Of a stretch of DNA of 39,295 bases, positions 1-39,295 are shown in pieces. The stretch is from Candidatus Gastranaerophilales bacterium (GTDB lineage Bacteria > Cyanobacteriota > Vampirovibrionia > Gastranaerophilales > Gastranaerophilaceae). The DNA lies in the NCBI GenBank assembly GCA_944323285.1, contig CALURV010000005.1, positions 1 to 39,295 of the forward strand. Reading direction: 5' to 3'. A model generated the notes under the pieces. It saw only the letters and a list, made by a program, of their open reading frames with translations, was not told the DNA's origin and made no database searches. Made by a program: the position numbers and the translations under genes. Within the stretch, counting starts at the first letter, position 1. The number at the start of each line of letters is the position of its first letter.

Positions 1-126
1 ATTGAAATGGAAGTTAAAAGACTTGATACTCAAATCACTTCTATTCAAAAACAACTTGAAGCTGTTGAAGACGCTGAAAGCTCTGCTATTGATAGAGCTA
101 CTCCTAAATTCAAAGGCGTTGGCTAA
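1..126 (+). CDS. C-terminal end of a coiled-coil protein (partial)
   Basis: The first frame is open from the window edge to a TAA at 124-126 and gives the last 41 residues of a protein. The fragment is charged and heptad-like (it contains KRLDTQITSIQKQLEAVEDA), consistent with a C-terminal coiled coil, and ends in a short basic/glycine tail. A good terminator hairpin about 70 bases further on supports a real gene end. The start and the rest of the gene lie outside the window, so no function can be given. Another frame over the same bases is open to 313, but it is low-complexity Leu/Phe-rich and is a shadow. Confidence 0.75.
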   Translation: MEMEVKRLDTQITSIQKQLEAVEDAESSAIDRATPKFKGVG

Positions 127-196
127 TTCTTCCTTATTTTCTTTTATTTACTTATTCTTTATTTTCATATATTTTCATATATTTTTCGTATCTTTT

Positions 197-222
197 AAGA
201 GGAACTTTTGTTCCTCTTTTTA
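197..222 (+). terminator. Intrinsic terminator of the upstream partial gene
   Basis: Perfect 9-bp stem AAGAGGAAC / GTTCCTCTT around a TTTT loop, followed by a T-rich tail. It ends the plus-strand gene that enters the window and lies just beyond the stop of the convergent emrB-like gene. On the minus strand no U-run follows, so it reads best as a plus-strand terminator. Confidence 0.8.
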
Positions 223-225
223 TTT

Positions 226-1761
226 TCAACTTTGTTTTTTCATTTTAAAGAAAACTACACAAGGCATTAATAAAAAAGCAGGCAAAGCAAATATTGCAAA
301 AACATCAACATAGGACATTAACTTTGCCTGTTGTAAAAGTTCATTATACAAAGAAGCACTTGCTTTAAGATTTGCTATATAATGTACTGAATAATGCATA
401 AATTTAGCTGTTAATAGAGCTAGCTTATTCTGAAAGACAGGATTATATTGAGATAAATTACCAACCAAATAAAATTGATGTGCTTGTGATAATCTTGCTA
501 CTAAAGTATTTGTCATAGAAACAGTTATTGCAGTTGCAACACACTTACTCAAACTATGCATACCAGCAGCTGATGCTAAATCAGTTTTAGGTAAAGTAGA
601 TAAAGCTAAAGATGATATTGGTATAAAAGCCATAATTAGACCAAAACCCAATATTATGTTTGGCAAAATCGTACATACAAAAGAATATTCTAAGTTAATA
701 TTAGTTAACATTAAAGTTGAAGTTCCAAGCATGAAGAAACCTAATGCAATAACTATTCTATTATCTACATAATTAACAAGCCTTGAAACAATTATAATTG
801 CCATAAAACAAGCTATTGAACGAGCAATCATGGAAGAGCCACCAAGCTGAGCAGTATAACCCATAAGTCCTTGCAAAAATGCCGGTAGTGCACATAATGT
901 AGCATATGCTGATATATTTACAAAAGAAGCTAAAATTGTTCCTATTAAAAAGTTTAAATTTTTAAATACTCTTAAATTTGCAATAGGATTTTTATTTTCT
1001 AATTCCCATACAACAAAAAACATAAAACATACAAAAGAAAAACCAGCAAGCCAACATATCCATGTTGAATCAAACCAGCCATATTGCTGACCTTTATCTA
1101 ATATTACCTGCATAGAAAATAACCACAGTACCAATGAAATAATCCCAATAAAATCAGGGTTTTTAACTTTTACTCTATTTGGATTATTCATAACATTACA
1201 ATGAATAAGAACAACAGAAAAAACACTGATTGGAATATTTATTATAAAAAGAGCTTGCCAAAAGAAGTTATCAACTAAATATCCGCCAATAGCAGGACCC
1301 ATTATTGCAGAAACCATAACTGCGATTGAAAATATCCCCATTGCTATACCATGTTTTTCTTTAGGATAAACTTGAAGCAAAATAGCCTGTGATAAAGGCA
1401 TAAAAGGTCCACCGCCAATACCTTGAATTATTCTTCCGAAAATAAGCATATTTAAATTTGTAGAAATAAGACAAATTAATGAGCCTATGCCAAATATAAC
1501 AGTAATTAATTTCAAGAAAGTTCTTCTGCCGAAATAATTTTCAAGCCAACCTGAGATTGGAAGCATTATAGCATGGGTTATCATATAACTTGTTACTACC
1601 CAATTTACTTCATCTCTTGTTGCACCAAAGGCGCCAGCCATATGAGGAACTGCAACAGTTACCGTTGATGTACCTAAAATAGAAGCAATTGTAGGAATCA
1701 TTATTGTAAAAGCAACAAGCCATATTGGTATTTTCAGTCTTTGCTCTATTGTTCTTATCAT
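226..1761 (-). CDS. emrB: EmrB/QacA-type drug:H+ antiporter (MFS, DHA2 family)
   Basis: A 511-residue integral membrane protein of the length and 14-helix layout of the DHA2 (EmrB/QacA) branch of the major facilitator superfamily, which exports hydrophobic drugs using the proton gradient. Visible motifs are the loop 2-3 motif A equivalent (GWLENYFGRR, residues about 71-80) and the antiporter motif C equivalent in helix 5 (MGPAIGGYLVD). The start overlaps the stop of the upstream membrane-fusion gene by four bases (ATGA), so the two are translationally coupled. With that adaptor and the divergent outer membrane factor it would form a tripartite pump across both membranes. The substrate cannot be told from sequence; the family is certain, the exact EmrB orthology less so. 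Confidence 0.9.
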   Translation of the reverse strand: MIRTIEQRLKIPIWLVAFTIMIPTIASILGTSTVTVAVPHMAGAFGATRDEVNWVVTSYMITHAIMLPISGWLENYFGRRTFLKLITVIFGIGSLICLISTNLNMLIFGRIIQGIGGGPFMPLSQAILLQVYPKEKHGIAMGIFSIAVMVSAIMGPAIGGYLVDNFFWQALFIINIPISVFSVVLIHCNVMNNPNRVKVKNPDFIGIISLVLWLFSMQVILDKGQQYGWFDSTWICWLAGFSFVCFMFFVVWELENKNPIANLRVFKNLNFLIGTILASFVNISAYATLCALPAFLQGLMGYTAQLGGSSMIARSIACFMAIIIVSRLVNYVDNRIVIALGFFMLGTSTLMLTNINLEYSFVCTILPNIILGFGLIMAFIPISSLALSTLPKTDLASAAGMHSLSKCVATAITVSMTNTLVARLSQAHQFYLVGNLSQYNPVFQNKLALLTAKFMHYSVHYIANLKASASLYNELLQQAKLMSYVDVFAIFALPAFLLMPCVVFFKMKKQS

Positions 1762-2867
1762 TTTATTTTTACCCTTGGAACAACAGACATACCGGGTACT
1801 ATATTATAATCAGAATAGTTTTCTGTAAAAGTTATTTTTACAGGAATTCTTTGGACAATTTTAATATAGCTTCCGACAGCATTTTCCGGTGGAAATAAAC
1901 TTGCCTTAGCACCTGAAGACCTCTGTATACTATCAACTTTGGCTTTGAACTTTTTAGAACCGAATGTATCTATTTTAACAATTACTTCTTGACCCTTTTT
2001 CATTTTACCGACTTGTGTCTCTTTAAAATTGGCTACAATCCAAACTTCAGGAGAAACAATAGCTAAAAGAGGCTGACCTATTGTCACATAATTACCTTCT
2101 TCTATTTTTCTTGATGAAACAGTACCATCTTGAGGGGCATAAATATCTGTATATGACAAATTCAATTTAGCAATTTCAAGTTCAGCCTCTATTTTTTCTA
2201 TATTTGCTTGTGATGCTTCTTGTTTAGCCACTGCTGATTTTAAGGCTGAATCCATACCCTTGTTTTTCTCAACAGCTTCATTATAGTTGGCTTTTGCAAC
2301 ATCTAATTTTGTTTTACTTGAGTCAAACTCTTGTTTTGTACAAATACCTTCTTTATTTAATTCTTTAAATCTTTTAAAATCTTTTATCGCAAAATCTAAC
2401 TTTGATTTTGCAGATTCTAAGCTCTCATTTGACTGAGCTAACATTGCTTGAGATGTTTCTGTATCACTTGATGCAACATTACTGTTTGCAACAGCTTGCA
2501 TTAATTCTGCTTCTAATTGTTTTACTTTTGCTTCATAATCTTTTGGATCAATTTTTGCAATTAATTGTCCTTTTTTAACACTATCATTATCATTCACATA
2601 TAACTTACTAATATGTCCGGCTACCTTAGGGGCTACCGATATTAACCGTCCTTCTACAAATGCATCATCAGTGGATTGATAAAAGAATGAATAAAATATT
2701 GATACAATTCCAAGTAATAAAAATAGTACTGCTGTTATTCCAGGAATTATAACCCTCTTTTTCTGGTATGACTTTCTATTTTTCTTCTTTCTTTGTTTTC
2801 TCTCATTTAATATGTGTTTCACTTTTTTAAGTTCTTCCGGACTTAAGTTGTCATGTTTTTTTCTCAT
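1758..2867 (-). CDS. emrA: EmrA-type membrane fusion protein (HlyD family)
   Basis: A 369-residue periplasmic adaptor. It has a strongly basic cytosolic N-terminus (residues 1-37), one membrane anchor (about 38-62), a first lipoyl/barrel half starting near DDAFVEGRLISVAPKVAGHI, a long alpha-helical hairpin (about 105-235, heptad-rich, Ala/Glu/Lys), and a second lipoyl half with the typical IYAPQDGTVSSRKIEEGNYV segment. This order is diagnostic for HlyD/EmrA adaptors that join an inner-membrane pump to an outer membrane channel. It is the first gene of the emrA-emrB operon. The ribosome binding stretch (GGCGCGAAAC before ATG) is nearly the same as that of the divergent outer membrane factor gene. 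Transcription probably starts in the 91-base intergenic region carrying a palindrome. Confidence 0.92.
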   Translation of the reverse strand: MRKKHDNLSPEELKKVKHILNERKQRKKKNRKSYQKKRVIIPGITAVLFLLLGIVSIFYSFFYQSTDDAFVEGRLISVAPKVAGHISKLYVNDNDSVKKGQLIAKIDPKDYEAKVKQLEAELMQAVANSNVASSDTETSQAMLAQSNESLESAKSKLDFAIKDFKRFKELNKEGICTKQEFDSSKTKLDVAKANYNEAVEKNKGMDSALKSAVAKQEASQANIEKIEAELEIAKLNLSYTDIYAPQDGTVSSRKIEEGNYVTIGQPLLAIVSPEVWIVANFKETQVGKMKKGQEVIVKIDTFGSKKFKAKVDSIQRSSGAKASLFPPENAVGSYIKIVQRIPVKITFTENYSDYNIVPGMSVVPRVKIK

Positions 2868-2915
2868 GTTTCGCGCCTGTATAAATCTAATAACAAATTT
2901 TTAATTTAAAAATAC

Positions 2916-2941
2916 TTTTGTGTTATCATGATATCACAAAA
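2916..2941. promoter_or_regulatory. 26-bp near-palindrome between divergent efflux genes (candidate operator)
   Basis: The bases read TTTTGTG, one mismatch, TATCATGATA, one mismatch, CACAAAA. Outside that mirrored mismatch pair the two halves are perfectly complementary. It lies in the 91-base gap between emrA and the outer membrane factor gene, 18 bases before the latter's ATG, where a TetR- or MarR-type repressor could control both directions. No such regulator gene is adjacent. The palindrome is seen directly; the operator role is inferred. Confidence 0.55.
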
Positions 2942-2958
2942 AATTTAGAAGGCGAAAC

Positions 2959-4347
2959 ATGAAAAAATTAATAACAACTTTTTTGGTGATTATTTCATTA
3001 TCACTATCAATTATTCCGTCAGAAGGAAAAACAAAAAATATACAAGTTAATACTTTTGAATATATAAATATACCATTCTGGCAAAAATACAATGATGAAA
3101 TTTTAATAAATCATCTAAACAATATGTATAAAAATAATTTTGATATTAAAATTGCAGCATACAAAATAGAAGAAAGCGAAAAAATAGTAAAACTTGCTTT
3201 TTCTAATGAATTACCGCAAATAGCCCTTAATGGTTATGTTGGTAGAACTTTAACATCTAGTGATGAAAAATTCGGAGATTTAATAATTCCTGATTATTCT
3301 CAATATCATTATCTTTTACCACTTACCTTAAATTATGAAATTGACTTATGGGGTAAAAACAGATTAAAAACAAAAAGTATGAAAAAACAATTGGATATGC
3401 AAAGAGAAGATGAAAGAAGTTTATATATTATATTAACATCTAATTTTGCTATTAATTATTATAATCTTATTAAAACAGATAAACTTATAGATATACAAGA
3501 AAAATTAATAGAATCACAGAAAAAAATATGTAAATTAATTAAAAAAAGATATGAAAACGGACTTGCATCACAAACTGAAATATTAGCAGAAGAAAAGAAC
3601 TTAACATTTTTGTTGGAAGAAAAAAATAATCTGTATGAGAAAAGAGATGCTTTATTAAATCAATTAAATGTATTTTTGGCAGACAGAAGTTTTGAAGAAA
3701 TTCAAAGACTTGATTATGATAGCATTGATATAAATATACATTCCCCGAAAGAAATATCATTTGATGTAGTAGAAAAAAGACCAGATGTAATAAAATCAAA
3801 ACTTAAACTGGAAAAAGCCGGTTATGATATTAGAATATCTAAAAAGAATATTCTTCCTAGTTTCACTATTTCAGGAACTCTCGGGTATAATGCCTATGAA
3901 TTGGGGCATTTATTCGGAACAAAAACAGGATTAGCTTCAATAGGTATTATTCCGTATTTTGATATATTTGACGGCGGGAAAAAAATTAACATTATGAAGC
4001 TTATGAAAAGCAGATATAATAAAGCCTTTGAAGAATACAATAAGAATATACTTATTTCTATGCAAGAAATAAATGACTCACTATACTCTACAAAAACATC
4101 AGAGAAAAATTACATTATCACCAGAAATAGAGTAAATATAGAAAAAGAAGATTTAAGACTTATAAAAAGAAAAGAAGAAATTGGTACTGCTAATATAATT
4201 GATACTTTAGTTAAGGAACAAGAATTTTATATAATATATCAAAATGAAGTATCTTCAAAAATAAATAATATAATATCTACAATAAATTTATATAAAGCAT
4301 CTGGCGGCATTGATATTTTTGAAAACAACAATATACAAAACCTGTAA
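2959..4347 (+). CDS. Outer membrane efflux channel (TolC/OMF family)
   Basis: A 462-residue protein with an N-terminal Sec signal peptide (residues 1 to about 23, MKK followed by a hydrophobic stretch, cleavage near SEGK) and two repeats of the outer membrane efflux fold. Hallmarks are PQIALNGYVGRT and LNYEIDLWGKNRLK in the first half, and the conserved EKRPDV box, LPSFTISGTLGY and FDIFDGGKK in the second half. There is no lipobox Cys, so it is probably not a NodT-type lipoprotein. It is transcribed divergently from emrAB and would supply the outer-membrane tunnel for that pump. The only plausible start is the ATG at 2959 behind GAAGGCG. An imperfect AT-rich inverted repeat just after the stop (about 4343-4366) may serve as a weak terminator. 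Confidence 0.9.
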   Translation: MKKLITTFLVIISLSLSIIPSEGKTKNIQVNTFEYINIPFWQKYNDEILINHLNNMYKNNFDIKIAAYKIEESEKIVKLAFSNELPQIALNGYVGRTLTSSDEKFGDLIIPDYSQYHYLLPLTLNYEIDLWGKNRLKTKSMKKQLDMQREDERSLYIILTSNFAINYYNLIKTDKLIDIQEKLIESQKKICKLIKKRYENGLASQTEILAEEKNLTFLLEEKNNLYEKRDALLNQLNVFLADRSFEEIQRLDYDSIDINIHSPKEISFDVVEKRPDVIKSKLKLEKAGYDIRISKKNILPSFTISGTLGYNAYELGHLFGTKTGLASIGIIPYFDIFDGGKKINIMKLMKSRYNKAFEEYNKNILISMQEINDSLYSTKTSEKNYIITRNRVNIEKEDLRLIKRKEEIGTANIIDTLVKEQEFYIIYQNEVSSKINNIISTINLYKASGGIDIFENNNIQNL

Positions 4348-4433
4348 AATTTTAATAAAATTTACACAAATATTAAATTTTTTAGTTTTTACTAAGTATA
4401 ATTAATATATAATCGTTAACAAGGTAATATATA

Positions 4434-4691
4434 ATGCAAAGAAAAAGCAACAAAGAATTTGGGGAATTATCTCGTCTAAGAAAATTATATAATATAAGAG
4501 AAATATTAAATGAAAAAAATGAAGATTTAGATTACCTATTTGATAAATCATTAAAACATCTTGAAAATTTTCAAGTAATAGAAGCAGAAAGACAAATGGC
4601 TCTTGAGCACTTACGAGTATTAACAACACAACTACAAACAAGAAGATTAAGAAATAGGATTAAATCTTCTTGTAAATATTTTACCTTGTAA
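4434..4691 (+). CDS. Small helical protein of unknown function (85 aa)
   Basis: An 85-residue, highly charged, predicted all-helical protein ending in a basic stretch (LQTRRLRNRIKSS). I do not recognise the family. TATAAT-like hexamers at 4397-4402 and 4408-4413 lie 20-35 bases upstream, and AAGGT precedes the ATG by about 9 bases. Codon use resembles the neighbouring genes. An overlapping minus-strand ORF (4402-4641) is a hydrophobic antisense shadow. It stands alone between the efflux locus and a convergent small ORF. The basic C-terminus could suggest nucleic acid or membrane contact, but that is speculation. Confidence 0.5.
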   Translation: MQRKSNKEFGELSRLRKLYNIREILNEKNEDLDYLFDKSLKHLENFQVIEAERQMALEHLRVLTTQLQTRRLRNRIKSSCKYFTL

Positions 4692-4695
4692 TATT

Positions 4696-4857
4696 TTAAT
4701 CATTGTCAACAGGTATTGTTATAAAAGCAGATTTATAAATATTAAAAATATTATTTCGTTTTGTATTAAAAGAAATATACTTTGTTTTATACTCTGCATT
4801 ATCAGATTTTTCACCTGATTGAAGTTCTAGTGCAAATTTTACCAATTTTGGATTCAT
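4696..4857 (-). CDS. Possible 53-aa small protein
   Basis: A minus-strand ORF starts at ATG 4857, preceded by GGGG eight bases upstream, and runs to TAA at 4696. The product (begins MNPKLVKFALELQSGEKSDN) has a balanced, protein-like composition rather than the Leu/Phe-rich look of antisense shadows. It ends five bases from the stop of the convergent 85-residue gene. No family is recognised. It is short enough that chance cannot be excluded; it is listed because the otherwise empty interval 4692-4941 would hold nothing else. Confidence 0.35.
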   Translation of the reverse strand: MNPKLVKFALELQSGEKSDNAEYKTKYISFNTKRNNIFNIYKSAFITIPVDND

Positions 4858-4941
4858 ACAAATTACCCCAACATATTAAACTAACCCTTACTAATATATT
4901 AAGTATTTTTCTAAAAAAAAATTGCCTTATTTTTATAAATT

Positions 4942-5120
4942 AATCTAGTATCGCACATTGTTACCTTCTCATCCTAGCAAACAAAGTACTCACCTTTTAA
5001 AAACGCCACTCACCTTAGTTTCACTACGGATACAAGCTCACTCAAAAAACAAAGTTTTTGGTTCGTTTTGTAAAAAAATTCACTCACATTTTCAGTTTAT
5101 CGTGAATTTTTTCTCGGACA
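4942..5120 (+). repeat. Interspersed hairpin repeat, copy 1 (long variant)
   Basis: This copy shares both ends with the 119-bp copies at 8171, 28110 and 29126: it starts AATCTAGTA and ends TTTTTTCTCGGACA. It carries about 60 extra bases in the middle, including an AAAAACAAAG/GTTTTTGGTTCG segment that is also present in the partial copy at 39034. The first hairpin has decayed (CATTGTTACCTTC / CTAGCAAACAAAG); the second (AAAATTCAC ... GTGAATTTT) is retained. It lies 40 bases before ricT and so may carry or affect its promoter. An ORF over 4958-5146 is a by-product of the repeat. Confidence 0.85.
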
Positions 5121-5159
5121 AATTAAACAGATATATAAATTTATGATAAAATGTAAAAT

Positions 5160-6086
5160 ATGTTAATAGTAGAATTACTAAAAAATAGACAATATCCTTT
5201 GGAAATTCCTGAAAATGTCAAAGTAAAACATAATGACATGGTTATTGTGTTAACACAAAAAGGCGAAGAAGTAGCCAAAGCAATACAAGTACCACCTCAA
5301 GTTGCAAGTATTCTAACAAGAAAAAAAGTACCAACTGTTCCCTGCCTAAGAGTTATGACTAAAGAAGATTTAGATTCTTATAAAGAAATAGAATCTCTTG
5401 AAGAACAAGGATTTAAAGATTGTCTTGAACTAATCAAACAACATAATCTGCAGATGAATTTATTCCAATGTAAATATACTTTCGATAGAAAAAAAGTAAC
5501 ATTTTATTATACAGCACCTGAACGTGTAGATTTTAGAAATTTACTAAAGGACTTAACGAAAGTATTTAAAAGAGTAAGAATTGATTTAAAGCACATTGGT
5601 GTTCGTGATGAAACATCGTTATGTTTAGGTTCGGGATTATGCGGAAGACCATTTTGTTGTTGCACATTTAAAAGACAATTTGATTCAATAAACATAAAAC
5701 TAGCACACGACCAAAGTATGCCAATTACCCCAAGTAAAATATCCGGAACTTGCGGAAGATTATTATGCTGTTTAAATTATGAATATCAAAATTATATAGA
5801 AACAGCAAAAGAAATGGTTCCTATTGGTTCTGGAGTTATGACACCCGATGGTGTTGGAAGAGTTTGTTCTTTAAATATACTTACAAATAAAGTTTCGGCA
5901 AAACTTTCTGATGGAAAGATAAAAGAATATCTCTCATCTGAAGTTGAAATGATAGATACTGATGTAAATATTGAAATTGATATTACTAACAGTCCAACAT
6001 ATAACTATGCCTCTTTACAGTCTGAAGAAAATATTGATATAAAACAATTCGAAGACGAAAAAAATAATATAACTGATGATATTTAA
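5160..6086 (+). CDS. ricT: PSP1-domain protein, RicT/YaaT-like
   Basis: A 308-residue protein whose central part is the PSP1 C-terminal domain. It has two conserved cysteine clusters, LCGRPFCCCTFKRQF (around residues 160-174) and SGTCGRLLCCLNYEYQNY (around 193-210). In Bacillus subtilis RicT works with RicA and RicF in an Fe-S-bearing complex that affects RNase Y-dependent mRNA maturation; the family is widespread in Firmicutes and Cyanobacteria. The role here is inferred by family. The C-terminal tail (after about residue 265) is acidic and divergent. No Shine-Dalgarno motif is present; a TATGAT hexamer at 5142-5147 leaves at most a few untranslated bases, so a leaderless mRNA is possible. 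It overlaps the convergent kinase gene by four bases. Confidence 0.88.
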   Translation: MLIVELLKNRQYPLEIPENVKVKHNDMVIVLTQKGEEVAKAIQVPPQVASILTRKKVPTVPCLRVMTKEDLDSYKEIESLEEQGFKDCLELIKQHNLQMNLFQCKYTFDRKKVTFYYTAPERVDFRNLLKDLTKVFKRVRIDLKHIGVRDETSLCLGSGLCGRPFCCCTFKRQFDSINIKLAHDQSMPITPSKISGTCGRLLCCLNYEYQNYIETAKEMVPIGSGVMTPDGVGRVCSLNILTNKVSAKLSDGKIKEYLSSEVEMIDTDVNIEIDITNSPTYNYASLQSEENIDIKQFEDEKNNITDDI

Positions 6087-7081
6087 TTTCCTAATGGCAA
6101 TTCTAAAATAAAAGTTGTTTTTCCGTCTTCAGAATTATCAACATTAATATTTCCATTATGAGCTAAAGCTATTTGCTGAGAAAGATATAGGCCTAAACCA
6201 GTACCTGCTTTTCTAAATTTTGAGTGTCCTGAATAATATTTATTAAATATCATATCCAAATCTTCTTTTAAAATATTTTTACCATAATTAGAAATAATAA
6301 ATTTAACATTATTATCTTCTATAAAAGTTTTTATGTTTATTTCTGATTCAGTAGGACTGAAAGAAATTGCATTTTGAACTAAATTTTTAATTACTCTTTT
6401 TAGTTGTAATTCATCAAATATAAGCTCTAAACCTGAAGTTTTTTCAAGACAATAAATAATTTTATGAGAAGTATTATATGCAATAGGATACATTTCATTT
6501 ATTATAGATATCAAAAAATTATTAAAATTATTTAAGGCTAAAGTCAATTTGAGACCTTTTTGTTCTAACCTATAAGTTTCAAGCATATTTTCAATTAAGT
6601 CTTTTAATTCTTGATTAGAAGATTTCATCAAATTTAAAATCTCTATTTGTTTTTCATTTAAAGTACCAAATCTACCTTCCAGTAGATATTCAATAGAATT
6701 AAGTTCAGCAACAACAGGAACTTTCATATCGTGCGTTAAAGTTGCAGCAAACTCCTCTTTAAAAGACTGTAATTGCTTTTCTTGTTTTATAATTTCTTCA
6801 AGAGAAAGGTTTTTTTTCGACAAAGTAGCTTGATACTCTTTTATCATCATTTCTCTATCGTATATTGTTTCAAACAATCTATTTATAATACTTTCAAGTT
6901 TCTTATCATTTAAATTCTGAAGCCGAATATTTATATCACCATATCTGATTCTATTTATGGCTATTAAAATTTTATTTAAATCTTGCATTACCTTACAATA
7001 ATTATTTTTTATAATAATTATTATAAATATACATACAATTAATAAAACAAATAAAAAAATACTAATCATTAATTTACTCAT
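6083..7081 (-). CDS. Sensor histidine kinase without extracytoplasmic sensor domain
   Basis: A 332-residue kinase with one N-terminal transmembrane helix (about 4-25), a short HAMP-like linker, a coiled-coil stretch (about 75-110), a HisKA dimerisation domain with phospho-acceptor His117 (LTHDMKVPV), and an HATPase_c domain. The latter has an N box (KNLVQNAISFSP, Asn233/Asn237) and a G2 box (GTGLGLYLSQQ, about 293-303). The G1 box is unusual: the usual DxGxG is NYGKN, with Asn replacing the nucleotide-contacting Asp. No response regulator is adjacent; the only one in the window is the rpaB-like gene at 23972, so a pairing is possible but untested. With almost no periplasmic part, it probably senses through the membrane or the cytosolic helices. 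Confidence 0.88.
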   Translation of the reverse strand: MSKLMISIFLFVLLIVCIFIIIIIKNNYCKVMQDLNKILIAINRIRYGDINIRLQNLNDKKLESIINRLFETIYDREMMIKEYQATLSKKNLSLEEIIKQEKQLQSFKEEFAATLTHDMKVPVVAELNSIEYLLEGRFGTLNEKQIEILNLMKSSNQELKDLIENMLETYRLEQKGLKLTLALNNFNNFLISIINEMYPIAYNTSHKIIYCLEKTSGLELIFDELQLKRVIKNLVQNAISFSPTESEINIKTFIEDNNVKFIISNYGKNILKEDLDMIFNKYYSGHSKFRKAGTGLGLYLSQQIALAHNGNINVDNSEDGKTTFILELPLGN

Positions 7082-7117
7082 AAAATTATAATATCATAAA
7101 TCTGCTTATTATATTGA

Positions 7118-7146
7118 TTGACAAAACATATTAGCTAATATAACAT
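7118..7146 (+). promoter_or_regulatory. Promoter of the radical SAM gene
   Basis: A perfect TTGACA (7118-7123), a 17-base spacer and TAACAT (7141-7146); a better-looking TATAAC at 7139-7144 would leave a 15-base spacer. Transcription would start within a few bases of the ATG at 7154. There is no Shine-Dalgarno sequence, so the message is probably leaderless or nearly so. Confidence 0.5.
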
Positions 7147-7153
7147 ATCTTGT

Positions 7154-8152
7154 ATGTTATTTTCACAGAAAAATAATAAAAGTTATTATTGCTGTAGTGA
7201 CTTAGAAGAAAATCTTGTCCTTCATAGAGATTGGTATAGTATTTGTTCAATGTATGGACATATAAACTATAAATATAGACCAATATTTTTATGGGGTAAA
7301 AAAGGATTTGATTATAAAAACTTTCTAAAAGCAAAAAAGGCAATTATAAAAAACTTAAAAAAAGGTATAATTCATCCAGGATGTGTAGGGTGTAAAGACC
7401 TTAAGAAAAAAGAGTGGAAAGGAAAATGTGATAAACTTTATCATATTCATTTTAGATTAAGTAAAAAATGCAATGCAAAGTGTATATATTGTCTAGATGA
7501 AGTAGATAATATAACTCCTGACAGATTATTTTTTGAAGATTTAAAAAAATTAGTAAAAAACCGAAAAGTAGATAAAAATGCACTTATGGAATTTGGTGGT
7601 GGCGAGTTTACCTTACATGAGGAATTTGATAAAATATTTAGATTTTTATTAGATAATGGATTTAAACGTTATAAGATTTTTACATCTGGTCTAAAATATA
7701 GTAAAGAACTTGAAGAAGCTTTGGGGTTTGGTCAATGTGAAGTAATTATTTCGCCTGATGCAGGTGACAGGGAAACTTTTATAAAAATCAAACAAACTGA
7801 TACTTATGATAGATTATGGGGCAATTTAGAACGATATGTTAAAGCACAGAATGAAAATAAACTACAAGTTAAAACTAAATTTCTAATTTGCAGAGGAATA
7901 AATGATACAGAAAAGCAAATAGACCTTTTTTTAGAAAAATCAAAAGAAATAGGAATAAAAAAAGTTATGTTTGATATTGAAGTAAGAGATTTATACATAT
8001 TACAAAACAAATTTAATGAAGAACTCCTTACACATCTTATAAAACTTATTAAATATGCAAAAAACCAATCAGAAAATAAATATAATCTAATTTTTGAAGA
8101 TTTTTCTTATATACAACTATTAGAACAATATTTTCCTCAATATTGGAAATAA
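7154..8152 (+). CDS. Radical SAM protein of unknown substrate
   Basis: A 332-residue protein with the radical SAM 4Fe-4S motif CNAKCIYC (Cys106, Cys110, Cys113) and a GGGEFTL segment matching the GGE SAM-binding motif. Six further cysteines precede the motif (13, 14, 31, 77, 80, 92), including GCVGC at 76-80, so an N-terminal auxiliary metal site is possible; there is no C-terminal SPASM cysteine cluster. It resembles the broad group of 'radical SAM with N-terminal Cys' proteins seen near peptide-modification or polysaccharide genes. Here it stands alone between a histidine kinase and tsf, with no precursor peptide visible nearby, so the substrate is unknown. A repeat copy and a terminator follow. 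Confidence 0.85.
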   Translation: MLFSQKNNKSYYCCSDLEENLVLHRDWYSICSMYGHINYKYRPIFLWGKKGFDYKNFLKAKKAIIKNLKKGIIHPGCVGCKDLKKKEWKGKCDKLYHIHFRLSKKCNAKCIYCLDEVDNITPDRLFFEDLKKLVKNRKVDKNALMEFGGGEFTLHEEFDKIFRFLLDNGFKRYKIFTSGLKYSKELEEALGFGQCEVIISPDAGDRETFIKIKQTDTYDRLWGNLERYVKAQNENKLQVKTKFLICRGINDTEKQIDLFLEKSKEIGIKKVMFDIEVRDLYILQNKFNEELLTHLIKLIKYAKNQSENKYNLIFEDFSYIQLLEQYFPQYWK

Positions 8153-8170
8153 GTTATTTAAAAACAAATT

Positions 8171-8289
8171 AATCTAGTATTGCACTTTGTTAGCGAGTCA
8201 TACTCGCTAACAAAGTACTCAACTTAAAAAAATGCCACTCAAAAAAACTCACTCACACTTTCTGCTTATCATGAATTTTTTCTCTGACA
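8171..8289 (+). repeat. Interspersed hairpin repeat, copy 2 (119 bp)
   Basis: The same length and layout as the copies at 28110 and 29126, with about a dozen substitutions. Its first hairpin is perfect: CTTTGTTAGCGAGT / ACTCGCTAACAAAG, 14 bp with a CAT loop. The second hairpin includes TCAC ... ATGAATTTTTT. It sits in the 3' untranslated region of the radical SAM gene, before the terminator. Confidence 0.88.
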
Positions 8290-8302
8290 AAATATTTTAA
8301 TA

Positions 8303-8330
8303 AAAAAAGAGGAGAATACTCCTCTTTTTT
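8303..8330. terminator. Bidirectional terminator between radical SAM gene and tsf
   Basis: A 12-bp stem AAAAAAGAGGAG / CTCCTCTTTTTT with an AATA loop. A-run and T-run flank both sides, so it can end the plus-strand radical SAM transcript and the minus-strand rpsB-tsf transcript, whose stop is at 8349. Confidence 0.85.
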
Positions 8331-8348
8331 AATATATTTATTTATCTT

Positions 8349-9212
8349 TTATTTAACCATTTGACTCATTACTTCTTCAGCAAAATTATCTTGTCTTTTT
8401 TCAAGACCTTCACCTAAAGTCCAGCGAACAAATGATTTAATTTCAAGTTTACCGTTTAACAAGTCTTGAACTGTTTGATCCGGATTTTTAACAAAAGGTT
8501 GTTCTAATAAACATTTTTGTGCCATTAATTTATTAACACGACCTTCAACAATTTTAGCTCTAATATTTTCAGGTTTTTTAGCTAAATCTTCTTTGCCCAT
8601 TTCTATTCTTGTTTCTTCATCAATAACATCTTGAGGGATTTGATTTCTTGAAACAAATTCAGGTGCAGAAGAAGCTATATGTAAAGCAACATCTTTTAAC
8701 AAAGCTTCATCTTGAGCAGATGCACTTATTAACACACCTATTTTACCGTTATGTACATATGTTGCAAGATTACCTTCCAATACTTCAAATCTTCTAATGC
8801 TTATTTTTTCACCAATTGTTGCAATTTTATCTTTAACAACATCTTCTATTTTCATATTACATATTTTACAAACAGAAGAATTTAGCTCGTCCATATCTTT
8901 AGGTTTTGTTTGAGTTATATGTTTAGCTAAACCGTTAACAAAAGTTTTAAAATCATCATTTTTTGCAACGAAATCTGTTTCACAATTAACCTCAACAATT
9001 GAACCTACACCATTTTCGATATATGTTGCAACTAAACCTTCAGCAGCGATTCTATTTTGTTTCTTTTCAGCAGAAGCGATACCTTTTTGTCTTAAAAATT
9101 CCATTGCTTTTTCCATATCGCCATCACATTGTTCAAGAGCTTTTTTAGAATCCATAAAACCGGCACCGGTTTTTTCTCTAAGTTCTTTAACCATTGCAGC
9201 TGTAACTGTCAT
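8349..9212 (-). CDS. tsf: Elongation factor Ts
   Basis: A 287-residue EF-Ts, the guanine-nucleotide exchange factor that recycles EF-Tu-GDP during translation. The N-terminal UBA-like module is clear (MVKELREKTGAGFMDSKKAL with the TGAGxMDCK-type signature, Ser in place of the usual Cys), followed by VEVNCETDFVAKND (the TDFVA motif that contacts EF-Tu) and the two core subdomains. Length equals the usual bacterial form. It is co-transcribed with rpsB 19 bases upstream, with the RBS AAAGGA before the ATG, and a shared bidirectional terminator follows. Confidence 0.97.
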   Translation of the reverse strand: MTVTAAMVKELREKTGAGFMDSKKALEQCDGDMEKAMEFLRQKGIASAEKKQNRIAAEGLVATYIENGVGSIVEVNCETDFVAKNDDFKTFVNGLAKHITQTKPKDMDELNSSVCKICNMKIEDVVKDKIATIGEKISIRRFEVLEGNLATYVHNGKIGVLISASAQDEALLKDVALHIASSAPEFVSRNQIPQDVIDEETRIEMGKEDLAKKPENIRAKIVEGRVNKLMAQKCLLEQPFVKNPDQTVQDLLNGKLEIKSFVRWTLGEGLEKRQDNFAEEVMSQMVK

Positions 9213-9231
9213 AATTTAATCCTTTCAATGT

Positions 9232-10047
9232 TTATTCTTCAACAGGAACATTTTCTTCAGCAATAACTTCTTCAGTTTCTGCTTCTTTAACTGTTTCTTC
9301 CTGAACACCAGCGTCTTCAGCCTTTATTGCTTGTACTTTAGACATCTGGTTTGCTTTATTTTCTCTTAATTGTTTACCTTCTAAAACAGCATCTGCTAAT
9401 TTAGAACATACTAATTTAATTGATCTTATTGCATCATCATTACCCGGAACAATATAATCAATACCATCAGGGTCAGCATTAGTATCAGCTAAACAAATAA
9501 CAGGTATATTCAATTTATTTGCTTCAGCTATAGCTATAGCTTCTTTCTTCTGATCTATAACGATTAATAAATCAGGCATACCTCTCATTTCTTTAATGCC
9601 GCCTAATGATTTATTTAATTTTGAAAGTTTTCTCATCATCTGAGAAATTTCTTTTTTAGGTAATTTTTCAATTTGACCTGAAGCAGAAAATTCTTCTAAT
9701 TCTCTTAGTTTATTAACTCTGCCTCTAATAGTTTCAAAATTAGTTAACATTCCGCCTAGCCATCTTCTGTTAACATAATAAGCTCCAGCTCTTGTTGCTT
9801 CTTCAGCAACAACATCTATTGCTTGTTTTTTAGTACCAACAAAAACTACATTTTTACCTTTTGCAGCACAATCTCTAACTGCAGCATATGCTTCATCTAA
9901 TTTTTCTGATGTTTTTCTTAAATCTAATACATAAATCCCGTTTCTTGCACCATATATATATGGTTTCATTTTTGGGTTCCATCTTTGTGTTTGGTGACCA
10001 AAATGTACACCTGCGTCTAATAATTCAATCATTGATGCTACCGGCAT
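9232..10047 (-). CDS. rpsB: 30S ribosomal protein S2
   Basis: A 271-residue S2, needed for late 30S assembly and for binding S1. Family signatures are [20 protein letters not shown] near the start (residues about 7-26) and [25 protein letters not shown] near residue 180-205. The C-terminal 40 residues are an acidic extension ([13 protein letters not shown] end), somewhat longer than in E. coli. It is the first gene of rpsB-tsf. A strong RBS (GAAGGAG) precedes the ATG. The 5' leader is structured (10075-10150), which suggests autoregulation by S2 as known for rpsB in other bacteria. Confidence 0.97.
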
Positions 10048-10074
10048 CTTTTTTCTCCTTCTTTCTTGTAACCT

Positions 10075-10150
10075 GTGAATTGCTTTCCCATCTCAATTGA
10101 GACTAAGTTATTACTGTTTTGCAATCTAACCTATCGTACTCACAATTCAC
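10075..10150 (-). promoter_or_regulatory. Structured 5' leader of rpsB (candidate S2 autoregulatory element)
   Basis: Within the 5' untranslated region, an outer 8-bp stem pairs 10143-10150 with 10075-10082 (GTGAATTG / CAATTCAC in mRNA sense). The enclosed 60 bases contain the perfect 12-bp palindrome TCTCAATTGAGA (10091-10102). The element ends about 28 bases before the start codon. Ribosomal protein leaders of this kind are common; binding of S2 is inferred, not shown. The promoter should lie just upstream, near TATTAT on the minus strand around 10155-10165. Confidence 0.45.
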
Positions 10151-10308
10151 TAAACATAATAATACAAACAAAAAAAAAGTAAAAAGATTTAAATTATATT
10201 TTTATCAAAAAGAATAAATCCGTTACATAAATTAAAAGACAATAGGTTTATATTAAATTTTGAATTATAATTTGTGCATCATAATAAGATTAGGAGATTG
10301 TTGTAAAT

Positions 10309-13300
10309 ATGAAAAAATTTATCAAAATAACCAGTATATGTTTAGGCATTTTAATTGTAATTTTATATCTTTCTTTCCTTTTTATATTGCCTAATGTAAT
10401 TGATTTAAATAAATATAAATCAGAGCTGCAAAAAATAGTAAAAGAACAAACTAATTTAATAATAGATTTTAATAATCCTAAAATTACAACAACTCCACTT
10501 TTATCAGCAGGTATTATGGCTGAAAATATCTCTATAAAATTACCAGATAACTCTGATGTATTAACCGCAGATTCTTTCAAGGGGAGAATTTCGCTGCCAA
10601 GTCTTTTGTTCCTCACAATAAAAGTTTCTACAGCAGAAATTAATAACCCTATTATAAATATTGATATTATAAATGGCAAAGCATTTAAAGCTGTTCAAGC
10701 TTATGAAGAAATTTTAAATAAAAAAGAAGAAAATATTGCATCAAATATACAAGCTGATTCTAATACAATAATTAATCCTTCATTAATAAAAATAATTATA
10801 CCTAAAGTAATAATTAATAACTACATAGCTAAAATTAATGATTTAAAGACTGGAAATTACCTTAAGTTAAAAGGTGATGAACTGATTTTAGGATATAAAA
10901 ATGGAAAAACTGCTTCTATTAAAACTATTGCAGAATTATATATTAATGAAACAAAAAATATTACTGCAAATATTGATATAGACTCTTTTCTACCGCCGCC
11001 TACAGTTTTGGATAAAGAAGATGATAAAGCTCAAAGAGTAGAAATTCCTTTTATCAATCCTGTAGCTATGTATATGGCATATGAACTAAAAACAAATTTT
11101 GATTCCAAAATAAAAATAAGACAAAAAAATAATCAAATAATTTCTAATGGCTATTTAAACGTAGATAATTTTACTTTAAATATTGACGGTATACAATTAC
11201 CGGAAAGCAAATTCCACCTTACAACAAAAGGAACAAAAGCTAATATAGATTCTGATTTATATATTACAGATTCAGAAAAAATAAAACTTTTAGGATTAAT
11301 TAATTATTCCAAAAATCCATTAATTGATATGGAAATTAATTCTAATGAAATTTATATCAATGATGTTATAAGTTTAATTAAAGCAACGCTAAATTCTCTA
11401 CATATAAAAAATGAATTAAATAATATAAAAGGAGAAGGTTTCTTTTCTATTAATTCTAAATTCAAAACTGATTTTAAAAAACTCACATCTGATGGAAATA
11501 TTTTAGTAAAAAATTGTATTATTAAAAATTTAAAAGATAAAACAACTCTGGCTAAAATAAATTCTACAATTTCTCTTGATAACAGCATATTAAAATTTAT
11601 AGATACGTCTGTTGAAATAGCAGAAACCATTTTCAAAATAGATGGAACAATTAATGAAAAATCTATTATGGATATATCTGTATTTATGGAAAAAATGCCG
11701 GTTAAAAAAATATTTAAATTATTTTTACCGGAAGATTTAAATAACACTTATTCTGTTAACTCTGGATATATAAATTTAACAGCAGATATAAAAGGTGAAA
11801 TTAAAAATGCAATTGCAGACCTTATATTATCTATAAATAATTTATCTCTGACTGACAAAATAAATAATATTAATTATGTAAATAATATACTAACTACAAA
11901 ATTTAACAGTAATTTTAAAACCTACACCGGGGAAATTAATAATTCTGACTTAAAAATACTTATAAATAACACTATTGTTGGTTGCGACAAATTCAATTTA
12001 TCAATTGATGAAAAAAATATTGTAATTTCTCCATCTAAACTAAAAATAAATAATTCTACAATAATAGATTTTGAAGGCAATATAAAAAATTACATAAAAA
12101 ATCCTGAATTTTCTTTAAAGGCAAAGGGAAATCTAATATCTAAAGATATAAAAGATTTACTGGGAAAAGATATGGTTATATATATAAAAGAAAAAGGATC
12201 AATACCTCTTAATTTTTCTATTGTAGGTGACAGTAAAAAACAAACATTAGAAACCTCTATAGAGGCAAATAAAGACAACTATTTTACTTTTATTGATATA
12301 GAAAATCTACAAAATCAAAATACAATACTAAAAACAGTTATTGATTTTAAAGGTGACAGATTAAAAATAAAAGATACGGGATTATATATCAAAAGAGAAG
12401 TACAAGACCCTAAAAATCCCGAAAAAACAACTATAGAATATGAAGATATTGTAAATATAGATGGAACTATTACAAAATTAAATACATTTGAACCAAATAT
12501 AAATTTAATAAAAGTAAAAATGCCCAAAGAAATTAATGCATCAATTTGTGCATTTCCACAATCAAAATTAACAACAAAAGGCAACTTATTTATATTTGGA
12601 AATTTAAGTTCTCCAAGGATAAGAGGTGATTTCAATATATGGAATATGTCAATACCTGAATTATTCCTGAATATCAAGAAAGTAGCAGCAAAATTTGAAG
12701 GAAAAGACTTAGATATAAATATAAAAGATATAAATGCAAATGAATCTGACTATAATGTATTAATAAATGCTGATTTAAATCCATCAGAAAACTTTATAAT
12801 AAAAAATTTAAATTTAGTATCTATAAATACTGATGCGGATAAATTAATGAAAATATCAGAAGCTCTTAACAAATATATACCTCAAAATACAAATAATACT
12901 TCAAATACAACATTGAAAACAACAAATAATATCCCTGTAATTATTAGAGACGGAAATATAGATATAAAACAAATAAAAACCGGAAATATTATTTTAACAG
13001 ATACTACCGGAAAAATATCATTAAACAATGATACTGTATATATAGATAATTTATTTACAAATGCCTTTAAAGGAAAAATAAAAGGCAATGTATCAATGAA
13101 TTTGACAACAAGCGAAATCAAAGCAAAATTAAAAGGAAACGGGCTGGATGTAGAAAAAACATTGCTTGATGCTGCTGCAATGAAAGATACACTTACAGGC
13201 ACTATGGATTTTGATACAGATATTTCGCTAAAAGGTTATACTTATGAAGAACAGATGAAATCATTAAAAGGTGTACTCTCTTTTGTTATGAAGGATGGAC

Positions 13301-14172
13301 AGCTTGGACCTTTTGGCAAATTAGAAAATTTCATAATGGCAGAAAATATAAGAGAATCAGCATTCTTCCAATCTGCAATAGGGTCAGTTATAAATTCTTT
13401 ATTATCCTTTAACACAAGTCATTATAATACTTTGAAGGGTGATTTATCTTTTGAAAATGGAGTTACATTAATAAATCCTATTACATCGAGCGGAGATATA
13501 ATGGGAATGTACATATTTGGAGATTACAATCTTATTAAAAATGAAGTTGATGTAAAAGTAAGAGGAAGATTAGGCTCACAAGTATCAGATTCTCTTGGTC
13601 CATTAGCAATATTAAATCCTGTAAATTTAGTAAAAGCTACTCCTGGAATGAGTTTAGTTTTAGGGAAAATATTCTTCTTATTCTGCGAAACAGTAACTCC
13701 TGAAGAATTAGATTTAATACCATTATTAGGAAAAGAAATAACAGATAATAACACAACAAAATTCCAAGTTATAGTAAGAGGAGATGCTGCAAAACCGCTT
13801 TCATTAGTAAAATCATTTAAATGGCTGGCTTTAGAATCTGAAATTAATGCTGCTCAAGAATTTTTAAATACTATCCCTAAGAATACAAAACCTATAAATA
13901 TTGAAGGTTTTGAATCAATAAATACTGAAAATATAAAGAATAATATAGAAGAAAAAACAAAAAATAAAATACAAGAAACCGCTTCAAATATAATTACAGA
14001 AGAAACAAAAACTCAAATTGAAGAAACAAAAAGAACTGTTGACAAATTAAAAAATCTTTTTGGGAGTAAAGAAAATATAAAGAATACACTAAAAGAACAA
14101 GTAGAGCAAACAAAACAAAACACAATAAAACAACTAAATACAAAGGAGAAAACTAATACTACAGAAAATTAA
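10309..14172 (+). CDS. Large AsmA-like envelope protein
   Basis: A 1287-residue protein with a single N-terminal membrane anchor (residues about 5-28), then an AsmA-like start (KYKSELQKIVKEQT ... ITTTPLLSAGI) and a very long run of repeated beta-strand segments. Near the C-terminus is the AsmA-like conserved region (about residues 900-1130), including GTMDFDTDISLKG and MKDGQLGPFGKLENF. The last roughly 100 residues are a Lys/Glu/Thr-rich helical tail. AsmA/TamB/YhdP proteins form periplasm-spanning hydrophobic grooves that move phospholipids between the two membranes, so this supports a diderm cell. AGGAG 11 bases upstream supports the ATG. The gene stands alone, and its stop codon is inside the terminator stem. 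Confidence 0.82.
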   Translation: MKKFIKITSICLGILIVILYLSFLFILPNVIDLNKYKSELQKIVKEQTNLIIDFNNPKITTTPLLSAGIMAENISIKLPDNSDVLTADSFKGRISLPSLLFLTIKVSTAEINNPIINIDIINGKAFKAVQAYEEILNKKEENIASNIQADSNTIINPSLIKIIIPKVIINNYIAKINDLKTGNYLKLKGDELILGYKNGKTASIKTIAELYINETKNITANIDIDSFLPPPTVLDKEDDKAQRVEIPFINPVAMYMAYELKTNFDSKIKIRQKNNQIISNGYLNVDNFTLNIDGIQLPESKFHLTTKGTKANIDSDLYITDSEKIKLLGLINYSKNPLIDMEINSNEIYINDVISLIKATLNSLHIKNELNNIKGEGFFSINSKFKTDFKKLTSDGNILVKNCIIKNLKDKTTLAKINSTISLDNSILKFIDTSVEIAETIFKIDGTINEKSIMDISVFMEKMPVKKIFKLFLPEDLNNTYSVNSGYINLTADIKGEIKNAIADLILSINNLSLTDKINNINYVNNILTTKFNSNFKTYTGEINNSDLKILINNTIVGCDKFNLSIDEKNIVISPSKLKINNSTIIDFEGNIKNYIKNPEFSLKAKGNLISKDIKDLLGKDMVIYIKEKGSIPLNFSIVGDSKKQTLETSIEANKDNYFTFIDIENLQNQNTILKTVIDFKGDRLKIKDTGLYIKREVQDPKNPEKTTIEYEDIVNIDGTITKLNTFEPNINLIKVKMPKEINASICAFPQSKLTTKGNLFIFGNLSSPRIRGDFNIWNMSIPELFLNIKKVAAKFEGKDLDINIKDINANESDYNVLINADLNPSENFIIKNLNLVSINTDADKLMKISEALNKYIPQNTNNTSNTTLKTTNNIPVIIRDGNIDIKQIKTGNIILTDTTGKISLNNDTVYIDNLFTNAFKGKIKGNVSMNLTTSEIKAKLKGNGLDVEKTLLDAAAMKDTLTGTMDFDTDISLKGYTYEEQMKSLKGVLSFVMKDGQLGPFGKLENFIMAENIRESAFFQSAIGSVINSLLSFNTSHYNTLKGDLSFENGVTLINPITSSGDIMGMYIFGDYNLIKNEVDVKVRGRLGSQVSDSLGPLAILNPVNLVKATPGMSLVLGKIFFLFCETVTPEELDLIPLLGKEITDNNTTKFQVIVRGDAAKPLSLVKSFKWLALESEINAAQEFLNTIPKNTKPINIEGFESINTENIKNNIEEKTKNKIQETASNIITEETKTQIEETKRTVDKLKNLFGSKENIKNTLKEQVEQTKQNTIKQLNTKEKTNTTEN

Positions 14173-14197
14173 AAAACCCATTTCTGGGTTTTTTTTT
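14171..14197 (+). terminator. Terminator of the AsmA-like gene
   Basis: Stem AAAAAACCCA / TGGGTTTTTT with a TTTC loop and a T9 run. It begins at the stop codon itself. The last bases of its T-tract overlap the -35 box of the next promoter, so the two units are packed tightly. Confidence 0.9.
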
Positions 14198-14223
14198 GAC
14201 TAGTAAAATAAAAATGATATACT
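14196..14223 (+). promoter_or_regulatory. Promoter of the nfeD-stomatin operon
   Basis: TTGACT (14196-14201), a 16-base spacer, and TATACT (14218-14223). The implied start site lies about 20 bases before the ATG at 14249, with AAAGGGG in between as the ribosome binding site. Confidence 0.6.
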
Positions 14224-14248
14224 AAATAAATAAATCGAAAGGGGAAAT

Positions 14249-14677
14249 ATGGAAATTTGGATGTTATTTTTAATTATATCTATAGTAGCAGTTATAGTTG
14301 AAATTTTTATACCGACAATGTTTTGTATTAATTTTGCATTTGCAGGTATATTAACAGCGTTAATATCAATATTTTGGGGAAACTTACAATCATTACTTAT
14401 AATATTTGTTGTTTTATCACTTCTCTCAATAATATTAATAAAACCTATTTTGGTAAAATTAGTAAAAAAACAGTCGCATGCTGATTTTGATACCCAATAC
14501 ATAGGTAAAATAGTAAAAAGTATTGAACCAATTACAAATAATAGCGGAGCTGTTACAATATATGATGAGAGATGGGAAGCGAGACTCTCTCAAGAAGAAG
14601 CAGAAAATATTCCAGAAGGCGAAGATGTAAAAATTATAAGAAATGACAGTCTAATTTTATATGTAGAAAAAGTATAA
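14249..14677 (+). CDS. nfeD: NfeD-like membrane protein (short form)
   Basis: A 142-residue protein with hydrophobic helices (about 5-25, 28-46, 50-70) followed by an OB-fold-like soluble domain (about 80-142: GKIVKSIEPITNNSGAV ... RWEARL). This is the NfeD1b layout without the serine-protease half. NfeD proteins pair with stomatin/SPFH partners, and the next gene 10 bases downstream encodes exactly that. The OB domain probably binds the stomatin partner at the membrane. Confidence 0.88.
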   Translation: MEIWMLFLIISIVAVIVEIFIPTMFCINFAFAGILTALISIFWGNLQSLLIIFVVLSLLSIILIKPILVKLVKKQSHADFDTQYIGKIVKSIEPITNNSGAVTIYDERWEARLSQEEAENIPEGEDVKIIRNDSLILYVEKV

Positions 14678-14687
14678 GGAGAATAAA

Positions 14688-15659
14688 ATGCCAATATTTA
14701 TATTAATATTATTAGTTGCAGCAATAATATATGTACTAAAAGGAATAATAATAGTACAACAGCAAGAAGCTGTAATAGTACAAAGATTTGGGCAATATGA
14801 TAAAACTTTAACACCTGGTCTGCATTGGATAATACCATTTATTGAATCACCAAGACCAATGCTAAAAATAGACAAACAAAAAACAATGGATGGACGCACA
14901 TATTCTATATTAAATTATTCTCCAAGAATTGATTTAAGAGAAACAGTATATGATTTTCCGCGCCAAAATGTAATTACAAAAGATAACGTAACAATAAGTA
15001 TAAATGCATTATTATATTTTCAAATAATAGATGCAAAGAAAGCTATATATTCAATTGAAAATTTGCCGGAAGCAATAGAAAAACTTACTCAAACAAATTT
15101 AAGGAATCTTGTCGGGCAATTGGCATTAGATGAAACACTTGTTTCAAGAGATATAATCAATGATAAATTAAGAGAAATATTAGATAAAGCAACAGATAAA
15201 TGGGGTGTAAAAGTAAACAGAGTAGAATTACAAGATATAGTGCCTCCTGCATCAATCCAACAAGCAATGGAAAAAGAAAAGAAAGCAGAACAAGATAGAC
15301 GTGCAACCATATTAGAAGCAGAAGGTATAAAAAAATCTGCAATATTAACAGCAGAAGGTGAAAAACTTGCTGCTATAAATAAGGCAGAAGGCGAAAAACA
15401 AGCTGAAATATTAAGAGCAGAAGGTATAGCACAAGCTCGTATTATTGAAGCAAATGCCGAAAAGGAAGCAATTGAACGTATTATATCTGCTTTAGCTGAT
15501 AAAGGAAAACCTGACCAATATTTAATCGCAATGAAATATCTTGAAACATTAACCAATATAACCAGCGGAGAAAATAATAAGGTTGTATATATGCCTTATG
15601 AAGCAACAGGAATATTAAGTTCTGTTGACGGAATAAAACAAATGTTTGATAAGAAATAA
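14688..15659 (+). CDS. SPFH/band 7 (stomatin-like, QmcA-type) membrane protein
   Basis: A 323-residue protein with an N-terminal membrane helix (about 2-20), the band 7/SPFH domain (about 21-180, starting QQQEAVIVQRFGQYDKTLTPG and including the stomatin segment VKVNRVELQDIVPP), and a long Ala/Glu-rich coiled coil (about 185-260, repeated AEGEK/AEGI units). This order and length match slipin/QmcA-type stomatins that oligomerise into membrane microdomain scaffolds. It is in an operon with nfeD (10-base gap, AAGGAG RBS), the classic partner arrangement. Confidence 0.92.
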   Translation: MPIFILILLVAAIIYVLKGIIIVQQQEAVIVQRFGQYDKTLTPGLHWIIPFIESPRPMLKIDKQKTMDGRTYSILNYSPRIDLRETVYDFPRQNVITKDNVTISINALLYFQIIDAKKAIYSIENLPEAIEKLTQTNLRNLVGQLALDETLVSRDIINDKLREILDKATDKWGVKVNRVELQDIVPPASIQQAMEKEKKAEQDRRATILEAEGIKKSAILTAEGEKLAAINKAEGEKQAEILRAEGIAQARIIEANAEKEAIERIISALADKGKPDQYLIAMKYLETLTNITSGENNKVVYMPYEATGILSSVDGIKQMFDKK

Positions 15660-15680
15660 TATAATAATTATTATAATAAA

Positions 15681-15710
15681 AAAGGAGCAATTAATATTTG
15701 CTCCTTTCTT
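15681..15710 (+). terminator. Terminator of nfeD-stomatin operon
   Basis: 10-bp stem AAAGGAGCAA / TTGCTCCTTT with a TTAATAT loop. The T-tract is short and interrupted (CTTATTT), so termination may be partial; the HAD gene starts 25 bases later. Confidence 0.7.
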
Positions 15711-15734
15711 ATTTAAAAATTAGAAGAGGTAATT

Positions 15735-16406
15735 GTGAAGGGAATTATTTTTGACTTTAACGGAACATTATTTTTTGACTCACATATGCATTATGAAGCC
15801 TGGAGAATATATTCAAAGAAATTAAGAGGTTATTCTTTTAGCGACGATGAAATGAGAAAATATATGTTTGGAAGAACGAATGCAGATATTATTAAATATG
15901 CAATGGGTAAAAAACCTGATAAAGAGCTAGTAGAAAAACTTTCAAAAGAAAAAGAAGAAACATACCGGCAAATGTGTAAGAAAGATAAAGATAATTTTAA
16001 ACTTGCACCCGGCGCCGAGGATTTTCTTAATTTTTTAAAAGAAAAAAATATACCAAGAACAATTGCAACAATGTCTGAGTGGGACAATGTTGAATTTTAT
16101 ATTAAAGAATTTAATTTAGAAAAATGGTTTGATATTGATAAAATAGTATATTCAAATGGAAAAATACCGGGCAAACCAGCCCCAGATATATACAAAATAG
16201 CAGCTAAAAATATTAATATTAAACCTAAAGATTGCATAGTTATAGAAGATGCAATCTCCGGAATTAATGCAGCTTATAATGCAGGAATTGGAATGATTAT
16301 TGCCATAGCCTCAATTGAAAGCATAAAACTATACGAATCTATTCCTTATGTTAATAAAATAATAAAAAATTACAATGAAATTAACAAAGAATTCTTATAT
16401 TATTAA
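15735..16406 (+). CDS. HAD-superfamily hydrolase, beta-phosphoglucomutase-like
   Basis: A 223-residue protein starting at GTG (AGAGG seven bases upstream). Motif I is FDFNGT: nucleophile Asp7, but the usual second Asp of DxDGT is Asn9. A helical C1 cap follows (about 16-85). Motif II is ATMSEW (Thr-Met-Ser), motif III is the Lys in PGKPAPDIY, and motif IV is VIEDAISGI. The layout is that of the beta-phosphoglucomutase/phosphatase subgroup. DFNGT variants occur in Firmicute relatives, so this is a lineage feature rather than a defect, though acid/base chemistry at position 9 should differ. Substrate unknown. Confidence 0.85.
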   Translation: MKGIIFDFNGTLFFDSHMHYEAWRIYSKKLRGYSFSDDEMRKYMFGRTNADIIKYAMGKKPDKELVEKLSKEKEETYRQMCKKDKDNFKLAPGAEDFLNFLKEKNIPRTIATMSEWDNVEFYIKEFNLEKWFDIDKIVYSNGKIPGKPAPDIYKIAAKNINIKPKDCIVIEDAISGINAAYNAGIGMIIAIASIESIKLYESIPYVNKIIKNYNEINKEFLYY

Positions 16407-16418
16407 GAAATGTAAACG

Positions 16419-16446
16419 GCTAAAATTCAATGATTTTAAGCTTTTT
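16419..16446 (+). terminator. Weak terminator after the HAD gene
   Basis: GCTAAAAT / ATTTTAAGC stem with one bulged base, a six-base loop, and TTTTT directly after. AT-rich and of modest stability. Confidence 0.5.
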
Positions 16447-16485
16447 ATATTTTGTATTTAAAAAGTATATACTTCTCAAGCAATT

Positions 16486-16513
16486 TTTACTGAAAAAAAA
16501 ACTTAATTAAAAT
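16486..16513 (+). promoter_or_regulatory. Promoter of the EF-hand protein gene
   Basis: TTTACT (16486-16491), 16-base spacer, TAAAAT (16508-16513). A CGAGGAG ribosome binding site precedes the ATG at 16542. The short leader and consensus RBS suggest a well-expressed gene. Confidence 0.45.
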
Positions 16514-16541
16514 AAGAGTAAAAAAATACGAGGAGATTATT

Positions 16542-18131
16542 ATGACAACTATAGGATCATCAGAATTATATCCATGGAATTATGGAATAACCACCCCAGG
16601 ATCTGGAACAGTTCAAACACAATATACAACAGAAGATCCAAATGCGCCTGGAGTTTTTCAAGCAGAAGGATTATCAAAGGGGGTTCTCATTGCAGAAGAT
16701 GCAATAAAATCGGGAGCAATGATAACAGGTGAACTGGCACTTGAAGCAGCAGAAGAAGGATATCTAGATGCAGTAGATGCATTATCAGGAACAAATGGTA
16801 CAACAGCAACAGGTGCAACTTCTGAAGAAATTCAAGAAGAAATAGATAGATTAGAAGAAGAAAAAGCTAAGAATATAGAAGAAATGGAAAAAATAGAAGA
16901 CCATATTCAAGACTTAGTTGATTCAGCAAAAGAAAATATAGCAAAAGCAGCAGCACTACAAGAAGAAGCTGTAAAAGAACACCAAGAAGAAGTAGATAAA
17001 GCATTAGAAGAACAATTAAATGCATACATCGAAGCCAATAAAGAAGGCGGCGAAGGTATGACAAGAGATGAACTTCAAGCAAATATTAAAGGTGCTTTAC
17101 CTGGTATTCCAGAAGTTGGCGACGCTGTAGCTGCATTAGCAGCCGCAAGTAAAGAAGTTAGCGAAATAGATACTTGCTTAGGCGAATTAAATAAATTAAT
17201 AGCAGATACAAAGTTAATTGATGATGAAATAAAAATAAAAGAAGGCGAATATGAAGCTGCAGTTGAAGCTGAAACTTGCCCACCACCTCAAACAAACTGC
17301 GAACCACAAGGGTTCCAAGATTCAGAAGGTAACCAATATGACTTCTTTATAGATAAAGATGGAAATAGCGACTTATCAAATGAAACTGAATTCCTAGGCT
17401 ATGAAGGCGGAAAAGAAGGACAAGCACAAGCTTGGGCAGAAATGACCGAATTAGATACCAACCTAGATGGTATAGTTGATGCACAAGAATTATCAGCTGG
17501 CGGAGTTATGGTATACAAAACAGATGCTAACGGTAATCAACAAGCAATGACAATAGAAGAAGCTTTCGGTGAAGATTCAGATTTAGCAATAAGCACAACT
17601 CAACACGATGAAGCTAAAGAAGGTGTTGGACCAAATAACTTCAATACTGGTGTCGGAAGTGAAAACAATGAACTTTGGGGTACATTTGATGTAACTCTTA
17701 ACGGAGAAACTTTAGATGGATATCAAACAAATGATGACTTAGATTGGTTAAAAAATAACTACAACTTCACAGATTATGCGAACGAAGCAACCTTAACAGA
17801 AAATACAGATCCATCAAGTCTAGAATACTCAGAAGAATTACAACCACACGTTAACTTCTACAATGAATATACAGAAATATCAGAACAATTAAAAGCAGAT
17901 ATTCAAGCAGGTTATGAAAATATTGGTTTATCACAAGAACAAATGGACGGTATTAACGACATAGCAAAAAGAGAAGCTGATGAAGATGCAAAAAACTTCT
18001 TCGCATCACTTAACCTCAATGAAGATGATATGACTGAAGAAAAAGTAACAGAAGGAACTGAAGTAGATCCTGAAAATCCTGAAGAAAAAGATGAAGAGGA
18101 ATTACTTATAGAAGAACAATTAGCTGCATAA
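16542..18131 (+). CDS. Acidic coiled-coil/EF-hand protein of unknown function
   Basis: A 529-residue, strongly acidic protein. There is no Sec signal or membrane segment. Order: a Ser/Thr/Gly-rich N-terminus (1-40), an Ala-rich helix (41-82), coiled coils (about 95-165 and 200-240), a short Cys pair (Cys246, Cys253 in a Pro-rich turn), then a paired EF-hand-like unit. Its second loop is canonical (Asp305-Thr-Asn-Leu-Asp309-Gly-Ile-Val-Asp-Ala-Gln-Glu316); the first (Asp271 to about Glu283, DKDGNSDLSNETE) is degenerate. A Gly/Asn-rich globular stretch (360-410), helices, and a very acidic tail (495-527) follow. Codon use is richer in GC than the surroundings, as for highly expressed genes. Calcium binding is inferred from the loop. 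Export by a non-Sec route is possible but unproven. Confidence 0.75.
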   Translation: MTTIGSSELYPWNYGITTPGSGTVQTQYTTEDPNAPGVFQAEGLSKGVLIAEDAIKSGAMITGELALEAAEEGYLDAVDALSGTNGTTATGATSEEIQEEIDRLEEEKAKNIEEMEKIEDHIQDLVDSAKENIAKAAALQEEAVKEHQEEVDKALEEQLNAYIEANKEGGEGMTRDELQANIKGALPGIPEVGDAVAALAAASKEVSEIDTCLGELNKLIADTKLIDDEIKIKEGEYEAAVEAETCPPPQTNCEPQGFQDSEGNQYDFFIDKDGNSDLSNETEFLGYEGGKEGQAQAWAEMTELDTNLDGIVDAQELSAGGVMVYKTDANGNQQAMTIEEAFGEDSDLAISTTQHDEAKEGVGPNNFNTGVGSENNELWGTFDVTLNGETLDGYQTNDDLDWLKNNYNFTDYANEATLTENTDPSSLEYSEELQPHVNFYNEYTEISEQLKADIQAGYENIGLSQEQMDGINDIAKREADEDAKNFFASLNLNEDDMTEEKVTEGTEVDPENPEEKDEEELLIEEQLAA

Positions 18132-18137
18132 TAATTT

Positions 18138-18192
18138 CAATTAAATAGAAAAAGAACCGAGATAAAATCTCGGTTCTTTTTCTATTTAATTG
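18138..18192. terminator. Long bidirectional terminator, 26-bp perfect stem
   Basis: The arms 18138-18163 and 18167-18192 are perfect complements around a three-base AAA loop, with core AAAAAGAACCGAGAT / ATCTCGGTTCTTTTT. It serves the EF-hand gene on the plus strand. It also includes the last codons and stop (18182-18184) of the convergent PfkB gene, so both transcripts share it. Confidence 0.92.
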
Positions 18193-19228
18193 TATAAACT
18201 CTATAATCCAAATTTTTATTTAATCTTTTTTCTATTTCATCAAATGATATAAAACCACCTTGAGCACTAAAATGCTCAACAACAGATGCAGCAACTACTG
18301 ATGCATACATTAAAGATTTTTCTACATTACCTCCTGTTTTTTCTAAAGAGGCAACAAAGGTAGACGAGAACGCATCACCGGAACCTAAAGTACTAACAAC
18401 ATTAGCCGGAAATTCAGGACAATAGTAGAAAATTTCTCCATCAAAAGCATAAGCTCCATTTTTCCCATCTGTAATTATAGTGATTTTTAATTTTCCCGAA
18501 TTTATTTCTTTTAGCATTCTAATAATATCAGTATGAATTAAGTCTTTTGAATACTGTTCAGTTTTTGTATCAGGTCTTACTTCTATACCTGTAAGCATAG
18601 ATGCTTCATCTCTGTTAAGTATAACAACCTCTGCCGTTTTTAAAATATTATATAAATATTCTTTTCCTTGTTTTATACTGCTTGTACCAACATTTATTGC
18701 CATATTAACATTATGTTCTTCAGCAAATTCAGCAATTTTATCAAGTATCTTTGTAGAATACCCATTTAAAGGAGCTAGATATAACCATTTTGATTCTTTT
18801 ATTGCATCAAAATTAATATCATCTATTTCCAGATGAGCATTAGCACCTCTATGTGCAAGAACCGTTCTATCACCTTGAAAACTTGTAAGTATAATAGAAA
18901 AACCCGTTTGATACATATTTGTTCTTATAATATTAGCTAAGTCAACTTTTGCCGATTTTAAAGTTCTAATTATATTATCACCTTGGAGTTCATCACCTAT
19001 TTTAACAATAGTAGATGTTTTCAGTCCTAAAAATGCAAAATTAGTAGCTGTATTAATAGCTCCGCCACCAGTTTTAAAATCGAATTTATCTATCTCTATT
19101 TTTGCACCATATGGATAAGCCATAAAATCCTTTTTTCTATTAGTAGAACAAACAGAAACAATATTCGCCTCATCTGTTTCTATAAAAGCATCTAACGTTG
19201 CACTGCCAACTGTTATAACATCAAACAT
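18182..19228 (-). CDS. PfkB-family sugar/nucleoside kinase
   Basis: A 348-residue ribokinase-fold enzyme. The N-terminal PfkB signature lies around residues 53-75 (KTGGGAINTATNFAFLG). The C-terminal ATP/anion-hole signature is STLGSGDAF (about 279-287), with catalytic Asp285. A G-to-S change relative to the common GAGDAF is tolerated in adenosine-kinase-like members. The substrate cannot be fixed from sequence; the family includes ribokinase, fructokinase and adenosine kinase. It lies 36 bases after the xer gene on the same strand and is likely co-transcribed with it. Its 3' end is embedded in the shared terminator stem. Confidence 0.9.
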   Translation of the reverse strand: MFDVITVGSATLDAFIETDEANIVSVCSTNRKKDFMAYPYGAKIEIDKFDFKTGGGAINTATNFAFLGLKTSTIVKIGDELQGDNIIRTLKSAKVDLANIIRTNMYQTGFSIILTSFQGDRTVLAHRGANAHLEIDDINFDAIKESKWLYLAPLNGYSTKILDKIAEFAEEHNVNMAINVGTSSIKQGKEYLYNILKTAEVVILNRDEASMLTGIEVRPDTKTEQYSKDLIHTDIIRMLKEINSGKLKITIITDGKNGAYAFDGEIFYYCPEFPANVVSTLGSGDAFSSTFVASLEKTGGNVEKSLMYASVVAASVVEHFSAQGGFISFDEIEKRLNKNLDYRVYTIK

Positions 19229-19264
19229 AATACATTCCTTTATAATCTACAAATCTATTATATA

Positions 19265-20167
19265 CTAATTTGCTCTTGGATGTGCAATATCATAAGAATG
19301 TCTTAATCTTTCTGTAGAAATATGTGTATATATTTGAGTATTACTAATACTGCTATGTCCCAAAAGTTCTTGGACTACTCTCAAATCTGCACCATTTTCA
19401 AGTAACTTTGTTGCAAAACTGTGTCTAAAAACATGCGGGGTAACATGTTTAGGAAGTTCTATTTTTTCCATTACATCTTTTATAGCAAGCCTTATACTTT
19501 GCGTCTGAAGTCTATAACCTGTTTTATTTATAAATAAAGGATCTGATGGCTTTTGATTTTCTGATTTAAAAATTAAATATCTAACTGTATTTATATATGT
19601 TTCCAAAAATTTTTTAGCCCTGGAAGAAATAAGCACAATTCTTTCCTTTGAACCCTTTCCGAAAACTTTTATTTCATTTTCTTCTAAATTCAAATTTTCA
19701 AAATTCAAATTACTTAATTCTGAAACTCTCATTCCCGTAGCATACAATAATTCTAAAATTGTTCTATTTCTATATCCTGCTGGTGTATCAATTTTTATAT
19801 TATTTAAAATTTGTTCCATTTCAATTTCAGTTAAAAACTCTGGTAAATTCTTACCTTTCTTGGGTGAATGTACACCAATAGCCGGATTAGTTTCAATTAT
19901 TCTTTCCCTATACAAATATCTGTAAAAAGTTCTTAATGATGCTATTTTTCTTGCAGTAGTTGTTTTAGAATAATTAAATTGCTGAATATATAAAAGATAT
20001 TCCTTTATTAAGTTATAGCTAACATCTTCAATATTTCTATTATTCAACCAAACTAAAAAACTTAATATATCAGAACTGTACGCAAGAACAGTATGCTTTG
20101 AAAAGTTTTTTTCGACTTCTATATATAACTTAAATTCTTGCAAATATTTCTTTGAATTTTCATTCAT
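19265..20167 (-). CDS. xerD: Tyrosine recombinase of the XerC/XerD type
   Basis: A 300-residue site-specific recombinase of exactly XerC/D length. The SAM-like N-terminal core-binding domain spans about 5-92. The catalytic set is complete: Arg147 (TGMRVSEL), Lys171 (FGKGSKER), His245 and Arg248 (HVFRHSFA), His271 (LLGHSS) and nucleophile Tyr280 (NTQIYTHIS). These proteins resolve chromosome dimers at dif. Only one is seen in the window, so a single-recombinase system or a distant partner are both possible; XerC versus XerD is not settled by sequence alone. It leads an operon with the PfkB kinase. A 32-bp palindrome lies about 100 bases upstream. Confidence 0.9.
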   Translation of the reverse strand: MNENSKKYLQEFKLYIEVEKNFSKHTVLAYSSDILSFLVWLNNRNIEDVSYNLIKEYLLYIQQFNYSKTTTARKIASLRTFYRYLYRERIIETNPAIGVHSPKKGKNLPEFLTEIEMEQILNNIKIDTPAGYRNRTILELLYATGMRVSELSNLNFENLNLEENEIKVFGKGSKERIVLISSRAKKFLETYINTVRYLIFKSENQKPSDPLFINKTGYRLQTQSIRLAIKDVMEKIELPKHVTPHVFRHSFATKLLENGADLRVVQELLGHSSISNTQIYTHISTERLRHSYDIAHPRAN

Positions 20168-20268
20168 AATAATCTTTTCTTTTTGTGTATAAATTGTAAA
20201 AAAATTTTAATAAAAAATCAAGATTTATAATATAAAGAGTCATATATTAAGAAAAATTAAGATGCTTG

Positions 20269-20300
20269 AAAACATGTAATCATGCATGTTTACATGTTTT
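20269..20300. promoter_or_regulatory. 32-bp palindrome between xer and yggS (operator or recombination site)
   Basis: Perfect 11-bp arms AAAACATGTAA / TTACATGTTTT around TCATGCATGT, which itself contains CATGCATG. It lies between two divergently transcribed genes, so it cannot end either transcript. A 28-bp reading with 11-6-11 spacing (20271-20298, centre ATGCAT, one arm mismatch) fits the geometry of Xer/dif sites but not their usual half-site sequence. The rest of the 20168-20426 gap is AT-rich promoter DNA with no gene. Confidence 0.4.
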
Positions 20301-20426
20301 TGGGGATTTGAAAAATACTCATTTTTTTGTGTAGTGAACAATTTGTTGTATTCTTTTAAATCTTTGTATATAATAAAAGTTGTGTTTTGAAGAAATAAAA
20401 GAAGAGGGAGATTTTTCTTAATTTCA

Positions 20427-21086
20427 ATGGATAAAGTTCAAGAAAATTATGAAAAAATCAAAACACAAATTGTACCTTATAATCCAAAGATAGTTGCAGT
20501 TACAAAGTATTTTGATGAATCACAAATAATCAAATATTATAAGATGGGTTTTCGTGATTTTGGAGAAAACAGAGTAAAAGATGCCGTAAAAAAGATGGAA
20601 AAATTGCCTGAAGAAATAATAAGAAACAGTAAGTTTCATCTTATTGGTCACCTACAGACAAATAAAGTAAAACTTGCCGTTGGTAAATTTTATCTGATAC
20701 ACTCCGTTGACACATTAAAACTTGCTCAAATAATATCTGATGAAGCATTAAAACAAGGAATTATACAAAAAATTCTTTTACAAATAAACAATGCAAGAGA
20801 AGAACAAAAATCCGGTTTTTTACCAGAAGAAATAAAAGAAAAATTCCCTGAGTTATTAAAGCTAAAAGGTATAAAAATACTGGGTACAATGAATATGGCC
20901 CCAATAAATTGCAGTGAAGAAAAACTCCATAATTTATTTGGCAATATCAAACAAATAAACGATGACTTACAATCTGAATATGGAGTAGAATTAAAAGAAA
21001 TATCGATGGGTATGAGTAATGATTATAAAATAGCACTTGAAGAAGGTGCAACAATAATACGACTTGGAAGAATACTTTTTGAATAA
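20427..21086 (+). CDS. yggS: PLP homeostasis protein (YggS/PLPBP family)
   Basis: A 219-residue single-domain TIM-barrel PLP-binding protein. The PLP lysine lies in VAVTKYFDES (Lys27), and GFRDFGENRVKD, HLIGHLQTNK and SMGMSNDYKIALEEGATIIRLG are family signatures. It buffers pyridoxal phosphate and has no known catalytic reaction. It lies directly before sepF, the same pairing as in Cyanobacteria and Gram-positives, where it sits in the division cluster. The purine-rich GAGGGAG is about 16 bases before the ATG, farther than usual, so a slightly earlier non-ATG start cannot be excluded. Confidence 0.93.
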   Translation: MDKVQENYEKIKTQIVPYNPKIVAVTKYFDESQIIKYYKMGFRDFGENRVKDAVKKMEKLPEEIIRNSKFHLIGHLQTNKVKLAVGKFYLIHSVDTLKLAQIISDEALKQGIIQKILLQINNAREEQKSGFLPEEIKEKFPELLKLKGIKILGTMNMAPINCSEEKLHNLFGNIKQINDDLQSEYGVELKEISMGMSNDYKIALEEGATIIRLGRILFE

Positions 21087-21108
21087 ATAATACTAGGAGG
21101 AAGAAAAA

Positions 21109-21597
21109 TTGGCAGTTGCAGACAAATTTAGAACAATCATTGATTTTTTAACATCAGGATTTGAAAACAGAGAAGACAGTATTTATGGGGAAATGATGGA
21201 AGAAGCAGAAGATTATCCTGTTCAAGATAATTTAGCATTAAATCCTTCATACTCACAAAATGATCAAAAATCACAGAATTTAAAAGTTGTTTCACATCCA
21301 AACTACAGAGGCTATGAAGTAATGGTATGTGAACCTCGTTCTTATGAAGATTCTATTTCTATTGTAAAACATTTAAAAGATAGAAAAACAGTTGTGTTAA
21401 ATCTTCATTTATTAGATAAAGAACAAGCATTAAGAATTGTAGACTTTTTATGCGGAGCAACTCATGCTCTATCAGGAAGTCAACAAAAGATTGGTGATTC
21501 AGTATTTATCTTCACTCCTGTTAATGTTGCATTGTCTGCAGAATCGCAAAAAAGCAAATTTTTAAGAGATGCTCTTTGGAATCAACCACAAGCATAA
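21109..21597 (+). CDS. sepF: Cell division protein SepF
   Basis: A 162-residue protein starting at TTG with a consensus AGGAGG seven bases before it. It has an amphipathic N-terminal helix (VADKFRTIIDFLTSGF, membrane anchor), a variable acidic linker (about 20-60), and the SepF core (about 62-152: VMVCEPRSYEDSISIVKHLK ... VVLNLHLLDKEQALRIVDFLCGATHALSG). SepF tethers FtsZ to the membrane and aligns its filaments. Its presence, next to yggS, is typical for Cyanobacteria, Firmicutes and Actinobacteria and supports the cyanobacterial-lineage placement. Confidence 0.94.
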   Translation: MAVADKFRTIIDFLTSGFENREDSIYGEMMEEAEDYPVQDNLALNPSYSQNDQKSQNLKVVSHPNYRGYEVMVCEPRSYEDSISIVKHLKDRKTVVLNLHLLDKEQALRIVDFLCGATHALSGSQQKIGDSVFIFTPVNVALSAESQKSKFLRDALWNQPQA

Positions 21598-21610
21598 AAT
21601 TTGTTAATAA

Positions 21611-21649
21611 AAATAAAAAGGGAATAATTTTATTATTCCCTTTTTATTT
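21611..21649. terminator. Bidirectional terminator between sepF and DUF2229 gene
   Basis: 17-bp perfect stem, AAATAAAAAGGGAATAA / TTATTCCCTTTTTATTT, with a TTTTA loop. A- and T-runs on the two sides let it stop both convergent transcripts. Confidence 0.9.
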
Positions 21650-21669
21650 TTATAAAAATTTAAGCATAA

Positions 21670-22722
21670 CTATTGTATTAAATTTTTACATTGAATATCT
21701 GTATATTTTTCTTTCCTGTCCTTTATTTTAATCTTATTTAAAATAGATGAGCGTTTTTTTCTATATAACATATCGACAAAAGCTTCCAGCCTTGTAACAA
21801 AACCTGCTTCACCCGTATGCTCATCAATAGATAAATGAAGTATTGGTTTATTATTCTTTCTAGAGAATCTGGAAATTCTCTCTAGCATTAGAGAATCCGG
21901 TCCGCATCCAAAGGCATTTATCGTAATTATTCCGTCAATATTTCTGTCTTGAATATAATGAGCGGCAGCACCTGTTATTTCAAATTCATTAGCCCAATAC
22001 AGTCTTGACTTCATTGAATTTAAACCTTCATTCATTTGTTCTTGTGTAAGCTGTTCTGCCGTATATACTTTTACATCTAATTTTTCAAGTTTATCAAAAA
22101 TTTTCATACTTACTCGTTCGTCATAAAGATTATAACCATGAGCTATTAATCCAATATTAATTGGGTAAGCCTTACTATTATCAGCAATAATAACTTTATT
22201 TTCTAATGCGGATTTCAATGCTTTTTTATAGGGAACACCGCTCCTTGTCATTATTTGAAAATTATTATATACTCTCCAAGCATTTTTAGAAGCTTTTTTG
22301 ATTCTTTCAAAATCAGTAATTCCAAATTGAGCAGCAATTTCCGAAAGAAAATCATAAAGGCCATGATTTTTTTCAGATTTATCTAATGTTGCTTCTATGA
22401 TTGTTATTTTCCTTTTCACAACATTTCTTATTAAATCAGGAAGCCCTCGAATTTTAGAACAATTGTATATTTTAGGCATGATTGATTGCAAAGAAGGAAC
22501 AAATATTTTATCAACACCCTTATCTAACAGATTCAAAATGTGACCAACATAAACTTTAACAGGAAGACAAGTTTCCGGAACAACTAATGATGACCCTGTA
22601 GTCATTGTATGTTTTGTTGTAGCATCTGATAAAACTATTTCTATCCCTAAATCAGAGAAAAATCCATACCAAAATGGAAAAAAATTATAATATGATAGCG
22701 CCCTTGGTATTCCTATTTGCAT
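21670..22722 (-). CDS. DUF2229 / acyl-CoA dehydratase activase-related protein
   Basis: A 350-residue protein with the DUF2229 start IGIPRALSYYNFFPFW, conserved cysteines in VVPETCLPVKVYVGH (about residue 52), IYNCSK and FGCGPDS, and a C-terminal DEHTGEAGFVTRLEAF box. The family belongs to the BadF/HgdC-HgdAB superfamily and is usually found fused to, or beside, an ATPase activator of 2-hydroxyacyl-CoA dehydratases. Here it stands alone as the short form; no activator ATPase or dehydratase is near. The Cys set suggests an Fe-S cluster. The actual reaction is unknown. The EamA transporter gene 46 bases upstream is on the same strand and may be in the same unit. Confidence 0.78.
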   Translation of the reverse strand: MQIGIPRALSYYNFFPFWYGFFSDLGIEIVLSDATTKHTMTTGSSLVVPETCLPVKVYVGHILNLLDKGVDKIFVPSLQSIMPKIYNCSKIRGLPDLIRNVVKRKITIIEATLDKSEKNHGLYDFLSEIAAQFGITDFERIKKASKNAWRVYNNFQIMTRSGVPYKKALKSALENKVIIADNSKAYPINIGLIAHGYNLYDERVSMKIFDKLEKLDVKVYTAEQLTQEQMNEGLNSMKSRLYWANEFEITGAAAHYIQDRNIDGIITINAFGCGPDSLMLERISRFSRKNNKPILHLSIDEHTGEAGFVTRLEAFVDMLYRKKRSSILNKIKIKDRKEKYTDIQCKNLIQ

Positions 22723-22768
22723 TTATATCCCTTCTTATACTTTCATAATGGATTATAACATAAACAAA

Positions 22769-23734
22769 TTATTTTTTGCCTGTAAATATAACATAACTTG
22801 GCACTGGGAGTTTTTTCATAAATTTAACAAATTTTTTCTTATCATTAATCTGACAAATATAAATTCCTATAAATACCAAAAGACAAGAAGCAAACTGTTT
22901 TAAATTAAAAGTTTCTCCTAAAAAGAACCAGCCAAAAAATACTGCAGCTACTGGCAATAAAAATAAAAAAGGTGAAAATTTACTTGCTGAAAGTGTACAT
23001 ATTGCAAAATTATACAATGCATAAGCAACAACAGTTAATAATCCCAAATAAATAACTAAAAATATACTTGAATTTAATACTATATCAAAACTGCCTTGTG
23101 AAAATATATTCATTGCAGTAAAGAAAGCAGCCCCCCCAACAACTGCAATTCCGGCCAAAAAGAATGGAGGATATCTATCCATTAAATATTTTGTTGTAAT
23201 AACGCAAGTGTCAGTAAGAATAATTGCAATTAATTCTAAAAAATTACCCAATAATGGATTAGGCGCCAATTCTGATGCATCTGAAGAAAGACTCAATAAT
23301 ATAGAACCTATTATTGAAATAGATAAACCAAGATACACAATTTTTATAAATTTTTCTTTTAAAATTATCCTAGCAGCAATTACTAAAATTACAGGTTCTA
23401 ATGAACTTACAATTCCTGCTTGTCCTGATGTTGTATATTTAAGGGCATTTGTTTCAAAAATAAAATATAAACAAGGTTCACATAACATCATTAATAAAAT
23501 TAACTTTATATCTTTTTTTTCAATTTTAATGTTCTTATACACTGTAAAGATAAAAGGAAGAAAGAAAATAGACGAAATAAACATTCTAAAAGCCATTAAT
23601 TGAGGTGTAGTATAATAATTAAGACATATTTTTGTTGCAGTAAGGGTTGTACCATATAATAAAACTGCAATTGTTATAGATAAATATGCAAATAACTCAT
23701 TCTGGTTTTTATATTTCGACAAAAAATCTTTCAT
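22769..23734 (-). CDS. EamA/DMT-family transporter
   Basis: A ten-helix drug/metabolite transporter made of two EamA repeats (about residues 15-145 and 160-290), with the family's conserved helix-4 region (ALKYTTSGQAGIVSSLEPV) and second-repeat end (FFGWFFLGETFNLKQFASCLLVFIG written here only as the GWFFLGE core). The ATG at 23734 is chosen because GAGG lies 12 bases before it; an in-frame TTG at 23758 would add eight residues but has no ribosome binding site. Members export amino acids, nucleosides or other small metabolites; the substrate cannot be predicted. Confidence 0.88.
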   Translation of the reverse strand: MKDFLSKYKNQNELFAYLSITIAVLLYGTTLTATKICLNYYTTPQLMAFRMFISSIFFLPFIFTVYKNIKIEKKDIKLILLMMLCEPCLYFIFETNALKYTTSGQAGIVSSLEPVILVIAARIILKEKFIKIVYLGLSISIIGSILLSLSSDASELAPNPLLGNFLELIAIILTDTCVITTKYLMDRYPPFFLAGIAVVGGAAFFTAMNIFSQGSFDIVLNSSIFLVIYLGLLTVVAYALYNFAICTLSASKFSPFLFLLPVAAVFFGWFFLGETFNLKQFASCLLVFIGIYICQINDKKKFVKFMKKLPVPSYVIFTGKK

Positions 23735-23901
23735 TTCATAAAAAATCCTCAACTCCAATTAAATATAAAAACAATAATATAAAGTAAACAATAGTAAAAT
23801 AATTAAATAAACCAGATTAAAAATCAATAAAAAAACACATATTATAAATAAATGATTAACAAAAATTTATTAAATAATTTTATGAAATTTTAAGAAATAT
23901 T

Positions 23902-23929
23902 TTGATTTTTTTATATTTTGTAATATAAT
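23902..23929 (+). promoter_or_regulatory. Promoter of the rpaB-like gene
   Basis: TTGATT (23902-23907), 16-base spacer, perfect TATAAT (23924-23929). The implied start site is near 23936, with GAGGG before the ATG at 23972. The -10 box lies inside the tandem TTACA array described at 23915-23954, so occupancy of the array should block the promoter. Confidence 0.65.
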
Positions 23930-23954
23930 GTAAACAAAGGTAATATTTTGTAAT
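23915..23954 (-). promoter_or_regulatory. Four-unit 10-bp direct repeat array, HLR1-like RpaB site
   Basis: On the minus strand the 40 bases divide exactly into four 10-bp units: ATTACAAAAT, ATTACCTTTG, TTTACATTAT, ATTACAAAAT. Units 3-4 match the cyanobacterial HLR1 consensus (two G/T-TTACA-W-W octamers separated by two bases) except for one A at the first position of the second octamer. OmpR-family regulators bind such head-to-tail repeats with one-turn spacing. It overlaps the -10 and start site of the rpaB-like gene, which argues for negative autoregulation. Sequence seen; binding inferred. Confidence 0.65.
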
Positions 23955-23971
23955 GTTGAGGGTTCTAAGAA

Positions 23972-24721
23972 ATGACAGAAAATAATGAAATACAAGCTGA
24001 ACAAGATTCTCATCAAAAAATATTGGTTGCAGACGATGAAGCCAGTATAAGAAGAATCCTAGAAGCTCGTTTAAGTATGATTGGATACGATATTATTACG
24101 GCAACAGATGGAGAAGAAGCCATTGCTGCATTTAATAAATATAATCCTGATTTGATTGTTTTAGATGTTATGATGCCAAAAATTGATGGCTATGGAGTAA
24201 CAAGAGAAATTAGAAGAACATCAGATGTTCCTATTATTATTTTAACAGCTCTTGGTGACGTATCTGAAAGAATAACAGGATTAGAATTAGGTGCTGATGA
24301 TTATGTTATAAAACCATTCAGTCCCAAAGAATTGGAAGCCAGAGTAAAAGCAGTATTAAGAAGAACAAATACAAAAGAAGTTGCTGCTCCTACAAGCAAA
24401 ATTGCTAAAAATGTTATTACCACCGGTAACATTAGAATTGATACAGCAAGAAGACAAGTATTTAGAAAGAATGAACGTATAAGATTAACAGGTATGGAAT
24501 TCAGTCTTCTTGAACTTCTTGTTAATAATTCAGGTCAAGCATATTCAAGAAATGAAATTCTTCAACATGTTTGGTCATATCCGCCGGATCACAGGATAGA
24601 TACCCGTGTAGTTGATGTACATATCTCAAGATTACGTTCCAAATTAGAAACAGATCCTGCAAATCCTGAGTTAATTTTAACAGCCCGCGGCATTGGATAT
24701 ATGTTCCAAAGAATTTCTTAA
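23972..24721 (+). CDS. rpaB: OmpR-family response regulator, RpaB-like
   Basis: A 249-residue regulator. The receiver domain (about 15-130) has acidic pair Asp21/Asp22, phospho-acceptor Asp65 (VLDVMMP), Thr92 and Lys114 (YVIKPFSPKELEAR). The winged-helix domain (about 150-247) contains IRLTGMEFSLLELLV, DTRVVDVHISRLRSKLE and LILTARGIGYMFQ. The segments ASIRRILE-RLSMIGYD and the linker/wing read almost as cyanobacterial RpaB, the essential regulator that controls photosynthesis and stress genes under kinase NblS/Hik33. In a non-photosynthetic relative the regulon must differ. It is monocistronic with its own promoter and terminator, and no kinase is adjacent. Orthology is strongly suggested, not proven. 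Confidence 0.9.
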   Translation: MTENNEIQAEQDSHQKILVADDEASIRRILEARLSMIGYDIITATDGEEAIAAFNKYNPDLIVLDVMMPKIDGYGVTREIRRTSDVPIIILTALGDVSERITGLELGADDYVIKPFSPKELEARVKAVLRRTNTKEVAAPTSKIAKNVITTGNIRIDTARRQVFRKNERIRLTGMEFSLLELLVNNSGQAYSRNEILQHVWSYPPDHRIDTRVVDVHISRLRSKLETDPANPELILTARGIGYMFQRIS

Positions 24722-24736
24722 TAAATCTAATAAATT

Positions 24737-24772
24737 AAAAAAAAGAGAAGCTATTAAGCTTCTCTTTTTTTT
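24737..24772. terminator. Bidirectional terminator between rpaB-like gene and DUF374 gene
   Basis: 16-bp stem of an A8 run plus GAGAAGCT, pairing with AGCTTCTC plus T8, around an ATTA loop. Both convergent genes can use it; the DUF374 stop is at 24785. Confidence 0.92.
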
Positions 24773-24784
24773 AAAAATTTAAAA

Positions 24785-25447
24785 TTATAACTTTAGATAC
24801 TTATCGAAATTATCTTCTAATTCTTTTTGAAGTTTTAACATTTCTTCTTCAACTTTATTTGTCCAAAATATTGATTCTTCTTTTGTTAGCTCTTTAGGTA
24901 TATAAATAGGTTCTCCATATAAGGCAACACTTTTACAAAAACCAACAGGAACTTTAAATTTATCCCATGTATTAAACTCTAAAAATGTCTTATCTTTAGA
25001 GAACCAAGCGCAAGGAACAATAGGAACTCCTGAAATTTTTGAAATATTAATAATACCATCTTTAACTTTAAATCTTGGACCTCTTGGTCCATCAACCATG
25101 ATTGCGGCACTATTTCCTTCATTCAACTTTTCAATAAGCTCTAGGGAAGCTGCAACTCCTCTTCTTTTTGTAGAACCTCTTACAGATTTTATATTAAGGC
25201 ACTCTGCTGCTTTTGCAATAATTTCACCATCATTAGAAGCACTAATAAGTGCATAGAATTTACTTTTATCTTCTATACCATATACAAGACACTGATGGCA
25301 ATGCCACATAGAAAAAATAACTTGATTAACAGGATAATTTATATTCTTTATTTTCAATAAATGTTTTTCAATATGAAAAAAAACTTTAACTAAATTAATC
25401 AGAAACCCCAGTTTAAGCTTATCTTTAAATTTTCTATCTTTTCCCAA
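24785..25447 (-). CDS. DUF374 lysophospholipid acyltransferase-family protein
   Basis: A 220-residue protein starting at TTG with GGGAG eight bases before it. The DUF374 signatures are present: MWHCHQC (about 48-53), ISASNDGEIIAKAAE, SVRGSTKRRGVAAS (about 88-101) and the invariant MVDGPRGPRFKVKDGI (about 117-132). One hydrophobic segment lies near the N-terminus. DUF374 proteins are relatives of LpxL/PlsC acyltransferases and are thought to acylate lipid or lipid-A-like substrates at the inner membrane; the exact substrate is not established. It follows rplA but is separated by a terminator, so its expression may depend on read-through. Confidence 0.88.
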   Translation of the reverse strand: MGKDRKFKDKLKLGFLINLVKVFFHIEKHLLKIKNINYPVNQVIFSMWHCHQCLVYGIEDKSKFYALISASNDGEIIAKAAECLNIKSVRGSTKRRGVAASLELIEKLNEGNSAAIMVDGPRGPRFKVKDGIINISKISGVPIVPCAWFSKDKTFLEFNTWDKFKVPVGFCKSVALYGEPIYIPKELTKEESIFWTNKVEEEMLKLQKELEDNFDKYLKL

Positions 25448-25470
25448 TTATATTCTCCCAAAATAAAAAT

Positions 25471-25497
25471 GAGTACGCCATATATTATAGCGTACTC
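25471..25497 (-). terminator. Terminator after rplA
   Basis: 8-bp stem GAGTACGC / GCGTACTC with an 11-base AT loop; on the minus strand it is followed by ATTTTTATTTT. It closes the ribosomal cluster after rplA, where rplJ-rplL would follow in most bacteria. Confidence 0.75.
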
Positions 25498-25516
25498 TAT
25501 CTACTAAAACAAATTA

Positions 25517-26242
25517 CTATTGAAGATTTTCTTTAACTTCAGCTGCAACATTTTTTGAATCTAATTTTATACTTGGACCCATTGTAGTTGTTAAATAAAC
25601 TGATTTTAAATATATACCTTTTGAAGATGCAGGTTTTGCTCTTAAAACAGCATCAGCTAAAGTAATATAGTTTTTCATTAAATCATCAGCAGTAAATTGA
25701 ATTTTACCTATAGGCACGTGAATCATACCTTGTTTATCTGCTCTAAATTCAACTTTATCGGCTTTTGCATCTTTAACAGCTTTTGCAACATCTAATGTAA
25801 CAGTACCTGTTTTAGGGTTTGGCATCAATCCCTTAGGTCCTAAAACACGACCAAGTTTACCAAGCATTCCCATACAATCTGGTGTTGCAATTAAAGTATC
25901 AAATTCAAACCAACCGTTAGCTATTTTATCAATTACTTCCTCAGCTCCAGCTTCATCAGCTCCTGCTTCTTTTGCTTCAGTAGCTTTTACACCTTTTGCA
26001 ATTACACAAACTCTAACTGTTTTACCAAGACCTGCAGGTAATACAGTTGTTGAACGAACTTGCTGATCTGCGTGTTTAACTTCAATACCTAATGCCATAT
26101 GACATTCAACTGTTTCATTAAATTTGCAAGTTTCTTTTGCTATTTCTTGTAATTTCGTTATAGCATCCATAGCATTACATGGCTGGGAAAAATTTTCCAT
26201 CATTTCAGCTATTTTCTTTTGTTTTTTAGTTATTTTTGACAT
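25517..26242 (-). CDS. rplA: 50S ribosomal protein L1
   Basis: A 241-residue L1, which builds the mobile L1 stalk beside the E site and in many bacteria represses its own operon. Diagnostic stretches are [17 protein letters not shown], the loop [20 protein letters not shown], and the C-terminal ANSxGxYL-type box written here as [19 protein letters not shown]. It follows rplK in the standard order, and AAAGGAG precedes the ATG. Unlike in most bacteria, rplJ and rplL are not downstream: a terminator and an unrelated acyltransferase gene follow. Confidence 0.97.
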
Positions 26243-26301
26243 TTTTTTCTCCTTTTGTGGTCATAACGCAATTAAGCTTCCACCTTATAGTAACCAATCA
26301 T

Positions 26302-26727
26302 CTAGTCAACAACGGTAACACCCATTGCTCTACAAGAACCTTTAATCATCTCAACAGCAGCTTCCAGAGTTGTTGCATTTAAATCTTCCATTTTAATTTT
26401 TGCAATTTCTTCAAGTTGTGCATGTGTGATTTGACCTACTTTAGTTTTATTTGGAGCAGCACTACCTTTTGCTAAATTGATTGCTTTTTTTATTAATACT
26501 GCAGCTGGTGGTGATTTTGTTACGAATGAGAATGATCTGTCTTCGTAAACATCAATTACAACAGGTATAATATACCCAGCTTGTGATTCAGTTCTAGCGT
26601 TGAACTGTTTGCAAAAATCCATTATGTTTACACCATGCTGACCTAATGCAGGACCAACCGGTGGTGATGGATTTGCTTTTCCTGCTTGAATTTGTAGTTT
26701 AATTTTTCCTACAACTTTCTTTGCCAT
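26302..26727 (-). CDS. rplK: 50S ribosomal protein L11
   Basis: A 141-residue L11, part of the GTPase-associated centre on 23S rRNA. The start at 26727 ([13 protein letters not shown]) is preceded by AAAGGAG and gives the normal family length. An in-frame ATG at 26775 would add 16 residues but overlaps a leader hairpin and has no ribosome binding site. The N-terminal domain ([19 protein letters not shown], thiostrepton-binding Pro region) and C-terminal rRNA-binding domain (residues 75-141, with GSCRAMGV near the end) are both complete. Confidence 0.97.
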
Positions 26728-26744
26728 TTTCTTTTTCTCCTTTC

Positions 26745-26775
26745 GTGGTAATGTCGGAATTTCTATTCCTTCCAC
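26745..26775 (-). promoter_or_regulatory. Hairpin with asymmetric internal loop before rplK (candidate L1 site)
   Basis: In mRNA sense the leader shows GTGG, AA, GGAAT, AGAA, ATTCC, GACATTA, CCAC: two short helices separated by a 2/7-base asymmetric internal loop, ending 18 bases before the rplK start. L1 autorepresses rplKA in several bacteria by binding a similar two-helix/asymmetric-loop mimic of its rRNA site. The structure is visible; L1 binding is inferred. Confidence 0.35.
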
Positions 26776-26799
26776 TTTTATTACTGAATTTATTTTTTA

Positions 26800-27459
26800 C
26801 TATATTTTTTGGATTTGTTTATATTCAAGTTCAACTGGAGTTTCACGTCCGAATATTGATACCATAGCTCTTAATTTTGACTTATCAGGATATACTTCTG
26901 TAATATCTCCAATAAATTCTGAGAATGGACCTGAAATAATTCTAACTTTATCGCCTGCTTTAACATCAAGCTCAACTTTTGTAACCTGATTTTGTGTTTT
27001 ATGAATAATTTTCTTTATTTCACTATCTTTTGCAGGTATTGGTTTTTTACTTGAACCTACAAATTTTGTAACCCCAGCTGTATGTCTTACAACATACCAA
27101 GAATCATCATCCATAATCATTTCAACTAAAACGTAACCTGGAAATATTTTTTCTTCTCTATCTGTTTTCTTCCCATCCTTCATTTTAGTAACTGTTTTTT
27201 GAGGAACTTCTATTCTGAAAATTTTATCCCCCATATTCATATATTCGATTCGTTTTTCAAGGTTAACTTTAACCTTATTTTCATGACCTGAATAAGTATG
27301 AACAATATACCATCTCTTTTGTGGTGCTTTTGGTTCTTTAGCAGCTTCTTTAAATTCAGAATCTTTTTCTGAAAGAATTTCTTCTTTTTTGGAAATGCCT
27401 TCTTGTCCAAGTTCCATATCTGATAAATGTTCAACTATTTCTTGCTTATCTTTTGTCAT
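26800..27459 (-). CDS. nusG: Transcription termination/antitermination factor NusG
   Basis: A 219-residue NusG. A charged N-terminal extension (about 1-45, Glu/Lys-rich) precedes the NGN domain that grips RNA polymerase (KRWYIVHTYSGHENKVKVNL at about 48-67; FPGYVLVEM; VRHTAGVTKFVG). The KOW domain (about 163-219, KAGDKVRIISGPFSEFIGDI) that contacts Rho or S10 follows. The position between secE and rplK is the canonical one. Confidence 0.96.
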   Translation of the reverse strand: MTKDKQEIVEHLSDMELGQEGISKKEEILSEKDSEFKEAAKEPKAPQKRWYIVHTYSGHENKVKVNLEKRIEYMNMGDKIFRIEVPQKTVTKMKDGKKTDREEKIFPGYVLVEMIMDDDSWYVVRHTAGVTKFVGSSKKPIPAKDSEIKKIIHKTQNQVTKVELDVKAGDKVRIISGPFSEFIGDITEVYPDKSKLRAMVSIFGRETPVELEYKQIQKI

Positions 27460-27490
27460 TCGTAAATAATTCCTATCTTCTTATAACTCG

Positions 27491-27679
27491 TTATTTTATT
27501 AACCCACAAACTTTAAGAATTCCTTTAAAAAGAACATCTAGTCCATAAGTATATATTGTAAAAGCAATAACAATAACCAATACAATTATTGTTTGCGCAA
27601 CTACTTGTTTTCTTTCCGGCCAGGTTATCTTACCCCATTCGGACTTTACACCTTTAAAATAAGTTATTATTTTTTCCAT
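27491..27679 (-). CDS. secE: Preprotein translocase subunit SecE
   Basis: A 62-residue single-span SecE, the small essential clamp subunit of the SecYEG channel. The amphipathic helix (EKIITYFKGVKSEWGKITWP, with the conserved E-x-x-K-x-x-WP) is followed by one membrane helix (about 31-55). The start at 27679 is preceded by AAAAGGA; an apparent extension to 27730 runs into the tRNA gene and is not real. Directly upstream of nusG and downstream of tRNA-Trp. Confidence 0.95.
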   Translation of the reverse strand: MEKIITYFKGVKSEWGKITWPERKQVVAQTIIVLVIVIAFTIYTYGLDVLFKGILKVCGLIK

Positions 27680-27700
27680 TGATTTTCCTTTTTTATAATT

Positions 27701-27773
27701 CGCGCCCTGAAGGACTCGAACCCTCGACATCCGGTTTTGGAGACCGACGTTCTACCAACTGAACTAAGGACGC
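27701..27773 (-). tRNA. trnW: tRNA-Trp (anticodon CCA)
   Basis: Cloverleaf read on the minus strand: acceptor GCGTCCT / AGGGCGC (one G-T pair), D arm GTTC-AGTTGGTA-GAAC, anticodon stem TCGGT / ACCGG with loop CTCCAAA (anticodon CCA), and T arm GAGGG-TTCGAGT-CCTTC. Discriminator base G73 is at 27701. The 3' CCA is not encoded. It sits between rpmG and secE, an order known from Chlamydiae and Cyanobacteria. Confidence 0.97.
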
Positions 27774-27783
27774 TCACTATAAA

Positions 27784-27951
27784 TTATTTTGTTTCTTTAT
27801 GTAATACGTGTTTTTGGCAGAACGGACAATATTTATTTAATTCCATTCTTTCTTTTGAATTCTTTTTATTTTTTACTGTTGTGTAGTTTCTTCTTTTGCA
27901 TTCTTCACAAGCAAGAACTACCATTCTGTCGTTTTTTCCTTTGATTCCCAT
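27784..27951 (-). CDS. rpmG: 50S ribosomal protein L33
   Basis: A 55-residue L33 with two CxxC pairs (CEEC at about 15-18, CPFC at about 42-45), the zinc-binding (C+) form. The start at 27951 (MGIKGKNDR) is preceded by AAAAGGTGAAAC; an in-frame upstream ATG at 27972 would add seven residues without support. First gene of the rpmG-trnW-secE-nusG-rplK-rplA cluster. The 150 bases upstream hold its AT-rich promoter region and then a repeat copy; no other gene is visible there. Confidence 0.95.
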
Positions 27952-28109
27952 TGTTTCACCTTTTCTTATCAAATTATTTTTATATACAATAGAAAACTAT
28001 AGAATACAGCTTTTTTCTTATATTCTACTTCCTTTGTTTAAATTTACTGATAACATCATATCTTAAACATATTTTTTTTCAAACTAATTATTTACAATTC
28101 TCAAAATTT

Positions 28110-28228
28110 AATCTAGTATCGCACTTTGTTACCGAGTCATCCTCGCTAACAAAGTACTCACCTTTTAAAAACGCCACTCCAAAAAATTCACTCACACTTT
28201 CAGCTTATCGTGAATTTTTTCTCGGACA
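28110..28228 (+). repeat. Interspersed hairpin repeat, copy 3 (119 bp)
   Basis: Identical over all 119 bases to the copy at 29126. Hairpin 1 is CTTTGTTACCGAG / CTCGCTAACAAAG (one C-C mismatch); hairpin 2 is AAAAAATTCAC / GTGAATTTTTT (11 bp, 18-base loop). It starts AATCTAGTA and ends CTCGGACA. It lies between the rpmG promoter region and a membrane protein gene. Confidence 0.92.
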
Positions 28229-28322
28229 ATATAATGTTTTTAACTTTTTTACTCCATACATACCATTTATCTACACATTTTTATAATTATAATATACTCA
28301 TAATATGTAAAGGAGATTATTT

Positions 28323-29108
28323 ATGGCTATAAGTATAAGAAGTACATTAAAAAATGTTGCTTCTGATAAGTACAACAAAACAAATATTTTTTACTTTATA
28401 ATTTTATCTTTAATTTCAACTATATTAGGGTCTTTTATACCTGAAGACAAAGATAACTTAATACAAATTAATAGTATTATAATTACGTCATGTTATTTTG
28501 TAATCTCATATATTATAAACGGGTTTTATATAACAAGTTTAAATAATGCTATAAAAAATAGAAATGGAATAGTTGCAAATATCATTAATGACATAGATGT
28601 AATTTTTCACACGGCTTTAAAATCAACCGTAGGAGGCGGAATTAACACGATTTTAATGGGTATTTTACTATTCATTGTTTTTAACATATTTTTTAATACT
28701 AATAAATATTTAGGAATTATATTTACTACTTTTATTTTAGTTCTTTTTTGTTTTCTTTATATTGGACTATTTTTAAATTTCTCCATTACATTAAAATATA
28801 CTGAATGGTTTTCATATAAAAAAGCACTTCATCTTATAAATTTATCAAAAAGTAAATTTTTCTTATATATTTTTAAAATATTAATTATTATTTTACTGGG
28901 AATAATATGTGCATTTATTCCTGCCTTTATTTTTACAATTATCATAAAATTACTGAGCATTTTTTCTGTAATAGATCAATCATTATATAACCAAATAATA
29001 AAGATAATATATTCTATAATTAATGGGATTATAATAGGAATATTTAGCATTTACAGCATAGATTTAAGTGCACAATATATAAAAGAAGTAAAAGAAATTC
29101 AGGAATAA
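28323..29108 (+). CDS. Multi-pass membrane protein, DUF4013-like
   Basis: A 261-residue hydrophobic protein with about six predicted membrane segments (around 22-42, 52-72, 105-125, 131-153, 180-208, 222-248). Charged loops include FSYKKALHLINLSKSKF between segments 4 and 5. The layout resembles the DUF4013 family of uncharacterised membrane proteins, but I am not sure of the assignment. AGGAG lies nine bases before the ATG. The gene is bracketed by two identical 119-bp direct repeats and has no operon partners, so it could be lost or duplicated by recombination between them. Confidence 0.7.
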   Translation: MAISIRSTLKNVASDKYNKTNIFYFIILSLISTILGSFIPEDKDNLIQINSIIITSCYFVISYIINGFYITSLNNAIKNRNGIVANIINDIDVIFHTALKSTVGGGINTILMGILLFIVFNIFFNTNKYLGIIFTTFILVLFCFLYIGLFLNFSITLKYTEWFSYKKALHLINLSKSKFFLYIFKILIIILLGIICAFIPAFIFTIIIKLLSIFSVIDQSLYNQIIKIIYSIINGIIIGIFSIYSIDLSAQYIKEVKEIQE

Positions 29109-29125
29109 AAATAAATATTCAATTT

Positions 29126-29244
29126 AATCTAGTATCGCACTTTGTTACCGAGTCATCCTCGCTAACAAAGTACTCACCTTTTAAAAACGCCACTCCAAAA
29201 AATTCACTCACACTTTCAGCTTATCGTGAATTTTTTCTCGGACA
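29126..29244 (+). repeat. Interspersed hairpin repeat, copy 4 (119 bp)
   Basis: 119/119 identity with the copy at 28110, in direct orientation exactly 1016 bases away. It starts 17 bases after the stop of the membrane protein gene and is transcribed as its 3' untranslated region, before the terminator at 29259. Confidence 0.92.
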
Positions 29245-29258
29245 AAATTCCAATAAGG

Positions 29259-29286
29259 AGAAAGACTATTACAGTCTTTCTTTTTT
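29259..29286 (+). terminator. Terminator after the repeat-flanked membrane gene
   Basis: Stem AGAAAGACT / AGTCTTTCT with an ATTAC loop and a T5-6 run. It is oriented for the plus strand. Transcripts of the membrane gene would therefore run through repeat copy 4 before stopping. Confidence 0.8.
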
Positions 29287-30487
29287 AATTAAAATTTAAA
29301 CTGCAAATATACGCACAAGACCAGCAATTTTGAAGATTAAATCCGCCTGTATATCCGTCAATATTTAAGATTTCTCCAATACAATAAAGATTTTTTACAA
29401 TTTTAGACTCCATTGTTTTGGAATTTACTTCGTTCAAATCAATTCCTCCTGCAGTTACAATCTCAGAATCCGGAATTCTTTTTATAACATTTAGTTTCAG
29501 TCCAAACAATGCTTTCAATAAAACTTCTTTCTCTTGTTTTCTTAATTGCGCTATTTGTTTAGAACCATCTATTTTATTAATAGATAGCATTTCAGAGATA
29601 TAACTTTCGCTTGTAAATTTAGAAAAAACATTTTTTATACTTTTTTTAGTATTGTTTTTTATAACCGACTCAATTTCGTCTTGTGTATATTCAGTAATTT
29701 TTACATTTATTTCTAATGGATTTTGTTCATTAAATTTTTCATAGGCTGTTAGAGCTGATATTTTAAATACTGCAGGACCTGTTATAAATTTATGTGCAAA
29801 TAATAAACCACCATCAACTTCAATTTTTTTATTATTAATTTTGGTTGTTATTATTGCATTATAAAAACTCAAACCTGAAAGTTTATAAAAGTTTTTCTCT
29901 CTAATATCTAATGCACATAAAGAAGGTTTTGTTTCAATTATTTTGTGTCCCAGCCTTTTGGCAAGTTTAAATCCATTATCTCTTCCACCAGCTGCTAAGA
30001 TTACATAATCAAAATTATATATAGCATTTTCTGTTTTAATTTCGAAATTATTTTTATTTTGCCTTATTTCAATAACCTTTTCTTTTTTCAAATTAAAATT
30101 TGAAACTTTTAAATGTTCTTTTAAAGTTTGAATTGTTTTAGCTGAACTATTTGATATTGGAAATACTCTTTTATCATCTTGAACATACGTCTTTATTCCT
30201 AAATCTTTAAATAACTGACGAGTTTTACTTTGATCAAACTTTGAAAATACAGAAAGTAAAAATTTTTCACCACGGGGATAGTTTTTTACAAAATCCCGAA
30301 TATCATTTTCTGCGTATGTAATATTACATCTACCCCCACCGGTAGGCAGAAGCGTTGAAAATGGTTCTTTTATATCAAATGATGTAACAATATTATATGG
30401 ATTTTTAGCCAGAAGCAAAGAAACCAATCCACCAGACGCACCGCATCCTATTACAGCGATTTTTTTATATATCAATTCTTGTTCCAT
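29285..30487 (-). CDS. HI0933/BaiN-family flavoprotein
   Basis: About 400 residues. The N-terminal FAD Rossmann motif is IAVIGCGASGGLVSLLLA. The family-specific TGGGRCNITY follows, then RVFPISNSSAKTIQTL, the mid FAD segment VILAAGGRD, and the C-terminal VTAGGIDLNEVNSKTMESK and YTGGFNLQNCWSCAY boxes. This matches HI0933/YhiN/BaiN. BaiN of gut Clostridia was linked to bile acid 7-dehydroxylation, but most members have no assigned reaction, so no bile function is claimed here. The start is uncertain: ATG 30487 overlaps folK by 23 bases; an in-frame GTG at 30505 is possible. The two genes form an operon. Confidence 0.88.
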   Translation of the reverse strand: MEQELIYKKIAVIGCGASGGLVSLLLAKNPYNIVTSFDIKEPFSTLLPTGGGRCNITYAENDIRDFVKNYPRGEKFLLSVFSKFDQSKTRQLFKDLGIKTYVQDDKRVFPISNSSAKTIQTLKEHLKVSNFNLKKEKVIEIRQNKNNFEIKTENAIYNFDYVILAAGGRDNGFKLAKRLGHKIIETKPSLCALDIREKNFYKLSGLSFYNAIITTKINNKKIEVDGGLLFAHKFITGPAVFKISALTAYEKFNEQNPLEINVKITEYTQDEIESVIKNNTKKSIKNVFSKFTSESYISEMLSINKIDGSKQIAQLRKQEKEVLLKALFGLKLNVIKRIPDSEIVTAGGIDLNEVNSKTMESKIVKNLYCIGEILNIDGYTGGFNLQNCWSCAYICSLNFN

Positions 30488-30971
30488 AAAGAAATACGTC
30501 ATCACAAGTTTCTAAATCTTCATGCAATTGTAATAAAGATTTTTTATATTTTGGATGTTCATAATCAGGTATCAATTCAAGTAACGGAACAATTTCAAAA
30601 GCTCTTTCATGTAAATGCTCGTGAGGTATTTTTAAATCGGGTTCATCTACAATTAAATCTCCGTAGAATAGAATATCTATATCAATATTTCTTGCTTCAT
30701 ATTCTTTTGTAGTTGCTTTTTGTCTTCCCATCTGAATTTCTGTATTTTTACATAAATCCAATAATTCTCTTGGAGATAATTTGGTTTTAACTTCTATTAC
30801 AGCATTTACAAACCAATCAAGATTCTTGTTTCCCCAAGGCTCTGTTTCATAAAAAGCTGAAGAACGAACTACTGTAACCATTCCTGTTGCCGTTAACAAC
30901 TTTACTGCCTGCTGGAGATAACCTATTTTATCTCCTATATTTGAACCTAAACACAAATATGCTATTGCCAT
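30465..30971 (-). CDS. folK: HPPK, folate biosynthesis
   Basis: A 168-residue 2-amino-4-hydroxy-6-hydroxymethyldihydropteridine pyrophosphokinase, which transfers pyrophosphate from ATP to the pterin in folate synthesis. Present are the start AIAYLCLGSNIGDK, the pterin-binding FYETEPWG, the catalytic/metal loop ARNIDIDILFYGD, and IPHEHLHERAFEIVPLLEL. Full length. The AAGGAGTTCTA region before the ATG acts as RBS. It overlaps the flavoprotein gene downstream; other folate genes are not in the window. Confidence 0.95.
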   Translation of the reverse strand: MAIAYLCLGSNIGDKIGYLQQAVKLLTATGMVTVVRSSAFYETEPWGNKNLDWFVNAVIEVKTKLSPRELLDLCKNTEIQMGRQKATTKEYEARNIDIDILFYGDLIVDEPDLKIPHEHLHERAFEIVPLLELIPDYEHPKYKKSLLQLHEDLETCDDVFLYGTRIDI

Positions 30972-31101
30972 TAGAACTCCTTATTAATATTTTATTATTT
31001 TTTTAAATAGTATACAAGAATATTATATATTTAATTAAAAATTGTAATAATAATTTAAATTATAATCAATAAAAAAAGCAAGTTTATGCTAAACTTCTTA
31101 T

Positions 31102-31743
31102 ATGTTTACCGGTTTAATAGAAGAACAAGGCATAGTAAAAAGCTGTAAAAAAGATTCAAAAGGAATGGAACTTACAGTAACTTGTGAACAAATATTGTCT
31201 GATATAAAAAAAGGGGCAAGTATCTGCATTAATGGTGCTTGTCAAAGTGTAACAGAATTTGGAAATAATTATATAAAGGTTCAAACATCTAATGAAACTT
31301 TAAGAGTAACCAATTTTTCAGAAATTAAAGTAAATGACAAAGTAAATCTTGAACGTGCACTTACTTTAAATTCCAGATTAGACGGACATATTGTATCAGG
31401 ACATATTGATTGCTGCGCTGAATTTATTGAAGATAAAGAAGATGGATTTTCGAAAGAATTATTTTTTAAAATTCCCAAAGAATTTCAAAAATATATTATA
31501 TATAAAGGTTCAATTGCTATTAACGGGGTAAGCTTAACAATTGCATCTATAAAAGATAACATTTTTTCTGTTGAATTAATACCTGATACAATAAAAAAAG
31601 TTAATCTTTCCGATTTAAAAAAAGGAGAAAAAGTTAACATTGAAACAGATTTATTTGCGAAATATGTTGAAAATTTTTATAATTCAAATAATAATACTGG
31701 TAAAATAACATATAATTTCTTAGCAGAAAATGGATTTGTGTAA
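31102..31743 (+). CDS. ribE: Riboflavin synthase alpha chain
   Basis: A 213-residue enzyme that dismutates two 6,7-dimethyl-8-ribityllumazine molecules to riboflavin. It has two lumazine-binding barrel repeats: MFTGLIEEQGIV with the catalytic N-terminus, GACQSVTEF, and the second copy starting SGHIDCCAEF with NGVSLTIASI. No FMN riboswitch is visible upstream. No Shine-Dalgarno motif precedes the ATG; TATGCT (31085-31090) ends 11 bases before it, so the mRNA may be leaderless. It is followed directly by ribBA; ribD and ribH are not in the window. Confidence 0.95.
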   Translation: MFTGLIEEQGIVKSCKKDSKGMELTVTCEQILSDIKKGASICINGACQSVTEFGNNYIKVQTSNETLRVTNFSEIKVNDKVNLERALTLNSRLDGHIVSGHIDCCAEFIEDKEDGFSKELFFKIPKEFQKYIIYKGSIAINGVSLTIASIKDNIFSVELIPDTIKKVNLSDLKKGEKVNIETDLFAKYVENFYNSNNNTGKITYNFLAENGFV

Positions 31744-31744
31744 T

Positions 31745-32959
31745 ATGGAAGAAATTAAATTTAATACAATAGAAGAAGCAATTGAAGATTTTAAACAAGG
31801 TAAACCTGTTATAGTTGCTGATGATGAAGACCGAGAAAATGAAGGTGATGTAATAATACCAGCCCAATTTGCAACACCTGATATTGTAAATTTTTTAATT
31901 TCAAAATGTAAAGGAGTACTATGTCTGGCTTTAACAAGGGCAAAAGCTGAAAGTCTTGGACTTTCAGAAATGGTAAGCCACAATACAGACCCTAAAGGTA
32001 CTGCTTTTACACAAAGTATTGATGCTGTTAAAAAATACGGAGTAACAACAGGGGTAAGTGCTTATGACAGAGCAAAAACAATAGAAGTTGCAGTAGCAAA
32101 TGATGCTGTTGCTTCTGATTTATCAAAACCAGGGCATGTATTCCCTCTTATTGCAAGAGAAGGTGGTGTTTTAGAAAGAGTTGGTCATACTGAAGCCTCT
32201 GTTGATTTAGCTAAACTTGCAGGTTTAACCCAGGCTGCTGTTATATGTGAAATTGTTAATGAAGATGGCACAATGGCAAGAAGAGATAATCTTGTTGAAT
32301 TTTCAAAAAAACACAATTTAAAATTTATTACTGTTGCTCAACTCATAGAGTACAGGCTCCAAAAAGAAATGTTTGTTAAAAGAGAAGCCTGTGCAAATCT
32401 TCCTTCTGATTTTGGTGATTTTAAAGTATACGGATATATAAACCAACTAACAGGTATTGACCAAGTAGCACTAGTTAAAGATGACGGTTCAGATAAAATT
32501 CCTTTAGTAAGAGTTCATTCTGAATGTTTAACAGGAGATGTTTTTCACTCAAAAAGATGCGACTGTCAAAATCAATTAGAATCAGCTTTAAGATTAATAG
32601 AAGAATATGGTAAAGGTGCTCTAATATATATAAGAGGACACGAAGGAAGAGGTATTGGTCTTGTAAATAAAATAAAAGCCTATGCACTTCAAGAAAAAGG
32701 TCAAGATACAGTTCAAGCAAATATTTCTCTTGGTTTTCAACCTGATTTAAGAAATTACGGTATTGGAGCGCAAATTCTAAGAGATTTAGGTTATACTAAA
32801 TTTAAATTAATAACAAATAACCCTACAAAAATAGTTGCTTTAAAAGGTTACGGGTTAGAGGTTGTTGATAGAGTTGCACTTAAAACGCCATTAAATAAGT
32901 ACAATCAAAAATATATACATACTAAAGTAGATAAAATGTCCCACTTAATTGATTTATAA
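31745..32959 (+). CDS. ribBA: Bifunctional DHBP synthase / GTP cyclohydrolase II
   Basis: About 404 residues. The N-terminal RibB domain (about 1-200) has the acidic site DDEDRENEGD, AFTQSIDA and the GHVFPLIAREGGVLERVGHTEA region. The C-terminal RibA domain (about 205-400) has the zinc cysteines in SECLTGDVFHSKRCDC and the GTP-binding RGHEGRGIGLVNKI (His where Gln is usual). Together they make both riboflavin precursors, the ribose-derived C4 unit and the pyrimidine, so with ribE they form a riboflavin operon. ATG 31745 is preferred; an ATG at 31730 inside ribE would add five residues. Confidence 0.95.
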   Translation: MEEIKFNTIEEAIEDFKQGKPVIVADDEDRENEGDVIIPAQFATPDIVNFLISKCKGVLCLALTRAKAESLGLSEMVSHNTDPKGTAFTQSIDAVKKYGVTTGVSAYDRAKTIEVAVANDAVASDLSKPGHVFPLIAREGGVLERVGHTEASVDLAKLAGLTQAAVICEIVNEDGTMARRDNLVEFSKKHNLKFITVAQLIEYRLQKEMFVKREACANLPSDFGDFKVYGYINQLTGIDQVALVKDDGSDKIPLVRVHSECLTGDVFHSKRCDCQNQLESALRLIEEYGKGALIYIRGHEGRGIGLVNKIKAYALQEKGQDTVQANISLGFQPDLRNYGIGAQILRDLGYTKFKLITNNPTKIVALKGYGLEVVDRVALKTPLNKYNQKYIHTKVDKMSHLIDL

Positions 32960-32969
32960 GAGATAAAAC

Positions 32970-33971
32970 ATGGCAAATATAACTATTTACAAAGTAGAAC
33001 CATATAATAAAGAATATTACAGGATTTTTTCTGGAATATATAATGACTTCAAGCAAAATGCTATAAATGACTACAATTTTGAGCTTGAACCTATTAATTA
33101 TGATAGATTTATAAAAAGTATTGAAGATGGTTTATTAAGTTGTTTGATACTGTTTGAAGACAATATACCCACTGGTTTTCTTGTCTATACAACCATTATT
33201 TCTGAATCAATAGAGTTAAATATAATTCATTGCATTGGAAATGAAAATTTAAATGCTAAAAGAAGACTATTATTAGAAAAATTTATTGAAATAAATAAAC
33301 AATTAATGAAAGAAAAGATTGTTACTTATCCAATGCTTGGTAAACAAAATACATTTTCAAATGATATTCTTGAATATGGATTTAAAACTGTTAATACAGC
33401 CGTAATGGGGTTTAATTTAACCGATATAACATCAATTAATAAATCAAAAGAAATATTTATACCCAAACTACCCCACGATTATACTATAACAAATTGGAAA
33501 ACAACATATTTCAAAGATGCAGCAGAAGTAATCTATCAATCATTTAAAGATTCATCAGATGTTTTATTTGACAACAGGTTTGCTTCTTTTAAAGGTTCAA
33601 AAGATATTTTAGAAAAAATAACAGAAAATATATATGGTCAATTTTTACCGGGAATAACAAAAGTTTTATTATATAAAAAACATCCTGTTGGGTTCTGTTT
33701 TGCAAACCTTACAAATGATAAAATTGCAAATGTTCCAATAGTTGCAATTTTAAAGAAACACAGAAGATATGGATTTGGTAAAATATTATTAAATCAAATG
33801 TTAAATAATCTTTTAACATCAGCCATCTCAGGCGGATGGGAATTAAAAGAATTAAATGCAAGCTGTGATGCAGATAATATAGCAGCCGTCAGCATGTACA
33901 CAGCTAACGGCTTTACAGTTCAATATTCATATTTGCAGGCATATCATCCTGCTTCTATTAATTGTTACTAA
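32970..33971 (+). CDS. GNAT acetyltransferase, two tandem domains
   Basis: A 333-residue protein with two GNAT folds. The N-terminal copy (about 1-155) lacks a clear acetyl-CoA motif. The C-terminal copy (about 160-330) has the motif A pyrophosphate loop KKHRRYGFGKILL and motif B NIAAVSMYTANGF. This mycothiol-synthase-like doublet is common, and only the C-terminal half is likely to be catalytic. Substrate unknown. It starts 10 bases after ribBA and is probably co-transcribed with the riboflavin genes, which need not mean a shared function. Its 3' end overlaps a convergent small gene by 14 bases. Confidence 0.85.
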   Translation: MANITIYKVEPYNKEYYRIFSGIYNDFKQNAINDYNFELEPINYDRFIKSIEDGLLSCLILFEDNIPTGFLVYTTIISESIELNIIHCIGNENLNAKRRLLLEKFIEINKQLMKEKIVTYPMLGKQNTFSNDILEYGFKTVNTAVMGFNLTDITSINKSKEIFIPKLPHDYTITNWKTTYFKDAAEVIYQSFKDSSDVLFDNRFASFKGSKDILEKITENIYGQFLPGITKVLLYKKHPVGFCFANLTNDKIANVPIVAILKKHRRYGFGKILLNQMLNNLLTSAISGGWELKELNASCDADNIAAVSMYTANGFTVQYSYLQAYHPASINCY

Positions 33972-34161
33972 ATACAACCTTCATTGTTGCCAAATTTTTT
34001 ATTGAAAGCATTTTATGTTTATTTTTTTGCTCTTCATTTATTGCAAAAATTCTCATAATACGCTGAATTTCATCAATTTGCTTTCTTGATGATAATCTAT
34101 AAACATTTTTAATTGGTTCTGCTATCGTACCTAATACTACATTTAATTGTTCTTCGTTCAT
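33958..34161 (-). CDS. Small protein of unknown function (67 aa)
   Basis: A 67-residue, basic, mostly helical protein (start MNEEQLNVVLGTIAEPIKN). GGGAG seven bases before the ATG is a proper ribosome binding site, which lifts this above a chance ORF. No family is recognised; it has neither Cys nor membrane segments. It overlaps the 3' end of the GNAT gene tail to tail. Its promoter would lie in the 34162-34280 gap, shared divergently with the YhcH gene. Confidence 0.6.
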   Translation of the reverse strand: MNEEQLNVVLGTIAEPIKNVYRLSSRKQIDEIQRIMRIFAINEEQKNKHKMLSIKNLATMKVVFSNN

Positions 34162-34280
34162 CTTTTTCTCCCGTAAGATAAAGCCCTAGTTTTTCCCTAT
34201 ACTTTTATAAAGTTTTTTTTTATTTAATAATTGCCTTTTTATTTACCAATTGTAAAATTTTATGTTACATTATAAAAAAA

Positions 34281-34290
34281 GGGGGGGGGG
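34281..34290 (+). repeat. G10 homopolymer in the leader of the YhcH gene
   Basis: Ten consecutive G preceded by seven A, 8 bases before the ATG, in the place where a Shine-Dalgarno site should be. In DNA this poor in GC a G10 is very unlikely by chance. Such tracts change length by slipped-strand mispairing; here length changes would alter the RBS strength or spacing, or the promoter spacing (a TATAAA lies at 34271-34276). Confidence 0.7.
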
Positions 34291-34298
34291 ATTTTATT

Positions 34299-34745
34299 AT
34301 GATTATTGATAATATAGAACAATCAGATAAATATATTTCTTTACATAAAGATTTTAAACTTGTATTTGATTACTTAAAAACTCACGATATTAGTAAATTA
34401 GAATGCGGAAAACACGAATTAAGAGGAAATGAAGTATTTTTTAATTTACAAGAATATGAAACAAAACCAATACAAAAACTTGAAGCTCATAAAAAATATA
34501 TTGATATTCAAGTTGTAGCTATTGGTGAAGAATATATGGGGTACACCAATATTGACAAAACTACAGTTAGTGAGGAATATAACGAAGAAAAAGATGTAAT
34601 GTTTTTAAACGGAAGTGTTGATAAATTGTTAGCAAATAATAAAACATTTTTAATATTTTATCCTCAAGATGCACACATGCCGGCTTTATCAGTAGAACAG
34701 CCAAAATATGTAAAAAAAGCTATTTTTAAAATTCTACAAAATTAG
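34299..34745 (+). CDS. YhcH/YjgK/YiaL-family protein
   Basis: A 148-residue single cupin-like domain of the YhcH/YiaL (DUF386) family. The conserved signatures are EVFFNLQEYETKP, LEAHKKYIDIQVV (the EAH...DIQ metal-binding set) and FLIFYPQDAHMPAL. Members are linked to sialic acid or other sugar metabolism (YhcH as a sugar anomerase, EbgC-like). Here no sugar genes are near, so the substrate is open. Its start codon lies directly behind the G10 tract, which could make expression phase-variable. Confidence 0.88.
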   Translation: MIIDNIEQSDKYISLHKDFKLVFDYLKTHDISKLECGKHELRGNEVFFNLQEYETKPIQKLEAHKKYIDIQVVAIGEEYMGYTNIDKTTVSEEYNEEKDVMFLNGSVDKLLANNKTFLIFYPQDAHMPALSVEQPKYVKKAIFKILQN

Positions 34746-34860
34746 TTATTTTTAATAAAAAATTTTAACAAATGTAAACTTAACACTAGTCAAAATAAAA
34801 AAAACGAGTTAAAATAACAAAGCAATTATTTAAAGTAAGCAAAAAGGGGTAAAGGAAATT

Positions 34861-34989
34861 ATGAATATGAATTTTATTTTTAATTTTGTAGCTGAAGTTA
34901 TCAACCTTTCTGCTTCTTGGCTTTCTTTTAATAATAAAGAATGGGCATGGTGTCCTATTCGTGTTGACAATCGTTCTGACATATTTTAA
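34861..34989 (+). CDS. Trp-rich leader peptide upstream of trpBA (42 aa)
   Basis: A 42-codon ORF with a good ribosome binding site (AAAGGAAATT before ATG) and TAA at 34987-34989. It contains three Trp codons, at 34918-34920, 34942-34944 and 34948-34950 (sequence ASWL and KEWAWC), against the usual about one per hundred residues. It lies 199 bases before trpB. Its 3' part can base-pair with 35012-35031, and a terminator-like hairpin with a U-run follows at 35034-35067. That is the layout of a translation-coupled trp attenuator. No homology to known TrpL peptides is claimed; it might also be a plain small protein. Confidence 0.6.
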   Translation: MNMNFIFNFVAEVINLSASWLSFNNKEWAWCPIRVDNRSDIF

Positions 34990-35067
34990 TTAATATAAAC
35001 TGTTTTATTTTTACGATTTGTCGACAATAGGTAATGATTTTTGATTTTACAAAAATCATACTTTTTT
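34954..35067 (+). promoter_or_regulatory. Candidate trp attenuator: leader pairing plus terminator hairpin
   Basis: Two elements. First, a long-range helix: CCTATT (34954-34959) with AATAGG (35026-35031), and GTTGACAATCGT (34963-34974) with ACGATTTGTCGAC (35013-35025), 12 pairs with one wobble and one bulge. Second, a hairpin ATGATTTTTG (35034-35043) / CAAAAATCAT (35050-35059) followed by ACTTTTTT, which reads as a weak intrinsic terminator. The helix uses codons just after the Trp codons, so ribosome position should decide its formation. How the helix excludes the terminator is not obvious, since they barely overlap. Confidence 0.45.
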
Positions 35068-35122
35068 ATGAGATAAAATAAAAAATTATCTTATCTAATA
35101 TAATTTTAGACAAAATCTACGT

Positions 35123-35151
35123 TTTACCGTTAGATTTAACTTTGATAATAT
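35123..35151 (+). promoter_or_regulatory. Possible internal promoter for trpBA
   Basis: TTTACC (35123-35128), exactly 17 bases, TAATAT (35146-35151). It would start transcription downstream of the candidate attenuator and give trpBA a constitutive supply. AT-rich DNA makes such matches easy by chance. The surrounding 34990-35188 holds no other gene. Confidence 0.35.
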
Positions 35152-35188
35152 AAATAATAATAATTTAAATTAGTAAAAGGATATAAAA

Positions 35189-36373
35189 ATGAACAAAACA
35201 AAATTTGGACAATTTGGAGGACAATACATTCCTGAAGTATTAATGCAGGAAATAATAAATCTTGAAAAAGCTTATGAAAAATATAGCAAGGATGAGAAGT
35301 TTAATAAGGAATTAAAAGACTTACTAAGAAATTATGCAGGACGCCCATCTTTACTATATTACGCAAAAAATATGACAGAAAACTTAGGCGGGGCAAAAAT
35401 ATATTTAAAAAGAGAAGATTTAAATCATACAGGATCTCATAAAATAAATAATGTACTAGGTCAAGCTCTGCTCGCAAAATATATGGGGAAAAAAAGAGTA
35501 ATAGCAGAAACGGGGGCAGGACAGCACGGTGTTGCAACTGCAACAGCAGCAGCTCTTCTTGGCTTAGAATGTGAAATATATATGGGGCTTGAAGATACCA
35601 TCCGTCAATCACTAAATGTATATAGAATGGAGCTTTTAGGTGCAAAAGTTCACGCAGTAACCTTTGGCACACAAACATTAAAAGATGCCGTCAATGAAGC
35701 CATGAAAGAATGGTCAAAAAGATATGAAGATACAATGTATCTTTTAGGTTCAGTGATGGGACCCCATCCATATCCTACAATAGTAAGAGATTTTCAAAGT
35801 GTAATAAGTAAAGAAGCAAGAGAACAAATTCTTGAACTTGAAGGAAGACTTCCTAATGTTGTAATGGCTTGCATTGGCGGCGGAAGCAATGCAATGGGAA
35901 TGTTTTATAACTTTATAAATGATAAAGATGTTCAATTAATCGGATGCGAAGCAGCAGGTTTAGGTATTGATTCAGATAAACATGCCGCAACAATGACAAA
36001 AGGAAATATCGGTATATTTCATGGGATGAAATCAATTTTTTGCCAAGATAAACACGGGCATATATCTCCAGTTTATTCAATTTCTGCCGGTTTAGACTAC
36101 CCTGGTGTAGGACCTGAACATGCTTATTTAAAAGAAATAGGAAGAGCAAATTATGTTGCGATTACAGATGAAGAAGCTGTTGATGCTTTTGAATATTTAT
36201 CAAAAATAGAAGGAATAATTCCTGCAATTGAAAGTTCTCATGCTGTTGCTTATGCTAAAAAGTTAGCTCCGACAATGAAGAAAGATGAAATAATTATTGT
36301 ATGTCTATCGGGTAGAGGAGATAAAGATGTAGCTGCTATTGCTAAATATAGAGGGAGAATAATAAATGAATAA
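35189..36373 (+). CDS. trpB: Tryptophan synthase beta chain
   Basis: A 394-residue TrpB (type 1). It condenses indole with serine using PLP. The start is the typical [11 protein letters not shown]. The PLP lysine is Lys85 in [13 protein letters not shown], the indole-site Glu lies in AETGAGQHG, the phosphate loop is GGGSNAMG, and the C-terminal SGRGDKD is intact. AAAGGAT precedes the ATG. It overlaps trpA by eight bases, which couples translation of the two subunits. Other trp genes (E, G, D, C, F) are not nearby, so this is a split trp pathway or an indole-salvage pair. Confidence 0.97.
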
Positions 36374-37133
36374 CATAAATAACGCATTTAAAAATAAATC
36401 TTTAATTGGATTTATAATGGCTGGTGATCCGGATTTAAATACTACAAAAGAAGTTATTATTTCAATGTCACAAGCAGGGGCTGATATGGTAGAACTGGGC
36501 ATTCCATTTTCTGACCCTATTGCAGAAAGCAGTATTGTACAAAGTGCAAATTTACGTGCTTTAAAGTCAGAAACTTATCTTCCAAGTATTTTTGAAATGA
36601 TAAAAGAAGTTAGAAAAACAACTCAAATTTCAATAATTCTTCATTCATATATCAACCCTGTTTTTAATTACGGATATGAAGAATTTTTTAAGAAATGCTC
36701 AGAAGTAAATGTGGATGGCATTATTATCCCAGATTTACCTTTTGAAGAAAAATCAGAGATACAATATTATGCAGATAAAAATAACGTAAATATTATATCT
36801 ATTGTTGTACCTATTGATATAAACAGAGTTGAAACTATAGCGAAAGATGCGAAAGGATTTATATACTTAGTTCCTTCTATCGGCTCAACAAGTTCAATGG
36901 AAGGACATTTAAGTGAAATAACAAAAGTAATTGATACATTGAAAAAAAATACCAATATTCCAATTGCAATAGGCTTTGGAATAAATACAGCTCAACAAGC
37001 TTCTTTCTTTTCTGAAATAGCAGATGGAATTATTATTGGTAATGGAATAGTAAAAATAATTGAAAAATATAATAAAGAATCTGCAAAATATGTATTCGAC
37101 TACATAAAAGAAATGAAAAACGCTATTATATAA
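36366..37133 (+). CDS. trpA: Tryptophan synthase alpha chain
   Basis: A 255-residue TIM barrel that cleaves indole-3-glycerol phosphate and passes indole to TrpB. The catalytic Glu is Glu43 in [10 protein letters not shown]. The partner residue that is Asp60 in E. coli (PLADGP) is Glu54 here (PIAESS), and the two following residues are Ser-Ser instead of Gly-Pro. Related gut Firmicutes carry IAEG, so a Glu at this position is an established variant, while the SS is less usual. The phosphate site (IGFGINT ... GNGIVK) is normal. The start overlaps trpB. The gene is followed after 11 bases by a membrane TPR protein gene. Confidence 0.94.
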
Positions 37134-37144
37134 AAGGATAAAAA

Positions 37145-38104
37145 ATGAACAATATATACATAATAATATCAAATTTATTTTATTTTTCTGTTGCAATAAT
37201 TCCTTTTATACTAATTCATTGCCTTGTTTTTCATGAAAAAATGAGCAAGAAAAAGCTTCTAATTTCAATTCTTGCGGCAGCAATTATTATGCCAATAATT
37301 GCTGCCATTTCTTGTTATATAACTGCATTTAAGCAATTTGATATAATTAAAGATTCTTTTTTCATTGGTAACAGCACTCTTTATATATTAGGATATATTG
37401 GACTAATTGCAATAAATTATATAATTTTCTTGATTGTTAAATTAAAAAAAGAAGAAAAATATAAAACACAAAAAAGTAAATTTATTATTATTTTTTCAAT
37501 ACTCATTATAATGATTTATCAGTCAATTCCAACATTTTTATTATGTTTTTCCCTATCTTCTAAAAATATTAATAACCAAATAAAAATTACAAAGCTTGCA
37601 TTAAAATTATCAACCTTCCCGTACACTAAAGGTGTTTTAGCTTTTTACACAGGAATGGAAATATTTGCTTCAGAATATAACGAAAAAAATATAGAAGAAG
37701 CAATTAAATATTCTGAATTATGTAATAAATTTTTAAAGACTGATTCAAGTAAAAAAGATTTATTAATACATTATCTGCATGGAAAAAAATACCAAGAAGC
37801 CCTAAAAATGGCATTAGAATTAAAAAATAAAGGTATTAATGTAGATTTTGAATTAATACAAATATATATAGAATTAAATAAAATAGATGAAGCTCTAAAG
37901 GTAAGTGATAATCCTATAAAAAAAGCTTTCATATACAGAAAAATTAAAAATTATGATAAAGCGCTTGAAAGTATAAATAAACTTGAGAAAAATAATGTTG
38001 ATTTATATTTGAACAGAGCCATAATCTATGAAGAAATGGGCAAAAAAGATTTAGCTGAACAAGATATAAATAAAATTAAAGAATTAAAAAGACCTAAAAA
38101 GTAA
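37145..38104 (+). CDS. Membrane protein with C-terminal TPR-like repeats
   Basis: A 319-residue protein with four predicted N-terminal membrane helices (about 5-26, 38-60, 74-100, 112-136) and a soluble C-terminal half of helical hairpins resembling TPRs (about 165-315; clearest unit FIYRKIKNYDKALESINKLE, then LNRAIIYEEMGKKDLAEQDI). TPR arrays bind partner proteins. I do not recognise the family. It starts 11 bases after trpA behind AAAAGGAT and is likely part of the same transcript, although a link to tryptophan synthesis is not evident. Confidence 0.75.
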   Translation: MNNIYIIISNLFYFSVAIIPFILIHCLVFHEKMSKKKLLISILAAAIIMPIIAAISCYITAFKQFDIIKDSFFIGNSTLYILGYIGLIAINYIIFLIVKLKKEEKYKTQKSKFIIIFSILIIMIYQSIPTFLLCFSLSSKNINNQIKITKLALKLSTFPYTKGVLAFYTGMEIFASEYNEKNIEEAIKYSELCNKFLKTDSSKKDLLIHYLHGKKYQEALKMALELKNKGINVDFELIQIYIELNKIDEALKVSDNPIKKAFIYRKIKNYDKALESINKLEKNNVDLYLNRAIIYEEMGKKDLAEQDINKIKELKRPKK

Positions 38105-38171
38105 ACTTGATAAAAGAGCATGTTTTAACTAATATTTTCATGTAATTTGTACAAATGAAAGAAGGTAAAAT

Positions 38172-38948
38172 ATGACAAGAAGACCCGTAATAGCCGGAAA
38201 TTGGAAGATGCATAAACTTCAAGCAGAAGCAGCACAACTGACAAATGATATAATGCTTGAACTAAAATCAGAAGATAAAGCAGCACTGCCTGAAGTTATT
38301 ATTGCCCCAACATTTACATCTTTATATGCTGCAAATAAAGCACTAAAAGATTGTGGATGCGGTAAAGTAAGATTAGCAGCACAAAATTGCTACTATGAAA
38401 CACAAGGTGCTTTCACTGGAGAATGTTCTGTTGAAATGCTTAAAGATGCAGGTTGTGAATACATAATCATCGGTCACTCAGAAAGAAGAGAATATTTTGG
38501 TGAAACAGATGAAATGGTTAATAAAAAAGCAAAAGCAATTTTAGCAAACAGTTTAATTCCAATTATATGTTGCGGAGAATCTTTAGAACAAAGAGAAGCT
38601 GGTGTTACAGATTATCATATAGCATCTCAAATAACAAAAGCATTAAAAGATTTAACAAAAGAAGAAGTTGCAAAATCTATTATAGCTTATGAACCAATTT
38701 GGGCTATTGGAACAGGAAAAACCTGTGATTCTGTTGAAGCAAACAGAGTTATTGCAATGATAAGAAATGTTGTTAAAGGACTATATGATGCAAATACAGC
38801 TGAAGCAATAAGAATATTATATGGTGGCAGTGTAAAACCAGGAACAATAAAAGAACAAATGGCACAATCAGATATAGATGGTGCATTAGTAGGCGGAGCA
38901 AGTTTAACAGCAGATAGTTTTGCACAAATAGTAAAAGGTGCAATGTAA
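38172..38948 (+). CDS. tpiA: Triosephosphate isomerase
   Basis: A 258-residue TIM that interconverts dihydroxyacetone phosphate and glyceraldehyde-3-phosphate. All catalytic pieces are present: NWKMHK (Asn11, Lys13), GHSERREYFGE (electrophilic His), catalytic loop YEPIWAIGTGKT (Glu base), and the phosphate-binding YGGSVKP and GALVGGASL. Length is standard. AAGAAGG precedes the ATG. It has its own 67-base upstream gap and a strong terminator after it, so it is probably a single-gene unit. Confidence 0.97.
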   Translation: MTRRPVIAGNWKMHKLQAEAAQLTNDIMLELKSEDKAALPEVIIAPTFTSLYAANKALKDCGCGKVRLAAQNCYYETQGAFTGECSVEMLKDAGCEYIIIGHSERREYFGETDEMVNKKAKAILANSLIPIICCGESLEQREAGVTDYHIASQITKALKDLTKEEVAKSIIAYEPIWAIGTGKTCDSVEANRVIAMIRNVVKGLYDANTAEAIRILYGGSVKPGTIKEQMAQSDIDGALVGGASLTADSFAQIVKGAM

Positions 38949-38968
38949 TTTAGTAATAATATAGCCAC

Positions 38969-39001
38969 AAAAAGCTCTTGGATTATATTCAAGAGCTTTT
39001 T
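38969..39001. terminator. Terminator of tpiA
   Basis: 12-bp stem AAAAAGCTCTTG / CAAGAGCTTTTT with a nine-base loop (GATTATATT). The T-run is contained in the stem. Confidence 0.88.
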
Positions 39002-39033
39002 ACATAATAAATATTATTTAAATTAATCTTAAA

Positions 39034-39123
39034 TGTCCGATAAAAAATTCACGATAAGCTGAAAGTGTGAGTGAATTTTTTTTTACAAAACGAACCAAAA
39101 ACTTTGTTTTTGAGTAAGTGAAG
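39034..39123 (-). repeat. Interspersed hairpin repeat, copy 5 (partial, long variant, inverted)
   Basis: Read on the minus strand it matches the 3' half of copy 1, including the AAACAAAGTTTTTGGTTCG segment missing from the 119-bp copies, the GTGAATTTTTT hairpin, and the CGGACA end. The 5' half is missing: an IS3-like end begins where the match stops, so the copy appears interrupted by the insertion. The rest may continue beyond the window. Confidence 0.8.
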
Positions 39124-39295
39124 TGTACCCCAAAAAGCGGACAAAGTAGGTAGGAAAAATTCTGTTAAAATAAGGAAAGGAGAAAAAGATGAGAAAACAG
39201 AAAAATTTTACCGAAGAACAAAAATGTAAACTACTTAAATCACCTTTTGTAGAGAAAGTATATTCTAATCATATTGTATACTCTATTGAATTCAA
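39124..39295 (+). mobile_element. Left end of an IS3-family insertion sequence
   Basis: The end TGTACCCCAAAAAGCGGACA resembles the terminal inverted repeats of the IS3 family (IS150-like group: TG ... CCCCAAAA ... GACA). It is followed 65 bases later by the start of a transposase gene with a strong ribosome binding site. The element runs off the window, so its other end and any target-site duplication cannot be seen. Confidence 0.7.
39189..39295 (+). CDS. IS3-family transposase, helix-turn-helix N-terminus (partial)
   Basis: The first 35 residues begin MRKQKNFTEEQKCKLLKSPF and contain the EKVYSNHIVYSIEF segment typical of the start of IS3-group OrfA-type helix-turn-helix proteins (the 'KVS..SITYS.EFK' pattern). 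AAAGGAGA lies 10 bases before the ATG. The gene is cut by the window edge, so intactness and the usual programmed frameshift cannot be checked. Confidence 0.75.
   Translation, partial: MRKQKNFTEEQKCKLLKSPFVEKVYSNHIVYSIEF

Follow-up and report, generated by a model that had tools for sequence, protein, structure and literature searches.

The window, a stretch of 39,295 nucleotides from a Candidatus Gastranaerophilales bacterium (family Gastranaerophilaceae), carries a gene for an OmpR-type regulator behind a promoter overlaid by a row of 10-bp repeats. The features of this locus, with conservation counted over 39 genomes of the genus, are as follows.

22769 to 23734, minus strand: EamA-family transporter gene, divergent, on the opposite side of the intergenic region
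23890 to 23949, plus strand: promoter block TTAAGAAATATTTTGA...TATATTTTGTAATATAATGTAAACAAAGGTAATATTTT, nearly invariant in the 39 genomes
23902 to 23907, plus strand: -35-like TTGATT, assigned by likeness to the consensus; TTGA invariant; 16 bp from TATAAT
23917 to 23934, plus strand: HLR1-like pair (units 1 and 2), 17 of 18 positions to WWTGTAAMNNWWTGTAAM; overlaps the -10 box; kept in most of the genus
23920 to 23923, plus strand: core GTAA of unit 1; 39 of 39 genomes, 0 changes
23924 to 23929, plus strand: -10 box TATAAT; invariant, 39 of 39
23930 to 23933, plus strand: core GTAA of unit 2; 38-39 of 39 per base, 0.75 changes per site
near 23936, plus strand: predicted start site
23940 to 23943, plus strand: core GTAA of unit 3; 36-39 of 39 per base, 1.75 changes per site; just inside the predicted transcript
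23950 to 23953, plus strand: core GTAA of unit 4; not conserved, G in 14 of 39, 6.5 changes per site
23958 to 23962, plus strand: ribosome-binding-like GAGGG, read from the sequence; AGGGG-type in relatives
23972 to 24721, plus strand: rpaB orthologue, 249 amino acids, a receiver plus an OmpR-type winged helix

RpaB, a master regulator of acclimation to light, occurs in cyanobacteria and in the chloroplasts of some algae; it is phosphorylated by NblS and binds HLR1, the high light regulatory 1 element of photosynthetic cyanobacteria. The product of the open reading frame at 23972-24721 scores 361.5 bits against the NCBIfam equivalog model for RpaB (ycf27; NF045944), above its cut-off of 330 and with the next best score at 240, so that the downstream gene is indeed the RpaB-like regulator that the original prediction took it to be. 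Its closest relatives, at 79-98% identity, are from Gastranaerophilales, followed at 67-74% by proteins of Vampirovibrionales, Obscuribacterales and marine Synechococcus/Prochlorococcus, and its recognition helix, DTRVVDVHISRLRSKLE, is identical to that of the marine Synechococcus/Prochlorococcus RpaB (L091-L093). What differs from the RpaB of photosynthetic organisms is that a photosystem-derived signal is absent in Gastranaerophilales. The presence of the gene is not new, as homologues of RpaA, RpaB and NblS in Melainabacteria have been reported earlier (PMC3787301; PMC5877343).

Read on the minus strand from 23954 to 23915, the promoter gives ATTACAAAAT ATTACCTTTG TTTACATTAT ATTACAAAAT, four 10-bp units with TTAC cores at an exact spacing of 10 bp. 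This direct reading bears out the head-to-tail row with identical outer units that had been described, as well as its overlap with a perfect TATAAT, which lies within the array at 23924-23929. The likeness to a two-unit HLR1 at all positions but one is likewise confirmed, as the 18-bp pair at 23917-23934 on the plus strand, TTTGTAATATAATGTAAA, agrees at 17 of 18 positions with WWTGTAAM-NN-WWTGTAAM, the HLR1 consensus in reverse complement, the sole mismatch being a T at one degenerate position (M). The array is real and non-random: among 20,000 sequences simulated with a first-order Markov model of the 213-bp intergenic region (13% GC), none had four in-phase TTAC cores at 10 bp and one had three. 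As a lone 17/18 match to HLR1 is not rare in the genome of the window (44 matches with at most one mismatch, against 29 in the reversed control), the weight lies in the phasing of the row, in its position and in how well it is kept. Of 383 genomes of the order, eight have the four-unit in-phase GTAA pattern at rpaB, all eight from the genus of the window, whose own genome is one of them; other matches to the pattern are unrelated sequences, mostly minisatellites, and a search for the array as a repeat elsewhere in its own genome found nothing coherent. Several Gastranaerophilaceae genomes (genera g15 and g21) carry 10-bp tandem minisatellites of the types GTAAATAGGG and GTAAATGGGG (L109-L117, L122-L130), which are unrelated to the rpaB array.

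A stronger finding than the single array is a family-wide, helically phased, putative operator of the HLR1 type in a lineage that lacks photosynthesis. Across 117 genomes of the family, the exact 18-bp HLR1 consensus is matched 2,435 times, against 286 for the reversed control, with the count above the control in every one of the 117 and the strongest enrichment in genera g15 and g16 (69 against 3 in G114, 71 against 10 in G096). In a phylum-wide sample the enrichment is found in many photosynthetic cyanobacterial families too and is absent in families f34 and f8, the latter of the same class. When TGTAAM pairs are compared over periods of 6-18, they peak sharply at 10 among the matches listed for G114 (57 of 100) and G096 (25 of 50). 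The scan for 10-bp-spaced pairs that the original prediction had proposed for its own genome gives no such peak there, for which reason the test was moved to the family. The genome of the window, with 7 exact sites against 3 in the control, is itself a weak case; all seven sites are intergenic, and for five of them a start codon follows on the same strand after 72-82 bp. The massive over-representation of such sites means that a DNA code of this form exists in Gastranaerophilaceae, so that the earlier suggestion of such a code in a non-photosynthetic lineage is supported for the motif at the level of the family, but for the array in only one genus. Searches for literature joining HLR1 with Melainabacteria, Gastranaerophilales or Vampirovibrionia, and for literature on regulons in the Gastranaerophilales group, found none, which is weak evidence since subscription papers were mostly outside the search.

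These HLR1-type sites are mostly intergenic, and 68 of the 88 exact sites in the stretches fetched from four groups lie upstream of a same-strand gene within 350 bp. Downstream of many of them stands a sigma-28-type promoter, TAAAGTTT-N-GCCGATAA, and downstream of others ACTTTATA. Upstream of 36 strict sigma-28 promoters there are 37 matches to the repeat (at 16 or more of the 18 positions). The distance from the end of the repeat to TAAAG is 16-17 bp for 24 of them, 27-28 bp for 7 and 6-7 bp for 2, the remaining 4 falling outside these ranges. Of the 37, 31 thus take one of two narrow positions ahead of the -35 box, whereas matches to the reversed control are scattered. As these promoters come from loci picked for the motif, its presence among them is biased, but its offset is not. 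The element ACTTTATA likewise begins 37-39 bp past the repeat in 10 cases and 27-28 bp past it in 2. At steps of about 10 bp the repeat keeps to one face of the helix, an arrangement to be expected if a protein bound to it contacts the polymerase. With standard -35 numbering the repeat covers about -70 to -53, and both this position and that on rpaB have their counterparts in cyanobacteria, where HLR1 over the start represses and HLR1 at -66 to -45 activates (PMC13421787).

The proteins encoded downstream include two flagellins, a family of the MGLAASQARLL type, SurE, LysM and EF-hand proteins and a pilin-like protein, and most have no Pfam match. Two further observations concern these loci. 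Where a sigma-28 box is lacking, many HLR1-type sites are followed by another type of promoter, CAATTTTT ... ACTTTATATATAT (G103, G114, G096; L258-L317). A protein family beginning M-G-(L/M)-(A/S)-(A/S/T)-S-Q-(A/V)-R-(L/F/Y)-L, with no Pfam family listed, recurs behind the promoters, and loci with the M-G-(L/M)-(A/S)-(A/S/T)-S-Q start are L216, L260, L280, L283, L286, L303, L314, L315 and L321.

The repeat shares with cyanobacterial HLR1 its 18-bp length, its 10-bp period as a direct repeat (KTTACAWW-N2-KTTACAWW) and its positions relative to the start. It differs in occurring in a lineage without photosystems, in its link to sigma-28-type promoters, in its targets (flagellins, the MGLAASQARLL-type family and many proteins that match no Pfam family) and, on rpaB, in having three units in a row, with one departure from the consensus. 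The interpretation that we favor, by a modest balance of probability, is that the HLR1-type repeat WWTGTAAM-NN-WWTGTAAM serves in Gastranaerophilales as a genome-wide operator, most likely read by RpaB, that activates at its targets and represses rpaB itself. The TTTGTAAAGTTTTGTAAC sites and the DNA at 23910-23950 would then be candidates for RpaB-bound DNA. In many target promoters the distance from the end of the repeat is about 16-17 or 27-28 bp to a sigma-28-type -35 box, or about 38 bp to ACTTTATA; an OmpR-family dimer bound there, at roughly -70 to -51, would be expected to activate.

As to the reader of the sites, the motif alone does not name RpaB, since other OmpR-family dimers are known to sit on TTACA or TGTAA direct repeats and the proteobacterial OmpR and CpxR read similar TTACA/GTAAA repeats in operators with a 10-bp period. 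Such direct repeats are common to those systems and to the one described here, while the regulators differ; in WalR operators the spacing is 11 bp, whereas in Gastranaerophilaceae it is sharply 10. Three OmpR-type regulators recur in these genomes, namely RpaB, an RpaA-like protein and one named here for its helix, RVHVGGLR. The sites could therefore be a genuine OmpR-family operator read by one of the two paralogues, with the likeness to HLR1 merely a family-level one, an alternative that we judge unlikely but nevertheless serious, because G006 (L343, L348, L431), a genome of the same order that is 99% complete and has both paralogues, keeps HLR1 sites 17 bp before sigma-28 boxes while a six-frame search of it for rpaB gave nothing above 42% identity, the best match being a paralogue. 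This gap may be a real loss, favoring another reader, or a gap in metagenome assembly. Loss of the gene at a contig end was considered and is unsupported, as the contig ends hold neither rpaB nor its G012 neighbors, save for a short ileS-like piece, and that region is without rpaB. G012, of the same family as G006, has rpaB. Against a paralogue as reader, the recognition helices of both (ETIRVHIRHLR in the RpaA-like protein, RVHVGGLR in the other) differ from that of RpaB, which is identical to the picocyanobacterial one. Moreover, among the genes for OmpR-type regulators, only rpaB has good sites on its own promoter, 17/18 in the genus of the window and 18/18 plus 17/18 in G012, and neither paralogue has one. 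On these grounds RpaB is the predicted reader of the HLR1-type sites, with a likelihood only a little over one half.

The conservation of the rpaB promoter bears on how the regulator may control itself. By parsimony over the genus (39 genomes), each site within TATAAT or upstream of it has changed 0-1.1 times, against about 3.7 times in the flanks. In the leader the two spacers have 2.5 and 2.0, so that there the unit-2 core, at 0.75, changes less than its spacer, at 2.5. Units 1-3 of the array are thus kept in the genus, but unit 4, at 6.5 changes per core base, is not, so that the conserved array has three units, the four of the original prediction being an overstatement and its doubled HLR1 not being supported. 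Alignment of the upstream regions of rpaB across Vampirovibrionia, which had been proposed as a check, shows conservation in one genus but no array outside it: none was seen in loci of Vampirovibrionales, Obscuribacterales or cyanobacteria. A TTTGTAA half-site lies no more than 110 bp before rpaB in 27 of 53 other family members, while of 98 control promoters taken from these loci 6 have it; the counts come from related species and so are not independent. In G012, which belongs to another family of the order, an exact 18/18 HLR1 site lies 187 bp before rpaB and a 17/18 site about 125 bp before it, in a region shared with a divergent gene. An own-promoter site on rpaB orthologues is found in one genus and in G012, and about half of the others have the half-site only. 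Most other rpaB promoters of the family (L026-L078) have a conserved TTGCAA-N17-TAAKAT followed by GTTATAAATATTAA and are unlike the promoter in the genus of the window. Several genomes of genus g1 (L174, L178, L182, L185) share another conserved in-phase triple, GTAATGAAAAGTAATAATTAGTAA, in the region that separates two divergent genes.

Before the start, spacers and unit cores are equally invariant, so that promoter function alone accounts for part of this conservation. The whole array might even be nothing but a core promoter in very AT-rich DNA, its TTAC cores coinciding, unbound, with the -10 box and the initially transcribed sequence, as the near invariance of the block at 23890-23933, spacers included, the lack of conservation of unit 4 and the absence of the array outside the genus would allow; this is improbable, however, given that three exact in-phase cores arise by chance so rarely (1 in 20,000), that unit 3 lies past the predicted start and is yet kept in most of the genus, that the unit-2 core changes less than its leader spacer, and that elsewhere in the family these words build phased operators. 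With the favored operator reading, the rpaB promoter in this genus would present three phased units over the -10 box, the start and the early leader, and a dimer bound there would be expected to block RNA polymerase, so that RpaB would limit its own synthesis. Such autoregulatory wiring of rpaB is a plausible prediction.

Taken more broadly, the HLR1-type regulatory code may predate photosynthesis or be independent of it. More specifically, and tentatively, at somewhat less than even confidence, the pairing of RpaB with HLR1 may predate oxygenic photosynthesis or have been kept without it, and would govern a large regulon in Gastranaerophilales, with promoters of the sigma-28 type and of other types ahead of genes for flagellin and for surface and export-type proteins, while limiting itself through sites over the start of rpaB. 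If true, this would separate RpaB from photosynthesis and would point to an older job, perhaps at the cell surface and in motility. The sites offer a definite set of targets in gut bacteria with uncharted regulation, and even if a paralogue proves to be the reader, a large unknown regulon in Gastranaerophilaceae would still have been revealed.
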